Of a stretch of DNA of 64,000 nucleotides, positions 1-64,000 are shown in pieces. The stretch spans positions 62,001 through 126,000 of the forward strand of contig CAJXTU010000001.1 in assembly GCA_913060865.1 (NCBI GenBank), given 5' to 3'. Origin of the DNA: an uncultured Cycloclasticus sp. GTDB lineage: Bacteria > Pseudomonadota > Gammaproteobacteria > Methylococcales > Cycloclasticaceae. Position numbers and translations under genes: made by a program. The first letter of the stretch is position 1. Each line of letters begins with the position of its first letter. The notes beneath the pieces are model-generated. The model was not told the DNA's origin, did not search any database, and worked only from the letters and a program-made list of their open reading frames with translations.

Positions 1-1259
1 CTACAAAAATCTAGGCCGGGACAGCAAATCATGTCGGTAATCGTGCCAATATTTGCTGTAGCAAGATCCTGTTCGGTTAACTGTTGCCAAAGTGCGTATA
101 AATCAGCGGATTTCACATCAGTTAAGGCTAAGTTTTGATCATGGGTGGTTCTAATTTGGCCAAAACTGAACTGATCTGCCATATTCGCAACCTGTTCCAT
201 TTGCACGTTGGTGATATCGCCGGGTGGGCAATTGGGCGACTTAAGTGAAACAAACGCAACACGATAGCCTGGCTGTTTATGCTCTTTGGTGTTTTGCTTA
301 AACCACTGGCGAAATGCGCCACTGTTAGCTAAATGCTGTTCTAAAGCTTCGTCGTTAGCCGTTTCGTAATTTAGAGGCGTAAAGTAATTCTTTACACGCT
401 GAATGTTATCGTCAGTCAGTGTCAGTTGGCCGTCTCGGATAGAGGCCCATTCTGCTTCGACTTGTTCTTTAAAGGTCTCTAAACCGGTTTCACGTACTAG
501 AATTTTTATACGTGCTTTATATTTATTATCACGTCGGCCAAATCGATTGTAGGTACGAAGAATGGCCTCAAGATAGGATAAAAGGTCTTTCTCAGCAATA
601 AAAGGCGCGATGGTTTGTCCGATCACTGGTGTTCGACCCAAACCGCCACCGACTAGAACCTCAAAACCAATTTGCCCATCACCGTCTTTTTTAACGTGCA
701 GGCCAATGTCGTGAACTTGCGTGGCAGCGCGATCTTTAGGTGAGCCACTAACCGCTATTTTAAATTTGCGCGGCAAATAGGAAAATTCAGGATGCAAGGT
801 TGACCACTGGCGAATAATTTCGCAATACGGCCTAGGGTCCTCAATTTCATCTTTACAGACCCCAGCTAAAGGGTCTGATGTTGTATTACGAATGCAGTTA
901 CCACTACTCTGAATGGCATGCATTTGAACGCTGGCCAAATCAGCAAGAATATTAGGCACTTGCTCAAGAGCAGGCCAGTTATATTGGATATTTTGCCGGG
1001 TCGTAAAGTGTCCGTAGTTTTTGTCGTATTTATGGGCAATATGAGCCAGCATACGGAGCTGTTTACTTGATAATAAGCCGTACGGTATATTGACGCGCAA
1101 CATGGGCGCGTGTGTTTGAATGTATAGGCCATTCATGAGGCGTAACGGACGAAATTGCTCTTCCGTTAAGTCGCCATTTAAGAACCGTGTTGTTTGATCG
1201 CGAAACTGTTCAACACGTTCGTTGACGAGAGTTTGATCAAATTCGTTATACAGGTACAT
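1..1259 (-). CDS. cysI: Sulfite reductase hemoprotein subunit (nitrite/sulfite reductase family), 5' part only
   Basis: This is the N-terminal part, about 419 residues, of a siroheme/4Fe-4S reductase that reduces sulfite to sulfide in cysteine synthesis. The frame opens at an ATG at 1259 (MYLYNEFDQT) and runs off the left edge. The family pattern is clear: RLMNGLYIQTHAPMLRVNIP near the N-terminus, then TTRQNIQYNW and SGNCIRNTT. Close to the window edge is CCPGLDFC, which contains the first C-x5-C pair of the Fe-S/siroheme site; the second cysteine pair lies outside the window. The size and one-chain form fit the Pseudomonas-type CysI. A nitrite reductase cannot be fully excluded, but the neighbouring methionine genes favour sulfite assimilation. 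It is divergent from metX across a 177-base AT-rich gap. Confidence 0.9.
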   Translation of the reverse strand, partial: MYLYNEFDQTLVNERVEQFRDQTTRFLNGDLTEEQFRPLRLMNGLYIQTHAPMLRVNIPYGLLSSKQLRMLAHIAHKYDKNYGHFTTRQNIQYNWPALEQVPNILADLASVQMHAIQSSGNCIRNTTSDPLAGVCKDEIEDPRPYCEIIRQWSTLHPEFSYLPRKFKIAVSGSPKDRAATQVHDIGLHVKKDGDGQIGFEVLVGGGLGRTPVIGQTIAPFIAEKDLLSYLEAILRTYNRFGRRDNKYKARIKILVRETGLETFKEQVEAEWASIRDGQLTLTDDNIQRVKNYFTPLNYETANDEALEQHLANSGAFRQWFKQNTKEHKQPGYRVAFVSLKSPNCPPGDITNVQMEQVANMADQFSFGQIRTTHDQNLALTDVKSADLYALWQQLTEQDLATANIGTITDMICCPGLDFC

Positions 1260-1386
1260 GGTATTATCGTCGCTTAAGGCGCATTAGAGTTAAAATTTAA
1301 CAGTGGCTTTAAATGGCTGTTTCAATGAAACTTATGAGCATTGAGTATAAAGTCATACTAAGCACGCGAATATAAAGAGTTTTCTA

Positions 1387-1418
1387 TATAATTAAAAATG
1401 ATATTAATTGATATTAAT
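1387..1418 (+). promoter_or_regulatory. Possible metX promoter -10 and a direct repeat in its leader
   Basis: A TATAAT hexamer lies at 1387-1392 in the AT-rich gap between cysI and metX, with no convincing -35. Just downstream the nonamer GATATTAAT occurs twice at 10-base spacing, 1400-1408 and 1410-1418, one helical turn apart, between the -10 and the metX start at 1437. Seen: the repeat. Inferred: a possible operator for a regulator of metX or cysI. It does not resemble a MetJ box (AGACGTCT). Confidence 0.25.
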
Positions 1419-1436
1419 ATAACCTAAAAGAATAAA

Positions 1437-2576
1437 TTGATAAATATTACAACACAATCAGTCGGTATTGTTGAGCCAAAAACGATACATTTTGATGAAG
1501 CCTTGCCGCTAGTTTGTGGAAAGGTATTAGAGCAATACGATATTGTTTATGAAACGTACGGCACGTTGAATGCGAAAGCAGACAATGCGGTATTGGTTTG
1601 CCATGCGTTATCTGCTGATCACCATGCAGCAGGCTATCACAGCGAAGAAGATGCAAAACCAGGTTGGTGGGATATTTGTATTGGTCCAGGAAAACCGATT
1701 GATACCGACCGTTTTTTTGTCGTGTCGCCTTGTAACTTAGGCCATTGTAGTGGCTCAACAGGACCTAGAAGTATTAACCCTGCAACGTCTATTGCCTACG
1801 GAAAAGATTTTCCAATGATGACGGTTGTCGATTGGGTGAATTATCAACAACGGCTGGCAGATAAATTGGGTATTGCGCAATGGGCAGCTGTTGCTGGCGG
1901 AAGTTTGGGGGGGATGCAGGCTTTGCAATGGGCGATTCAGTTTCCTGATAGGTTGCGTCATTCAATCGTTATCGCATCTGCACCAAAGTTGTCAGCACAA
2001 AATATTGCCTTCAATGCGGTCGCTCGTCAGGCCATTATGAATGACCCGGATTTTCATGATGGTCGTTATTATGATTTCAATACGGTACCGTCCAACGGTT
2101 TAAAGGTCGCGAGGATGCTTGGCCATATTACTTATTTGTCTGATGACGCGATGGGCGATAAATTTGGACGAGAGTTGAAGAATGCTCAGCTAAATTACGA
2201 TTATGGCGTTGAGTTTCAAGTGGAAAGCTATTTGCGGCATCAGGGTGAGTCTTTTGCGAGTCGTTTTGATGCGAATACTTATTTATTGATGACGAAGGCT
2301 CTGGATTATTTTGATCCGGCTGAAAAAGAGGGTGGGGATTTATCGGCTGTATTTAAGAAAGTTCAGGCGAAATTCTTTTTAGCTTCGTTTACCACGGATT
2401 GGCGCTTTTCACCGGAACGTTCGAAGGAAATTGTTAGTGCCTTAACCGATGCAAACCGTGATGTGAGCTATTTGGAGTTTGAGTCTAATCATGGGCATGA
2501 TGCGTTTTTAGTAAAAAATGATGACTATATTGATGCTTTTAGCGCCTATATGCAGAATATAGAGGTGTCGAAGTGA
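1437..2576 (+). CDS. metX: Homoserine O-acyltransferase MetX
   Basis: This cytoplasmic alpha/beta-hydrolase-fold enzyme (379 aa) acylates the hydroxyl of L-homoserine, the first committed step to methionine. The nucleophile serine sits in GGSLGGMQ (Ser156). The other triad members fit Asp321 in TTDWRFSP and the second His of NHGHDAFL (about 354). The start is a TTG at 1437: an in-frame TAA at 1425 leaves no ATG or GTG, and the N-terminus already aligns with the family (SVGIV..T.HF). The stop overlaps the metW start by 4 bases. Many proteobacterial MetX proteins paired with MetW use succinyl-CoA rather than acetyl-CoA; the donor cannot be decided from the sequence. Confidence 0.95.
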
Positions 2577-3187
2577 GTCAACTAAGACCTGAGCTGCAAA
2601 AAATATGTGAGTGGATAGAACCCGGCTCAAGAGTCTTAGACCTTGGGTGCGGTGATGGTGCATTGCTTGATTGGCTGCAAAGAAATCGGCAAGTGACCGG
2701 GTATGGGGTTGAAATTAACCAGCAGAATGTTCTTAGTTGCTTAAAAAAGAACGTCAACATCATTCAAACAGATTTAGATGCGGGGTTAACCGATTTCGCA
2801 GACGCGTCTTTCGATTACGTTATTATGACGCAGGCATTACAAGCGCTTCATCGGCCCGATAAAACCTTGGAAGAGATGTTGAGAGTCGGGCGAAAAAGTA
2901 TTGTGACCTTTCCCAATTTCGGTCTGTGGAAATGTCGGTTATATTTATCAATAAACGGACGTATGCCCGTATCTAAAGCACTCCCAGCGCAGTGGTACGA
3001 TACAAAAAACATTCATTTGTGCACGGTGAATGACTTTGAGAATTTTTGTGCGCAACGTTCGATGACGATCTCAAAAAGAGGTATCGTCGATTATAACCAC
3101 CGCCCCAGTGCGTTAATGAAACTATGGCCAAATTTGTTTGGTGAAGTGGCACTATACCAACTAGATGAGAAAAAAAATGCAACTTAA
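2573..3187 (+). CDS. metW: Methionine biosynthesis protein MetW
   Basis: A class I methyltransferase-like protein (204 aa) with a SAM-binding motif VLDLGCGDG near residues 21-29. MetW almost always accompanies MetX in proteobacteria and is thought to assist homoserine acylation; its exact activity is not settled. The start is a GTG that overlaps the metX stop (GTGA), which suggests translational coupling. Its 3' end overlaps the next gene by 23 bases. Length is normal for the family (about 195-205 aa). Confidence 0.93.
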
Positions 3188-3617
3188 AAAATACTGTTTG
3201 TTGTTCTTCTTTTTAATACCAACATTAAGTTTGGCAGATAACGCCTATGATTTTGGCGAATACATTGTGTACTACAACGCGTTCACAGCAGATACATTGC
3301 CGCCGGAAATGGCCACTTCGTATGGTATTTTAAGAAGTAAATATAAAGGCGTGTTGAACCTTTCTATTCAGAAAAAGCAGAACCCAGGGCAGTTGCCAGA
3401 AGCTGTTAATGCTGAGGTGAAGATTGAAGCGGTTAATTTAGCGGGTCAGTTAAAAGAATTAACCTCTAGGCGAGTGGCCGAAGGTGAAGCGATTTATTAC
3501 ATCAGTGAATTCAGGGTGTCGAACAAAGAGAGAGTGACGTTTAATATTACATTGAAACCTGAAGCAGAGACTAGACCGCTGACATTTAGTTTTAAGCGCC
3601 AGTTCTATATAGATTAA
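3165..3617 (+). CDS. DUF4426 secreted protein
   Basis: A small exported protein (150 aa) with a signal peptide: basic MRKKMQLKK, a hydrophobic core CLLFFFLIPTLSL, and likely cleavage after LADN or just before it. The mature part is about 125 residues of beta-type sequence ending in LTFSFKRQFYID. It matches the DUF4426 family, which is found behind metW in Pseudomonas and relatives; the function is unknown. A second in-frame ATG at 3177 would shorten the N-terminus by four residues and also fits a signal peptide. It is the last gene of the metX operon and is followed by the convergent ampG. Confidence 0.8.
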   Translation: MRKKMQLKKYCLLFFFLIPTLSLADNAYDFGEYIVYYNAFTADTLPPEMATSYGILRSKYKGVLNLSIQKKQNPGQLPEAVNAEVKIEAVNLAGQLKELTSRRVAEGEAIYYISEFRVSNKERVTFNITLKPEAETRPLTFSFKRQFYID

Positions 3618-3643
3618 GAACCTTAAACTGAATTTGGTCAGCG

Positions 3644-5191
3644 TCAGTGCTTTAGTTTTAAGTGCTTGCTGGACCAAACAATTAAGAATAGAACGGGTAA
3701 GCCCATTAGTGCGGTTATAAAGAAAAATTGCTCATAACCTAAAGACTCCACCATAGAACCTGAGTAGCCACCAAGAACTTTCGGCAGTAAGGTCATCAGT
3801 GAGCTAAAAATAGCGTATTGAACGGCGGTAAATGAAACATTTGTGAGGCTTGATAAAAACGCAATAAAAGCAGCGCTTGCAAGCCCGGCTGACAAATTAT
3901 CAGCAGATATCACCAGATAGAGCATAGGCATATTGTGCCCAACTTGCGCTAGTAGCATAAAGAGAAGGTTTGTTAATGCCGATAATAAGGCGCCAATAAA
4001 CAAAATGCGCATTACGCCAAAGCGTAATACTAATACGCCTCCTAAAAACCCACCAACAAGGGTCATAATGAGGCCATATGTTTTAACGACGCTAGCAATT
4101 TCGGGTTTGCTAAAGCCTAAGTCTTGGTAGAAAATATTAGAAATAACACCAAGAACGATATCTGAAATACGGTATAGCCCTATCAGCGCTAATAGTAGCC
4201 AGGCAAGAGGCCAACCGTAACGGAGGAAAAAATCTTTTATCGGCTCGATGTAGCTTTTGGAAACAAGCGTATAAGAAATGAGCTTTGTAGCGATGAGTAT
4301 GCGCGCAACCATCCATGCGCTAAGCAAACCGAGTGTCAGCCGAAGGCATTCAATAATAACCGAGGCGAGGGGCGGGTTAGATAAAACCATTGCTAGGTTC
4401 GCTTTAATCTGGATAGCAATATTTGAACTAATATAGTAAACGCTGATAAAGCTAATGATCGCTAGCGTGAAGAGCATTAATAATTGTATATGCTCACGTT
4501 TGTCATGAAAAAAATCATCATGAACCTGATTGCTTGGCTCGCTGATAACGAGTGTAGTCATAATGCCAACGAGCATTAATCCAGCCATTGAAAAGTAGGT
4601 TGATTGCCACGCGATATAGTTATAGTGATCTATGCTGGAGCCGAAGTAACTGGCCAATAACAACGCACCTGCGCCTGATGTAAGCATGCCAATACGATAA
4701 CCTGCGATATAGCTTGATGACATAAGCGCTTGAAGATCGTTATCGGCAGATTCGATACGATAGGCATCAATAACAATATCTTGGGTGGCAGAAGAGAAGC
4801 CGAGCAATATGGCGGCAAAGGCCATCATGCTGAGGCTGTCTATAGCGGGGTTTAAAGAAGCCATTAGTATAATGGCGACGATAATCATTAATTGAGAAAG
4901 CAATATCCAGCTTCGGCGATGACCTAACCAGCTGGATAGTATAGGTAACGGCAGTTTATCAACCAAGGGGGCCCAAACAAACTTGAATGAATAACCTAGC
5001 GCAGCCCAACTAAAATAGGTAACAGTAGCGCGCTCGATACCCGCTTCCCGAAGCCATAAACCGAGAGAAGAAAATATCAGTAGTAGAGGGATGCCGGCAG
5101 AAATACCTAAAAAAAACATCGCCACGACGGGCGCTTTAGTAAAAGCACGTAGAGAGCTCAACCAACTAATGTGTGCCATAGGCTGTGGCAT
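3644..5191 (-). CDS. ampG: AmpG-type muropeptide permease (MFS)
   Basis: A 515-residue inner membrane protein with about 12-14 hydrophobic segments, of the AmpG branch of the major facilitator superfamily. AmpG imports GlcNAc-anhydroMurNAc peptides for cell wall recycling. Family features are the N-terminal FFLGISAGIPLLLIFSSLGLW, WLREAGI, FKFVWAPLVD, and GFSSATQDIVIDAYRIE (the TQDIVIDAYR motif is typical of AmpG). The start lies 2 bases after the xth stop, so the two genes form an operon. A second ATG four codons in is also possible. The cell wall link agrees with mrcA nearby, although they are not in one operon. Confidence 0.88.
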   Translation of the reverse strand: MPQPMAHISWLSSLRAFTKAPVVAMFFLGISAGIPLLLIFSSLGLWLREAGIERATVTYFSWAALGYSFKFVWAPLVDKLPLPILSSWLGHRRSWILLSQLMIIVAIILMASLNPAIDSLSMMAFAAILLGFSSATQDIVIDAYRIESADNDLQALMSSSYIAGYRIGMLTSGAGALLLASYFGSSIDHYNYIAWQSTYFSMAGLMLVGIMTTLVISEPSNQVHDDFFHDKREHIQLLMLFTLAIISFISVYYISSNIAIQIKANLAMVLSNPPLASVIIECLRLTLGLLSAWMVARILIATKLISYTLVSKSYIEPIKDFFLRYGWPLAWLLLALIGLYRISDIVLGVISNIFYQDLGFSKPEIASVVKTYGLIMTLVGGFLGGVLVLRFGVMRILFIGALLSALTNLLFMLLAQVGHNMPMLYLVISADNLSAGLASAAFIAFLSSLTNVSFTAVQYAIFSSLMTLLPKVLGGYSGSMVESLGYEQFFFITALMGLPVLFLIVWSSKHLKLKH

Positions 5192-5193
5192 TA

Positions 5194-5970
5194 TTAGGTT
5201 TGAGGAAGATCGTAATCGATAATTAAAGGTGCGTGATCGGAGAAGCGTTCATCCTTATAAATGGAGGCATCGGTCACGGTGTTCATAAGATTAGCTGAAA
5301 TCACTTGATAATCAATGCGCCAACCGGTGTTATTCGCCCATGCCTGTCCTCTGTTTGACCACCAAGTATATTGGTCAGCTTCTTGGTTGACGAGGCGAAA
5401 CGCATCACCCCAGTTCTCAGACCCAAACAACTTATCTAGCCACGCGCGCTCGTCGGGTAAAAAACCAGAATTTTTCTGATTACCGCGCCAATTTTTTATA
5501 TCAATTTTTTTATGAGCAATATTCCAGTCGCCACAGATAATGTGCTGTTTACCATCTTCCTGTTTTGCTCTTAAGACGGGCATAAGTCTGTCCATTAAGT
5601 CGTATTTAAAGACCTGGCGTTCTTCTTTTGACGAACCAGATGGCATATAAATTGACGAAACACATAAGTCGCCAAACCTTGCTTCAATAAAGCGGCCTTC
5701 TGAATCAAAGTCTTGCCAACCGATTCCTTTAGTGACAAGGTCAGGCTTTCGTTTGGAAAAAATAGCGACACCACTGTAGCCTTTTTTTTCTGCTGGATGA
5801 TAGTAGCAATGGTAATTACTAGGCCAAAAAGTGTCTGCGGAGAGTTGGTCCTCTTGGGCTTTTATTTCTTGTAGGCAAAGAACGTCAGCATCAAGCTGTT
5901 TCATCCAGTCAAAAAAGCCTTTTCTCTCGCCAGCACGAATGCCATTAATGTTGATGGAAACAATTTTCAT
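5194..5970 (-). CDS. xthA: Exodeoxyribonuclease III / AP endonuclease
   Basis: A 258-residue member of the exonuclease III/APE1 family, which cuts DNA at abasic sites and degrades 3' ends in base excision repair. Motifs: ININGIRA at the N-terminus, LCLQEIKAQ with the metal-binding Glu (residue 35), CGDWNIAH with the catalytic Asp and Asn, and FSDHAPLIIDY with the C-terminal Asp-His pair. Length is normal. It is divergent from rpmE and co-transcribed with ampG. Confidence 0.95.
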   Translation of the reverse strand: MKIVSININGIRAGERKGFFDWMKQLDADVLCLQEIKAQEDQLSADTFWPSNYHCYYHPAEKKGYSGVAIFSKRKPDLVTKGIGWQDFDSEGRFIEARFGDLCVSSIYMPSGSSKEERQVFKYDLMDRLMPVLRAKQEDGKQHIICGDWNIAHKKIDIKNWRGNQKNSGFLPDERAWLDKLFGSENWGDAFRLVNQEADQYTWWSNRGQAWANNTGWRIDYQVISANLMNTVTDASIYKDERFSDHAPLIIDYDLPQT

Positions 5971-6035
5971 GTAGAATTATTTTTATAGATTAATAAAGCA
6001 GACATCATACCTAACACAGGTAACAATGAAAGGAC

Positions 6036-6064
6036 TTGCTAAAGCGCGACATTTTTCGTATGAT
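6036..6064 (+). promoter_or_regulatory. Sigma-70 promoter of rpmE
   Basis: A -35 TTGCTA at 6036-6041 and a -10 TATGAT at 6059-6064, with a 17-base spacer. The bases after the -10 are GC-rich (gcgcgacc), as in growth-rate-controlled ribosomal promoters. Transcription would start near 6071, about 46 bases before the rpmE start. Confidence 0.65.
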
Positions 6065-6116
6065 GCGCGACCGAGCAAGGGACTGTATTGTTCCGACACA
6101 GATTTTAGAGAAGACT

Positions 6117-6323
6117 ATGAAACCAGATACACACCCAGAATATAACGAAGTAGCAGTTACTTGTAGTTGCGGTAATGCTTTTAAAACCAGTTCAACGCTA
6201 AGCAAAACTGAGTTACATATCGAGTCTTGCTCTGAGTGCCATCCGTTTTATACCGGTAAGCAACGTATTGTTGATACAGCTGGCCGTGTTGATAAATTTA
6301 ATAAGCGTTATCAGCGTGGATAA
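6117..6323 (+). CDS. rpmE: Ribosomal protein bL31, zinc-binding form
   Basis: A 68-residue 50S subunit protein that bridges to the 30S head. It starts [12 protein letters not shown] and carries the four cysteines of the zinc form (C16, C18, C38, C41), so it is the C+ type that is replaced by the C- paralogue when zinc is scarce. The frame is open upstream to 6036, but that start lies inside the promoter. The ATG at 6117 has AGAGAAG before it and gives the family's normal length. A terminator follows. Confidence 0.95.
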
Positions 6324-6350
6324 ACGGCTCTTTTAAAGAGTTAGATCGAT

Positions 6351-6382
6351 AAAAATGCTACCTTATAGGTGGCATTTTTTTT
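6351..6382 (+). terminator. Rho-independent terminator after rpmE
   Basis: An 8-bp stem, ATGCTACC with GGTGGCAT (one G-T pair), loop TTATA, followed by a run of T. It ends rpmE about 30 bases after the stop and lies just before the ribosome binding site of the next gene. Confidence 0.85.
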
Positions 6383-6407
6383 ACCTAATTTTTATGAGGG
6401 AAGATCG

Positions 6408-7859
6408 ATGATTCGTTACCTTTTTATCATCATAGCCATACAATTAAGTATTGGCTGCTCAATTAACCCTGCAACAGGTCAGCGCGACTTTGTTTTGATG
6501 TCTGAACACGAAGAGCTGGCATTAGGGCGTCAACACAGTCAGCAAGTGCTGAAGACGTATCGTGTTTACGATGATGCGGTTCTTCAGCAATATGTTCAAT
6601 CGGTGGGTGAGCGAGTCGCACGGGTTAGTCATCGTCAGAATTTAATTTATCGGTTTACCTTATTAGATAGTACGGAAGTAAATGCGTTTGCATTACCGGG
6701 TGGTTATATTTATATCACACGGGGCTTGCTGGCTTACCTTAATAGCGAGGCCGAATTGGCGGCGGTATTAGGGCATGAGCTTGGTCACGTTACGGCTAGA
6801 CATTCTGTTCGTCAGCATAGTTTATCAACTGCAACGTCTGTATTTGGGAGCCTAATAGTGGCGGCGAGTGGTGTGCGCGGGGTTGATCAGCTAACTAATA
6901 TTTTGGGTACTGGTATTGTTAGGGGGTATGGGCGTGAACATGAGCTTGAAGCCGATGGCTTGGGCGTTGAGTACTTAGTCAAAGCGGGCTACCCTGCATC
7001 GGCCATGCGAGATGTGATTGCGACACTTAAGAATCAAGAGCTATTTGATAAAAAGCTAGCTCTTGAGCAGGGCCGCCAGCCACGGGTCTATCATGGAGTT
7101 TTCTCAACACACCCTGACAATGACACCCGCTTGCTTCAGGTGTTGGGGCAAACCGGACCTATACCTAAACTATCTGAGCAAGGGGCTCAAGATATAAAGT
7201 TTCTAAAGAAAATAGAGGGTTTAACGTTCGGTGACAGTGAGAAAGATGGGATTATTCGCAATAATCGGTTTTATCATCCTGAGTTGAATTTTAAGGTCAC
7301 TTTTCCAGCGGGTTGGTTGATTTCGAATAAACCTGAGTCTATTGCCGCATCGGCGCCTAATAATGCAGCTTTTATGCAATTGACGCTACAGGACTTAAAT
7401 AAAAAAATAACACCTAGAGAGTTTTTAAAAACAAGGCTAGGGCTAGGTAATACTATTAGTGAAGGGGCGTTTTCGGCTGGTAAGCTATTAGGTTATAAGG
7501 CGGTCGTTAACGGTAAAACGCCTTATGGTCAGGGCAAAGTACGAATTGCGGTCTTATTTGACGAGCTAAGGGCGTTTGTTTTTTTTGCAGCAGCAAAACA
7601 TCCCAAAGAGTTTGGTGAAGTTGATGCGCAAGTTCTAAATAGCATAAAGAGCGTGTCCGCACTTAATCGCAAAGATAGGGTTGCTGCAAAAGAGTTGAAA
7701 GTGGCGTTAACTAGGATAAATCGATCATATAAGAACATGAATACGCTGAGTAAAAACTCGCCTATTACCCATCATGCGGAAGATCAATTGAGGCTGTTAA
7801 ACGATCTTTTCCCTAATGGAGAGCCCAAATTAGGTGACCTGATCAAGATAGTCCGTTAG
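6408..7859 (+). CDS. M48 family metalloprotease, lipoprotein
   Basis: A 483-residue zinc protease predicted to sit in the envelope. The N-terminus MIRYLFIIIAIQLSIGC is a lipoprotein signal with the acylated Cys at 17. The catalytic motif is HELGH (residues 123-127), and ELEAD (about 179-183) supplies the third zinc ligand, as in the BepA/LoiP group. The C-terminal 200 residues are not a clear TPR region; they include a PsbP-like stretch (LNFKVTFPAGWLI). Such proteases take part in outer membrane protein quality control; the substrate here is unknown. I chose the ATG at 6408 because GAGGGAAG precedes it and the signal peptide starts there; the frame extends 13 codons upstream, into the rpmE terminator. 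Confidence 0.85.
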   Translation: MIRYLFIIIAIQLSIGCSINPATGQRDFVLMSEHEELALGRQHSQQVLKTYRVYDDAVLQQYVQSVGERVARVSHRQNLIYRFTLLDSTEVNAFALPGGYIYITRGLLAYLNSEAELAAVLGHELGHVTARHSVRQHSLSTATSVFGSLIVAASGVRGVDQLTNILGTGIVRGYGREHELEADGLGVEYLVKAGYPASAMRDVIATLKNQELFDKKLALEQGRQPRVYHGVFSTHPDNDTRLLQVLGQTGPIPKLSEQGAQDIKFLKKIEGLTFGDSEKDGIIRNNRFYHPELNFKVTFPAGWLISNKPESIAASAPNNAAFMQLTLQDLNKKITPREFLKTRLGLGNTISEGAFSAGKLLGYKAVVNGKTPYGQGKVRIAVLFDELRAFVFFAAAKHPKEFGEVDAQVLNSIKSVSALNRKDRVAAKELKVALTRINRSYKNMNTLSKNSPITHHAEDQLRLLNDLFPNGEPKLGDLIKIVR

Positions 7860-7935
7860 AATCATGAGTCAATTTTGAAATTATTTTAAATGAATGCGCG
7901 TTTTTTGTGCGTAGGTTATAGATAGGGAGTTATAG

Positions 7936-9228
7936 ATGTCGTCAAAAAATTTAACGTTAACAGATAGTACAACCGGAAAAAGTGTAGAGCTGCCATTGCT
8001 TGAAGGCACGCTTGGCAACCCAACGATAGATGTGAGGGGTATTCCTGGGGAGTTAGGTTATTTTACGCATGACCCAAGCTTTGGAACAACAGCCAGTTGT
8101 GAAAGCGCGATCACATTTATTGATGGTGATAAAGGTATTTTATTACACCGTGGTTACCCAATCGACCAGCTAGCTGAGAAGAGTAATTACATAGAAACAG
8201 CTTACCTGCTTATTCATGGTGAATTACCAAGCACAGAGGAATTTGAAGCGTTTAGTAATATTATCAGTCGCCATACGATGATTAATGAGTCATTGAAAAA
8301 ATTCTTCGATGGTTTTCGTCACGATGCACACCCAATGTCTATGATGATGGGGGTTGTTGGTTCTTTAGCTGCTTTTTATCATGATGGCTTGAACATGAAT
8401 GACGAAGAGCACTTGATGATTTCAGCGCACAGGTTGATTTCTAAACTTCCTACGATTGCGGCGGCTTGTTATAAGCATTCTATTGGCGAGCCAATTGTGT
8501 ATCCACGTAATGACTTGGACTACTGTGAAAACTTGTTGTACATGATGTTTTCTGTGCCATGTGAAGACTATGTAGTGAGCCCAGTTGCAGCTAAAGCGCT
8601 GAACTTATTGTTCATACTACATGCGGATCATGAGCAAAATGCAAGTACTTCAACGGTTAGACTAGTAGGAAGCACGGGCGCCAACCCATTTGCTTGTATT
8701 TCAGCGGGTATTGCCGCGTTATGGGGCCCGGCTCATGGCGGTGCTAATGAAGGCGTGTTGAAAATGTTAGATGAAATTGGTAGCGTTGAAAATATTCCTG
8801 AATATTTAGAAAAAGCAAAAGATAAGGATGACCCTTTCAAGCTTATGGGTTTTGGACACCGTGTATATAAAAACTTTGATCCAAGAGCAACGATCATTAG
8901 AAAAGTATGCCATGAAGTGTTAGAAGAAACAGGCACACAAGATCCGATGTTTGAATTGGCGATGAAGTTGGAAGAAATTGCGTTAAAAGACGACTACTTT
9001 GTTGAGCGTAAGTTGTATCCAAATGTAGATTTTTATTCAGGCGTTATTTATAAAGCGCTGGGTATCCCCGTTAGTATGTTTACAGTGATGTTTGCATTAG
9101 CTAGAACGTCTGGTTGGGTTTCACATTGGTTGGAAATGATGGCAGACCCGAATGGTAGAATTGGTCGCCCGCGTCAGTTGTATAAAGGTGAGGCAAAACG
9201 TGATTACGTTTCTCTTGAAGAACGCTAA
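7936..9228 (+). CDS. gltA: Citrate synthase, type II
   Basis: A 430-residue hexameric-type citrate synthase, which condenses acetyl-CoA with oxaloacetate at the entry of the TCA cycle. The catalytic residues match the E. coli enzyme with an offset of three: His267 in GPAHGG, His308 in GFGHRVYK and Asp365 in NVDFYSG. The N-terminal extension typical of the NADH-regulated Gram-negative form is present. AGGGAG lies before the ATG. It is a single-gene unit closed by a strong terminator. Confidence 0.97.
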
Positions 9229-9247
9229 TTTCTATTAGTGGTTAATA

Positions 9248-9279
9248 TAAAAAAACGCACCTTTCGGTGCGTTTTTTTA
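9248..9279. terminator. Bidirectional terminator between gltA and mrcA
   Basis: An A-rich run, stem ACGCACC with GGTGCGT, loop TTTC, then a T run. The flanking A and T runs let it work for gltA on the plus strand and for mrcA on the minus strand. Confidence 0.85.
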
Positions 9280-9293
9280 TGGGCGTTAGCTCT

Positions 9294-11780
9294 TTAAAAT
9301 AGTTCCTCGATAGACGGTTGATCTACCAGCGAATTATTAAGTTCGTTATTTTGATTATCTGAAGCGGGGATGTTCTCTTCTCGGAAATATTCAAAAATAG
9401 CTTTCTGGTTTGAGGGGTTTGTTTTTAAGCCCGTTTCAGGGTCAATTAATAGGCCAACAATACCATCAGGTTGTGATAACGGAATGTTAGCGGTGTTTTT
9501 AAGCGCCTCTCTCATGAAGTCAATCCAAATTGGTAAAGCGGCTCGGCCACCGGTTTCTTTATTACCTAAAGGTTTGCCGTTATCTAGCCCGACCCATGCG
9601 ACAGCAACCAGTGAAGGGTTAAAGCCATTGAACCAAGCATCTCGCTGATCGTTAGTTGTTCCCGTCTTACCGGCAAGGTCAGAGCGGCCAAGCGTAAGAG
9701 CTCGTCTCCCCGTCCCATGTTTAACAACGTCTCTTAACAAAGAGTTAATAATAAAATGGAGCTGTGGTGAGATAACCCGTTCAGCTTTTTTAATCGGTTG
9801 CTCAGTGTCAAGCTGAGTAGGTGTCTCTTCAGTTGGTAGAGCAGCTGTTTCTATAGGGGTTGTATGAGCAGTGTCTAAAGCTGCTAAGGGGCTTTTTTCT
9901 TGCGATTTAAGCTTATCATTAACGACAGTGGCAGGATTTGCTTTGAATAGCTCTTCGCCTGAAGCGGACGAAATGCTATCAATAAAGTAGGGCGTTACAC
10001 TAAAGCCGCCGTTGGCAAAAACAGAATAGGCTGTCGCCATCTGATAAGGGTTCGCGCTGCCACTACCAAGTGACAATGAAAGGTTGTTAGGTAGAGTTGC
10101 GGGGTCAAAGCCAAATCGACTAGCAAATTGGCGCACATAATTAACACCAATGTCTCTGAGAATGCGGATAGAAACGAGATTTCTAGAATGCGTTAAGGCT
10201 TCACGCAGACGGGTAGGGCCAAAGAATTTTCCACTATAATTTTCAGGGCGCCATTGTTGTTCAAGCCCTGCATCGTTGAAAACAACGGGCGCATCATTAA
10301 TCAGAGTTGCGGTTGTGTAACCTTTAGAGAGAGCGGCTGAGTACAAAATAGGTTTAAAGCCCGAGCCAGGCTGCCGTTTTGACTGAAATGCACGATTAAA
10401 CTTACCTGAGTAATAGTCGTAACCACCAACGAGAGATCTTAGCGCGCCATCTTTAGGGTCCATTGAAACAAAAGCGCCAGACACGTTTGGCACTTGAGCG
10501 AGTTCAAAAACACTACTACCTGGTTGTTGACGTACTCGAATAATATCGCCAATAGCTAATATGTCTGCTGCAGAGGTAGGCTGCTTTCCCTGTTTGTTTT
10601 CATTGATGTATGGCCAGGCCCATTTCAAGTGCTCCCAAGTAATATCGACCGTCAAGTTGTCTGACGTAACAGCGGTAACATTCTTGTCGGATAAAGACGT
10701 GACTAGGGCGGGTTCTGTTTCGCCTATTTTCTTATAGGCGGATAAAACGCTTAAATCTATTTCTGCCGAATTGGTTTCAGTGAATTCAATATGTCCTAGC
10801 ACCCCCCGATAACCATGGCGGCGGTCATACTGATGTAAAGCATTTTTAACAGCGCGATTGGCAGCACTTTGTTGAACGCTGTCAATGGTTGTTACTACGT
10901 GCATACCCGAGGTATAAATGTCATCACCGTACATTTTATGCGCTTCATTTCGAACCATTTCGGCTACGTAAGGTGCTTCAATCTCTACTGAGGCAGAATG
11001 TAGGCGTGAAGTGATGGGTTCGGCAATAGCGTTATCAAATTCAAGTTGACTTATATAGTTAAGGTCAAGAAGGCGATTAAGTACGTAGTTGCGACGAGAT
11101 AAGGCCCTTTCTGGGTTGCTAATAGGGTTGAAGGCAGACGGGGCTTTTGGCAATCCAGCAATCATTGCCTGTTGTGCTAAAGAAAGCTCGGCAAGGGAGG
11201 AGTTGTAATACACCTGAGCTGCCGCAGCTATACCATATGAGCGATGCCCGAGATAAATTTTATTGAGATAAAGCGTCAAAATGTCTTCTTTAGTTAGTTG
11301 ATCTTCAATGATGAAAGACAGCAGGATCTCACGAAGCTTTCTAGAATAGGTTTTCTTTCTAGAGAGAAAAAAGTTTCTAGCGACTTGCATGGTAATGGTG
11401 CTACCGCCTTGCTTTTTCTTGCCAGTCAATAATAATTGCCCTGCGGCGCGAGTAAGACCAATAAAATCAACACCTGAGTGCTGAAAGAAATCTTTGTCTT
11501 CAGCGGCAAGAAATGCATTTATCTGGCTGGGAGGGATGTCGCTATATAGCGTTGGTATGCGTTTTTTTTCTCCAAATTTGGCAATGAGTAAGCCATCTCG
11601 ACTATAAATACTCATCGGTGTTTGTAGTTGGATGTTTTTTAGCGTGTTAACGTCTGGGAGTGTAGGTAGAACCGAAAACTTAATATATAAGCCAAACAAA
11701 ACCGTAAGGAACACGCCAATGATAATAACGAATTTTAATATTGTCTTAATAAGTGGGGTTGTTACGAGGAGTTGGTTCAT
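9294..11780 (-). CDS. mrcA: Penicillin-binding protein 1A (bifunctional peptidoglycan synthase)
   Basis: A class A PBP of 828 aa with one N-terminal membrane anchor (about residues 12-33). The glycosyltransferase domain carries AAEDKDFFQHSG (catalytic Glu94), GGSTITMQVARNFFL and LYLNKIYLG. An OB-like insert precedes the transpeptidase, whose serine lies in RQPGSGFKP, followed by SRN and GKTGTTND. A low-complexity linker rich in Thr, Glu and Pro interrupts the transpeptidase before its last third. It builds and crosslinks peptidoglycan. It is divergent from pilM, as ponA is in Pseudomonas. Confidence 0.95.
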   Translation of the reverse strand: MNQLLVTTPLIKTILKFVIIIGVFLTVLFGLYIKFSVLPTLPDVNTLKNIQLQTPMSIYSRDGLLIAKFGEKKRIPTLYSDIPPSQINAFLAAEDKDFFQHSGVDFIGLTRAAGQLLLTGKKKQGGSTITMQVARNFFLSRKKTYSRKLREILLSFIIEDQLTKEDILTLYLNKIYLGHRSYGIAAAAQVYYNSSLAELSLAQQAMIAGLPKAPSAFNPISNPERALSRRNYVLNRLLDLNYISQLEFDNAIAEPITSRLHSASVEIEAPYVAEMVRNEAHKMYGDDIYTSGMHVVTTIDSVQQSAANRAVKNALHQYDRRHGYRGVLGHIEFTETNSAEIDLSVLSAYKKIGETEPALVTSLSDKNVTAVTSDNLTVDITWEHLKWAWPYINENKQGKQPTSAADILAIGDIIRVRQQPGSSVFELAQVPNVSGAFVSMDPKDGALRSLVGGYDYYSGKFNRAFQSKRQPGSGFKPILYSAALSKGYTTATLINDAPVVFNDAGLEQQWRPENYSGKFFGPTRLREALTHSRNLVSIRILRDIGVNYVRQFASRFGFDPATLPNNLSLSLGSGSANPYQMATAYSVFANGGFSVTPYFIDSISSASGEELFKANPATVVNDKLKSQEKSPLAALDTAHTTPIETAALPTEETPTQLDTEQPIKKAERVISPQLHFIINSLLRDVVKHGTGRRALTLGRSDLAGKTGTTNDQRDAWFNGFNPSLVAVAWVGLDNGKPLGNKETGGRAALPIWIDFMREALKNTANIPLSQPDGIVGLLIDPETGLKTNPSNQKAIFEYFREENIPASDNQNNELNNSLVDQPSIEELF

Positions 11781-11992
11781 GCCGTTTTAAGATGGAATAT
11801 AGAAAGTGGGTTAAGCAATGTTGTGCTATTGTATTAGCATTGTGAAGGAAATCACATTAACCTTGGCTTAATAAACTTATTCTGATAAAAAATACAAAAC
11901 TTATAAAACTGAGGCTATACTCTAAGAAAACGTTGTTAGTTATTGATTTTATGCTTGATTTCGTTATCTAGTTGTATTTAAATTATTAAAAG

Positions 11993-12014
11993 CTCTTCGT
12001 GTGATTACGAAGAG
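11993..12014 (+). promoter_or_regulatory. Hairpin in the pilM leader
   Basis: A perfect 8-bp inverted repeat, CTCTTCGT and ACGAAGAG, with a 6-base loop, 24 bases upstream of the pilM start. No T run follows, so it is not a terminator. A TATACT hexamer at 11916-11921 upstream could be a -10. The hairpin may act in the mRNA leader, or as a protein-binding site; no known motif matches. Confidence 0.3.
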
Positions 12015-12038
12015 GATTAAAGAGAAGGGAAAAAAAGG

Positions 12039-13100
12039 ATGTCTTTTTTCAAACGCAATAACCCTAATGTACTGGGTATCGATGTCAGCTCATCGGCTGT
12101 TAAGCTTATTGAGCTTAGCCGCCATGGTTCGCGTTATCGAGTGGAAAGCTATGCAGTTGCGGCGCTTCCTGAGAACGCAGTCATTGATAATAACTTTGCC
12201 GATATTGAAGCGATTGGTCAAACGGTTTCAACGGTTCTGGAACGTTCTGGCAGCAAGTTAAAGCAAGCGGCACTATCAGTGTCAGGTTCAGCGGTCATTA
12301 CCAAAATTGTTACTATTCCCGTGCCAGAAAGCGATGCTGAACTTGATGCCCAAGTAGAAATGATCGCAGATCAATATATTCCATATTCGCTTGATGAAGT
12401 TAATTTAGATTACAGCGTCATTGGCCCGAATGAAAAGAATGCGGGGATGATTGATGTACAGCTAGCGGCTTCTAGGCGTGAAAATATAGACGATAGAGTG
12501 GCAGTGCTAGATTTAGCTGGACTTAAGGCTAAAGTAGTTGATGTTGAGGGATATGCTTTAGAAAATGCCTATGGTCTTTTGCAGGGCACCTTACCCGAGT
12601 ACGGGCCGGAAGCAACGATTGCTATAGCCGATACAGGATCTACTGTAACAACACTTAATATAATTCATAAAAACAAAGTAATTTATTCCCGAGAGCAGGG
12701 TTTTGGCGGGAAACAGTTAACAGAAGAAATTCAGCGTCGGTATGGTCTTTCGTATGAAGAAGCAGGCATGGCCAAAAAGCACGGTGGCTTACCAGATAGT
12801 TATATAACTGAAGTATTGGATCCATTTAAAGATGTAATGTGCCAGCAAATTGGCCGTTCATTACAGTTTTTCTTCTCATCTAGCTCGCAACATAGTGTGG
12901 ATCACATCATTCTTTCTGGCGGAACATCATCATTGATAGGTATCGATGCATTGTTGGAAGAAAAACTAGGAACACCTGCAACAGTAGCGAATCCTTTTTC
13001 TCAAATGACATTAGCAGCAAAAGTGAAGGCTCAGGCGCTTAGTAATGATGCGCCCGCAATGATGATTGCAACGGGTCTGGCATTAAGGAGTTTTGATTAA
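12039..13100 (+). CDS. pilM: Type IV pilus inner membrane protein PilM
   Basis: A 353-residue actin/FtsA-like ATP-binding protein on the cytoplasmic face of the type IV pilus machine; it binds the N-terminus of PilN. The N-terminal phosphate-binding loop reads LGIDVSSSAVKLIEL, and later actin-fold motifs include IAIADTGSTVTTL and LSGGTSSLIG. The first gene of pilMNOPQ; its stop overlaps the pilN start by one base (TAATG). Confidence 0.96.
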   Translation: MSFFKRNNPNVLGIDVSSSAVKLIELSRHGSRYRVESYAVAALPENAVIDNNFADIEAIGQTVSTVLERSGSKLKQAALSVSGSAVITKIVTIPVPESDAELDAQVEMIADQYIPYSLDEVNLDYSVIGPNEKNAGMIDVQLAASRRENIDDRVAVLDLAGLKAKVVDVEGYALENAYGLLQGTLPEYGPEATIAIADTGSTVTTLNIIHKNKVIYSREQGFGGKQLTEEIQRRYGLSYEEAGMAKKHGGLPDSYITEVLDPFKDVMCQQIGRSLQFFFSSSSQHSVDHIILSGGTSSLIGIDALLEEKLGTPATVANPFSQMTLAAKVKAQALSNDAPAMMIATGLALRSFD

Positions 13101-13654
13101 TGGCTAAAATTAACCTTCTTCCATGGCGTGAAGAGCTACGTAAGCAGCGACAAGTTGATTTTTTGATATTTTTGGGCATGGGTGTGCTAGCGTCAGTTTT
13201 AATGATGGTGGCGGTGCACTTTACAATAGATGGACTTATTGAGACTCAAAATAACCGTAACCGGTTCATACAGAATGAAATATCTGTTTTAGATAAAAAA
13301 ATTAAAGAAATTGAGGCGCTTGATAAGACAAAAAGTAAGTTATTAGCTCGAATGGAAGTGATCCAGCGCTTACAAAGTAGTCGCCCAGAAATTGTTCACC
13401 TTTTTGATCAATTAGCGAAAACGGTACCGGAAGGCGTGCACCTTACTAAGTTTAAGCAGAGTGGCAATAACCTAGCGATTGAGGGGAATGCGCAATCTAA
13501 TACGAGAGTGTCAGCTTATATGCGTAATTTAGAGCAATCACCTTGGTTGAAAGGGACGGACTTGAACGTTATTCGTTCTAAGGGAGTTGATGCTAATAGC
13601 TTCACCTTAAAGGTTGCTCAGACCAAAATCGGAGAGCCTACGGAGGGGAAATAA
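13100..13654 (+). CDS. pilN: Type IV pilus assembly protein PilN
   Basis: A 184-residue single-pass inner membrane protein. It starts with the conserved INLLPWREELRKQRQ, which is the PilM-binding segment, followed by a membrane helix (about residues 20-42) and a periplasmic coiled coil and fold. It pairs with PilO in the alignment complex. The pilO start follows directly after the stop. Confidence 0.96.
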   Translation: MAKINLLPWREELRKQRQVDFLIFLGMGVLASVLMMVAVHFTIDGLIETQNNRNRFIQNEISVLDKKIKEIEALDKTKSKLLARMEVIQRLQSSRPEIVHLFDQLAKTVPEGVHLTKFKQSGNNLAIEGNAQSNTRVSAYMRNLEQSPWLKGTDLNVIRSKGVDANSFTLKVAQTKIGEPTEGK

Positions 13655-14239
13655 ATGAATTTTGAAGAGATTAATTGGGATTTCAATGAAGCGGGTAATT
13701 GGCCGGCTAGTATCAAAGTAGCTGCTATTGTTATTGTCAGTATTATTTTGATGGGTGCTTGGGTCTACTATGACACGGTAGACCAGTGGGATGGGCTAGA
13801 GAAGGTCGAGAAAAAAGAGATAGCATTAAAGAAAACATTTGAACGGAAACAGGCGAAAGCGGTAAACCTTGAAGCATATAAGCAACAACTCGTTGATATG
13901 CAAGAACAGTTTGGAGCTATGTTGCAACAATTGCCTAACAAAACTCAGATTGCTGATTTATTGGTAGATGTATCTCAAGCCGGTTTAGCTAGCGGTTTGG
14001 AATTTAGTTTATTTCAACCCTCCGGCGAAAGGCGAAAAGATTTTTATGCGGAAAAGCCCATTAAGCTGACGGTTGTAGGCAGCTATCATGAATTTGGTGA
14101 ATTTGTCAGTAACTTGGCGGCTTTGCCACGTATCGTAACGCTTCATAATGTATCACTGACACCTGCAGGGAAAGGCGGGCGTATGACAATGAATGCAACG
14201 GCGAAAACATACCGTTATCTAGATGAGGACAATAAATGA
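13655..14239 (+). CDS. pilO: Type IV pilus assembly protein PilO
   Basis: A 194-residue single-pass inner membrane protein with a membrane helix (VAAIVIVSIILMGAWVYY, about residues 22-39), a periplasmic coiled coil and a ferredoxin-like C-terminal domain. It forms a heterodimer with PilN and links to PilP. The stop overlaps the pilP start by 4 bases (ATGA). Confidence 0.95.
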   Translation: MNFEEINWDFNEAGNWPASIKVAAIVIVSIILMGAWVYYDTVDQWDGLEKVEKKEIALKKTFERKQAKAVNLEAYKQQLVDMQEQFGAMLQQLPNKTQIADLLVDVSQAGLASGLEFSLFQPSGERRKDFYAEKPIKLTVVGSYHEFGEFVSNLAALPRIVTLHNVSLTPAGKGGRMTMNATAKTYRYLDEDNK

Positions 14240-14778
14240 TGAGCTGCCCTAATCTAAGTGAATATATAAAACTTTTATTAATGATGGTGCTAATAGTAGT
14301 GCTTGCAGGCTGTGTTAGTGAGGAATTTGATGATTTAAAATCTTATATTTCACAGGTGAAGTCGAAACCTGCGACTCCTATAGAACCGATGCCCATTATA
14401 AAATCTTATGAGGCATTTAACTATGTTGCAGAAGGGTTGCGCAACCCATTCGAAAAACTTGACGAGCCACAGGCCATAGAAACAATGGCAAATGCCGAAG
14501 GCCCAGGACCAGATCTAGAGCGCGAGAAAGAGGAATTAGAGGCCTACCCACTAGATACGTTACGTATGGTCGGTACGCTTTCGAAAGAAGGAGAGCTTTG
14601 GGGGCTTGTGAAGGCAAATGATGGTGTGATACACCGTGTTCAATCGGGTAATTATCTCGGCCAAAATTTTGGCAAAATTGTTGGAGTACAAGACCAGCAA
14701 ATTGAACTGGCAGAGTGGGTTGCTACAACTGCTGGCAAGTGGCGCGAGAGAGAAGCCTCTTTAGCTCTAGTTGAATAA
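14236..14778 (+). CDS. pilP: Type IV pilus lipoprotein PilP
   Basis: A 180-residue lipoprotein; the signal peptide ends in the lipobox VLAGC, with acylated Cys26. The disordered N-terminal region binds PilN/PilO, and the C-terminal beta domain (LDTLRMVGTL..., DGVIHRVQSGNYLGQNFG) docks on PilQ. Together they connect the inner membrane complex to the secretin. One-base overlap with pilQ. Confidence 0.94.
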   Translation: MMSCPNLSEYIKLLLMMVLIVVLAGCVSEEFDDLKSYISQVKSKPATPIEPMPIIKSYEAFNYVAEGLRNPFEKLDEPQAIETMANAEGPGPDLEREKEELEAYPLDTLRMVGTLSKEGELWGLVKANDGVIHRVQSGNYLGQNFGKIVGVQDQQIELAEWVATTAGKWREREASLALVE

Positions 14779-16934
14779 TGAAGAGAGAGTTGATAATGAA
14801 ACATGTAAATAAGGAAAAATTCATGCACAAGTCAAATGCAAGTGGTGTATTAAAGCAAAAGACTCTGATTGTAAAAGGAATGCTTGCGGTGGTCTGTTGG
14901 GCATCAATGTCAATTGTTTCAGTCCAGGCGGCTGTTTTAGAAAACATTCAATTCTCTGGTTTGCCGGGTAACAAGGTGCAGCTTGAATTAAAGCTGGACT
15001 CGACACCAGGGCAATTAAAGACCTTTAGTACAGATAATCCAGCGCGAATTGCTATAGACCTTTTAGGCGTTAGTAACGGGGCAGGTAAAACAACTATTCC
15101 TATCAATATTGGAAAGGCAGTTAGTGTAAGAGCGCTTGAGGCAGGTGGTAGAACACGAGTTGTTTTAAGCCTAAATGATGCAGCACCTTATGCAACAAAG
15201 GTAGAGGGTAATAGTGTCTTTGTAACACTAGGCAATGTGACAAGTGCGCCTATTATAGGTCAATCTAGTGGCGTATCAGCAGGTACTACGACTAAAGCGG
15301 TTAGCGGTGTAGACTTTAGAAGAGGAGAAGAAGGTGAAGGCCGGGTATTAGTGAGTCTTACTAATACTTCATCAGTAGTGGATGTTAAGCAAGAAGGTAA
15401 TAGAGTTATTGTTGATATTCAAGACACTGCGCTACCAGCTGAATTAGCTAACAGCTTAGATGTGCTAGATTTTGCAACACCGGTCAAAACGATAGATGTG
15501 ATGCCATCTGGCGCTAACACCCGTTTATCAATAGCGGCTATCGGCAATTATGAGTTTTTATCGTATCAAATGGATGAGTTGTTAACGATTGAATTTAAAC
15601 CGCTGACAAAGCAACAACAAGAAGAGTTAGTGGCAGATAAATTCCCATACACTGGCGAGAAGCTGTCTTTAAATTTTCAAAGTATAGAAGTTCGTTCGGT
15701 ATTACAATTATTGGCAGATTTTACTGATATGAATCTAGTGGCCAGTGACTCGGTTGGTGGTAGTGTAACGTTACGCTTGAATAATGTGCCATGGGACCAA
15801 GCATTAGATATTATATTAAAAAGCAAAGGTTTGGCGAAGCGCATTACAGGGAATGTAATGATGGTAGGGCCTCAAGCAGAAGTAGCTGCGCAAGAAAAAT
15901 TAGAATTAGAAGCTAAGAAACAAGTCGTTGAATTATCTCCGTTGCTAACAGAGTTTTTTGAAGTAAGTTATGCAAAAGCATCTGACCTCGTGACTATATT
16001 GAAGTCGACGGGTGGAAGAGGTAGTGAGAAAAATGACCGGCTAATTTCTAATAGAGGTAATGTAACGGTAGACAAAAGAACGAATACATTATTAGTGCAA
16101 GAAACAGGAGAAAAATTAGTTGAGATTCGTAGAATTATCGAGCGCTTGGACCGTCCAGTACGTCAAGTGATGATTGAATCTCGGATAGTGATTGCGAATG
16201 ATGATTTTACTCGTGATTTAGGTGTTCGATTTGGTTTAAGTGGAATTGATCAAAGTAATGATTCAATAGCAGTTGCAGCTGGCGCATTAGAAAATGGTGT
16301 AGAAGTGGCCGGCGGCCATATATTTGATGTTGGTGGCAGTGAGGGTTTGTTGGTTGATTTACCCGCGGCTTCACCGGCGGGTGCTATTCAGTTTGTCGTT
16401 GGTAAAATTGGCAGTTCATTATTGCAGTTAGAGCTATCAGCCTTGCAAACAGAAGCAAAGGGTGAAGTGATTTCTAGTCCGCGTGTGATTACATCAGATC
16501 AGATTGAAGCAGAAATCAGTCAGGGCGTAGAAATACCATTCCAAGAAGCTTCGTCATCTGGCGCAACGTCCACTAGTTTTGAAGAAGCTGAACTAAAGCT
16601 AACGGTTACACCAAGAATTACACCGGATGATCGAATTAATTTAGAGCTCAATATTACAAAAGATTCACCTGATTTCTCTAATGTTCAGCCGGGTGGTGTA
16701 CCTATTAATACTCAAGAAGTTGATACAACGGTTCTTGTGAATAATGGAGATACGGTCATATTAGGCGGTATTTATGAGCGTTCAAAAGATCATAGTGTAC
16801 GTAAAGTGCCATTTTTCGGAGACTTGCCTGGGGTTGGTGTCTTGTTTAAGAAAGACTTTAAGCAAGATAATAATAGAGAGTTGTTATTCTTTATTACACC
16901 CAAAATTTTAAAAGATAATTTAACGGTAAATTAA
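14778..16934 (+). CDS. pilQ: Type IV pilus secretin PilQ
   Basis: A 718-residue outer membrane secretin through which the pilus passes. The signal peptide cleaves near residue 51 (SVQA). Two AMIN domains, which bind peptidoglycan, fill about residues 55-270. A STN/N0 domain follows (LNFQSIEVRSVLQLLADFTD, about 298-317), then an N1 domain and the C-terminal secretin domain with VIVNNGD-like sequence VLVNNGDTVILGG and PFFGDLPGVGVLFK. The long N-terminus offers several starts (ATG at 14778, 14796 and 14823); the signal peptide would work with any. It closes the pil operon with a strong terminator. Confidence 0.95.
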   Translation: MKRELIMKHVNKEKFMHKSNASGVLKQKTLIVKGMLAVVCWASMSIVSVQAAVLENIQFSGLPGNKVQLELKLDSTPGQLKTFSTDNPARIAIDLLGVSNGAGKTTIPINIGKAVSVRALEAGGRTRVVLSLNDAAPYATKVEGNSVFVTLGNVTSAPIIGQSSGVSAGTTTKAVSGVDFRRGEEGEGRVLVSLTNTSSVVDVKQEGNRVIVDIQDTALPAELANSLDVLDFATPVKTIDVMPSGANTRLSIAAIGNYEFLSYQMDELLTIEFKPLTKQQQEELVADKFPYTGEKLSLNFQSIEVRSVLQLLADFTDMNLVASDSVGGSVTLRLNNVPWDQALDIILKSKGLAKRITGNVMMVGPQAEVAAQEKLELEAKKQVVELSPLLTEFFEVSYAKASDLVTILKSTGGRGSEKNDRLISNRGNVTVDKRTNTLLVQETGEKLVEIRRIIERLDRPVRQVMIESRIVIANDDFTRDLGVRFGLSGIDQSNDSIAVAAGALENGVEVAGGHIFDVGGSEGLLVDLPAASPAGAIQFVVGKIGSSLLQLELSALQTEAKGEVISSPRVITSDQIEAEISQGVEIPFQEASSSGATSTSFEEAELKLTVTPRITPDDRINLELNITKDSPDFSNVQPGGVPINTQEVDTTVLVNNGDTVILGGIYERSKDHSVRKVPFFGDLPGVGVLFKKDFKQDNNRELLFFITPKILKDNLTVN

Positions 16935-16943
16935 ATTTAATTA

Positions 16944-16982
16944 GGCATAAAAAAACGGGGCATTGCCCCGTTTTTTTATGCC
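16944..16982. terminator. Palindromic terminator after pilQ
   Basis: A perfect inverted repeat with two 19-base arms around a single T. The core is ACGGGGCA with TGCCCCGT, flanked by seven A on one side and seven T on the other. It can stop transcription in both directions, although only pilQ runs into it from nearby. Confidence 0.92.
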
Positions 16983-17050
16983 TAGAGTTTATAAGCAACA
17001 GTTTCCTCGTGGTATAGTTTTGCCTATAAGACCAACCGAATTATTTATAC

Positions 17051-17569
17051 ATGTCTAAAAAAAACAACATCTATCTTGTCGGTCCTATGGCAGCAGGCAA
17101 ATCAACCATTGGCAGGCTGTTAGCTAAGCGCCTAAATAAAGAGTTTTATGATACGGATGCGGAGATAATTAAGTGTACAGGGGTAGAGATTTCTTTAATA
17201 TTTGAACTTGAAGGTGAAGAGGGGTTTAGAAAGCGAGAAATAGAAAAGCTGAAATTATTATCTGACGAAAAGGAGGCCGTTATTGCTACGGGCGGTGGTA
17301 TTATTTTAAATCAAGAAAATCGTCAACGAATGCAAGAAACCGGGTGGGTAATCTACTTAAAATGCTCCGTTGATCAGCAATTGAATCGAACAAAATTTGA
17401 TACAAAAAGGCCTTTATTACAAACTGAGAATCCAAGAAAAAAACTGGAAGAGTTAATGCGAGATAGAGCGCCAATGTATGAATCAATAGCAGATATTGTG
17501 ATTAGTACCAACAAAACAAATAGTAAAAAAGTCATTACAAGTATTCTCGAGCAATTAAATAACAAATGA
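17051..17569 (+). CDS. aroK: Shikimate kinase
   Basis: A 172-residue P-loop kinase that phosphorylates shikimate at the 3-hydroxyl, step five of the chorismate pathway. Walker A is GPMAAGKS (residues 11-18), followed by the shikimate-binding FYDTDAEI and the GGGI motif (ATGGGIIL). RDRAPMYE near the end is typical of the lid and C-terminal part. Four-base overlap with aroB. Confidence 0.96.
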
Positions 17570-18669
17570 AAAACCCATTAGAAATATTAAATGTAGACCT
17601 TGGTGAAAGAAGCTATCCTATTTATATTGGTCAGGGGGCACTAGGTGAGCAGCTGATCCTAGAAAAGTATATCGATTCTAGTCAGGTATTAATTGTTACC
17701 AATGAAACAATTGCTCCTCTTTACTTAAGTAAATTTGTTGACCAGTTTCCTGAAAGACTAGACGTTAAAACATCGATCCTCCCTGATGGCGAAATTTATA
17801 AAACATTAGAAACCCTAAATAAAATATTTGATGCTCTTTTAGAGAGTAGGTGCAATCGTCAAGTGACATTAATCGCGCTAGGTGGAGGGGTGATTGGTGA
17901 TATGACGGGCTTTGCAGCCGCTTGTTATCAAAGAGGGGTGAATTTTATTCAAATTCCAACGACCTTGCTTTCCCAGGTAGATTCTTCAGTGGGTGGTAAA
18001 ACAGGTGTTAATCACCGATTAGGGAAAAATATGATCGGTGCATTTTATCAACCAAAGTGTGTGCTGATTGATACGACGGTACTATCCACATTACCTGATA
18101 GAGAGTTGAGCGCAGGTCTTGCAGAGGTCATTAAATATGGCGCGATTTGTGATAGGCAGTTTTTCGAATGGCTAGAGCAAAATATGGAAAGCTTGTTGTT
18201 AAGAGATAATGCAGCGTTAACTTATGCCATAAAAACATCATGCAAGAAGAAAGCAGAGGTGGTGGCAAAGGATGAGAAAGAATCTGGTATTCGGGCAACG
18301 TTGAATTTTGGGCATACATTTGGACATGCAATAGAAACTCAGATGGGGTATGGGCAGTGGTTGCATGGAGAAGCAGTAGCCGTGGGGATGTGTATGGCTG
18401 CTGATTTTTCAGAAAAATTAACATGGCTATCGCCTGAGGATAATGCGCGAATAAGGGCATTATGTTTGAAGGCTAAATTACCTGTTATGAAACCACAGGC
18501 AATGGTCGCGGAAGATTTTATTAAACATATGAAAGTCGACAAAAAGAACGTGTCAGCTTCAATTAGATTAATTTTATTAAAAACACTAGGTGAGGCGAGG
18601 ATATACGACTGCACTGACGTAGCGTTGCTTAACGAGGTCATCAACCGGCAAGATCAGGTGCCTAGTTAG
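17566..18669 (+). CDS. aroB: 3-dehydroquinate synthase
   Basis: A 367-residue NAD- and zinc-dependent enzyme that cyclises DAHP to 3-dehydroquinate. Key motifs are [15 protein letters not shown] (nucleotide binding), [20 protein letters not shown], the metal ligands in LAEVIKYG, and [11 protein letters not shown] and HGEAVAVGM. It overlaps aroK by 4 bases, and the next gene starts immediately after its stop. Confidence 0.97.
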
Positions 18670-20100
18670 GTGGACTTTAACAGTCCAAATAAGCAAGCAG
18701 ATACATTGGAAAACTTTTTTCCAGCAGAAAGGCAGCGTCGACTCGATTTAATACTTCACTTAATTCCAAATACAAGACAGGTTATTCTACTAAGGGGGCC
18801 TGTGCAGTCAGGAAAATCCTTTTTTATTGGCCGGCTTCAAAACCAGATAGATGAAAGTTGGCAATTCTGTTCGATATTGGCCGATCAGCTCATGCAAACG
18901 GAAGCACCTTTGCAAGTGTTAGCAGAAGCTATTAGTGGACGAGATGAAAAAAATCATCAAATACTGGTTAGATTAGAGTCATGGTCGAAACTAGGCCAAA
19001 AAGTGATTATTTGTGTTGAAAATGCATATCTCTTAGCAGTAGAACAGTTCGACTTTTTGTTTAAGCTGGCAGATAACTACGAGTGTCTTCACATCATATT
19101 GACTTCATCTGAGAACCTGGGGGAGTCCGTTGAATCTCGTTGTCAGTTGGTTGATCTTGAACCCTTTACGCAAAAACAAACAACACAATATGCGAAAAAA
19201 AGGGTGCAAAAAAAAGGCATAGAACTGGTTAATTTAGCCGAATTTGATGAAGTGGTTTTGTTTATTGAAACAGGGGGGTTACCTGGGCGTATAAATGATG
19301 TGTTAGAGCAAATGCTTAATCAAGTAACCAGTGGTGGTTCAAAAAAAGTAGCGAATGGGTTGCCCATAATGTGGTTAGTAGGCGCAGCAATGTTGTTAAC
19401 GGGTGCGTTATTAGTTGTGTTGTATCCTGAAAAAGAGAGCGGGTCTATAGAGACTGTAGCGCAAATTAAGGGGAGTAATAACGAAGAGAGACCCATAGCT
19501 TCATTGACGTTAGATGAGGTGGTCAAATTGCCAAATAAAACAAAAGCTGAGCCAGCTAAAAATAATTTGATCGTTGAAACTAGCCCGGCGCTAATAGTTT
19601 TATCACCAAGTCCAGTACAGGAAATAGACGTTATTACCTCAGGCATTATAAAAACACTTCCTGCTGCTGAAAATGAGATATCTCTACAAGAACTAGAGAA
19701 AAAAGTCGTGCGAGGAAAACCAGCAATTGATAAAGAGGGTTTAGGGGTACCCAAAGAAGAAAAAATCATTACTGAAATACCAAAAAAGCCAGCAGGCATT
19801 CAGATCGGTACCGATTGGGTAAAAAGTCGAGATAAAAACCATTACACCCTGCAATTATTAGGCGTTTCGACGGAAGATTCTGCTCATAAATACATCCTTA
19901 AGCACAAAGAGCTTAAGTTATTATATTTTTTTCAAAATAAAAAGAATGATGGTAAATGGTTTAGTGTCATTTATGGTGACTTCGTTAGTAAAGAAAAGGC
20001 TGTGCAGGCGTCCAAAAACTTACCACCTTCGTTGGGTAGGTTGAAACCTTGGGTGCGTAGTTTTGGCGGACTTCATGCCGACTTGTATAGAATAGATTAG
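18670..20100 (+). CDS. DamX-like protein: AAA-type ATPase domain, membrane helix, SPOR domain
   Basis: A 476-residue protein with a cytoplasmic ExeA/AAA-like ATPase domain (Walker A GPVQSGKS, residues 43-50), a membrane helix (about 231-252), a long variable periplasmic linker, and a C-terminal SPOR domain (last 80 or so residues, from HYTLQLLGVS). SPOR domains bind glycan strands stripped of peptides at the division site. The position after aroB is that of damX in E. coli and of PA5037 in Pseudomonas. The start is a GTG directly after the aroB stop. The ATPase part makes it larger in design than a plain SPOR protein; its role there is unknown. Confidence 0.85.
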   Translation: MDFNSPNKQADTLENFFPAERQRRLDLILHLIPNTRQVILLRGPVQSGKSFFIGRLQNQIDESWQFCSILADQLMQTEAPLQVLAEAISGRDEKNHQILVRLESWSKLGQKVIICVENAYLLAVEQFDFLFKLADNYECLHIILTSSENLGESVESRCQLVDLEPFTQKQTTQYAKKRVQKKGIELVNLAEFDEVVLFIETGGLPGRINDVLEQMLNQVTSGGSKKVANGLPIMWLVGAAMLLTGALLVVLYPEKESGSIETVAQIKGSNNEERPIASLTLDEVVKLPNKTKAEPAKNNLIVETSPALIVLSPSPVQEIDVITSGIIKTLPAAENEISLQELEKKVVRGKPAIDKEGLGVPKEEKIITEIPKKPAGIQIGTDWVKSRDKNHYTLQLLGVSTEDSAHKYILKHKELKLLYFFQNKKNDGKWFSVIYGDFVSKEKAVQASKNLPPSLGRLKPWVRSFGGLHADLYRID

Positions 20101-20184
20101 GAGTTTGTCAAGCAAGCTGAGCTGTGTTGAATGGGTCGTGAGGTGGTTTATTTCAATTGCGTTGGTGGTGGAGTGCCTGCAAAA

Positions 20185-20213
20185 TTGAAAATTTCTCCTC
20201 TGATTGCTATAAT
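20185..20213 (+). promoter_or_regulatory. Sigma-70 promoter of gltB-gltD
   Basis: A -35 TTGAAA at 20185-20190 and a perfect -10 TATAAT at 20208-20213, separated by 17 bases. Transcription would begin near 20220, which leaves a leader of about 58 bases. Confidence 0.8.
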
Positions 20214-20277
20214 CACCGGCCGACTTGCGTATTAGTAAGTTGTATTTTTTAATAACTAAGTACATAAGGTTAGCCGA

Positions 20278-23200
20278 GTGAAACAAACCTCAATCCCTCA
20301 AGCGGGTTTATACGACCCTGCGTTTGAGAAAGACAGCTGCGGATTTGGACTAATTGCGCACATTGATAACAAGCCAAGTCATTGGCTGGTTAAAACATCT
20401 ATAGACTCATTGGCTCGTTTAACTCATCGTGGGGCTATTGCTGCCGATGGAAAGTCAGGCGATGGCTGCGGCTTATTACTTAAAACACCGGAAGCGTTCT
20501 TTAGAGCAAAAGCTCAAGAGTTAGGGGTGACAGCGGCGGAGCTGTTTGCTGTGGGAATGGTTTTTCTAAATCAAGATGAGGCTAAAGCGGCACAGGCAAG
20601 GTTAGTTCTTCAAGAAGAAATAGAAAGAGAAGGGCTTGATGTTATTGCTTGGCGTGAAGTGCCCGTCAATACAGATGCTTGTGGAGAACAAGCATTGGCA
20701 ACACTTCCATCTATAGAGCAAGTGTTTGTTAATGCGAAAGTGGGTATGGACAATGCTGCGCTAGATTGTCATTTATACATTGCAAGGCGGCGCGCAGAAA
20801 AGCGTATAGAACAAAGTGATGATATGTTCTATGTAGCGAGTTTGGCTTCAAATGTTATTTCATATAAAGGCTTGGTGATGCCTGAGTTTTTGCCGAGCTT
20901 CTACCTCGATTTAAATGACCCTAAGCTGGAGAGCTCGCAATGTGTCTTCCATCAACGCTTTGCAACAAATACTTTTCCGCAATGGCGTTTAGCTCAACCG
21001 TTTAGGTTTTTAGCCCATAACGGAGAAATTAATACCATTCGGGGTAATAGAAATTGGGCGCAAGCGCGTAGTTACACCTTTGAAACACCACTTATTCCAA
21101 ATATGGACGATATTCGTCCGTGGGTTTCTTCAGTGGGCTCAGATTCAAACAGCTTGGATAATATGGTGGACGGTTTAATCGCTGGCGGTATGGATATTTT
21201 CCGTGTCATGCGATTGCTGGTCCCGCCGGCCTGGCAGAATGTTTACACAATGGATCCTGACTTACGAGCATTTTATGAGTATTCTTCCATGCATATGGAA
21301 CCATGGGATGGGCCTGCTGCGATCGTATTGACTGACGGTCGTCACGTTGCGTGCTGCTTAGATCGAAATGGCTTACGCCCAGCGCGTTATGTTATTACTA
21401 AAGATAGGCATATTACGTTGGCATCAGAGGTCGGCGTGTATGACTATAAGCCAGAAGATGTTGTGCAGAAAGGGCGTCTAAAACCAGGCGAAATGCTAGC
21501 GGTAGATACGGAAAAAGGTGAGTTGATTACACCGAAAGAGATAGATGACCGCCTGAAATCTCGTCAGCCGTATAAGAAATGGTTAGCAGAGCATACGAAG
21601 AAATTAAACACTGTTCGAAATGATGACCCGTTGACACTGTTACCGTTTGATAAAGAAACGCTAAAGGTGCATGAAAAACAATATCAATTAACATTTGAAG
21701 AGCGAGACCAAGTGCTTAAAGTGCTTGCGGAAGCTGGACAAGAAGCCATCGGTTCTATGGGCGATGATATTCCAATGCCCGTTTTATCAAGAAAAATTCG
21801 TAGTCCATATGATTATTTTAGACAGCAATTTGCGCAAGTAACGAACCCACCGATAGATCCATTGCGTGAGCAAGTTGTGATGTCGCTAATGACAAGTTTC
21901 GGCCGAGAGAAAAACTTGTTTGAAGAGTCGGCAGAGCATGCGCATCGTTTAGAAGTTGATTCTCCAGTTCTCTCGGCATCTAAGTTCGAAACACTACTCC
22001 GCAATGAAGATGAAGCCTACAAGAGTTCTGTTATTGATCTTCAATATAATGCGCCTGATGTTTGTCTTGAAGATGCAATAAATAAAATTTGCAAAACTGT
22101 CGAACAACGAGTGCGAGACGGTAGCGTTGTTATTGTTTTGAGTGACCGTGGCTTACAGAAAAACACATTACCGGTTCATGCCTTGTTGGCGACAGGCGCG
22201 GTGCATCATTACTTGGTTAAAGTTGGGCTGCGTTGCCAAGCAAATATTGTAGTAGATACAGCGACAGTCAGAGACCCTCACCAGTTTGCGACCTTAATTG
22301 GCTATGGTGCTACGGCGGTTTGCCCATATCTTGCGTATGAGACCATGAATGATATGGTTGAAACAGGTGATATATCGGGTATTGAAGTGGGTGTGCTTGC
22401 TCAGAATTATCGTAAAGGTATCAACAAAGGCCTGTATAAAATATTATCTAAAATGGGTATCTCAACGATAGCAAGTTATCGTGGATCACAGTTATTTGAA
22501 ATAGTTGGTTTGCAGTCGGAGGTGGTAGATACTTGTTTCAAAGGAACAACAAGCCGTATCCAAGGAGCTGGTTTTAAAGAGCTCGAAGACGAGCAAAAGC
22601 AATTATCTAAAGTAGCCTGGAACCCACGTAAATCAACTGAGCAAGGCGGTTTACTCAAATATGTTCACGGTGGTGAATATCATGCGTATAACCCTGATGT
22701 TGTGAACTCATTGCAAGAAGCTGTACGTTCAGGCGACATGAATAAATACCGTGTGTACGCAGATGAAGTGAACAATCGTTCTGCGGCCTCCATGCGGGAT
22801 ATGTTTAGATTGAAGTTGGATGGGGAAAAAGCGATATCACTAGATGAGGTGGAACCTGCCGAAGGCTTGTTTGCACGTTTTGATACAGCGGCGATGTCTT
22901 TAGGTGCACTATCTCCAGAAGCACACGAAACACTGGCTATCGCAATGAATCGCCTGGGTGGTCGTTCTAACTCGGGTGAAGGCGGGGAAGACCCGGCTCG
23001 TTTTGGGACAGAAAAAATATCTAAAATCAAACAAATAGCGTCTGGTCGATTTGGGGTAACACCGCATTATTTAGTGAATGCAGATGTGCTTCAAATTAAA
23101 GTGGCTCAAGGTGCGAAACCAGGAGAGGGTGGCCAGTTACCAGGCGATAAAGTTAATAAAATGATCGCAACCCTGCGTTATTCAAAGCCGGGCGTCGCCT

Positions 23201-24756
23201 TAATTTCACCACCGCCGCATCATGATATTTACTCGATTGAAGATTTGGCGCAACTGATTTTTGATTTAAAACAAGTCAATCCTGATGCATTGGTTTCAGT
23301 GAAGTTAGTATCTGAAGCAGGTGTAGGCACCATCGCCGCGGGTGTAGCAAAATGCTATGCAGATTTAATTACTATTGCGGGATACGATGGCGGCACAGGC
23401 GCAAGCCCGTTAACCTCTGTGCGGTATGCAGGAGCACCTTGGGAGCTTGGTTTAACCGAAACACATCAAACCTTATTGGCCAATGACTTACGCAGTAAGG
23501 TTCGTTTGCAAACCGATGGCGGTTTAAAAACAGGCTTAGATGTTATTAAGGCCGCTATTCTGGGGGCAGAAAGTTTTGGCTTCGGTACAGGTCCAATGGT
23601 GGCAATGGGATGTAAGTATTTACGTATTTGCCACCTTAATAATTGCGCAACAGGTATCGCTACTCAAGATAATGTACTGCGAATGAAGCATTATCATGGT
23701 GAAGTTGAATACGTGATGAACTATTTCCGTTTCTTAGCTCATGAAGTTCGTGAGTGGTTGGCGAAATTAGGTTTCAGTAAGCTAGAAGATATTATTGGCA
23801 GAACTGATTTATTAGAGCAGGTAGAAGGCGCAACAGACAAACAGCGTGGTTTGGAATTACAGGCTATTTTAGACTACATTCCTGGTAATGAAAGCAAAAT
23901 GCAGTATTGCATCACACCGCAAAACGATCCATTTGATAATGCTGAGTTTGCAGAAGGAATGGTTGCTGATGTGTTACCAGCAATTGAGGCAAAATCTGGC
24001 GGTTCGTTCAGCTATGAAATTGGTAATATTCACCGTTCTATTGGCGCGCGAATATCAGGCGAAATTGCTAAGCGATATGGCAATAATGGTATGTCCGACT
24101 CACCGATAGATATTCACTTCACCGGCTCTGCTGGTCAAAGTTTTGGTGTTTGGAATGCCGGTGGCTTGAATATGACATTAGAAGGCGATGCGAATGACTA
24201 CGTTGGCAAGGGCATGGCGGGCGGTAAGCTAATTCTAAAAGCACCGTTTGGTAGTGACTTTAGAAGCCATGAAACAACCATTATGGGTAATACGTGTTTA
24301 TACGGCGCCACTAGCGGTAAATTATTTGCGGCAGGTTTAGCCGGCGAGCGCTTTGCAGTCAGAAACTCTGGAGCGATAGCGATAGTCGAAGGCATCGGTG
24401 ACCACGGTTGTGAATACATGACCGGCGGGGTGATTGCCGTGCTAGGCGAAGTGGGTATTAACTTTGGTGCGGGTATGACCGGCGGTTTTGCATTTGTCCT
24501 AGATGAGTCACGTAATTTTGTAGATAAATATAATCATGAATTAGTCGATATTCATCGCGTTTACACAGAATCAATGGCCGCGCATAGTGATTACTTAAGA
24601 AGCCTCATAGAAGAGTTTGTTGTTGAGACAGGCAGTGCTAGAGGTCAAGACATGCTTGATAACTTTGCCGATTACATACAAAACTTCTGGTTAGTTGTAC
24701 CAAAAGCAGCCGATGTTAAATCCTTATTAGATTCCTTAAGCTCACAAGCAGCTTAA
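20278..24756 (+). CDS. gltB: Glutamate synthase (NADPH), large subunit
   Basis: A 1492-residue enzyme that makes two glutamates from glutamine and 2-oxoglutarate. The N-terminal Ntn glutaminase begins, after removal of a 20-residue propeptide, at Cys21 ([10 protein letters not shown]). It is followed by the central domain, the FMN-binding synthase domain, and the C-terminal GXGXG beta-helix (from about residue 1240). The 3Fe-4S cysteines are in [16 protein letters not shown] (C-x5-C-x4-C). It starts with GTG. The electrons come from GltD, encoded 21 bases downstream. Confidence 0.97.
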
Positions 24757-26196
<1,440 letters not shown>

Positions 26197-26257
26197 CTCT
26201 TATAGCTATCTTTTACCGACACTAATAAATAGCCTTTTAATTTAAGAGTATTAAATA

Positions 26258-27316
26258 ATGACGACGTTAAAAAATGATTTAATACTAAGAACGCTACGTG
26301 GCGAAAAAACCGAACGGACGCCAGTTTGGATGATGCGTCAAGCGGGTCGATACCTGCCTGAGTATCGTGCAACACGTGCACAAGCAGGTAGTTTTTTAGA
26401 TTTGTGTAAAAATGCAGACCTTGCTTGTGAAGTGACGTTACAACCATTGGAGCGTTACCCAATGGATGCGGCTATCCTATTTTCAGATATTCTGACGATC
26501 CCCGATGCTATGGGTCTGGGTCTTTATTTTGAAGAAGGCGAAGGTCCAAGGTTTGAGCGTACCGTACGAACAGCTGCCGACGTAGACAAGCTCTTTGTGC
26601 CTGACCCAAACCAAGAGCTTCAATATGTAATGAATGCGGTGTCGACTATCAAAAAAGGCTTGAATGGTGCTGTTCCACTCATTGGTTTTTCTGGTAGCCC
26701 GTGGACATTAGCGTGTTATATGGTTGAGGGCAGTGGTAGCAAGAACTTTGCAAACATTAAACGTATGATGTACGACACGCCTGAGCTAATGCACCGCTTG
26801 CTCGACATCGTTAGTCAATCGGTGACAAGCTACCTACAAGCTCAGATTGAAGCGGGCGCGCAAATAGTTATGGTGTTTGATACTTGGGGCGGCAACTTAT
26901 CAACAAAAGATTATGAAACGTTTTCTTTAGCCTATACCCGCAAAATCTCACAAGCCTTACAAGCGACAAATCCTGATATTCCAAGAATGCTGTTCACCAA
27001 AGGTGCCGGTGTTTGGTTAAAACCAATGGCAGATGCAGGATATAACGGCTTAGGCGTAGATTGGACAACGGATTTAAAGCTAGCGCGTGAGTTAACGCAA
27101 GATAAAGTGGTACTGCAAGGTAACCTCGACCCAACCAGTTTGTATGCAAGCCCAGAAACAATTCGTCAAAAGGTACGTGATGTTCTGGCTGACTATGGCT
27201 ACGGGCATAAACATATCTTTAATTTGGGGCATGGCATATTGCCCGATATTAACCCAGAACACGTTAAGGCGATGATTGATGAAGTGCACCAGAGTAGTCC
27301 GGCATATCACCGATAA
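26258..27316 (+). CDS. hemE: Uroporphyrinogen decarboxylase
   Basis: A 352-residue cytosolic TIM-barrel enzyme that removes four carboxyl groups from uroporphyrinogen III to form coproporphyrinogen in heme synthesis. Signatures are [16 protein letters not shown] (Arg27 and Arg31 bind substrate carboxylates), the catalytic Asp77 in FSDIL, and [13 protein letters not shown]. The position behind gltD matches Pseudomonas. Confidence 0.97.
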
Positions 27317-27356
27317 TATTAATATTGGCTTAACACTGAGTTAGCTCGTTATTACG

Positions 27357-27662
27357 TTGGAAAGCCACGATAAACCTCGAATAGAAATTCAATATTGCAC
27401 GCAATGTCGTTGGTTGTTGCGTGCTGCTTGGTTAGCGCAAGAGTTACTGACAACATTTGAAGAAGAGCTAGGTGCTGTCACCTTGGTGCCCGCCAGCGGC
27501 GGAACGTTTGAAATAAGAATAAATAACCGTCAAATAGAATCTTTGATTTGGTCGCGCAAACATGAAGGGCGTTTTCCAGAAGCCAAAGAAGTAAAACAAC
27601 GTGTTCGAGATGAGCTCTGCCCAGATAAATTTTTAGGGCATTCGGATGTTAAGAAGCCCTAG
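27357..27662 (+). CDS. Rdx (SelT/SelW/SelH-like) family protein with CXXC motif
   Basis: A 101-residue thioredoxin-like protein of the Rdx family. The redox motif is CTQC in IEIQYCTQCRWLLRAAWLAQ; selenoprotein relatives have CXXU here. The C-terminal DELCPDKFLGHSD is typical of the proteobacterial branch. Function is not established; a thiol redox role is inferred. The start is a TTG at 27357, since an in-frame TAG at 27342 leaves no other. It follows hemE by 40 bases and is probably in its operon. Confidence 0.82.
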   Translation: MESHDKPRIEIQYCTQCRWLLRAAWLAQELLTTFEEELGAVTLVPASGGTFEIRINNRQIESLIWSRKHEGRFPEAKEVKQRVRDELCPDKFLGHSDVKKP

Positions 27663-27796
27663 TTAGGGCTTATGGTTGTATTTATTGGTTCAGGCGAAGA
27701 AATAATTTTACAATCGTACTCTGCTATATGCTCAAGTAATTAACTATTTTCTATAATTAATTAAGAAAGCAAGAAGTTAGTCAGCTTGATTACTCT

Positions 27797-27824
27797 AGGC
27801 CAAAGACTCTTTGGCCTCCTTTTT
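27797..27824 (+). terminator. Hairpin terminator between the hemE operon and pilE
   Basis: A perfect 9-bp stem, AGGCCAAAG with CTTTGGCCT, loop ACT, followed by CC and five T on the plus strand. It lies between two converging transcripts and overlaps the pilE stop. A second hairpin without a T run (arms 27654-27660 and 27665-27671) covers the stop codon of the Rdx gene. Confidence 0.65.
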
Positions 27825-28260
27825 ATCGCCAGCAGTTTGTTAATGTGGCTGTTTTATTACCAGTCTGGCTGTAAGTCATTGTTCCACACTTGTCCGATGT
27901 TTGTGCATTCTGTGGAGTGGCTTGTAGTACAAAAGCAGTTGCTGTTGGAGCTGCTGAAAATGAATAATTATAATCATCATGAATGATGCCCGGGTCTAAG
28001 GCTGGGGTGCATCCTGCTGGACTTGCGCAGGCAGTGGATGATATAGGGTCACTAGTACCATTTAGTATTAAATACGAGTTATTTTCAGTGAAACGGCGCT
28101 CAAGAAAATTAGATAACTTCAGCAAGTCTGACTGGGCTGTTGTACGCTTATTAGTACGAGTATTTTCCACATACGAAGGGTAAGCTATAGACGCTAATAT
28201 AGCGATAATGGCAACCACAATCATTAATTCAATAAGGGTAAAGCCGTTTTTAGTATTCAT
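27823..28260 (-). CDS. pilE: Type IV minor pilin PilE
   Basis: A 145-residue type IVa pilin. It has a class III signal (MNTKNG, cut before Phe7), the conserved FTLIELMIVVAIIAILASIAYPSY helix split here as the usual hydrophobic N-terminus, and Glu at mature position 5. A C-terminal disulfide region includes C-x(15-20)-C (DKCGTMTYS...TNCWR). It is the last gene of the minor pilin operon, matching the position of pilE in Pseudomonas. The size is close to that of a major pilin, but the operon context argues for a minor pilin. Confidence 0.9.
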   Translation of the reverse strand: MNTKNGFTLIELMIVVAIIAILASIAYPSYVENTRTNKRTTAQSDLLKLSNFLERRFTENNSYLILNGTSDPISSTACASPAGCTPALDPGIIHDDYNYSFSAAPTATAFVLQATPQNAQTSDKCGTMTYSQTGNKTATLTNCWR

Positions 28261-28282
28261 AATATAGACTCGTTAAAAGAGG

Positions 28283-31200
28283 TTATCTTAATTGACGCCA
28301 TGATTGTCTGCCAGTAGGGCTACCAGAGGACTCTTTGATCATATCTAAATTACCGCTAGAGCCACTCGAGTATTTACATTCTGTGCCATCATCGCAAATA
28401 ACGACACCCGGCGTTTTAATAATGCCAAGGCCATCTTTACGAATACCGCTGATAGGGATGTTATCTAGAGCATCAATGGTTCCATCTCCATTAGTGTCGT
28501 AAATTTCTACAATATCGAGCAAGTCAATAACACCATCATTATTGATATCAAAAGGTGAGATATCAAGGCGACTACCACTGACAGCATCTAGCTCCATTAA
28601 CCAGCTTGAGCCACCAGAATTACATGGATTAGGGTCAGGTATTAGAGTAACAAATATGATGCGTCCATTTCTTAGTAGAGGGGCAGCGACCACACGCTCA
28701 CCTTCTGGACCATTGCCATTATATGGGGAGGCAATGGGCACGTTTAGATCCATATACCAACCATCTTTTGTTGTATAGTCAACAGTTGTGTTTGATGTTG
28801 CACGTAAATCGATAAGCGTCGAGTCACTTGGAACTGGGCTAGAAGGTGTCTTTATAACGTTAGAAGCTGTTACCTCAAATGTTTTTTCCGTTAAGATTTC
28901 TTGTTGTAGTAAATTCGTACGGCTTGAAACGGTGGAACCTTGGTCTCTAATACCATAGAAAGTTTGTATTTGTGGTGATGGGCCAACTATTTGGTCATTA
29001 ACGGCATAATATTTACCAGTGCCAAAGTACACCATTAAACCACCGTCAGGGTGTTTGCCAACTTGCGGTTTAGCGGTAATGGGTTGCGGGGTGCTAGAGC
29101 CATCAAGAGCCTGAAATAGTGGTGCAGGACTAGGGTTTGTGCCATAGGCTACTTTCCAAGTGCTTGTATTGTTACCTGATACATCAAACTTCCATAGATT
29201 GCCAAGCAAGTCACCAGCGTAAATACTATCAGTAACTTTATCGCCATCTTCATCAACTGCAATAGGAGTAGACAGCCCATTAGGACTACCTGCACTGCCA
29301 ACACCAGTATCAATTTTCTTAAGTATATGCCCGGTTTGAATATCAATTAAGAATAAAACAGCGGAGTTATTTGCACTTTCGTAACCGTTAGCAACGACAG
29401 CAGCCCAGCTACCATCTTGCATTTTAACTATTGATGCCTGAGGTAATGTGTAGCCGAGATCAGCAGCAAAAGAACCCACATCTGAGGGGTTTGGGGCTTG
29501 AATATCTGAAATCTCCCATAAAACATCACTGGCCGAAAAGCTGGAAGGGTTTGTAACGTCTAGGGCGAATAGGCCTTTGCCACCTGCGCCTAGAGTAGTA
29601 ACTAGAACTGAATGCCATGTACCACTAAAGTAAGCGTCGCCACCACGGGGAGCGCCGTCAACAAAATACCTGTGGGGGATACAGCCAGCACTTCTGCAGC
29701 CATAAAAAGGGTCTGTCAAAGTACTCAATGCACCGATAGTGGCATCAGGTACGTAGGAAAATAATTCGACGCCCCTAGTAGAATATGATGATTCAGTTGG
29801 GCCTGATGTTGCATTAACAGCGTGTAACATGCCATCGTTAGCTGAGAAATATACGGCAGGCGTTCTAGTAAGTTTAGCGGTTAAATGGGCAGGGTAGGCG
29901 GCAGCTTCCGTAGTATTAGCTAACTGAGTGTAACCAAAGTCTTCAATATGACCTGAAAACCATGGATCGGAGTTAATGACATCACCTAATAAAGACACAC
30001 GGTCCCTAAATGGGCCACCATTTTGTTGTTCGCTGGAGGTATCACCTCGAATATAATCGGTTCTATTTGATCCTAATGTATCCGTTGAGCCAGATGAATC
30101 TGTGTTCATCAGTAGTTGCTGGGCAGTATTGAGGTTAGCGTATTCAAAAATAATGCCTGTAGAGCTGCCACTGGTAGAATCGTAAGAGAATATATTTCGA
30201 CTGTTTTCAGCAGGTATAAGCGTTGAGGCATCCCACGCTTGTGATCCAATACTTCCATCATTATTTAAATTAAACGCTAATAGCTGTCCGGTCCATGTTG
30301 CGCTATTAAAGCGAGCCTGGAAGATATAGGAATTAGTATCTAGGCGTGTAGAATTAGTAGCAACGGCTGATGCAGAAGAGGTTAGTGCTTCAATATTGGT
30401 AAATGCTTGGTTAAGAGCGGAGACAAGTTTGTCTGGTTCAGTCGCTAATACATAATTGTCTGGTTCGCCATCGCTGTCGGCATCCCATTCGGTTGTTGAT
30501 GTGCCTGGCGTACCATTATTAGGGTCCGCATCCTCATTATCATCAACAAAACCACCGTACTTTCCAGCAAGCCACAGCATGTTCATTTGTCCTAGTAAGG
30601 GATTTGAACTGTATTCTTGGGAGTCCACCATAAAGGTCGATACTGTTTGTTTTCCTACGAAGTCGGTTGTTGCACCTAAGTTACCTGTAGCGCCGGTACG
30701 AATATCTTCTGTATTAGCATAGTAAGCAAGGCCTGCAATGTAGTAAGAATTTTCCTTTGGTGAATAAGGGGCTGTGCCCATTACTTCACCTAAACCTGGA
30801 ATTATTTTTGCAGTATTGGCCATGTCGCAATTAAGAGCTGTACAGCCAACAACTTGAGAGGTACCGGTCAGCCCCTCTAGGTCGCCAACAGTATTGGTAA
30901 GGTTGGTGACATTGATGTCTGAATCAGGCGTGCTAGGTTCGCCATAATCATCGCTAATATCTCTGCCATTAAAACTACTGGCTGTAAAGTGAGTGCCAGG
31001 CAATCTTTTATCTTTCCAGGGGTTGGCATCATTAATGCCGATAATGAAATTATTTTGGCATTCGTATTGAATTGGATCTTCCCATCGACTGCCATCTAAA
31101 ACAGGGAATCCACCATTAGCACCTGCAAGGTATTCTGCCGTCGGACCAAGGTTTTTGAAATAACGAATAGACTCATAAAATAACTCACTGGCAGGGTCGT

Positions 31201-32221
31201 TACCTTTATAGCCGGGATCGCTAAATTTGTTCAAATAGGTAATCACACCCGAGAGAGTTACACCGCTAGCACTGGCATCCCCTGTGTTAGCATTAGTGTT
31301 AATGATGCCAGTTGAAAGGATTTCTGCAAGGGGGTTAGTCATTGTCCCGCCTGAGCCATCTGGCATGGTTGTGCCGACGTATTTCATATTGGAGCGTAAA
31401 ACACCACCATCAATTCCGTTGCCACTGGTATTGGTGTAACTGGTCACACCAAAACGCATATGGTCTGCATTCTTTTGTATTAAGCCCTCGGGCTTGTAGT
31501 AACTGGCACTGCCGTAGGGTACGCAGTTGGCTTCTAAATTACCGCTACTTTCACACACTTTGATTTGTACGTCGTAGGTGCCGCCACTTAAATCATCGGC
31601 GTCAATTGATGTACCAAACTTAACACCGAACGCTTCATTACGAATATACACAGGACCAGACCAAGGAGTTACCGTAGATGGATTTACGTTGTGAGTAGAC
31701 TTAATAAGTTTACGGGGGAACCAGTTGTTGTTGTTTTGTTTTCTGGTTCTACGAATAACTGTTTCAGTTGTACTATCGACTACACGGTTGCCACCTGTCA
31801 TCGTCCAGACAAACATATCCATGGCTGTCATGGTGGCCCAGTTCATAAAGTTACCACTAAATTTGCTGGTACATTCATGGTTGGTGTTATTTACTGGGCC
31901 AGCGGGGTTAAACTGCCCAGACCCATAGGTGTAGCATTTATTTGGGTCAAAATAGCCAAGATATTCTTGAATAGGAGAATAACAGATACCTACAGTACCA
32001 CCGTCATTCACGCGACCAGTACACCCAGTTGATACATTGGGTTGATCATTATAAGCTGCTCCCCCCATTGGAGTTTCAACAGACATATTAAAGAGTACAT
32101 TCGGATCCACCGAGGTAGTTAAAAATAAGGGTGATGGGGCAATGGCTGCATATGCAGAACCGGCTGTATATAAGGCGGCAAAAGCAATGAGAATAAATCT
32201 TTTGATGATTAGTTTTAACAT
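28283..32221 (-). CDS. pilY1: Type IV pilus tip/biogenesis factor PilY1
   Basis: A 1312-residue secreted protein with a signal peptide (cleavage after AGSAYA). The C-terminal half is the PilY1 beta-propeller; the calcium loop is DEDGDKVTDSIYAGD (about residue 990), as in the Pseudomonas protein, which controls pilus extension and retraction. Near the C-terminus two EF-hand-like loops, DINNDGVIDLLD and DTNGDGTIDALD (about 1220-1250), occur side by side. The N-terminal part has no DxSxS integrin-like metal site; at the expected place it reads NVLFNMSVETPMGG. It lies 20 bases after pilX and 22 bases before pilE. Confidence 0.93.
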   Translation of the reverse strand: MLKLIIKRFILIAFAALYTAGSAYAAIAPSPLFLTTSVDPNVLFNMSVETPMGGAAYNDQPNVSTGCTGRVNDGGTVGICYSPIQEYLGYFDPNKCYTYGSGQFNPAGPVNNTNHECTSKFSGNFMNWATMTAMDMFVWTMTGGNRVVDSTTETVIRRTRKQNNNNWFPRKLIKSTHNVNPSTVTPWSGPVYIRNEAFGVKFGTSIDADDLSGGTYDVQIKVCESSGNLEANCVPYGSASYYKPEGLIQKNADHMRFGVTSYTNTSGNGIDGGVLRSNMKYVGTTMPDGSGGTMTNPLAEILSTGIINTNANTGDASASGVTLSGVITYLNKFSDPGYKGNDPASELFYESIRYFKNLGPTAEYLAGANGGFPVLDGSRWEDPIQYECQNNFIIGINDANPWKDKRLPGTHFTASSFNGRDISDDYGEPSTPDSDINVTNLTNTVGDLEGLTGTSQVVGCTALNCDMANTAKIIPGLGEVMGTAPYSPKENSYYIAGLAYYANTEDIRTGATGNLGATTDFVGKQTVSTFMVDSQEYSSNPLLGQMNMLWLAGKYGGFVDDNEDADPNNGTPGTSTTEWDADSDGEPDNYVLATEPDKLVSALNQAFTNIEALTSSASAVATNSTRLDTNSYIFQARFNSATWTGQLLAFNLNNDGSIGSQAWDASTLIPAENSRNIFSYDSTSGSSTGIIFEYANLNTAQQLLMNTDSSGSTDTLGSNRTDYIRGDTSSEQQNGGPFRDRVSLLGDVINSDPWFSGHIEDFGYTQLANTTEAAAYPAHLTAKLTRTPAVYFSANDGMLHAVNATSGPTESSYSTRGVELFSYVPDATIGALSTLTDPFYGCRSAGCIPHRYFVDGAPRGGDAYFSGTWHSVLVTTLGAGGKGLFALDVTNPSSFSASDVLWEISDIQAPNPSDVGSFAADLGYTLPQASIVKMQDGSWAAVVANGYESANNSAVLFLIDIQTGHILKKIDTGVGSAGSPNGLSTPIAVDEDGDKVTDSIYAGDLLGNLWKFDVSGNNTSTWKVAYGTNPSPAPLFQALDGSSTPQPITAKPQVGKHPDGGLMVYFGTGKYYAVNDQIVGPSPQIQTFYGIRDQGSTVSSRTNLLQQEILTEKTFEVTASNVIKTPSSPVPSDSTLIDLRATSNTTVDYTTKDGWYMDLNVPIASPYNGNGPEGERVVAAPLLRNGRIIFVTLIPDPNPCNSGGSSWLMELDAVSGSRLDISPFDINNDGVIDLLDIVEIYDTNGDGTIDALDNIPISGIRKDGLGIIKTPGVVICDDGTECKYSSGSSGNLDMIKESSGSPTGRQSWRQLR

Positions 32222-32241
32222 GTGATTGTCCCCAAATCCAT

Positions 32242-32766
32242 TTAGCGTTTATAGGTGCTTTGTAACATAACTACAGCGGTATCAGTGCCGCCAAGTGCTC
32301 TAGTCGTGAGACGGTAATAACGAGTTTCAATGGCCACCCCAGCTTCTAAACTACTTCCAGACTCAGGCACAGCGGGCATTTCTTCAATGATGTATGCAGG
32401 GGGTGTAGTTATATCAGTAAGTATTCCGGTGTACGCAATAACATCGTTAGCGGTATCAGACCAATTAGTAACACTTTCGTCCCAACGTGCTGGACCAGAG
32501 CTAGTTGGCTGGTAGTGACCTAATGAGCCACCGGTAAACGGTGGTAATATAGCGGTTGTTCTTAGGTATTCTTCTGCTGCACGCAGTGCAGATTCCCCTG
32601 CTTGGAAGGACATGTTTCTATCCTTGAAGTTCCCTGCCATTCTTTCTTCTAAAACAGTAGTTTGCATGCCTGAAATGCCTAGTAGAGTCATTATTAATAA
32701 TATAATAAGGCTGACAAATAATACGGCGCCGCTCTGCTTGTTATGGAGTTTGAAATGATTATTCAT
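32242..32766 (-). CDS. pilX: Type IV minor pilin PilX
   Basis: A 174-residue pilin-like protein. The leader is long (MNNHFKLHNKQSG, cut before Ala14), the N-terminal helix is AVLFVSLIILLIMTLLGISG, and mature position 5 is Val rather than Glu, as is usual in the PilX/GspK group at the pilus tip. The following EERMAGNFKDRNMSFQAGES matches the PilX N-terminal family. It starts 2 bases after the pilW stop. Confidence 0.9.
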   Translation of the reverse strand: MNNHFKLHNKQSGAVLFVSLIILLIMTLLGISGMQTTVLEERMAGNFKDRNMSFQAGESALRAAEEYLRTTAILPPFTGGSLGHYQPTSSGPARWDESVTNWSDTANDVIAYTGILTDITTPPAYIIEEMPAVPESGSSLEAGVAIETRYYRLTTRALGGTDTAVVMLQSTYKR

Positions 32767-32768
32767 AC

Positions 32769-33848
32769 TTATTGCACTCGGTTTCTAATACCGATTACGG
32801 TTGTAAAAACTCGGCGTAATCGGTTATCTGCAGAGGTAACTGTTACGCCATTATAGGTATAAGTCAGGTTGTCGGTGGTTAGGTTGTCGTCCTGAGTTTC
32901 TACCAACAAGCTGATTTCAGCGCTGATCACATTGACCCAGTTAGTTGCAGTATTAATAGTGTTTGCCGTTTGATAAGCATCGACAATATCATCACCTGTT
33001 GTGTCTACACCATAGGTTACTTGCATATCTTCAACGCCTTCTATTAATTCCATGGGGTTTTGTGCTGAAGCGAGTTCAGTGTTGTCAAATACCCATAGGG
33101 CATTACGGCCGCCAGCACCTTGGCGTATATAATAGGTTAGCGAGCTAAATTTTAGCAATTCAGAGTCGGCTCCATATAATTTTGCGTTAGCGGTGCCACA
33201 AGATCCTGTACCAATACCTGTTTGGTTAATGCAAAAGTGTGTTCCTGTATTTGAGCTAGCGCTATGGGTGATGGTTTGTGGAGTACCACTGGAGACCGTG
33301 GTAGCCCTGAATATATGAGCATCTTGGCAGTCTGAAAGCATTAATACGTCTCCTGCTGCTAGGTTGCAACTATTAGGGGATGAAACTTGTATATTGGCAT
33401 TGGAGGAGGCTAGTGATCCGGTTAACGTTGCACCACAACTCGTACCTTTTTGAATGGTAATCGTGTCGGTGCCACCAATGACTGTGCCGTTAATACTGGC
33501 ATTTAATGCGGGGCTCCAAGCGGTGGGTGATGTGGCTTCATTGCCATTGATGGTAGTGTCTTCCGTGTAGTTCGGAACAGGTGCATTAGCAACAGTTTGC
33601 ACATTCATTTCTTCTATAGCTCTACAGCCCGTGTAGCCGGCTTCACGTACGTCTTTGGTAATGAATTCTAGCGCGAAGCGGGCGTTTTCCTGCAACCTTG
33701 ATTGCTCTTCTGTTATTCGGTAGGTTTGTTGAGAACTAACGAATACCTGACTGATGCCAGCAGCTAATAGCAGACCGATAACCATAGCGATCATCAACTC
33801 AACAAGAGTAATACCACACTGTGCTGTTTGTGTTTTAGGATGCGTCAT
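32769..33848 (-). CDS. pilW: Type IV minor pilin PilW
   Basis: A 359-residue pilin-like protein with a class III signal (cut after CG, residue 12) and mature start ITLVELMIAMVIGLLLAAG. The segment TEEQSRLQENARFALEFITK is typical of PilW/GspJ-like proteins. Its large C-terminal domain, with a Cys pair in the first third, is common for PilW. It overlaps the pilV stop by 4 bases. Confidence 0.92.
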   Translation of the reverse strand: MTHPKTQTAQCGITLVELMIAMVIGLLLAAGISQVFVSSQQTYRITEEQSRLQENARFALEFITKDVREAGYTGCRAIEEMNVQTVANAPVPNYTEDTTINGNEATSPTAWSPALNASINGTVIGGTDTITIQKGTSCGATLTGSLASSNANIQVSSPNSCNLAAGDVLMLSDCQDAHIFRATTVSSGTPQTITHSASSNTGTHFCINQTGIGTGSCGTANAKLYGADSELLKFSSLTYYIRQGAGGRNALWVFDNTELASAQNPMELIEGVEDMQVTYGVDTTGDDIVDAYQTANTINTATNWVNVISAEISLLVETQDDNLTTDNLTYTYNGVTVTSADNRLRRVFTTVIGIRNRVQ

Positions 33849-34294
33849 AACTCTGTACTCATTGAAAAACGTTGAGTGCTATTGCCATTGACGCCACGAG
33901 AGTCATCCCACTGTATGGTAATGGTGGTTACACCGGCAACGGTTGTGATTGCACCACCACCAGTAGGCCCTAGAGGAAGGGATGCTGAAAGAGCATTCTT
34001 CCAAGCAAACAAGTCGTTGTCGACAACAGAGCCTGAATTAGGAGATGCACCGAGGAGGGTAATATCATAGCCACCCGCTTTGGCAACCTGCTTGTTAATT
34101 CTCATACGATCTATAATGTCATATATATGAATGACGGCTTCTGTACGTAATTGCGCACTGTGGTTGCTTTTAAGGCTAGCAACTTGTAGCCCCGCAAGGC
34201 CTAATAAACCAATTGCCAATACAAATACTGCAACCATTACCTCTATCAAAGAAAAACCGTTTTGGCGAGCCCCTAGTTTTTTTATTACGGACAT
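33845..34294 (-). CDS. pilV: Type IV minor pilin PilV
   Basis: A 149-residue pilin-like protein. The class III signal ends at RQNG, and the mature protein begins FSLIEVMVAVFVLAIGLLGL, which is the PilV signature, followed by AGLQVASLKSNHSAQLRTEA. It overlaps fimT at its start by 10 bases and pilW at its end by 4. It belongs to the initiating tip complex with PilW and PilX. Confidence 0.92.
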   Translation of the reverse strand: MSVIKKLGARQNGFSLIEVMVAVFVLAIGLLGLAGLQVASLKSNHSAQLRTEAVIHIYDIIDRMRINKQVAKAGGYDITLLGASPNSGSVVDNDLFAWKNALSASLPLGPTGGGAITTVAGVTTITIQWDDSRGVNGNSTQRFSMSTEL

Positions 34295-34863
34295 GTTGCG
34301 GTTCCTGTTGATGTTCGAGGGCGGCCAGAAGCATTGATACGTATTGATTTGGACTTTGCTGTGTCAACATTGTCAGCGCATACTCTAAATGTGTCATTAG
34401 CCAATCCGCCTGAGCTTGTTGATAGGCCACTGGGTAGATAACCAAGCCAATCATCATAGTTGGCGCCAGTACGTAGTGTATAACCATTTGGAAGAGAGTT
34501 ATAAGTTTTTAGCAGGCAATCTTCGCCAGCTTCGCATAAATTAGCATCAGCATTGTCTGTTAGAATGCCGTCCCCATTTATGTCAGTAAAAATATCCCAG
34601 CCAGTATCCCAAACTTGACTAGTAGTGCCTTTACGATGAATGGTTACTTGAACCCCCCGCTTTATAGCTTCGCTTCTGGCCAAATTAAGCGAAGCGACAA
34701 GGTTGTTCGTCTGTGTAACGGTATGGTTTTTCCGTATGAATTGTTGATAGCTGGGCACAGCAATTGCCAAGAGAATGCTAGCTACAATAAGCGTGGTTAA
34801 TAGCTCAATGAGTGTAAAACCTTGTTGTGGTTTTAAACTAATATGTTGTTGATGAGTTTTCAT
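34285..34863 (-). CDS. fimT: Type IV minor pilin FimT/FimU (GspH family)
   Basis: A 192-residue pilin-like protein: leader MKTHQQHISLKPQQG, mature start FTLIELLTTLIVASILLAIA and the GspH/FimT signature VPSYQQFIRKNHTVTQTNNLVASLNLARSEAIKRG. It has a Cys pair near the middle and a Cys near the C-terminus. It is the first gene of the minor pilin operon. Whether it corresponds to FimT or FimU cannot be decided; only one such gene is present. FimT in other species can bind DNA during uptake. Confidence 0.88.
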   Translation of the reverse strand: MKTHQQHISLKPQQGFTLIELLTTLIVASILLAIAVPSYQQFIRKNHTVTQTNNLVASLNLARSEAIKRGVQVTIHRKGTTSQVWDTGWDIFTDINGDGILTDNADANLCEAGEDCLLKTYNSLPNGYTLRTGANYDDWLGYLPSGLSTSSGGLANDTFRVCADNVDTAKSKSIRINASGRPRTSTGTATCP

Positions 34864-34943
34864 AATTTTGAGCTTAGCAGAATTTTACATCAACAGGGGC
34901 ATTTGAAAGATGAGAGGTGTTTTTTGCCAGATAAACGGTAGGT

Positions 34944-35080
34944 TTATTCCGTATCCATTAAATGGATTGATTCGTCATTGAAGTCTGAAGAAGCTTCAGA
35001 GCTAAGTTTAATCATCAGTTATACTTCACTTTCTGAATCAGCATACACCAGCACATTTTCATAGCTAATTTCACCTTTTT
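34944..35080 (-). pseudogene. Remnant of a second pilU 3' end
   Basis: Read on the minus strand, this stretch encodes KGEISYENVLVYADSESEV, a TAA, LMIKL and about 20 further codons to a TAA at 34944-34946. The intact PilU ends with SGDISYENAINYADSANEV-R-LMIKL before its own tail. Seventeen of the first 25 positions agree, and the Arg of EVRLMIKL is a stop codon in the remnant. Another in-frame TAA sits just before the similarity. It is therefore a decayed copy of the last 45 or so codons of a pilU-like gene, with a tail (HLMDTE) unlike the intact one. It lies about 210 bases behind the pilU stop and 80 bases before fimT. Confidence 0.8.
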
Positions 35081-35287
35081 AAGCCAGTATCTTGTAGGCT
35101 GGGCTAACGACTGCAGGGATGCAGGAGGTAGAGTAACGCAGGAGCAGTTACCGAGGTAAGCAGCCCAAGGCTTTAAATATTATTGTTGGGGTTTCTGCGT
35201 CTCCTCAAACGCCTAGTTTTGGTACTCTACCTCCTGCGTCCATGCGGTCGTCGGTACGAACCTACGAAGGTTGGTGCGGGTTAGTTA
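35081..35287. repeat. Inverted-repeat element between pilU and its 3' remnant
   Basis: The 207 bases between the intact pilU stop and the pilU remnant contain a long inverted repeat. The left arm at 35117-35135 and the right arm at 35223-35241 match at 18 of 19 bases, including 15 in a row (GCAGGAGGTAGAGTA and its complement), with 87 bases between. Other short inverted pairs are GGCTGGGCT near 35097 with AGCAGCCC near 35159, and AACC/GGTT near 35260. I see no coding sequence. The look is that of a REP- or MITE-like non-coding element; no second copy is present in the window. Confidence 0.55.
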
Positions 35288-36418
35288 CTAATCATAATTA
35301 TCAATCAACTCCATGCCTTGATTATCGTCGTCATTTTTGGATGATGATTTGATTTTTGCATCGCCTAGTTTAATCATTAAGCGAACTTCGTTGGCTGAGT
35401 CGGCGTAGTTAATGGCGTTTTCGTAGCTTATGTCTCCACTTGCGTAGAAGCCGTATAACGCCTGATCGAAGGTTTGCATGCCTTGTTCGGTTGAGTTTTT
35501 CATTAACTCTTTCAGTTTGTGGATGTCGCCTTTTCGAATGAAGTCGGATGCTAGAGGGGTATTGAGCATGATTTCAATCACGGCTTTTCTAGTCTTGCCA
35601 TCAATCGCGGGCACTAGTTGTTGGGCGATCATGGCTTTTAAATTCAACGATAAATCCATAAACAATTGCTTATGGGCTTCTTCTGGGAAGAAGTGAATAA
35701 TACGATCGAGGGCTTGGTTAGCGTTGTTTGCATGTAAGGTAGATAAACATAAATGCCCGGTTTCTGCGAAGGTCATGGCGTGTTCCATGGTTTCGCGGCT
35801 ACGAATTTCACCAATCAGAATAACATCGGGTGCTTGGCGCAAGGTGTTTTTCAATGCGACTTCGTAGGATTCGGTATCGATACCTACCTCACGCTGAGTG
35901 ATGACGCAGCCCGCGTGCTCATGCACGTATTCCACAGGGTCTTCAATGGTGATGATATGGCCGGAGCTGTTTCTATTGCGGTAACCCACCATAGCGGCTA
36001 GGGAGGTGGATTTACCGGTACCGGTTGCGCCAACAAAGATGATGAGGCCACGTTTGGTCATCGCTAACTCATCTAGAATCGGCGGCAGATTGAGTTCTTG
36101 GCTAGTTGGAATAGTGGTTTCAATACGACGTAAGACCATGCCTGCATGATCTTTTTGTATAAATGCGCTCACTCGGAAGCGACCAATGTCTGGGCGCTGA
36201 ATAGCGAACTGGCACTCTTTGGTGTCGTCGAACTCTTTTTTCTGGTCGTCGGACATGATGCTTTTGACGATCTCTAAAGACTGGCTAGCACTGAGGCGAG
36301 TTTTTGAGACTTGTTGGAGCGCACCGTTCACTTTAATGGTTGGCGCCCAGCCCGATGTAATAAATAAATCAGACGCTTTTTTGTGAACGACGAGTTGTAA
36401 TAGTGCATCAAAATCCAT
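35288..36418 (-). CDS. pilU: Type IV pilus retraction ATPase PilU
   Basis: A 376-residue PilT-family ATPase. Walker A is GATGTGKST (about residues 130-138); the Asp box ITIEDPVEYVHEH, the Walker B-like APDVILIGEIRSRETM and the His box GHLCLSTLHANNA are all present. It lacks the AIRNLIRE motif of PilT and has an acidic C-terminal tail, both typical of PilU, which works together with PilT in retraction. It starts 21 bases after the pilT stop. A decayed second copy of its 3' end follows downstream. Confidence 0.94.
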   Translation of the reverse strand: MDFDALLQLVVHKKASDLFITSGWAPTIKVNGALQQVSKTRLSASQSLEIVKSIMSDDQKKEFDDTKECQFAIQRPDIGRFRVSAFIQKDHAGMVLRRIETTIPTSQELNLPPILDELAMTKRGLIIFVGATGTGKSTSLAAMVGYRNRNSSGHIITIEDPVEYVHEHAGCVITQREVGIDTESYEVALKNTLRQAPDVILIGEIRSRETMEHAMTFAETGHLCLSTLHANNANQALDRIIHFFPEEAHKQLFMDLSLNLKAMIAQQLVPAIDGKTRKAVIEIMLNTPLASDFIRKGDIHKLKELMKNSTEQGMQTFDQALYGFYASGDISYENAINYADSANEVRLMIKLGDAKIKSSSKNDDDNQGMELIDNYD

Positions 36419-36439
36419 GTGTCTTTCTCTCCTTATTGG

Positions 36440-37477
36440 CTAGCTGAATGCTTTTTTATCGGCAGCTTTCATGCGGGCATCTTGCCTAGTTACTAGTCCT
36501 GCTTGAACGAGTTCAGTTAAATGCTGATCGAGTGTCTGCATGCCATCTTTACGGCTGGTTTGAATGGTGGAATACATTTGTGCGATTTTATCTTCACGAA
36601 TAAGGTTTCTAATGGCAGCGGTACCGGTCATGATTTCCCATGCGGCTATTCGACCACCACCAATTTTTTTCATCAGCGTTTGTGCGATAACGGCGCGAAG
36701 CGATTCCGACAACATAGACCGTACCATGCCCTTTTCACCTTCTGGGAATACGTCAATAATCCGGTCAATGGTTTTGGCGGCGGAGCTGGTATGCAAGGTG
36801 CCAAAGACCAAATGCCCGGTTTCAGCGGCGGTTAGCGCAAGGCGAATGGTTTCAAGATCTCGCATTTCGCCCACAAGAATAATGTCGGGATCTTCACGAA
36901 GCGCAACACGTAAGGCTTCACTAAAGCCGTGGGTGTGTTTATGCACTTCACGTTGATTAATTAAGCACTTTTTACTTTTGTGTACGAACTCGATCGGGTC
37001 TTCAATGGTTAGAATATGTTCGTATACGTTGTCGTTTTTGTAATCCATTAGCGCGGCTAACGTGGTGGATTTACCAGACCCCGTGGGCCCTGTCACCAAT
37101 ACAATGCCACGAGGTACGTTGATGATTTCTTTGAATGATTGTGGGCAGTTGAGGTCTTCTAGGGTGAGAATATCAACAGGAATGGTTCTAAATACGGCTG
37201 CTGCACCACGGTCTTGATTGAAGGCGTTGACACGAAACCGCGCTGTTCCGGGCAATTCAAACGAGAAATCGACCTCAAGGAATTCTTCGAAATCACGCCG
37301 TTGCTTATCGTTCATGATGTCGTAAATCATCGCGTGAACTTCTTTGTGCTCAAGTTCGGGCATATTGATTCGGCGAATATCACCATCGACACGGATCATT
37401 GGTGGCAAGCCTGCTGAAAGGTGTAAATCGGAAGCATTGTTTTTTGTGCTAAAGGCTAATAAATCTGAAATATCCAT
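36440..37477 (-). CDS. pilT: Type IV pilus retraction ATPase PilT
   Basis: A 345-residue hexameric motor ATPase that depolymerises the pilus and drives twitching and DNA uptake. Walker A is GPTGSGKST (residues 130-138), the Asp box ILTIEDPIEFVH, Walker B DPDIILVGEMRDLET, the His box GHLVFGTLHTSSA, and the PilT-specific AIRNLIRE near the C-terminus. First gene of pilT-pilU; divergent from yggS across 123 bases, as in Pseudomonas. Confidence 0.97.
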   Translation of the reverse strand: MDISDLLAFSTKNNASDLHLSAGLPPMIRVDGDIRRINMPELEHKEVHAMIYDIMNDKQRRDFEEFLEVDFSFELPGTARFRVNAFNQDRGAAAVFRTIPVDILTLEDLNCPQSFKEIINVPRGIVLVTGPTGSGKSTTLAALMDYKNDNVYEHILTIEDPIEFVHKSKKCLINQREVHKHTHGFSEALRVALREDPDIILVGEMRDLETIRLALTAAETGHLVFGTLHTSSAAKTIDRIIDVFPEGEKGMVRSMLSESLRAVIAQTLMKKIGGGRIAAWEIMTGTAAIRNLIREDKIAQMYSTIQTSRKDGMQTLDQHLTELVQAGLVTRQDARMKAADKKAFS

Positions 37478-37490
37478 GTTTTAAATCCGT

Positions 37491-37521
37491 TTGCCCTGGT
37501 GAGCTTAGTTGTTTGTATAAT
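37491..37521 (+). promoter_or_regulatory. Possible promoter of yggS
   Basis: A perfect -10 TATAAT at 37516-37521 in the pilT-yggS gap. The best -35 is TTGCCC at 37491-37496, with a long 19-base spacer. It would give a leader of about 70 bases. Confidence 0.4.
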
Positions 37522-37600
37522 GAACTAGTTAGAAAATAACACTATCGTTGGTGCATGTAAATCCAACGTCCACTTAAAGTATAGACACGAATTTTAAATA

Positions 37601-38290
37601 ATGCTTCCTTTATTACGACGATATTTTGCGCAAAAAGAGCTCATTGCTCATTTGGCGAATAAGAATGCCTTGCCAGTGAAATTGCTAGCGGTGAGTAAAA
37701 CCCGCCCGGCGAGTGAGGTGGCTGTATTGTACAAGGCTGGGCAGCGCGATTTCGGTGAAAATTACCTGCAAGAAGCGCTGAAAAAACAGCAGTTATTAGC
37801 CCATCTTGATATGACGTGGCACTTTATTGGCCCCATCCAGTCGAATAAAACACGCGATATTTCGCGGTACTTTAGCTGGGTGCATAGTGTTGACCGATTG
37901 AAAATAGCGGTTCGACTAGATCAGCAACGGCCAGTTAACTTAGCGCCGCTGAATATTTGCTTACAGGTTAATATTGATGAGGAAGAAACAAAGTCGGGCT
38001 TTTACCTAGATGAGTTGCCGAATGTGATTGAACCAATATTAGCGCTAAAAAACGTTAGGTTACGTGGGCTTATGGCTATTCCAAAAGTGGATAAATCGAT
38101 TCATGAGCAACGTCTTTCGTTTAAAAAGTTGGCAGACGCTCAAGAAAAGATCAATCAATCCTTTGATATTAAACTGGATACCCTGTCGATGGGGATGAGC
38201 GGTGATTTGGAGGCGGCCATTGCAGAAGGTTCGACGATGGTGAGAATAGGTACTGCAATTTTTGGCGAAAGAGCTAAAAATACGGTTTAA
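37601..38290 (+). CDS. yggS: PLP homeostasis protein (YggS family)
   Basis: A 229-residue single-domain PLP-binding TIM-barrel protein without known catalytic activity; it buffers pyridoxal phosphate in the cytoplasm. The PLP lysine is Lys33 in LLAVSKTRP; FGENYLQE, WHFIGPIQSNK and LSMGMSGDLEAAI complete the signature. First gene of yggS-proC-yggT-yggU. Confidence 0.95.
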   Translation: MLPLLRRYFAQKELIAHLANKNALPVKLLAVSKTRPASEVAVLYKAGQRDFGENYLQEALKKQQLLAHLDMTWHFIGPIQSNKTRDISRYFSWVHSVDRLKIAVRLDQQRPVNLAPLNICLQVNIDEEETKSGFYLDELPNVIEPILALKNVRLRGLMAIPKVDKSIHEQRLSFKKLADAQEKINQSFDIKLDTLSMGMSGDLEAAIAEGSTMVRIGTAIFGERAKNTV

Positions 38291-38323
38291 TAGGATTTAA
38301 TTTTTTTAATGTGAAGTGAGAGT

Positions 38324-39151
38324 ATGAATACACAACAGATTGGATTTATTGGCGGTGGCAATATGGCCAGTAGCTTGATTGGTGGGCTGGTGAGTAATGG
38401 TTACCCTGCTGATAAGATTACGGTTGCTGATTTAGATGCTGAAAAATTGACCTATTTAAGTAAAACATTTGGCATTAATAATACGCAAGACAGTGGTGCG
38501 CTGGCCGCCAATGTGGATATTTTAGTGTTAGCGGTTAAGCCACAGCATATGCAGCCGGTGGCGGAAGGAGCAGGGCTGGCGATAAAGGATAAAAAACCGG
38601 TCGTCGTCTCTATTGCGGCAGGTATTCGAGTGGATGCGCTTGATCGTTGGCTAGGCGGTAACTTCCCCATTGTTAGGTGCATGCCTAATACGCCTGCGCT
38701 GGTTAAAACAGGCGCAACAGGGCTATATGCGAGTGCTCAGGTGGATAACAGCCAAAAGGACCAAGTTGAATCACTGTTACGTGCTGTTGGGGTAACGGTT
38801 TGGGTTGAAAATGAAAATGAACTGGACGCGGTAACGGCTTTGTCCGGTAGTGGGCCGGCTTACTTTTTTATGATGATGGAAGCATTAGAGGCGGCTGGGA
38901 TTGAAGCAGGTTTGAGTCAAAAGACGGCGCAATTATTAACGCAAGAAACGGCCTTGGGGGCGGCAAAAATGGCCTTGGAATCGAGTGAGTCAGCAGGTGT
39001 GCTGCGTCAACGAGTAACTTCCCCAGGTGGAACAACAGAACGAGCCATAGGTGTTATGGAAGAGCAGGGCTTGGGCGATATTTTGCAGGCCGCTGTGTTG
39101 GCGGCTAAAGAGCGTTCGATTGAGCTATCTGATGAATTAGGAGACAGCTAA
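38324..39151 (+). CDS. proC: Pyrroline-5-carboxylate reductase
   Basis: A 275-residue enzyme for the last step of proline synthesis. It has the N-terminal Rossmann motif IGFIGGGNMASSLIGGL, the VKPQ motif (LAVKPQHM), and the conserved LSGSGPAYFFMMMEAL and TSPGGTTERAI in the dimerisation domain. Its stop overlaps the yggT start by one base (TAATG). Confidence 0.97.
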   Translation: MNTQQIGFIGGGNMASSLIGGLVSNGYPADKITVADLDAEKLTYLSKTFGINNTQDSGALAANVDILVLAVKPQHMQPVAEGAGLAIKDKKPVVVSIAAGIRVDALDRWLGGNFPIVRCMPNTPALVKTGATGLYASAQVDNSQKDQVESLLRAVGVTVWVENENELDAVTALSGSGPAYFFMMMEALEAAGIEAGLSQKTAQLLTQETALGAAKMALESSESAGVLRQRVTSPGGTTERAIGVMEEQGLGDILQAAVLAAKERSIELSDELGDS

Positions 39152-39705
39152 TGCCCACAGGCTACTTATCGAACCCGTTGATACTCATTATCAACTCTTT
39201 GGTTGGCGCATATATTTTTGTGTTAATTCTTAGAGTGTTATTACAGTATACGGAGGCGGATTCACGTAACCCTGTATCTAGTTTTATTATTAAGGCAACT
39301 CAGGCCCCTCTAAAGGCGTTAAAACCTATATTTCCAACGCTTAAGGGCTTTAATTTATCAGCGCTTGCGTTAATGTTATTGCTGCAAATGGGTTTGGGGT
39401 TTATAGCAATGGCTGGGCAGCCTAATGTTTGGGTTGTGTTTATTTGGAGCCTGACGGAGCTGATTAGCAGCATTATTAACGTCTTCATCTATAGTATTTT
39501 TGCGACGGTTATCTTAAGTTGGATCAACCCTGGTACCTATAACCCCGTTGTTAGCCTGTTGTATAAAATAACGGAGCCTGTGATGAAACCCTTTCAGCGG
39601 CTGATTCCACCGATGGGCGGCATGGATTTAAGCCCGATAGCAGCTCTATTAGCGTTACAAGTGGTAAAAATGTTACTACTACCCCCTCTTTTTGCGTTGA
39701 TGTGA
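39151..39705 (+). CDS. yggT: YggT family membrane protein
   Basis: A 184-residue inner membrane protein made of two YGGT repeats of about 90 residues, with hydrophobic segments near residues 8-28, 65-90, 95-120 and 155-180, and repeat signatures NPVSSFIIKATQAPLKALKPI and NPVVSLLYKITEPVMKPFQRL read across each half. Function is not settled; osmotic or potassium-related roles and cell-division links have been proposed for relatives. The order proC-yggT-yggU is conserved in gammaproteobacteria. Confidence 0.92.
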   Translation: MPTGYLSNPLILIINSLVGAYIFVLILRVLLQYTEADSRNPVSSFIIKATQAPLKALKPIFPTLKGFNLSALALMLLLQMGLGFIAMAGQPNVWVVFIWSLTELISSIINVFIYSIFATVILSWINPGTYNPVVSLLYKITEPVMKPFQRLIPPMGGMDLSPIAALLALQVVKMLLLPPLFALM

Positions 39706-39806
39706 TAGTGGGCGGGTAAGCTGCCTTATGTATGGGAATACGGGTGAGCCTTTTGCTGACTTGATGTTCAGTTTGAACGTGTGCGTTATGTCTCGTGGTT
39801 TGTGAC

Positions 39807-40086
39807 ATGAGGTCGCTTGATTACTATAGGTGGGAAGGTGATACCTTAGTTTTTAATATTTTTTTGCAGCCGCGAGCAAGTAGAAACAGCCTTGTGGGGT
39901 TGCATAAAAATTGCGTTAACCGCTCCCCCTGTTGATGGAAAAGCTAATAAGCAACTGATTTATTTTTTATCGTCGTTATTTGGTGTGAAAAAATCTGATA
40001 TTGACATCATTAGCGGTGAGCACAGTCGGCGCAAACGCATCAGCGTGTGCAAGCCATCACAGTTCCCAGCAGATTTTTTTAAATAA
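39807..40086 (+). pseudogene. yggU: yggU (DUF167), frameshifted
   Basis: The first half reads from an ATG at 39807: [19 protein letters not shown], then [14 protein letters not shown], exactly as DUF167 proteins begin. From 39904 the homology continues in the next frame as [15 protein letters not shown] and on to the family's C-terminus (SRRKRISV), stopping at 40086. Between the two parts the family has three more residues (GLH-GDE-VKVAITAPPVDG in E. coli), so about 11 bases are missing. Reading straight on, the first frame gives HKNCVNRS. The gene is in its usual place after yggT. It is either a recent pseudogene or an assembly error; an 11-base loss makes a simple base-calling error unlikely. 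Confidence 0.8.
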
Positions 40087-40145
40087 TCATCTATACTCTT
40101 GAAAACGTTGATGGAATAAACGTATTCATAATAGGTGATTAATAA

Positions 40146-42071
40146 ATGAATCTTGATGCACAACTGCGCAGTTATGATCTGTGGAAGCAGTCAATGGCTG
40201 AATCAATACATGCTTATCAGCATTGGTTGGACGACACGGGCCTGAGTGAGAGCGAGACTGAGCTGATGTTGATTAAGAACTTGCGCTTGCTTGAAAAAGA
40301 TAACATTACGATAGCTTTTGCCGCCGAGTTTTCGCGTGGTAAAACTGAGCTGATTAATGCTTTATTTTTCTCATCAGCAGGGATTCGCCTATTGCCGTCG
40401 AGCCCTGGCCGTACGACGATGTGCCCGACAGAGCTTTTTTATGACGCGAAAGAAGCGCCCTACCTACGTTTGTTAGATATTGAAACACGCTCGAACGATA
40501 AATCTATAGAGGATTATAAAAGAGAGCCTAAGCATTGGACACATATTGAGCTTGATTGTGATTCACCCGAAAAAATGCAAGATAGCTTTTTAGAGCTACT
40601 AAAGACTAAAAGAGTTTCAGCTGATCATGCGAAGTCGCTTGGGCTTGCAGGTAAAGACGGTGAGAGTGAAGTAACTATTCCTTCGTGGCGCCATGCCTTA
40701 ATTAGTTTTCCCCACCCATTGCTAGAAAAAGGTTTAACGGTACTAGATACCCCTGGGTTGAATGCGCTTGGTAGCGAACCTGAGCTGACCTTAAGTATGC
40801 TACCGAATGCACAGGCGATGATTTTTGTCTTAGCGGCTGACACGGGTGTTACACAAAGTGATATGGCGATGTGGGAGCAACATATTCAAGTGTATAGAAG
40901 TAAGCACCCGCATGGTTTAGCGGTGGTGCTCAATAAGATTGATACACTGAATGATGAATTGATGAGTGATGAAGATTGGGTTCAATCCATTCATAAGCAA
41001 ACATTAGAAACAGCGCGTTTGTTGGATTTAGATGAGCAGGCTATTTTTCCCTTATCAGCAAAGAAAGCGTTGATTGCCAAAATTAAGAACGATGAGCATG
41101 CCTTGTCGACTAGCCGGTTGGCGGGTTTAGAAAATTTCCTATCAGATAGAATATTAAGTTCACAAAAAGAAATTCTTCAGCACAAGGTGATTGATGATGT
41201 TGTAGACAATATAGAATTAGCTCGCAATATGGTGACCAGTCGACTGCAGAATGTTGTGAACCATACAAATGAGTTAAATGGTTTTTGTAGCAAGAGCGAA
41301 GAAGCGACGACTGAGCTGTTGTTGGAAACGCGAAAAGAGCAGACTGCTTATAATCAAAACCTTGCCCACTTAAAAACTAGCCGACATATTTTTTACACGC
41401 AAATAGCCGATTTATTAGAGGTTGTGAACCCGAAACGTGTGTCGGGTATTATTGAAGAAGGGCGTGACCAAATGGCTAAGAGTTGGACGAGTGTTGGTAT
41501 TCGTCAGGGCATGAAAAATAGTTTTGAGGGCTTGAATTCATTGCTGAATGAAACACTGAGCACGACACAAGCGAGTGTTAAATTGCTTGATGCTATTTAT
41601 AAGCGCTTCAAAGATGAACATAACCTTGATGTTGAGCAAACTGCGCGGTTTGATATAAAAGTATATCAACGGCAATTAGATCAACTACTTAAAAATGGTT
41701 TAGAGTTTAGCAGCAGTTCAGAGGCTGCGTTGACGGAGCAGAGTGCTTTAACGAAGCGTTTTGTTGATGCGATTGGTGGAAAAGCCGTGTCTATTTTTGA
41801 ACAAGCTCAAGCCGATGTTAACCGTTGGAAGTCGATGGCGTTCTCAAATTTGATTAGAGAGGTCAATGAGCAAAAAACATTCATGGAAAGTAAACTTGAT
41901 AGTTTACGAAATATTTCGGCTGGTAAAAATGAGTTGGACGAGAAGATTGCTGAAAATAAAATATTGGAAGCCAGTTTGTCGGAGCAGTTAGAGGGGCTTC
42001 AGTTGATTTTTAACGAAATTAAATCACCTAACTTGGCTGTAGAGCAGGACGTACGTGAAGCGGCTATTTAA
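40146..42071 (+). CDS. Dynamin-like GTPase
   Basis: A 641-residue protein with an N-terminal dynamin-type GTPase domain and a long helical C-terminal part. The P-loop reads AEFSRGKT (residues 60-67), so the first Gly of GxxxxGK[ST] is Ala. The switch region is SSPGRTTMCPTEL, the G3 motif LDTPGLNA and the G4 motif LNKID. The rest is rich in heptad-like helices, with a likely coiled coil in the last 80 residues (QKTFMESKLDSL... to LEGLQLIFNEI). I see no membrane segment. Relatives remodel membranes or take part in stress or chromosome functions, but the role here is unknown. The 3' end overlaps convergent trmB by 8 bases. Confidence 0.82.
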   Translation: MNLDAQLRSYDLWKQSMAESIHAYQHWLDDTGLSESETELMLIKNLRLLEKDNITIAFAAEFSRGKTELINALFFSSAGIRLLPSSPGRTTMCPTELFYDAKEAPYLRLLDIETRSNDKSIEDYKREPKHWTHIELDCDSPEKMQDSFLELLKTKRVSADHAKSLGLAGKDGESEVTIPSWRHALISFPHPLLEKGLTVLDTPGLNALGSEPELTLSMLPNAQAMIFVLAADTGVTQSDMAMWEQHIQVYRSKHPHGLAVVLNKIDTLNDELMSDEDWVQSIHKQTLETARLLDLDEQAIFPLSAKKALIAKIKNDEHALSTSRLAGLENFLSDRILSSQKEILQHKVIDDVVDNIELARNMVTSRLQNVVNHTNELNGFCSKSEEATTELLLETRKEQTAYNQNLAHLKTSRHIFYTQIADLLEVVNPKRVSGIIEEGRDQMAKSWTSVGIRQGMKNSFEGLNSLLNETLSTTQASVKLLDAIYKRFKDEHNLDVEQTARFDIKVYQRQLDQLLKNGLEFSSSSEAALTEQSALTKRFVDAIGGKAVSIFEQAQADVNRWKSMAFSNLIREVNEQKTFMESKLDSLRNISAGKNELDEKIAENKILEASLSEQLEGLQLIFNEIKSPNLAVEQDVREAAI

Positions 42072-42762
42072 TGGCCTCGGCTAAAAAAATCATATCCCAT
42101 ACCCCATGCCCTAAGCGTAAACCACGATTTTCAAATTTAGTTAATGGCCTATATTTTGGTCGTTCGGCATAATTAGGTTCAGTTGAGTTAACAAACCCAG
42201 GGTGAGCGTTTAGGGTATTGAGCATGTGCTCGGCATAATTCTCCCAATCAGTTGCTGCATGAAATCGCCCGCCTGTTTTAAGTTTCGCATGAATGAGGTT
42301 TAAAAACTCTGTTTGCACGATTCGACGTTTATGATGTCGTTTTTTATGCCAAGGGTCGGGGAAAAATAGCTGCACACAATCTAGGCTATGATCGGGAATT
42401 GCATGTTGAAGCACTTCAATGGCGTCAGTATCAAACAGGCGAATATTGCTCAGTTTCTTTTCAAGGATGAGGCGTAATAAATGTCCAACACCAGGGCGAT
42501 GCACTTCAATGCCGATAAAATTCCTATCAGGATTATTTTCAGCCATGGTGGCTAAGCTTTCGCCATTACCAAAGCCAATCTCAAGGGTGATGGGGTGGTC
42601 GTTAGCAAACAGCGTAGCAGGGTCAATGAGCACCGTTGAATCTAGCCCGTATAAGGGCCAACCCTTTTGAAGAGCGGTTTCTTGTCCGGGCGTTAAACGA
42701 CCTTCGCGTTTAACAAAACTGCGAATACGCCGCAAAAAATCGGGGTTGTTATTGTTGGTCAT
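42064..42762 (-). CDS. trmB: tRNA (guanine-N7-)-methyltransferase
   Basis: A 232-residue SAM-dependent enzyme that makes m7G at position 46 of tRNA. Signatures are LEIGFGNGESL (SAM), NFIGIEVHRPGVG, and the catalytic/tRNA-binding VQLFFPDPWHKKRHHKRR. It follows thiSG by 13 bases, as trmB follows thiG in Pseudomonas. Confidence 0.96.
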   Translation of the reverse strand: MTNNNNPDFLRRIRSFVKREGRLTPGQETALQKGWPLYGLDSTVLIDPATLFANDHPITLEIGFGNGESLATMAENNPDRNFIGIEVHRPGVGHLLRLILEKKLSNIRLFDTDAIEVLQHAIPDHSLDCVQLFFPDPWHKKRHHKRRIVQTEFLNLIHAKLKTGGRFHAATDWENYAEHMLNTLNAHPGFVNSTEPNYAERPKYRPLTKFENRGLRLGHGVWDMIFLAEAIK

Positions 42763-42775
42763 GGGTGAAAATTGA

Positions 42776-43750
42776 CTAAATTAAACCATCCAACGGTGAG
42801 GAGGCGGAAGCGTAGCGGCGACGGGGCATACGGCCTGCTAAGAATGCTTCCCGACCAGCCTGTACTGCTTTTTTCATGGATGATGCCATTAATACGGGGT
42901 TGTTTGCATGAGCGATCGCGGTGTTCATTAGAATGCCATCACAACCTAATTCCATTCCAATGGCCGCATCCGATGCGGTGCCGACGCCAGCATCGACAAT
43001 AATCGGTACGTTAGCATTTTCGATAATGGTAAGAATATTGTATGGGTTACGAATGCCCAAGCCAGATCCAATGGGCGCTGCTAGTGGCATAACGGCAACA
43101 CAGCCCATTTCCTCTAGCCGCTTGGCGATGATGGGGTCGTCGTTGGTATAAACCATCACGTCGAAGCCTTCTTTGACTAGAATTTCAGCAGATTCTAGGG
43201 TGGCGGTGATGTCGGGAAAAAGAGTTTTTTTATCTCCAAGGACTTCAAGTTTTACGAGTTTGTGTCCACCGAGGAGTTCGCGTGCAAGGCGGCAGGTTCT
43301 TAGGGCATCTTTAGCAGTAAAGCAGCCGGCAGTATTGGGCAAAATCGTATACTTATCAGGGGATATAACATCGAGTAGATTAGGCTCGCCAGGATTCTGA
43401 CCAATGTTCGTTCTGCGAATAGCAACGGTGACAATTTCTGCTCCGCTCATTTCAATAGCGGCTTGCGTTTCGGCCATGTCTTTGTACTTTCCAGTACCGA
43501 CTAAAAGCCTAGAAGAGAATGTTTGACCGGCAATAATGAGGTCGTCAGGCTGACCTCCGCCAATGGCTTGTACAACTTCCACAGTATCTCCTTCTTTAAG
43601 TTGAATGGTATTAAATTGGTCGGCGGGTTTTATTTCTTCGTTAAGTTCAATGGCAATTCGTTTGCCAGACAAGCCCATCTGCTTGATAAGTTGTTTTAAG
43701 GTAGTGTTATCTTCGCAGCTAAAAGCATCGCCATTAAGTTGGATATTCAT
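42776..43750 (-). CDS. thiG: ThiS-ThiG fusion: sulfur carrier protein joined to thiazole synthase
   Basis: A 324-residue protein. Residues 1-66 are a complete ThiS, ending in the family's Gly-Gly (VVQAIGGG, Gly64-66). After the four residues QPDD, ThiG starts at [19 protein letters not shown]. The Schiff-base lysine is Lys167 in [10 protein letters not shown], and the phosphate-binding PIIVDAGVG and GSGLGI are present. ThiG forms the thiazole phosphate of thiamine from DXP, dehydroglycine and ThiS thiocarboxylate. No stop, start codon or ribosome site divides the two parts. In separate proteins the ThiS C-terminus must be free for adenylation by ThiF, so the fusion is mechanistically odd. Similar fusions are annotated in some other proteobacteria. 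Confidence 0.93.
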
Positions 43751-43768
43751 GCGCGTGGTTTAAAAAAA

Positions 43769-44848
43769 TTAATCGTTTGCAGCATCAAGCTTGCTTTCGC
43801 GCCGAGAGCGCACGGCAGCCGCCAATTCTTCTAGTAACTGAACACTGCTGTCCCAATCGATGCAGGCATCGGTGATACTCTGACCGTACACGAGTTCTTG
43901 GCCTTCTACTTGATCTTGGCGGCCAGCCACTAAGTGGCTCTCGATCATAACGCCGCTAATACGCATATCGCCGCCAGCAATTTGTTTGGCGACATCAGCA
44001 CCAACAATCATTTGGCGTTCGTGTTGTTTACTACTATTGGCATGGCTAAAGTCAATCATCATGTGCAAGTTGACGCCAGCTTTACCTAACTCGTTAGCGG
44101 CAGCCTCGACGCTTTCGGCATCATAATTGGGGCTTTTCCCACCACGTAAGATCAAATGACAATCTTCGTTACCCGCTGTTTTGAAAATAGCTGAATGCCC
44201 CTTTTTCGTGACGGATAAAAAGTGATGTGGACGTACCGCAGAGCCTATCGCATCAATGGCTACTTTGACAGTACCATCAGTACCATTCTTAAAACCGACC
44301 GGGCAGGAAAGGCCAGACGATAGTTCTCTGTGTGTTTGGCTTTCGGTTGTTCTGGCACCGATGGCACCCCAAGCGATCAAGTCAGATACGTATTGCGGTG
44401 TAATTAAATCTAAATACTCGGTTGCAGCGGAAACACCTTGAGAATTAAGCGCTAACAACAACTCACGTGCTGTGTGAACACCTTTGTTGATGTCGAAACT
44501 TTCGTTAAGGTCCGGGTCGTTAATCAGCCCTTTCCAACCAACTGTTGTGCGGGGCTTTTCGAAATACACGCGCATAACGATGATAAGGTCATCAGATAAG
44601 CTGTCGATGTAGGGTTTTAAGCGAGCGGCATAATCTAAAGCAGCTTTTGTGTCATGGATTGAGCAAGGGCCGATAACCACTAACAAGCGATCATCTTTGC
44701 CATGCAATACGTTATGTATAGCGTTTCTGGCAGAGGCGGTTGTTTTAGCTGCGATATCTGTAATGGGTAAATTCTTGTGTAATTGTTCAGGAGAAATGAT
44801 TTCCTGCATACTAAGAATTCTTGTGTCGTCTGTTTGAATTGTGCTCAT
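43769..44848 (-). CDS. aroG: 3-deoxy-7-phosphoheptulonate (DAHP) synthase, class I
   Basis: A 359-residue AroF/G/H-type enzyme that joins phosphoenolpyruvate and erythrose 4-phosphate, the first step of aromatic synthesis. Motifs: VVIGPCSIHD (metal-binding Cys), MRVYFEKPRTTVGWKGLINDP split over two conserved blocks, GARTTESQTHRE, GFKNGTDG, and IDFSHANSSK. The N-terminal extension is the usual site for feedback inhibition, but the effector (Phe, Tyr or Trp) cannot be read with confidence, so the symbol is provisional. It is first in an operon with thiSG (18-base gap) and trmB. Confidence 0.93.
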   Translation of the reverse strand: MSTIQTDDTRILSMQEIISPEQLHKNLPITDIAAKTTASARNAIHNVLHGKDDRLLVVIGPCSIHDTKAALDYAARLKPYIDSLSDDLIIVMRVYFEKPRTTVGWKGLINDPDLNESFDINKGVHTARELLLALNSQGVSAATEYLDLITPQYVSDLIAWGAIGARTTESQTHRELSSGLSCPVGFKNGTDGTVKVAIDAIGSAVRPHHFLSVTKKGHSAIFKTAGNEDCHLILRGGKSPNYDAESVEAAANELGKAGVNLHMMIDFSHANSSKQHERQMIVGADVAKQIAGGDMRISGVMIESHLVAGRQDQVEGQELVYGQSITDACIDWDSSVQLLEELAAAVRSRRESKLDAAND

Positions 44849-44865
44849 GTTAAGTCCGTTCCACG

Positions 44866-44887
44866 TTTACGCTTGTGTTAGCGTAAA
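44866..44887 (-). promoter_or_regulatory. Inverted repeat upstream of the DAHP synthase gene
   Basis: Seven-base arms TTTACGC and GCGTAAA with 8 bases between, about 20-40 bases before the start codon. It may be an operator for control by aromatic amino acids or a leader hairpin. It is not a TyrR box in the E. coli sense (TGTAAA-N6-TTTACA). Confidence 0.3.
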
Positions 44888-44992
44888 TCACCAAATTAAA
44901 TAAAGGTTGGAAATAATACATCTAATCAGTTGATTTTGCCTGCTTGTTAACTAAAAATGGGCTAAATAACGTCAATTTTATACGGAAATATA

Positions 44993-45829
44993 ATGATGCA
45001 AGGGGAATACGGAGAGATTTTTCAAAAGATTTGTAGAAACAAGTCTTTATTGCCAGCGATACCTGATACCGGGCTTAAAATTTTATCGGCGTTAAATCAC
45101 CCAAGTGGCAATGCAAAGATGTTTGCCAAGATCATTGAAAGTGACATGGGCTTGTCGGGGTTTATTCTTAAGACTTCACGCAGTTTAAGGTACTTGACTC
45201 GAGTACCACCTAAAGGCGTTGAGCAGGCTGTTGCGCGAATGGGCCTGCGCGAAACCTATCATTTATCACTTACTTTTTTGTCGAGATCGGTTTTTCGTTC
45301 GTCGAGTAAGCTGATTGAGGGGTATATCAAAGAGGCGTATAAATTGTCCACGAAAGTCGCGGTGATATCGTACTTCTTAGCAGAAAAAACAAATGGAGTA
45401 GCACCCAGCGATGCCATGTTGGCGGGCCTTTTTCAAGATATTGGCGTGCCCTCTATTCTAGCTACATTAGAAGCGTACCCTAATATTTTGCAGAACGATC
45501 AGAACAGAAAAGAGTGTGTTGATATGTTATCGCCTAAAGTTGGGGCGATGATCATGAAGCAATGGGGTTTTGATGTAATGGTCGATGTGGTTAAGAATCG
45601 AAAAAACTGGCTGCTAGATAATAAGCAGACTGGGTTGGCAGAGTTAGTGTTGATTGCTCGTGTGCATGCGGCTATTGGAACGCCTGAATTTAGGGAGTGC
45701 CCACCGTTGTTTAAAATACCGGCTTTTCATAAATTGAACTTAGGTGAATTAGGGCCCGATAACACGTTGAAAACACTCAGTGAGTCAAAAGAAGAGTTGG
45801 CCGAAATGGAACGTTTGTTAGCAGCATAA
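44993..45829 (+). CDS. HDOD domain protein
   Basis: A 278-residue protein almost entirely made of an HDOD domain, a degenerate HD phosphohydrolase relative found in signalling proteins. Signs are LLPAIPDTGLKILSALNHP near the start, the SDMGLSGFILKTSRS helix, and LAGLFQDIGVP, where the HD pair of true hydrolases is Gln-Asp. It has no receiver, EAL or GGDEF partner domain. HDOD proteins take part in motility, competence and cell-cycle control in various bacteria; here the partner is unknown. Two start codons stand side by side (ATGATG). Confidence 0.82.
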   Translation: MMQGEYGEIFQKICRNKSLLPAIPDTGLKILSALNHPSGNAKMFAKIIESDMGLSGFILKTSRSLRYLTRVPPKGVEQAVARMGLRETYHLSLTFLSRSVFRSSSKLIEGYIKEAYKLSTKVAVISYFLAEKTNGVAPSDAMLAGLFQDIGVPSILATLEAYPNILQNDQNRKECVDMLSPKVGAMIMKQWGFDVMVDVVKNRKNWLLDNKQTGLAELVLIARVHAAIGTPEFRECPPLFKIPAFHKLNLGELGPDNTLKTLSESKEELAEMERLLAA

Positions 45830-45913
45830 TTGATGTTAGTTATTCATCTTGTTTTAATAAAAGGCTGATACTATCTCAGTATGTGAAATGTATGCTCAAA
45901 GGGAGTAAAGGAT

Positions 45914-47809
45914 ATGAGAACACTATTTAAAGTTTTTGGTGGGTTAGTTTTGTTATTGGTTGCAGTCATTATCATTGCGCCGATGGTTATCAACCCAAAT
46001 GATTACCGCGAAGAGATTCAAGCCGTTGTTAAAGACAAGACAGGGCGTGATTTGTCGATAAATGGTGACCTTAGCTTGTCCGTTTTCCCTTGGGTTGGCA
46101 TTGGTATTAATGACGTTAGTTTGAGTAATGCCGCAGGCTTTAAAGCTGAGCATTTTGCACAAATTAAAGAGGCTAACGTGAAAGTGAGGTTGCTACCTTT
46201 GCTAAGTCAGCAAGTTGAGGTCAGTACGGTTGTTTTAAACGGTATGCGTTTAAACCTTGCTAAAAATAAAGCAGGGAAAACCAACTGGGATGACATGGTT
46301 CAGCCATCAGATGAAAGCAGCAAAAAAACAAGTACCACTGAGACGGATAAAGGGTCTGGTGCGGCGTTAGGTGCAATTGCTATAGGTGGGCTTCAAGTAG
46401 TAGATGCAAATATCGCATGGGATGATGCGAGCAAAGGTGAAAAATACAGTCTTGTTGATTTGGATTTGACGACGGATGCTTTGTCGTTAGGCAATCCAAT
46501 GGGCATTGATTTGGCCTTTACCGTGGACAGCAGTAAACCGAAAGCAACGGTACGTTTAAAGCTTAATGGCGATTTAGTTATTAATTCAGCTTTAAATAAA
46601 TTTGATTTTCAAGGTTTGAGCTTGGCGATTGATGCGGCAGGAGAGCCCATTCCAAATGGTGCGATGAGGATTGATATTACTAGTCACCTGGTCGCCGATT
46701 TAGCCGGCTCGGGTAGCCTAACTTTAAACCCAGTCACCATTAAGTTTGATGATTCAACCTTATCGGGCAATGCATCTGTTAATAACTTTGATAAGCCGGC
46801 GGTAGCATTTGATTTGGCTGTTGATAAGATAAATGTGGATAGCTACCTGCCAAAAACTGCAGCAAATGATAGCGAAGTTACGAGCGATAGAAGTGGTGCT
46901 GTTCCACCACCTGCGGCAGCAGCTCTGATTCCTGTGCAAACCATTCGTGACTTAAACATAAATGGTTTGTTTAAGGTGCAGTCGTTGATTGTTAACGGTT
47001 TAACGGCGCAAGAAGCCAGTGTGAAAATTGTTGCGAAAAATGGCGTGTTGAACTCAGAGCAGAGCGTTAAGAAATTTTATAATGGCAGCTATGAGGGCAA
47101 AACAACGGTTGATGCACGTCAAAACACACCACGTATTATTGTAAAAGAGCAGGCGACGGGGATTAATATTGAGCCATTGATGATTGACCTGATGGGTGAA
47201 TCTAAGGTTTCAGGTGTGGCAAATATAAACGCAGATTTAACAACACGGGGTAATACTGTTCCTGCGTTTAAGTCAGCACTAAATGGTACGGCAAAGTTTA
47301 GTTTTGAAGACGGTACGGTAAAAGGTATTGATGTTGCGGCATTAATAAAGCAAGGAGAGGCTGTGTTCAAGGGTGATGTATCTGCGCTGGCAGCCCAAGG
47401 TACTGGTGAAACAGCTTTTGCAAACATGTCTGGAAGTGCACAAATAACGAATGGTTTGGTTAAGAACCAAGATCTGTTGGTGACATCTCCTTTAATCAAT
47501 ATTAAAGGGGAAGGGACTGCGCATTTAGTTTCTGAGAAACTAGATTATCAACTAACAGTACAACGGACAAAGGCACTTAGTGGAGAAGAGCGGGTCGACT
47601 CTAAAGACCTTAAAAATATGTTAATTCCAGTGAACGTGACTGGAACATTCGCAAAGCCAAGTATTCAAGTTGATGTAAAAGCGATTGTGCTCGCTACGCA
47701 AAAAGAGAAAATCGAAGAAAAGAAAACAGAGTTAAAAGAAAAGCTGGATGAAAAAATTGGCGAGAAGTTGAAAGGCCCCGCGGGTGATTTATTAAAAAGC
47801 CTGTTTTAA
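45914..47809 (+). CDS. AsmA family protein
   Basis: A 631-residue protein with one N-terminal membrane helix (about residues 5-27) and a long periplasmic beta-rich body. AsmA signatures are PMVINPNDYREEIQAVVKDK followed by GRDLSINGDLSLSVFPWVGI at the N-terminus, and the AsmA C-terminal module (LNGTAKFSFEDGTVKGIDVAA; FANMSGSAQITNGLV). The last 45 residues are a Lys/Glu-rich helix. AsmA-like proteins act in lipid transfer and outer membrane assembly. GGGAG precedes the ATG. A hairpin terminator lies just after the stop. Confidence 0.92.
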   Translation: MRTLFKVFGGLVLLLVAVIIIAPMVINPNDYREEIQAVVKDKTGRDLSINGDLSLSVFPWVGIGINDVSLSNAAGFKAEHFAQIKEANVKVRLLPLLSQQVEVSTVVLNGMRLNLAKNKAGKTNWDDMVQPSDESSKKTSTTETDKGSGAALGAIAIGGLQVVDANIAWDDASKGEKYSLVDLDLTTDALSLGNPMGIDLAFTVDSSKPKATVRLKLNGDLVINSALNKFDFQGLSLAIDAAGEPIPNGAMRIDITSHLVADLAGSGSLTLNPVTIKFDDSTLSGNASVNNFDKPAVAFDLAVDKINVDSYLPKTAANDSEVTSDRSGAVPPPAAAALIPVQTIRDLNINGLFKVQSLIVNGLTAQEASVKIVAKNGVLNSEQSVKKFYNGSYEGKTTVDARQNTPRIIVKEQATGINIEPLMIDLMGESKVSGVANINADLTTRGNTVPAFKSALNGTAKFSFEDGTVKGIDVAALIKQGEAVFKGDVSALAAQGTGETAFANMSGSAQITNGLVKNQDLLVTSPLINIKGEGTAHLVSEKLDYQLTVQRTKALSGEERVDSKDLKNMLIPVNVTGTFAKPSIQVDVKAIVLATQKEKIEEKKTELKEKLDEKIGEKLKGPAGDLLKSLF

Positions 47810-47834
47810 CCGACCAACCACTTGAGCTACCTAT

Positions 47835-47864
47835 AGGGCCTGAACATTTTCAGGCCCTTGTTTT
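47835..47864 (+). terminator. Terminator-like hairpin between asmA and mutY
   Basis: A perfect 10-bp stem, AGGGCCTGAA with TTCAGGCCCT, loop CATT, followed by TGTTTT. It lies 26 bases after the AsmA stop and would end that transcript. It also lies inside the stretch that encodes the conserved N-terminus of MutY, upstream of the only usable TTG. Confidence 0.7.
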
Positions 47865-47877
47865 AGATTGGTTTCAT

Positions 47878-48882
47878 TTGCATGGCAGGAAGAGTTTGCC
47901 GTGGCAACTATCGCCCACGCCTTATCGTGTTTGGTTGTCTGAAATCATGTTGCAACAAACCCAGGTAGCGACGGTTATACCGTATTTTGAACGGTTTATT
48001 GATAACTTCCCAAGTATCGAAGCCTTGGCTAAAGCCCCCTTGGATGATGTGTTGCACCATTGGTCGGGATTAGGTTATTACGCACGGGCAAGAAATCTCC
48101 ACAAAACAGCCGCCATCATTGTGGAAAAATATGAAGGTAGTTTTCCTGAAACTCTAGCTGAACTTGTTGATTTGCCCGGCATTGGTCGTTCAACCGGCGG
48201 GGCGATAGCGAGCCTTTCTATGGGCCAGTCTGTGGCGATTCTTGATGGGAATGTGAAGCGAGTGCTGTGCCGTTTTTTTGCTATTCAAGGTTGGTCAGGA
48301 AGCGCGGCCATTTTAAAACGATTATGGGTCTTATCCGAACAGCTAACGCCTAAGAAAAGTGCCGGACACTATAACCAAGCAATGATGGACTTAGGTGCAA
48401 CGGTTTGTACGCGCTCGAAGCCGAATTGCACGCAATGTCCTCTAATGAACGACTGTTTAGCGCTAAAACAAGACTTAGTGTCAATATTGCCAACACCTAA
48501 AAAGCGAATGAACCTGCCAGTCAAAAAACGTTATTGGCTGGTGCAAAAAAATGGACAGGAGTTCTTGCTAAAGCAAAGGCCTCCAGTAGGTTTATGGGGC
48601 GGGTTGTGGGCTTTTTCGGAATTTTCCAGCTATGATGAATTGAATGTGTGGTGTGATGCGAAGGGTATCGACTTAGCGGCATCCGATAAAATGGCAGAAA
48701 AAAGGCATACTTTTTCACATTACCATTTAGATTACACGCCGATAGTATGTATGGCTCCAACGAGGCCATCTCAAATTGAAGATGAACATAGAACAAGCTG
48801 GTATCAAATAGATAGCCGTGTGAAAATAGGCTTACCAAAGCCGGTGAGTGAATTAATTTCCCAGCTAACGAATGAATCATAA
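47878..48882 (+). CDS. mutY: A/G-specific adenine glycosylase MutY
   Basis: A DNA repair enzyme (334 aa from this TTG) that removes adenine mispaired with 8-oxoguanine. Seen here: SEIMLQQTQV with the catalytic Glu (residue 22), the helix-hairpin-helix VDLPGIGRST, Asp123 in ILDGNVKRV, a 4Fe-4S site C177-x6-C184-x2-C187-x5-C193, and a C-terminal NUDIX-like domain that reads 8-oxoG. The start is uncertain. Family homology begins upstream of the TTG (FQALVLDWFHLHGRKSLPW), and the frame is open back to 47788, yet contains no ATG, GTG or other TTG; ATT at 47791 is the only near-standard choice. The gene is followed by yggX, as in E. coli. Confidence 0.9.
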   Translation: MHGRKSLPWQLSPTPYRVWLSEIMLQQTQVATVIPYFERFIDNFPSIEALAKAPLDDVLHHWSGLGYYARARNLHKTAAIIVEKYEGSFPETLAELVDLPGIGRSTGGAIASLSMGQSVAILDGNVKRVLCRFFAIQGWSGSAAILKRLWVLSEQLTPKKSAGHYNQAMMDLGATVCTRSKPNCTQCPLMNDCLALKQDLVSILPTPKKRMNLPVKKRYWLVQKNGQEFLLKQRPPVGLWGGLWAFSEFSSYDELNVWCDAKGIDLAASDKMAEKRHTFSHYHLDYTPIVCMAPTRPSQIEDEHRTSWYQIDSRVKIGLPKPVSELISQLTNES

Positions 48883-48897
48883 ATTGGGACAATAAAT

Positions 48898-49158
48898 ATG
48901 TACTGCCAAAAATTAAAACGCGAAGCAGAGGCCTTAGAAAAATCACCTTTTCCTGGTGAAATTGGGGAAAGAATCATACAAAACATCTCAAAAGAAGCGT
49001 GGCAAATGTGGTTAGCGCAACAAACGATGATTATTAATGAAAATAGGCTGACGCCATTTGAGCCCGAAGCGCGTGCATTATTAAAAGCTGAAATGGAGAA
49101 ATTTCTATTTAGTGACGACGCACAAGCACCAGAAGGCTATGTTCCACCCGCTAAATAA
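48898..49158 (+). CDS. yggX: Probable Fe(2+)-trafficking protein YggX
   Basis: An 86-residue protein of the YggX family, which protects Fe-S enzymes from oxidation and helps iron handling. The single conserved Cys is Cys3 (MYCQKL), followed by PFPGEIGERI, the WQMWLAQQTMIINE core and the C-terminal GYVPPAK. It lies 15 bases after mutY, itself an Fe-S protein; this pairing is conserved in gammaproteobacteria. Confidence 0.95.
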   Translation: MYCQKLKREAEALEKSPFPGEIGERIIQNISKEAWQMWLAQQTMIINENRLTPFEPEARALLKAEMEKFLFSDDAQAPEGYVPPAK

Positions 49159-49178
49159 GAGCATTTTTAACATCTTTC

Positions 49179-49207
49179 TTGACTAAATGCGCTTGCCGCT
49201 GTTTAAT
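49179..49207 (+). promoter_or_regulatory. Promoter of the tRNA-Phe gene
   Basis: A -35 TTGACT at 49179-49184, a 17-base spacer and a -10 TTTAAT at 49202-49207, each one base off consensus. The bases after the -10 (acgcgacc) are GC-rich, as in stringently controlled stable RNA promoters. The tRNA begins 20 bases after the -10. Confidence 0.75.
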
Positions 49208-49226
49208 ACGCGACCACATCTTAGAT

Positions 49227-49302
49227 GCCCAGATAGCTCAGTCGGTAGAGCAGTGGACTGAAAATCCTCGTGTCGATGGTTCGAATCCGTCTCTGGGCAC
49301 CA
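49227..49302 (+). tRNA. tRNA-Phe (GAA)
   Basis: A 76-base tRNA with an encoded CCA end. The acceptor stem GCCCAGA pairs with TCTGGGC, discriminator A. The anticodon loop CTGAAAA gives GAA (Phe). The T loop is GGTTCGAATCC. It is alone, with its own promoter and terminator. Confidence 0.98.
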
Positions 49303-49311
49303 CGTGTTCTA

Positions 49312-49344
49312 AAGCCTCAGCTATTTTGTAGTTGGGGCTTTTTT
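49312..49344 (+). terminator. Terminator after tRNA-Phe
   Basis: A 12-bp stem with two G-T pairs (AAGCCTCAGCTA with TAGTTGGGGCTT), loop TTTTG, followed by T residues, 10 bases after the tRNA. Confidence 0.88.
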
Positions 49345-49616
49345 AGTTGGTATGACACTAGTGTGGCTTTGAGGTTGATCTGTAGTCCTAAAAAGCATGA
49401 TGGGCTGGGTTATAGCGTCCTAATTTAATGGCAGGCTAACAATCTCCTGTTTCGCGCTCATACATATATTGATTAGACTTATCTTTCTTACTATTGCCCC
49501 TTCCCGTTTTAAAGGTTGTTTTTTCTTGGTATAAAGCTGTCTAGATTAGTGCTAAAACGAGGCCATAAAACATGCTACTATCAGAATCAAGTGACTAATT
49601 TTTAAGGGGAATTATT
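49345..49616. other. Non-coding gap between tRNA-Phe and the YceI gene
   Basis: Apart from the AAGGGG ribosome site just before 49617, I find no gene, clear promoter, hairpin or repeat in this gap. Minus-strand frames are short and broken. Confidence 0.5.
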
Positions 49617-50198
49617 ATGTTAGCCAATAAGTTTTGTTTGTTTATTTTATTATCCGTTTTTGCGATGTCAGTACAGGCGGGCTACCAGCTAGATAGTTCA
49701 AAATCATCACTGCACTTTGTTTCGATTAAGAAAGGCACAGTTGGCGAAGTGCATTCGTTTGAAAAATTGAATGGGAGCATTAGTGACGAGGGTGTTGCAA
49801 ACGTAAATATCGAATTAGCCAGTGTTAAAACAAACATTGATATTCGTGATGGGCGTATGAAGTCGCTATTGTTCGAAACGGATGTTTTTCCTACCGCAGG
49901 TGTGTCTGTGAAAATAGATGCTGCTCAGTTAGCATCAATTGAGGTAGGTGATGTAGTGACTATGCCGTTGGCGTTGACGCTCGATTTACACGGAATATCC
50001 AAGGTTATTCAAACGGAGCTCCAAATAATTGGCTTAGGTGGCGGTATTTTGTTGGTAAACACGATGAAGCCGGTGATGTTGAATGCGTTTGATTATAGGT
50101 TGGATGTGGGGATTAAGAAACTGATGGAAGTGGCAAATCTTCCATCCATTGCGTCAGCTGTTCCCGTGTCGTTTAGCTTGGTTTTTAAACGGCAATAA
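49617..50198 (+). CDS. YceI family periplasmic protein
   Basis: A 193-residue exported protein; the signal peptide ends at SVQA (cleavage after about Ala21). The mature part is a lipocalin-like YceI domain (YQLDSSKSSLHFVSIKKG..., KIDAAQLASIEVGD), a fold that binds polyisoprenoid-type lipids. AAGGGG precedes the ATG. The physiological role is unknown. It appears to be a single-gene unit. Confidence 0.9.
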   Translation: MLANKFCLFILLSVFAMSVQAGYQLDSSKSSLHFVSIKKGTVGEVHSFEKLNGSISDEGVANVNIELASVKTNIDIRDGRMKSLLFETDVFPTAGVSVKIDAAQLASIEVGDVVTMPLALTLDLHGISKVIQTELQIIGLGGGILLVNTMKPVMLNAFDYRLDVGIKKLMEVANLPSIASAVPVSFSLVFKRQ

Positions 50199-50313
50199 AC
50201 GGGTTAAGTATTAATTGACCCGACTAAAACGTTGATAAGTATGTGCGAAGAGGCATGTTTATTTAACTCATCCAATTGGCCGTATCGTTTGCGTGAAATG
50301 TGAGCCCTTTGGG

Positions 50314-50319
50314 TATAAT
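50314..50319 (+). promoter_or_regulatory. -10 element upstream of hrpA
   Basis: TATAAT at 50314-50319, with no good -35 at the normal distance. Transcription would start near 50326, which makes an initiation at the TTG of 50330 unlikely and favours the ATG at 50351. Confidence 0.45.
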
Positions 50320-50350
50320 GTGAATTTACTTGGCGACCGCTATTTCTCAA

Positions 50351-53300
50351 ATGCCTTCAACACCAACCGTTAACACTGTTCGTGCGTTAATACCTACTTG
50401 CCTTATTAAGGATCAGCACAACTTTCGTGCGCAATTAAAAAAAGTAGCTACGGTTAATTCTGTAGATCTACAGGAGAAGCTAAGGGCGCTAAACGACCGA
50501 GTGATTAAATCTATCCGTCAGGTCGAACAGCGTGCAGACAGTTGCCCAAAAATCAATTTTCCTGACTTACCGATTAGTGAGAAAAGAAAAGAAATTGCTG
50601 AGCTGATTGCAAATAATCAAGTCATTATCCTTTGTGGTGAAACAGGCTCGGGCAAAACCACGCAATTGCCTAAAATTTGCCTAGAATTAGGGCGTGGGTT
50701 TAAAGGGCAAATTGGTCATACACAGCCGCGTCGGTTGGCAGCGATCAGTGTGGCACAACGAATAGCCGATGAGCTAAAGTCAGAGTTAGGCCAAGCAGTT
50801 GGTTACAAGATTCGTTTTCAGGGAAAGGAGAATCAGCAAACCCTTGTGAAGCTAATGACGGACGGTATTTTATTGGCAGAAATCAAGTCGGACCCATTTT
50901 TAAGCCATTACGATACGTTAATACTGGATGAGGCGCACGAACGAAGCTTAAATATTGATTTTCTCTTAGGGTATATGAAATGGCTGTTACCCAAGCGGCC
51001 AGATTTAAAACTGATTGTTACATCGGCGACGATAGACCCTGAACGCTTTTCTAAGCACTTTAATGGCGCGCCGATTATTAATGTATCGGGGCGAACTTAT
51101 CCCGTTGAAATGCGTTACCGACCCATTGGTGTCGATGCGGAGCAAAGCGATCAAGATCGGGTGCAGGCGATTGTTAACGCCGCAGATGAGCTACACCGCG
51201 ATAGAGCAGGCGACATTTTAGTGTTTTTAAGTGGCGAACGGGAAATTCGTGAAGCGGCTGAGGCGCTTAGAAAGCATCATCCGCCGGGCTATGATATTTT
51301 ACCGTTGTATTCGCGCTTGAGTGGCAAAGAGCAGGCCGCCATTTTTAAGCCACACAAAAGGCCCCGTATTGTATTGGCGACAAATGTGGCAGAAACCTCG
51401 CTGACTGTGCCTGGTATCCGTTGTGTTATTGATACGGGATTAGCGCGAATTAGCCGCTTTAGTCAACGCAGTAAAATACAACAGTTGCCGATAGAGCCCA
51501 TCTCTCAGGCTAGTGCAAATCAACGTAGTGGCCGTTGTGGGCGAGAAGCAGCAGGTATTTGTATTCGCTTGTTTAGTGAAGACGACTTTAGCCAACGACC
51601 TGAATTTACCGAGCCGGAAATATTACGAACCAACCTTGCTTCGGTTATTTTACAAATGAAATCGTTACGCTTGGCTGAGATTAGCCATTTTCCCTTTTTA
51701 GAGCCGCCTGCCGATAAAATGATTCGTAGTGGTGTTCGCAGTTTGCATGAGCTAGGCGCACTGGATGAGAAAGAGAAGCTGACGCAAATTGGCAGACGCC
51801 TAACGCAATTTCCGCTGGATCCACAGTTTGGCCGCATGTTGTTAGCCGCAGAGGATTTTCAGTGCTTAGAAGAAGTGTTAACCATCGTGTCGGCGCTATC
51901 AATTCAAGATCCTAGGGAGCGTCCGAGTGATAAGGCGAAGTATGCTGATGAGAAGCACAAAGCATTTCAAAATGAATCATCAGATTTTTTGTCATTTCTC
52001 ATCTTATGGCGAGAGATTCAACAACAAAAGAAAGAGTTGTCTAGTAATCAGTTTCGCAAATATTGCCGGGAGAATTTTCTAGCTTATATGCGAATAAAGG
52101 ATTGGGAAGATATTCGCCGGCAGCTGCTTGACTTGGTCAAGAAGAATCAAAGTTTAAAAATAAATACGGTCGAGGCGGGTGATGACGCGATTCATCAGGC
52201 ATTATTGACGGGGCTCGTCACGCGTATTGGTTTTAAGCATGAACAGTCGGAATATTTAGGTGCTCGAAATTTAAAATTTCATATTCATCCAGCCTCTACC
52301 TTATTTAAAAAACAGCCGAAATGGTTGATGGCGGCTGAACAGGTAGAAACCACGCGGGTTTATGGGCGAACTGTCGCTAGCATCAAACCTGAATGGATTG
52401 AAAAAATAGCATCGCATTTAATAAAACATACCTACTATGAACCGCATTGGTCTAAAAAGTCAGCGCAAGCGATGGTACATGAACAATTGCTGCTGTTTGG
52501 GTTAACCATCAGCAAAGGCCGAAAAGTACCACTAGCCCGAGTCGAGCCAGAGCAAGCTCGAGAGATGTTTATTCGCCGAGGTTTAGTGGATAGAGATATG
52601 GTCTGTCATGCGGCCTTCTTTAGAAAAAATGAGCAATTGCTAGGGGATATAGATTACGAGCAGCAAAAAGGGCGCCGTGTTGATCTACTTATTGATGAGC
52701 AGGCGCTATTTGAATTTTATGATAACAGGTTGCCAGCGAATATAACGAGTCTGGCGCATTTAAATAAGTGGATAAAAAACGATAAAAATCAAAACTCCTT
52801 GGTGTTAACTGCTGATGAGGTGTCTCCAGCGGATGAGTCGGTTGTTGATGCAGAGCAGTTCCCAGACATGCGGTTGATAAACGGTGTGCCGATCAAATTG
52901 AGTTACCGTTTTGAACCAGGGCATGATGAAGATGGTGTGACGGCGCATATTCCTTTGGCGCAGCTAAACCAATTGACTGGCGACGGCTTTGAATGGTTGG
53001 TGCCGGGCTTGTACGCTGAAAAATTACAGGCTTTAATTAAGGGCTTGCCAAAGAATTTACGTAAGCAGTTTGTTCCCGTGCCAAATTTTGTAGACGCTTG
53101 TATAGAAGGAATGGACTATTCGAGTGGGCGTTTGCTGGATAAATTAGCGTACTTTTTAAATAAGCAAACGGGTTCAACGTTAACCGCCGCAACTTTTGAG
53201 GTGAATAAGTTGCCCGTTCATTTACGCATGAACTTTTATATTGTTGATAACAAATCGACCGTTATTGCTGCATCAAAAGATTTTAATGCACTAAAAAGAC

Positions 53301-54220
53301 AGTATGCAGAAAAGGCAGGGGTGCAGTTCCAGTCCGCATTGAGCAATGCTTTGTCATCATCAGGGTCAAAAAACTGGCAGTTTGATGATATTCCTGAACA
53401 GCAAACGATTAAGCACCAAGGTCAAGAATTAAAAGGTTTTCCAGCCTTAGTGGATGAGAAAACAAGCGTGGGTTTGACGCTGATGGATTCTGCTGAAGAA
53501 GCTCAAAAGGCGCATAAGGATGGTTTGATACGGCTGTTTCGTTTGAAGTTTTCAAAAGAATTAAAAAAATTAAGTCGTCAATCTGCCATAACAACGTCGC
53601 AAGCGTTTAGTTATCAGGGATTGAAAACACACCCTTACTGTAAACGGCGTATAGGTGAGGATGTATTTGATGACTTGGCCCATCAGTTGATGTCGAGTTT
53701 TTTTGCGGATCAAGATATTCGTTCAGAAGCAGAATTTGATCAGGCAGCGCAAAAGAATGATGTATCGCTGTATGCGAAAGGCTATGAGTTATCGGAGATC
53801 ATTTCAACACTATTGTCGGCGTATCAACAGGTGCTTATAGAGTTGGAGCGCTGGCAGAATGAAAAGGCGCTTTACGAGGACATTTCGAGGCAGCTGTCTT
53901 GTTTGTGCTACCAAGGCTTTATTCGATACGTTCCAGCCGAACAATTAATGCTTTATACCCGGTATTTAAAAGCGATTAAGATTCGCTTATCGAAGGTGGG
54001 TGGACAAATGCAAAAAGATGCAGGCAAGGCAAAACAAGCTAAGCAATTTGAAAAAAAGTTTTGGTCGTTTGTTTCATCTACAAATACGGATCCTGAAACA
54101 GAAGCGTTTAGGTGGCTACTAGAGGAATTTAGAATATCGCTCTTTGCCCAACAGATTAAAACGAGGCTGCCGATTTCAGAAAAGCGGCTTGAGAAAGCAT
54201 GGGCTGCTATGTTGACTTAA
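50351..54220 (+). CDS. hrpA: ATP-dependent RNA helicase HrpA
   Basis: A 1289-residue DEAH-box helicase. Motifs: I GETGSGKT (about 96-103), Ia TQPRRLAA, II DEAH in LILDEAHERS (about 193), III SATID, V TNVAETSLT, VI QRSGRCGR. They are followed by the HA2 and OB domains and the large C-terminal DUF3418 of HrpA. In E. coli HrpA rescues stalled ribosomes and processes mRNA. The frame extends seven codons upstream to a TTG at 50330. I prefer the ATG at 50351 because of the -10 position; neither start has a good ribosome site. Confidence 0.94.
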   Translation: MPSTPTVNTVRALIPTCLIKDQHNFRAQLKKVATVNSVDLQEKLRALNDRVIKSIRQVEQRADSCPKINFPDLPISEKRKEIAELIANNQVIILCGETGSGKTTQLPKICLELGRGFKGQIGHTQPRRLAAISVAQRIADELKSELGQAVGYKIRFQGKENQQTLVKLMTDGILLAEIKSDPFLSHYDTLILDEAHERSLNIDFLLGYMKWLLPKRPDLKLIVTSATIDPERFSKHFNGAPIINVSGRTYPVEMRYRPIGVDAEQSDQDRVQAIVNAADELHRDRAGDILVFLSGEREIREAAEALRKHHPPGYDILPLYSRLSGKEQAAIFKPHKRPRIVLATNVAETSLTVPGIRCVIDTGLARISRFSQRSKIQQLPIEPISQASANQRSGRCGREAAGICIRLFSEDDFSQRPEFTEPEILRTNLASVILQMKSLRLAEISHFPFLEPPADKMIRSGVRSLHELGALDEKEKLTQIGRRLTQFPLDPQFGRMLLAAEDFQCLEEVLTIVSALSIQDPRERPSDKAKYADEKHKAFQNESSDFLSFLILWREIQQQKKELSSNQFRKYCRENFLAYMRIKDWEDIRRQLLDLVKKNQSLKINTVEAGDDAIHQALLTGLVTRIGFKHEQSEYLGARNLKFHIHPASTLFKKQPKWLMAAEQVETTRVYGRTVASIKPEWIEKIASHLIKHTYYEPHWSKKSAQAMVHEQLLLFGLTISKGRKVPLARVEPEQAREMFIRRGLVDRDMVCHAAFFRKNEQLLGDIDYEQQKGRRVDLLIDEQALFEFYDNRLPANITSLAHLNKWIKNDKNQNSLVLTADEVSPADESVVDAEQFPDMRLINGVPIKLSYRFEPGHDEDGVTAHIPLAQLNQLTGDGFEWLVPGLYAEKLQALIKGLPKNLRKQFVPVPNFVDACIEGMDYSSGRLLDKLAYFLNKQTGSTLTAATFEVNKLPVHLRMNFYIVDNKSTVIAASKDFNALKRQYAEKAGVQFQSALSNALSSSGSKNWQFDDIPEQQTIKHQGQELKGFPALVDEKTSVGLTLMDSAEEAQKAHKDGLIRLFRLKFSKELKKLSRQSAITTSQAFSYQGLKTHPYCKRRIGEDVFDDLAHQLMSSFFADQDIRSEAEFDQAAQKNDVSLYAKGYELSEIISTLLSAYQQVLIELERWQNEKALYEDISRQLSCLCYQGFIRYVPAEQLMLYTRYLKAIKIRLSKVGGQMQKDAGKAKQAKQFEKKFWSFVSSTNTDPETEAFRWLLEEFRISLFAQQIKTRLPISEKRLEKAWAAMLT

Positions 54221-54371
54221 ATCAAAATCAGTAGCAGTTGTTCAACTTGTGCAGTGACGAGGCGTTTCAATAACGCTATAAAGACCCTGTTGACGAAAGC
54301 GGCAATATTTCTAGGAGGCGTGTTTTAGGCGTCATTTATAAGCAAATAACAGGATTAAAAGAGGAAAGAGA

Positions 54372-54809
54372 ATGGAACAGCTACCGCACACATACACGGT
54401 TAACGTGACCGGAACGCCAGATACGACATTAAGTACTTTTTCTAATCATTTACCTATTATCAAAATAGCGCCACCGAAAGAGTTTGATGGACCGGGGGAT
54501 CAATGGTCGCCTGAGGAGTTGTTAATGGCGTCTTTATCGAGCTGTCTTATTTTGTCATTCAAGGCCATTGCGCGTGCTTCAAAATTAGAATGGCACGACT
54601 TACAGTGCGATTCGTCGGGTGTTTTAGATAAGGTAGACAGAAAGGTTCTTTTTACTAAAATAAACACAAAAGCAACGTTGCTACTGAGCGATAGCAACGA
54701 TATTGATAAAGCTGAGCGACTATTAAGGAAAGCTGAAGCGACGTGTTTTATCAGTAATTCTTTGTCCTGTGATCTAGGTTTTGAATGCGAGATAAACGTT
54801 AAATCTTAG
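54372..54809 (+). CDS. OsmC/Ohr family protein
   Basis: A 145-residue protein of the OsmC family, whose members reduce organic or fatty acid peroxides. The two redox cysteines are Cys58 (ASLSSCLILSF) and Cys125 (EATCFISNS), and the surrounding WSPEELLMASLSSC is the family core. Glu49 or a nearby residue would be the usual partner. AGAGGAAAGAG precedes the ATG. It is closer to the OsmC-like/YhfA group than to classic Ohr. Confidence 0.9.
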   Translation: MEQLPHTYTVNVTGTPDTTLSTFSNHLPIIKIAPPKEFDGPGDQWSPEELLMASLSSCLILSFKAIARASKLEWHDLQCDSSGVLDKVDRKVLFTKINTKATLLLSDSNDIDKAERLLRKAEATCFISNSLSCDLGFECEINVKS

Positions 54810-55061
54810 GGTTTTTTGACGCTAGAGTGACAGTGTTCGTCTTTTTGAAGCGTCTGGACATGCTCAAGTTGTAAATTTAGCTCAGTTGTAGCGTTGTTAT
54901 CATTATGCACCTTGGCGAGTGTTGAGTCATTAGGTAGTAGAGCTACTGAGGTATTCATTAAGTTCAATGACGTGCGCACTTAATTTTTAGTCATAGCTAA
55001 AAGCTCGACGAAATCATGACTTGTATAGCACTGCAAAGTGAAGCAGTTATTTTATAAATAA

Positions 55062-55358
55062 TTACTTGCGCTGCTGAACTAAAACCCAAGGTAGTACAAT
55101 AACTGACCAAAGGTTGCTTCCACCTTTGGACCACAGTAATGCCTCTTCATTCGATACGCCAGATAAGTGACCTTCAGCGACCCACTGCTCAATGGCCGGT
55201 TTATTGTCATTAGCTATTTCGACCGCTGCGTCTATGAGGTCTAGGTCGCTCGATACATGTAATAAATTACCGCGAGCAAAGAAACGCTCTAAATCTTTCC
55301 ATTCAATAGCGGCTGTTTCGGCATGTAGTGTATGCCATTGATCAGTTTTATTTTCCAT
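55062..55358 (-). CDS. DUF2288 family protein
   Basis: A 98-residue soluble protein of the DUF2288 family. Conserved parts are ETAAIEWKDLERFFARGN, DLDLIDAAVEIANDN and the C-terminal LWSVIVLPWVLVQ. No function is known. It is divergent from the YeeE pair by about 90 bases. Downstream, up to the OsmC gene, lie about 250 bases with only a doubtful short frame. Confidence 0.82.
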   Translation of the reverse strand: MENKTDQWHTLHAETAAIEWKDLERFFARGNLLHVSSDLDLIDAAVEIANDNKPAIEQWVAEGHLSGVSNEEALLWSKGGSNLWSVIVLPWVLVQQRK

Positions 55359-55406
55359 GTGACTATTTTACATGGATTTATTAAAATCATGGTTAGTAGG
55401 CGCCCT

Positions 55407-55412
55407 TATAAT
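55407..55412 (+). promoter_or_regulatory. -10 element of the YeeE operon
   Basis: TATAAT, 40 bases before the first YeeE start. No good -35 is visible at 16-18 bases, so an activator may be needed. Confidence 0.35.
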
Positions 55413-55451
55413 GTAAGATAATAAGCATATAAATTTTTGGAGAATAGTCAG

Positions 55452-55880
55452 ATGGAAAACTTTACCCCTTATTCGTCGTTGGCAGGCGGAATTTTATTGG
55501 GCATTAGTGCCAGTATATTGATGTATTTAAATGGCCGCATTGCTGGCATTAGCGGCATTGTTGGAGGTATCTTGAATAACCCTTCTGCGGCCGAAAAGGC
55601 TTGGCGGGCGGCTTTTGTCGTAGGGATTATTGGTGGAGCATCTGTTTACGCTTACTTCTTTCCCGTTAGTATCGAGCCGCGTGAACACGTTACAACAGCG
55701 TTGTTAATTGTGGGTGGGCTGATTGTAGGGTTTGGAACGGCGATGGGCGGCGGCTGTACTAGTGGTCATGGCGTGTGTGGAATATCGCGCTTTTCGTTAA
55801 GGTCAATAACAGCGACGATGGTGTTTCTTGTTGCGGGTATAGCCACTGTTTATATCGTTAATCAAGTGATAGGAGTGTAG
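55452..55880 (+). CDS. YeeE/YedE family half-transporter, first component
   Basis: A 142-residue inner membrane protein with about four membrane segments, equal to the N-terminal half of YeeE-type thiosulfate or sulfur-compound transporters. The conserved FGTAMGGGCTSGHGVCGISR carries the cysteines that line the substrate path in YeeE. The ATG at 55452 has GGAG at the right distance; the frame extends five codons upstream to a TTG. The second half is encoded 2 bases downstream. The substrate is inferred from the family. Confidence 0.88.
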   Translation: MENFTPYSSLAGGILLGISASILMYLNGRIAGISGIVGGILNNPSAAEKAWRAAFVVGIIGGASVYAYFFPVSIEPREHVTTALLIVGGLIVGFGTAMGGGCTSGHGVCGISRFSLRSITATMVFLVAGIATVYIVNQVIGV

Positions 55881-55882
55881 CA

Positions 55883-56296
55883 ATGAATAAAATAATAAGT
55901 GCATTATTGGCAGGGATTATTTTTGGTGTCGGTATAACCTTGTCCGGCATGGTCGACCCGAACAAAGTGGTTAACTTTTTAGATGTAGCCGGTGATTGGG
56001 ACCCGAGCTTAATGTTTGTATTAGGTGGTGGCGTGATAACGACCACTATTGCGTACCGTTTTATTTTTGCACAGAATAAGCCGTTGTTTGCTGAGGATTT
56101 TCATTTGCCCACGTTGTTGAAAATTGACACGAAGCTATTATTCGGTTCGGCCTTATTTGGTGTGGGTTGGGGCTTGATCGGGTATTGCCCGGGCCCTGCG
56201 GTTGCGAGTATTGGCTTTAGATTTGAAGAGCCGCTTATAGTGGTTGTGTCTATGCTAGCTGGAATATTGTTATTTAAAGTAACGTCGAAGGCTTAA
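55883..56296 (+). CDS. YeeE/YedE family half-transporter, second component (DUF6691-like)
   Basis: A 137-residue membrane protein, the partner of the preceding half. It has the signatures GITLSGMVDPNKVVNFLDV and GVGWGLIGYCPGPAVASIG, with the conserved Cys of the YeeE second half. The pair likely forms one transport unit for a sulfur compound. A strong terminator follows. Confidence 0.88.
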   Translation: MNKIISALLAGIIFGVGITLSGMVDPNKVVNFLDVAGDWDPSLMFVLGGGVITTTIAYRFIFAQNKPLFAEDFHLPTLLKIDTKLLFGSALFGVGWGLIGYCPGPAVASIGFRFEEPLIVVVSMLAGILLFKVTSKA

Positions 56297-56311
56297 TTTG
56301 ATTTAGGTAAC

Positions 56312-56342
56312 AAAAAAGCCACGCATTTTGCGTGGCTTTTTT
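56312..56342. terminator. Bidirectional terminator after the YeeE pair
   Basis: A perfect 14-bp inverted repeat, AAAAAAGCCACGCA with its complement, and a 3-base loop. The A and T runs allow use in both directions, for the YeeE operon on the plus strand and the DUF2892 relic on the minus strand. Confidence 0.92.
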
Positions 56343-56353
56343 GTGGTTATTCG

Positions 56354-56550
56354 TCAGCTTTTTAGTGGGCTTATGCCGAATAATAAATGAGCCGGACATC
56401 AGCTAATAAAGGCAGTAGGAAAAGGTGTTAGGCCGGTGGTGATCAGTAGTTTTGTGCTATAACGCCCCAATTAATAATGGCAACTCCAATAACGATTTTT
56501 AAAATTTTATTAACACCAGTTCTATATTTGTGATCACTATTTTTTCCCAT
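56354..56550 (-). pseudogene. DUF2892 (YgaP-like) membrane protein, broken
   Basis: On the minus strand from an ATG at 56550 the DNA encodes a 35-residue peptide whose end reads NKILKIVIGVAIINWGVIAQ, then a TGA at 56443-56445. In the next frame from 56446 the homology continues as GLTPFPTAFIS, a TGA, then CPAHLLFGISPLKS and a stop at 56354-56356. DUF2892 proteins have the same order: a short basic N-terminus, a first helix, IGxxPLLTxLxxWCP and LFGIS. So there is one frameshift and one stop where Trp is expected before Cys-Pro. These small membrane proteins often accompany sulfur transport and sulfurtransferase genes, as here (YeeE pair, TauE). Confidence 0.65.
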
Positions 56551-56626
56551 TTATTATGTTCGTGCGTGTAAATTAACGGGTTTTTTTATACCGTATGTCA
56601 CACTATTATAGCGGTGGGGGCCTCTT

Positions 56627-56652
56627 TAAGGCATATCTCATGATATGCCTTA
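56627..56652. repeat. Hairpin downstream of the TauE/SafE gene
   Basis: An 11-bp perfect inverted repeat (TAAGGCATATC with GATATGCCTTA) around TCAT, 28 bases after the stop of the minus-strand permease gene. There is no T run, so it is a weak terminator at best; it could protect the mRNA 3' end. Confidence 0.45.
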
Positions 56653-56679
56653 TTATCGCTATGAGAGCTTCATAGGAAG

Positions 56680-57471
56680 CTAGACCAACAACATTTTAAG
56701 CCCAACAAAAAGCATGATGACAGCAAAAACTTTTTTCATGGTAGCTGTGGGTATCGTGTGTGCTAGGTAAACACCGAACATTGTAGCAAATACGCTAGCG
56801 ATACTAATCCCTAGAAAAGCGGGTATATTAATATAGCCAATATTGCCTTCCATGGGTATGGAGTTTTTCAGGCCTAGAATAGCAAAGCTAATCGCACCAA
56901 AAATGGCAATGGGCAGGCCAAAGGTACTTCCAAAAGCAATGGCTTTTTTCATGGGAACATTATGCAATAACATGTAAGGGACGGTGAATGTGCCACCGCC
57001 AATGCCAATGAGTGTAGAAAGCATACCTAAAATACTGCCTGAAATGCCCAATGGCAAGGCTGAGGGTAATTGGCGCTCTGGGTTTGGCGTTAGTTTTAGA
57101 GCCATACGAGCACCGTTAAGCAATAAAAATGAACCAAAAATGATGGAGAGTAGCTGAGTGCTGAGGTAATGTGCTAAATCTGCACCAAAAAATGCACCGA
57201 TGGCAATACCAGGGGTTACAAACTTAACGATTTTCCAGTCTATGGCTCCGCGCTTGTTTTGAGCATAAATAGCAGCAATAGAGGTTACAATAATAGTGGC
57301 TAAAGAGGTTGCAATGGCCGTTTGCATTTTGATTTCTACAGGCATACCGTGTAGGGGCAAAAGCCAGGCTAAAAATGGAACAATAACAATGCCGCCGCCA
57401 ACACCTAGTAGGCCGGAGCAAAGACCAGAGAAGGCCCCAAAAAATAAACAATAAATGAAGATGTCTAACAA
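56680..57471 (-). CDS. TauE/SafE family permease (TSUP)
   Basis: A 263-residue inner membrane protein with about eight hydrophobic segments in two related halves. The half-signatures are GLLGVGGGIVIVPFLAWLLP and LIGIGGGTFTVPYMLLHN. The family exports or imports sulfite, sulfoacetate, sulfide or other organic anions. The nearby YeeE pair and DUF2892 relic favour a sulfur compound, but this is inference. It is divergent from cca by about 57 bases. Confidence 0.9.
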   Translation of the reverse strand: MLDIFIYCLFFGAFSGLCSGLLGVGGGIVIVPFLAWLLPLHGMPVEIKMQTAIATSLATIIVTSIAAIYAQNKRGAIDWKIVKFVTPGIAIGAFFGADLAHYLSTQLLSIIFGSFLLLNGARMALKLTPNPERQLPSALPLGISGSILGMLSTLIGIGGGTFTVPYMLLHNVPMKKAIAFGSTFGLPIAIFGAISFAILGLKNSIPMEGNIGYINIPAFLGISIASVFATMFGVYLAHTIPTATMKKVFAVIMLFVGLKMLLV

Positions 57472-57528
57472 AATAAGACCTTTGGTTGAAAAAAAACAGA
57501 AAATTATAGCATATATTAGAGAATGGTG

Positions 57529-58743
57529 ATGAATATATATCTGGTAGGTGGTGCGGTCAGGGATAAGCTGCTCAATTATCCATCAAAGGATAAGGACTAT
57601 GTGGTTGTGGGGTCAACGGTAGAAGAAATGTTACAGCACGGTTTTGAGCAGGTAGGTAAGGACTTCCCTGTTTTTCTCCACCCCGATACAAAAGCCGAGT
57701 ATGCGTTGGCAAGAACGGAGCGAAAATCTGGCTCAGGTTATGCCGGTTTTGAGGTTTATGCCGCTCCAGATGTCAGTTTAGTTGAAGATTTGCAGCGACG
57801 CGATTTGACCATTAATGCGATGGCGATGAATGAACAGGGCTTGGTCGACCCTTATGGTGGGCAGGCCGATTTGAAGGCAAAGGTATTGCGGCACGTATCG
57901 GAAAACTTCAAAGAAGACCCTCTTCGGGTTTTGCGGCTAGCAAGGTTTGCTGCACGTTATGCGCACATGGGCTTTACCGTCGCAGACTCGACGATGGAAT
58001 TCATGCGGGAGATGGTTGGCAGCGGTGAGTTGTCTACATTAATGGCTGAGCGGGTTTGGCAAGAAATTCAGCGCTCCTTAGGTGAGCGCTCGCCAGAGGT
58101 TTTTTTTGAGGTTTTACGACAATGCGGCGCATTAGCCGTTATTTTGCCGGAAATAGAGGCTTTATTTGGTGTTCCACAGCCTGCTAAGCATCACCCTGAA
58201 ATTGATACGGGTCTGCATACGATGATGGTCTTACAGCAAGCAGTTTTATTGTCTAATAGTCCGGTAGTACGGTTTGCAGCATTAACGCATGATTTAGGTA
58301 AAGGGCTGACGTCTGCTGAAAATTGGCCGTCTCATTATGGACACGAAACCAAAGGTTTGCGAGCACTGAGGGCGCTGGTTGCTCGTTTACGTGTTCCAAA
58401 TGAATATGTTGGTTTGGCAGAAAAAGTGATGGAGTATCACACGCATTGCCATCGGGCGCTTGAGCTGAAGGCGGCGACGTTACTGAAGATGCTTGAGGCA
58501 GTTGGCGCCTTTCGCCAAGCTGATAAACTGGATCAGTTTTTATTAGCTTGCGAAGCCGATTCGCGAGGGCGGCTAGGTTTTGAAAATAGAGCTTACCCAC
58601 AAGCTCAGTGGGTTAAAAAAGCGTTTCTTGCTGTAAATCAGGTTAGCCCAAAAGAATTTGTTGAGCAAGGCTTAGTGGGTAAGGAGATAGGTAACGCAAT
58701 TTATAAAAGGCGGCTCGAGGTGTTGAAAAAAATAAAGGCCTAG
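57529..58743 (+). CDS. cca: CCA-adding enzyme (tRNA nucleotidyltransferase)
   Basis: A 404-residue class II nucleotidyltransferase that adds or repairs the 3' CCA of tRNA. It starts MNIYLVGGAVRDKLL; the metal-binding Asp pair is in SKDKDYVVVG, followed by RRDLTINAMAM and the ATP/CTP-selecting EDPLRVLRLARFAARY. The C-terminal HD phosphohydrolase domain (ALTHDLGKG, HYGHE) is that of the E. coli type. An ATG two codons upstream (57523) is an alternative; I chose 57529 by family length and AGAGA spacing. Confidence 0.95.
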   Translation: MNIYLVGGAVRDKLLNYPSKDKDYVVVGSTVEEMLQHGFEQVGKDFPVFLHPDTKAEYALARTERKSGSGYAGFEVYAAPDVSLVEDLQRRDLTINAMAMNEQGLVDPYGGQADLKAKVLRHVSENFKEDPLRVLRLARFAARYAHMGFTVADSTMEFMREMVGSGELSTLMAERVWQEIQRSLGERSPEVFFEVLRQCGALAVILPEIEALFGVPQPAKHHPEIDTGLHTMMVLQQAVLLSNSPVVRFAALTHDLGKGLTSAENWPSHYGHETKGLRALRALVARLRVPNEYVGLAEKVMEYHTHCHRALELKAATLLKMLEAVGAFRQADKLDQFLLACEADSRGRLGFENRAYPQAQWVKKAFLAVNQVSPKEFVEQGLVGKEIGNAIYKRRLEVLKKIKA

Positions 58744-58927
58744 GGTGTAAAGTGGAGCAGTTAATCTTTAAGGGTTATGCTATTTTGATCAAAAATTAGC
58801 TTGTTATTAACTACTTAAAAAAAGAACTGACAGCTCGAGTTAGTAAAAAACAATGAGAGGGCCGGGTGGTGACATTTGAGTCCGGAGGGGTTATCTCATG
58901 CCCTGACCGGATGAGTGTTAAAAAAAC

Positions 58928-59620
58928 TTAAACCGGTAAAAAAACAAACTGAGCTGCCGACTGAAAAACATTTTTTATCACGCGGTGGTTTTTTTCAGCG
59001 ATTATTTGGGCTAGCGTATCTTGCTGACCTATCAGTTTGCCGAATAAGCGATCGTAACTGCGGTTAGTTGAGCTGACACCTTTGCCCGAGCTTAGCAAAA
59101 AGAGCTGGCCGTTTCGTTTCCTCTTAGTTTGTAATAGCCATGATGCTACTTCAATATTGCGCGCGCCGTTATAAATTTTTTGAGCATCTAAGCTATCGAA
59201 TACATAGAAATCATTTTTGCCATTATAGGAAAGGGTTAGCATGCTAGCCAATCCGGCTATGTAAGCCAACACACGATCGCCCTTGTATTGCTCATCAAAC
59301 GCTAGCCGTATACTGGCTACGCTACGTTTACCATTCACCAATGGGAAAGGCGTCGTGAAAATGCGCGCAATAGCCGCTTCTCTAGAGCTTAACTTGGCTT
59401 TTTGCCATTCACGTGGGTTGCGTTTGTAGAGTTTTGTAGCTAATAATTTCAGTTGCTTTAGTGTTTGTTTTACATGTGTATCCGCCACCATATCAATGTC
59501 AGTTTTGGCCATTGTGTTGAAGTTAAAGTATTTATAATGATGGCCTTTTTTATCCGGAACTTGGGCGCAAGCGACTAATAGTAATGGTAGAAATAGGAAT
59601 AAAAAAACTCGGTTTTGCAT
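58928..59620 (-). CDS. Conserved lipoprotein of unknown function
   Basis: A 230-residue lipoprotein. The signal peptide ends in LLLVAC (acylated Cys18). The body has a conserved look, with TDIDMVADTHVKQTL, KLYKRNPREWQKAK, GDRVLAYIAGLASMLTLSYN, and NGARNIEVASWLLQTKR. I recall similar uncharacterised lipoproteins in other beta- and gammaproteobacteria but cannot name a family. It is mostly helical and lies alone between cca (convergent) and the pteridine reductase (divergent). A GC-rich imperfect hairpin (TCCGG and CCGGA) lies about 20-50 bases after the stop. Confidence 0.75.
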   Translation of the reverse strand: MQNRVFLFLFLPLLLVACAQVPDKKGHHYKYFNFNTMAKTDIDMVADTHVKQTLKQLKLLATKLYKRNPREWQKAKLSSREAAIARIFTTPFPLVNGKRSVASIRLAFDEQYKGDRVLAYIAGLASMLTLSYNGKNDFYVFDSLDAQKIYNGARNIEVASWLLQTKRKRNGQLFLLSSGKGVSSTNRSYDRLFGKLIGQQDTLAQIIAEKNHRVIKNVFQSAAQFVFLPV

Positions 59621-59673
59621 GTTGTCTTCAGTAGGATGGACTTGTTGAGATTTTAGTTTAATTTGGGGGGAGA

Positions 59674-60408
59674 GTGTCCAATTTACAGAAAATAGTATTG
59701 ATTACCGGCGCGGCGCGGCGAATTGGTGCGCAAATCGCTAAAATATTTCATGAGGCGGGCTATGGCGTTGTACTTCATTATCGTGACTCACGTGTTGAAG
59801 CGGAAGCGTTAATGGGGTTGTTAAATGGAAAACGAAAAGGCTCTGCTTGGGTAGTCAAGGCAGATTTACAATCAGTAGAGCAAATTCAACAAATGATTGA
59901 AGGCCTTATCGATAAAACGGGGCGCTTAGATGTGCTAATTAATAATGCATCAACGTTTTATGAAACACCGCTAGGCACGGCAAAAGAAGCTGAGTGGGAC
60001 GACTTAATGGGGAGTAATTTAAAAGCGCCATTTTTTGTCAGTCAAGCGGCGTTTAACGAACTAAAAAAAACAAACGGTTGCATTGTTAACTTGGTGGATA
60101 TTTATGCTAAACGCTCGTTGTCGAACTACTCAATATACAGTACGGCGAAAGCTGGACTATCTGCTTTAACCGAGTCATTGGCAAAAGAACTTGCACCGGA
60201 AGTGAGGGTTAATGGGGTCTCGCCAGGGGTTATTTTATGGCCAGAGAATCAGTCGCTTGAATTGGGCGAGGAAATCGTTATGCGTATTCCATTGCAGCGA
60301 CAAGGGTCTGTGGATGATATTGCCGAAACGGTTTTGTTTTTATCAAAAAATGCGGGTTACATAACAGGGCAAGTCATAGCAGTGGATGGCGGCAAAAGCC
60401 TTGTTTAG
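59674..60408 (+). CDS. folM: Pteridine reductase / FolM-like short-chain dehydrogenase
   Basis: A 244-residue NADPH-dependent short-chain dehydrogenase. The nucleotide motif TGAARRIG carries the Arg typical of pteridine reductases, and the catalytic set is Asp142, Tyr155 and Lys159: Asp in place of the usual Ser, with the same 13-residue spacing as in PTR1. It likely reduces dihydrobiopterin, dihydromonapterin or dihydrofolate. It starts with GTG behind GGGGGGAG. The 3' end overlaps convergent folK by 4 bases, and two folate genes next door support the role. Confidence 0.88.
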   Translation: MSNLQKIVLITGAARRIGAQIAKIFHEAGYGVVLHYRDSRVEAEALMGLLNGKRKGSAWVVKADLQSVEQIQQMIEGLIDKTGRLDVLINNASTFYETPLGTAKEAEWDDLMGSNLKAPFFVSQAAFNELKKTNGCIVNLVDIYAKRSLSNYSIYSTAKAGLSALTESLAKELAPEVRVNGVSPGVILWPENQSLELGEEIVMRIPLQRQGSVDDIAETVLFLSKNAGYITGQVIAVDGGKSLV

Positions 60409-60896
60409 TCCCAGTTGAAATCAATGCGTTTTTGAACGATATCAGAGGTATCAAAATTTTGCCAAAGCTGATCATAGCGTGTATTAGAAACGGGGTGGCG
60501 TAGTTTCCCCGCAATTTCGGCTAAAGGTTCTAAAACAAAGGCGTATTGTGTTATCTCCCCACGGGGGATTTCAAGGTCGGGGTCTTGGCTGATATAGTCG
60601 CCATACAAAATTAAATCCAAATCCAATGTCCGAGGGTTGAATTTCTTTTGTTCCTTGGTGCGGCCGTTATTTTTTTCAATAATATCTAAAATAGCGTCGA
60701 CCTGTTGAGCAGGTAGTTCTGTTTTAAAGGCAGCCACCAGGTTTAGAAATGGTTGGCCATTAAAGCCAACGGCATCTGATTCGTAAACACTTGATAAAGT
60801 GACTTCGCCAAATTGCTTTTTTAAGGCCGTAACACCAGAGCGAAGGTGCTTTTCGCGCTCAATATTACTGCCAATACTTAGGTAAACGGTTGTCAT
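60405..60896 (-). CDS. folK: 6-hydroxymethyl-7,8-dihydropterin pyrophosphokinase
   Basis: A 163-residue HPPK, which transfers pyrophosphate from ATP to hydroxymethyl-dihydropterin in folate synthesis. It begins TTVYLSIGSNIEREKHL and has NLVAAFKT and the signature FNPRTLDLDLILYGD with the two metal-binding Asp. The start overlaps the folB stop by 4 bases. Confidence 0.95.
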   Translation of the reverse strand: MTTVYLSIGSNIEREKHLRSGVTALKKQFGEVTLSSVYESDAVGFNGQPFLNLVAAFKTELPAQQVDAILDIIEKNNGRTKEQKKFNPRTLDLDLILYGDYISQDPDLEIPRGEITQYAFVLEPLAEIAGKLRHPVSNTRYDQLWQNFDTSDIVQKRIDFNWD

Positions 60897-61252
60897 TCAG
60901 GCTTAGTTCCTCGTTCGATAATAATGCCAACATCGTCTGCGTGGCGTAAAGCGCCTTTCTTATTTAACGTGAGTTTTAACCAAGGGACATTAAAGTCATT
61001 AATGATGAGTTCGGCGACTTTTTCAGCGAGCGTTTCAACTAATTGAAATTGACTATTTTCAACAAAATCAATCACCGCCTTTGACAGGGATTTATAATCG
61101 AGTGTATCGTCAATATGGTCACTATCAGCGGCTTTTTTTATATCAGTGGCCATTTCAAGGTCAAAAAACACGGGTTGTTTTATTTTTCGCTCCCAATCAA
61201 AAATGCCAATAACGGTTTCGATGCGTAAATGTCGTAAAAAGATAATATCCAT
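60893..61252 (-). CDS. folB: Dihydroneopterin aldolase
   Basis: A 119-residue enzyme that cleaves dihydroneopterin to hydroxymethyl-dihydropterin, the step before FolK. Motifs: IETVIGIFDWERKIKQPV, DTLDYKSLSKAV (substrate-binding), VETLAEKVAELI (catalytic Glu region) and LTLNKKGALRHADDVGI. It lies 14 bases after tsaD; plsY, which often sits between them, is absent. Confidence 0.95.
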   Translation of the reverse strand: MDIIFLRHLRIETVIGIFDWERKIKQPVFFDLEMATDIKKAADSDHIDDTLDYKSLSKAVIDFVENSQFQLVETLAEKVAELIINDFNVPWLKLTLNKKGALRHADDVGIIIERGTKPE

Positions 61253-61266
61253 AAGTTTGTTATTTT

Positions 61267-62301
61267 TTATGTTGATTGTGGAATATTGAGTTTAGATAGC
61301 GGCCAACGAGGGCGTACCTTAATGTTGAGTTCATCGTGCTCACCTGCCATTAAACGTTGGTAGCCAGCGTAAGCGATCATGGCGCCATTGTCGGTGCAAA
61401 AGTCGTGGCGAGGGTAAAATATGTCTGCGCCTATATTGGTCCCCATTTGATTTAGTGTTGCGCGTAGGTGCTTGTTGGCACTTACACCCCCAGCAACAAT
61501 TAGTGTGCCGAGCCCTGTTTGCGTTAAAGCACGTTTGCACTTAATAGCTAAGGTGTCGGCCACGGCCTCTTCGAATGCTCGGGCAATATCGGCACGGGTT
61601 TGATCGTCTAGCGTGTTTTGTTGACTGGTGGTTAAAGCAAATGTTTTGAGTCCGCTAAAGCTAAAATCAAGTCCTGGCCGATTGGTCATAGGGCGAGGAA
61701 ATTTGAAGCGTTCAGAGCGACCTTTTTCGGCGCAAGCAGCCAAAGCTGGGCCGCCAGGGTAACCTAAGTTGAGTAGTTTGGCGGTTTTATCGAAGGCTTC
61801 ACCAGCGGCGTCGTCTAGAGATTCCCCCAGTAATTCATAAGCCCCGACTTGTGTTACTTTGATCAATTGAGTGTGCCCGCCAGACACTAATAGCGCAACG
61901 AAAGGGAAGCTGGGTGGATTGCTTTCGAGCATAGGTGCTAATAAATGCCCTTCCATATGGTGTACGCCGATAGAAGGAACACCCCACGCGTAGGCTAAAC
62001 TGCGAGCGACACTAGTGCCAGCGAACAGCGCACCAACAAGCCCAGGCCCAGCGGTATAGGCGATACCTGTTATATCGTCACGAGTGACATCGACCTTGGC
62101 AAGGCACTGCGCAATGAGGGGAAGGAGTTTACGGACATGGTCGCGTGATGCCAGTTCGGGCACGACACCGCCATATTCTTCGTGCATCTCGACTTGGCTA
62201 TATAAAGCATCACTGATCAATCCTTGCTCACCATATAGCGCTACGCCTGTTTCATCACAGGAGGTTTCAATTCCAAGAACAAGGTGAGGACGCTTTCTCA
62301 T
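61267..62301 (-). CDS. tsaD: tRNA N6-adenosine threonylcarbamoyltransferase TsaD
   Basis: A 344-residue ASKHA-fold enzyme that, with TsaB and TsaE, transfers threonylcarbamoyl to A37 of ANN-decoding tRNAs. The metal ligands are in HHMEGH (His115 and His119); [40 protein letters not shown] and [12 protein letters not shown] are further signatures. It is divergent from rpsU, the usual arrangement, and leads the tsaD-folB-folK operon. Confidence 0.97.
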
Positions 62302-62397
62302 GTGTTTTTATGCCCGTAAGTCAAACTAAATGGAGGCGTATTATCCCTGAGATAAGGGTAAAAGTCTGTAGATAACTGAATTGACGGGATTTAGTTG

Positions 62398-62426
62398 TTG
62401 GCTTTAGCATAAGCTGGTTGTATAAT
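62398..62426 (+). promoter_or_regulatory. Promoter of the rpsU-yqeY-dnaG operon
   Basis: A -35 TTGGCT at 62398-62403, 17-base spacer, perfect -10 TATAAT at 62421-62426, then a GC-rich stretch (ccgcg). The start site near 62433 leaves about 40 bases of leader before rpsU. Confidence 0.78.
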
Positions 62427-62471
62427 CCGCGATCCTTTATATACCTTAATTTTAAGAAGAGAGAGAAATAC

Positions 62472-62699
62472 ATGCCTTCAGTACGCGTTAAAGATAACGA
62501 ACCATTTGATTTTGCATTACGCCGTTTTAAGCGTACATGCGAAAGAGCGGGTGTTTTGGCCGAATCACGTAAGCGTGAGTTTTATGAGAAGCCAACTGCA
62601 GAGCGCAAGCGTAAAGCTGCTGCCGCAGTAAAACGCCACTTGAAAGGTTTGTCGCGTACACGTCGTGCATTAAACAATCTTCGTCGCGGTCGTAGCTAA
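62472..62699 (+). CDS. rpsU: Ribosomal protein bS21
   Basis: A 75-residue, strongly basic 30S subunit protein ([20 protein letters not shown]...). The frame is open upstream to a TTG at 62418, but that codon lies in the promoter. The ATG at 62472 follows GAAGAGAGAG and gives the family's exact length. It is the first gene of the macromolecular synthesis operon. Confidence 0.97.
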
Positions 62700-62726
62700 T
62701 AGCTACTTCCTGCGTAGGTTAAAAGT

Positions 62727-63185
62727 ATGGCTGAGCCAGTGAACGCTTTATCGCTTCGTATCCGAGAGGATATGAAGTTAGCAATGAAGGCGAAAGAAAA
62801 AGAAAAGCTAGGTGTCATTCGTTTAATTCTTGCTGCGATTAAACAAAGAGAAGTTGATGAGCGTATAGAGCTAGATGATACGCAAGTCCTTCAATTACTA
62901 GACAAAATGGTTAAGCAACGTCGCGACTCGATAGAGGCTTTTGATAAAGCAGGCCGTGATGACTTATCTATTGTTGAGCAAAAAGAAATGCTCATTATCC
63001 AAGACTATTTACCGCAACAATTGACAGAATCAGAAATTGATCAGCTGATAGATCAAGCAATAATTGATTCATCTGCGCAGGGTATGAAGGATATGGGTAA
63101 AGTAATGGGTATTCTTCGTCCTCAATTACAAGGTCGTGCCGACGTTGGCGCAGCCAGCGGTAAAATAAAGGCGAAGTTGTCTTAA
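62727..63185 (+). CDS. yqeY: GatB/YqeY domain protein
   Basis: A 152-residue helical protein resembling the C-terminal tRNA-interacting tail of GatB, but without the amidotransferase part. Seen: LSLRIREDMKLAMKAKEKEKL at the start, KQREVDERIELDD, KQRRDSIEAFDKAGR and MGKVMGILRPQLQGRAD. It is often found between rpsU and dnaG. Function is not proven. A gap of 143 bases to dnaG follows. Confidence 0.93.
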   Translation: MAEPVNALSLRIREDMKLAMKAKEKEKLGVIRLILAAIKQREVDERIELDDTQVLQLLDKMVKQRRDSIEAFDKAGRDDLSIVEQKEMLIIQDYLPQQLTESEIDQLIDQAIIDSSAQGMKDMGKVMGILRPQLQGRADVGAASGKIKAKLS

Positions 63186-63328
63186 CCAATTCGTCGTAAC
63201 GGTGGCTTACTGAGCTGGGTCATCAAAGAGAGTAGGTCGTCCCCGTGCTGCTCATTTAAATTCCAAGGCATGTTAGTGTAACCTATCGTTTCAATTTTGA
63301 AATATAGGACAAGAAGTACACGATTATA

Positions 63329-64000
63329 ATGGCAGGCAGAATCCCTCAACACTTTATTGATGATTTATTGGCCAGGACAGATATTGTCGATGTGATTGAC
63401 AGCCTGTTGCCATTAAAGAAAAAAGGCGCCAACTACTCCGCTTGTTGCCCATTCCATAACGAAAAAACCCCAAGTTTTACTGTCAGTCAAGACAAGCAGT
63501 TTTATCACTGCTTTGGATGTGGTGTCAGTGGTTCTGCGATTGGTTTTTTAATGGACTATAGTCATTACAGCTTTGTGGAAGCGATTGAGGAGCTGGCGAG
63601 TCGTGCTGGCGTTGAGGTTATGCACGAACAGGGTTTTGAGCCCGAAAAACCTAAAAGGGACCTAGCGCCACTCGTGCAAATGAACGCTAGTGTGGGGAAT
63701 TTTTACCAGCAACAATTGCGTCAGCATCACTTGGCTGATGGCGCGAAAAATTATCTAAAAAACAGAGGCTTAACCGGTGAGGTGGCAAAAGTATTCCAAT
63801 TGGGTTTTGCGCCAACGGGTTGGGATAATTTGCTGTCATCACTTGGGCGCGATGACAAATCGATAAATGAGCTTCGTGAGCTAGGGCTTGTGGTAACCAA
63901 TGAAAACAATAAGACCTATGATCGTTTTCGAGAACGAATTATTTTCCCTATTCGCAATAAGCGTGGGCAAACGATTGGCTTTGGAGGGCGTGTGCTTGAT
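63329..64000 (+). CDS. dnaG: DNA primase, 5' part
   Basis: The first 224 codons of DnaG, which makes RNA primers at the replication fork; the frame runs off the right edge. The CHC2 zinc site is Cys40, His43, Cys61 and Cys64, exactly as in E. coli, and the start of the RNA polymerase domain (RFRERIIFPIRNKRGQTIGFGGR) is visible. The ATG at 63329 gives MAGRIPQHFIDDLLARTDIV, the normal N-terminus. Confidence 0.97.
   Translation, partial: MAGRIPQHFIDDLLARTDIVDVIDSLLPLKKKGANYSACCPFHNEKTPSFTVSQDKQFYHCFGCGVSGSAIGFLMDYSHYSFVEAIEELASRAGVEVMHEQGFEPEKPKRDLAPLVQMNASVGNFYQQQLRQHHLADGAKNYLKNRGLTGEVAKVFQLGFAPTGWDNLLSSLGRDDKSINELRELGLVVTNENNKTYDRFRERIIFPIRNKRGQTIGFGGRVLD

Follow-up and report, generated by a model that had tools for sequence, protein, structure and literature searches.

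Behind the intact pilU gene of an uncultured Cycloclasticus, a marine oil-degrading bacterium, a short piece of DNA reads as the 3' end of a second pilU, and the question raised by this locus is how a pilus motor gene, encoding the accessory motor PilU, came to be followed by a dead end of its own kind. The window analyzed is the whole 64,000-nucleotide stretch in which the locus lies. Its own genome (2.43 Mb, 39 contigs) is designated G000, its sister genome G001, and the other G numbers denote further Cycloclasticus genomes. The genus sample comprises 18 genomes, and the pilU locus was found in 13 of the 17 others. Among the papers that a library search on Cycloclasticus and type IV pili brought up, none has either term in title or abstract.

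The Remnant Behind pilU

The intact pilU (35288..36418, minus strand) encodes 376 amino acids. About 210 nt past its stop, on the same strand, begins the remnant (34945..35078), which consists of a 25-codon core, a 19-codon tail and a stop; translated along the minus strand from 35078 to 34945, it reads KGEISYENVLVYADSESEV, a stop, LMIKLSSEASSDFNDESIHLMDTE and a final stop. The core shares 17 of 25 residues with intact PilU, confirming a sequence-only reading of this DNA that had described a decayed pilU 3' end behind the intact gene. Of the two in-frame stops listed in that reading, one (35019-35021) does fall within the homologous stretch, while the other (35079-35081) only marks the 5' edge of the remnant, where homology ends. 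With its reading frame disrupted by the internal stop and the 5' nine tenths of pilU absent, the remnant is a decaying pseudogene fragment of pilU without function. That the resemblance might be no better than that of shuffled sequence is answered by the scores: in local alignment, 34864-35287 scores at best 94 with the window's own PilU and 114 with that of G001, while the maxima among 2000 dinucleotide shuffles of the same region were 50 and 66, respectively, none of the 2000 attaining the observed score against either protein.

At the DNA level, 60 of the 75 bases of the core are identical to pilU of G001 and 47 to the intact copy. A site bootstrap of the core placed G001 closest in 4471 of 5000 replicates, and the intact copy came out closest in 2. 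The remnant is, on this comparison, the 3' end of a different pilU allele and not a copy of the intact gene; the "second copy" of the sequence-only reading thus stands as to the part of the gene and falls as to its nearest relative. Regarding the last 19 codons and the spacer that follows them, the nearest genome is G010 and not G001 (2641 of 3000 bootstraps), and the remnant is a composite, its core closest to G001, its tail and spacer closest to G010. The remnant continues directly into the downstream sequence and fimT operon of its own allele, and when the junction is compared in relatives, this downstream sequence adjoins a complete pilU in seven of the seven genomes of the form designated B below. 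Relatives whose pilU ends in a tail of the remnant's type, asked after in the same reading, do exist (G013, ...TIHLIDTE; G010, ...TIHLIDAE; G016, ...TIHLVDTK).

Two Forms of the Locus in the Genus

Two forms of the locus, lying between hemE and pilU/pilT, can be found among the 13 relatives, six of form A and seven of form B, each with a fixed gene order and PilU tail. In form A (G015, G012, G008, G009, G005, and G011), PilU ends in ...GMELIDNYDG or a near variant, pilU faces a convergent pilE-like gene on the other strand, and a distinct set of minor pilins extends to hemE. In form B (G001, G003, G004, G006, G010, G013, and G016), PilU has a different tail and is followed about 80 nt on by a same-strand fimT, then pilV, pilW, and pilX, with pilY1 and pilE beyond pilX wherever the contig continues. 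PilY1 (PF05567) is found in seven of the 18 genomes, namely G000 and six of the seven B genomes, the contig of the B-type G006 ending after pilX, and is absent genome-wide from all six A genomes. A PilW-like protein of the A type has matches of 63-100% identity in all six A genomes and weak ones, of 25-37%, in the other genomes with a match, B genomes and G000 included. By allele comparison, the intact pilU of the window is of type A and the remnant of type B.

Some further features of these loci were observed in passing. The A-type genomes keep PilT and PilU while being devoid of PilY1. Regarding the pilins of the A-type genome G008, the best models are of the ppd type or PilV, mostly under the curated cut-off; its locus (L041 8700-19700) encodes two large proteins in place of PilY1, one PilV-like (588 aa) and one PilX-like (453 aa), and also harbors a divergent REP-associated transposase-like gene. 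A short contig of the G001 bin (L306, G001:C61:1-8159), running from hemE to pilU, carries another pilU/pilus-tip locus, with a B-type operon different from the main one of G001; its hemE-side DNA is 75% identical to that of G001 itself and 81% to that of G010, and this locus probably comes from another, co-binned species. No pilU locus was found in G002, G007, G014, and G017. No PilT/PilU-family match was found in G017, which is 98% complete, or in G007, which suggests that type IV pili have been lost in these two genomes.

An A-Type pilU Before a B-Type Operon

The intact PilU is 95.7% identical in amino acids to that of G015 and 80.5% to that of the sister G001. Downstream, all on the minus strand, the window carries fimT with a GspH domain (34285..34863), which is the first gene of the B-type operon, a pilV-like minor pilin gene (33845..34294), pilW (32769..33848), pilX (32242..32766), pilY1 (28283..32221) and, at the operon end, a pilE-like minor pilin gene whose product has a ComP_DUS domain (27823..28260). 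The fimT, pilV, pilW, pilX, and pilE genes are nearest to those of G001 and pilY1 is nearest to that of G016; the entire downstream operon can be assigned to the haplotype of the remnant. Around the seam, the DNA of G001 aligns twice, to 35355-40000 and to 32242-35080 of the window, and the 3' end of its pilU is used in both alignments. In the window, an A-type pilU is thus joined to a B-type operon, and the remnant at the seam is a B-type pilU end in its usual position before fimT. As a side observation, PilY1 of the window (28283-32221) and of G001 (L047 11269-15687) are 63% identical in the C-terminal part but no more than 27% over residues 1-509, a pattern that an exchange of the adhesive half would give.

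A switch between alleles lies near the pilU start (36340..36420), where similarity to G001 falls and similarity to A-type genomes holds; it arose in the lineage of either G000 or G001. The first 50 nt of G001 pilU are 88-94% identical to those of the A genomes other than G011, which stands at 86%, compared with 76-82% to the B-type G006 and G004, 90% to G003, and 86% to G010. Given this A-like start, G001 itself may have lost an A-type gene. In the pilU tree, the pairing of G000 with G001 is rejected (delta lnL 238). The species tree is likewise rejected among the A-type pilU genes (p 0.004-0.005) and among the B-type ones (p 0.013); with this conflict inside both classes, recombination here has been repeated. 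The pilU genes of G001 and G003 are 85.1% identical, against 73.9% genome-wide, and for the non-coding spacer between pilU and fimT their identity is 87-95%, where the genome-wide level is 74%; this similarity is best attributed to a separate exchange event. A single transfer behind everything was considered and rejected, since G001 and G003 exchanged pilU too and the remnant is composite.

The species tree was built from rpoB, gyrA, alaS, carB, secA, and dnaE in the 18 genomes, some with missing genes, and places G000 and G001 as sisters with a support of 100. The tree of operon proteins also groups G000 with G001 (support 78), in an alignment where pilE of G000 is cut at the edge of the segment used and the "pilE" of G006, whose contig ends early, is probably a wrong ORF, both rows having been kept. 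At fourfold degenerate sites, G000 and G001 differ by 0.34 in pilE, 0.41 in pilW, and 0.45 in pilV, with core genes at 0.44-0.57, and fimT, pilX, and pilY1 are saturated (0.60-0.67); synonymous distances in general are close to saturation (0.6-0.7) and any dating is therefore rough. From the protein tree and the vertical-like fourfold distances of pilE, pilW, and pilV, the operon would be native to the line of G000 and G001. The A-type pilU of G000 is 82.7% identical to that of G015, for 79.6% at the genome level, and its divergence from other A-type genes is about that expected from species distance; on that measure it could be native as well.

The Repeat Spacer and the Control Site

Between intact pilU and the remnant lies a repeat spacer (35094..35280) made of two REP-like units facing each other. 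Its inverted arms (35107-35135 and 35223-35251) are 90% complementary, and the repeat unit starts with GTAG (35094-35097). Further copies of the unit can be found in G000 on contig C13 and elsewhere on C1. The copy on C13 lies 184 bp downstream of a gene for a REP-associated tyrosine transposase of 176 aa (L308 1450-1980; NF047646, 200.5 bits for a cut-off of 80), the only Y1 transposase found in G000. Of the traits by which REP/REPIN elements are recognized, palindromic units, an inverted pair and a GTAG head are present at the seam, and an associated transposase is encoded on C13. Copies are many in G006 and G010, with 20 and 19 matches to the query, respectively, each count including one match to the pilU tail. 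Among the six A genomes, the longer repeat units matched once in G009 and nowhere in the other five. That the spacer was brought by an A-type donor was rejected, the A-type flanks giving only 10-base matches and the longer units being common in G006 and G010. The two units probably came in at the join or close to it, before or after it formed, and they may have erased its original state.

Just past the stop of the remnant and before fimT, there is an imperfect direct repeat, ACCGTTTATC and ACCTCTCATC with an 11-nt gap (34909..34939, minus strand). In a scan allowing gaps of 9-13 nt, such a repeat with the 11-nt gap came out top in each of the 14 loci, A and B forms alike (the window and 13 relatives), and its score was equaled by 0-3 of the 300 shuffles made for each locus. 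In the six A-type loci, the second half-site contains CCGTTTGTC, which is identical to an AlgR site of Pseudomonas aeruginosa (PMC4064291). The repeat is therefore put forward as a candidate LytTR/AlgR-like operator, and the DNA just after the remnant probably still holds the putative regulator site of the operon. A join would have been viable only upstream of this putative control site, and some pilU tail would have stayed with the operon for that reason.

History of the Join

Starting from the observed allele identities, synteny and seam, we favor on balance a history in which the A-type pilU replaced a B-type one, whose tail remained at the seam between haplotypes. The ancestor would have had a B-type pilU directly before the B-type fimT-pilVWXY1E operon, as in seven of the 13 relatives. 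An incoming A-type pilU would then have replaced the 5' nine tenths of the B-type gene. On one side, at the pilU start or ahead of it, the exchange would have gone by ordinary homologous recombination, and on the other by a non-homologous join, while the old tail, the control region and the operon remained in place. The homologous end is placed, conditionally, near the pilU start; left of the remnant, no extended similarity to G001 or to intact pilU was seen by eye. The DNA may have been taken up by natural transformation, a route made plausible by the ComP_DUS domain of PilE. Of the two histories offered by the sequence-only reading, this is the one in which the old tail stayed where it was when a pilU with another end arrived by recombination; it is the best supported, with its direction, that is, which half is native, favored and not proven. 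A foreign donor, also suggested there, holds only if the term is taken to cover a different allele class of the genus itself.

The favored direction draws on the shared history of the operon with G001 (tree and fourfold sites), on the core of the remnant being nearest to G001, and on its limited decay: relative to G001, the core has 6 changes in 50 sites at codon positions 1-2, fewer than expected had the gene been dead for the full length of the G000 branch (P ~0.005 with a rough neutral rate, synonymous sites being treated as neutral), from which the remnant probably died after the split of G000 and G001. In the reverse direction, a B-type operon would have arrived behind a native A-type pilU, carrying along the final 45 codons of pilU from its donor and joined non-homologously to the native pilU flank; the remnant would then be the foreign piece. 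We consider this direction doubtful, though with a real chance of being correct. It accords with the divergence of the A-type pilU of G000, which fits vertical inheritance, with the occurrence of form A in G015, G008, and G012, near in the species tree, with the A-like 5' end of G001 pilU, and with the resemblance of the remnant's tail and spacer to the distant genome G010; these points, together with the saturation of fimT, pilX, and pilY1 and the repeated recombination of pilU, count against the favored direction. An operon in common with the sister G001, at a vertical-like distance for pilW, pilV, and pilE, and a remnant core nearest to that genome speak against the reverse one.

Histories that do without allele exchange fare much worse. 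A local tandem duplication of pilU, with the second copy decaying in place, would account for a remnant that is adjacent, on the same strand and from the same part of the gene, but hardly for its core being closer to G001 than to the intact copy, nor for its being followed by a spacer and fimT of the B haplotype, which follow a complete pilU in all seven B genomes; we regard it as scarcely credible. The other history offered by the sequence-only reading, a mobile element that split the 3' end of pilU and later shrank to the repeat spacer, is very unlikely: REP-like repeats do lie exactly between the intact gene and the remnant, and the genome does encode a REP-associated transposase with a repeat copy close downstream of its gene, yet the 3' end of intact pilU is complete and of the other allele class, PilU is of type A as a whole, and nothing was split. 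Mixed haplotypes do occur in bins of this genus, as the G001 bin shows, and an assembly artefact fusing the haplotypes of two strains could in principle mimic the seam; this is extremely improbable for a seam inside a 538-kb contig of an assembly that is 99.9% complete and 0.33% contaminated and has one pilU, and a chimera leaves the decay of the remnant unexplained.

Relation to Known Systems and Significance

The process itself is already known, and this locus is a further example. Alternative linked gene sets can be found at the same place, and the locus tree conflicts with the genome tree. In the comC/fimU/pilV cluster of Acinetobacter baumannii, linked minor pilins and a PilY1-type tip adhesin occur as alternative variants swapped as a block, with single-gene trees in conflict with species trees as here; gene order is conserved there and the flanking genes stay outside the block, whereas in Cycloclasticus gene content and orientation vary between the two forms, PilY1 is missing from one of them, the pilU allele goes with the form, and a seam is preserved in one genome (PMC10374093). 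In Vibrio cholerae, effector genes of the T6SS are displaced while immunity genes are kept, which is explained by homology-facilitated illegitimate recombination; there, as proposed for this locus, a module is anchored by homology on one side and joined non-homologously on the other, with the old 3' part left downstream, although the leftovers in V. cholerae are whole immunity genes, thought to be useful, while that of Cycloclasticus is a dead fragment (PMC5361080).

Like the GTAG-tagged REPs and REPtrons described in PMC3733652, the repeats at the seam are palindromic intergenic units, paired as is often the case, with units that open with GTAG and a copy near the gene for a REP-associated tyrosine transposase; unlike them, those of G000 are few in copy number and have a long insert in the units. 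With regards to the control site, AlgR controls the fimU-pilVWXY1Y2E operon of P. aeruginosa, and regulators of the LytTR type recognize direct repeats spaced by about 12 bp (PMC4064291); the candidate site in front of the Cycloclasticus operon is similar to CCGTTTGTC / CCGTTTGGC.

The scar marks one exact seam between two pilus-tip haplotypes and preserves a legible record of gene exchange. In the 13 other genomes the PilU allele goes with the tip type; the window shows that the two can come apart. As a speculative and rather unlikely extension, there may be two mutually exclusive tip haplotypes, with or without PilY1, each with a matching PilU allele and both under one common control site, of which the window would be a natural mismatch. 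If true, motor and tip would co-adapt and yet could uncouple, the window combining an A-type motor with a B-type tip. Type IVa pili with and without PilY1 at one locus offer a natural setting in which to test the roles of PilY1 and of the PilU allele.
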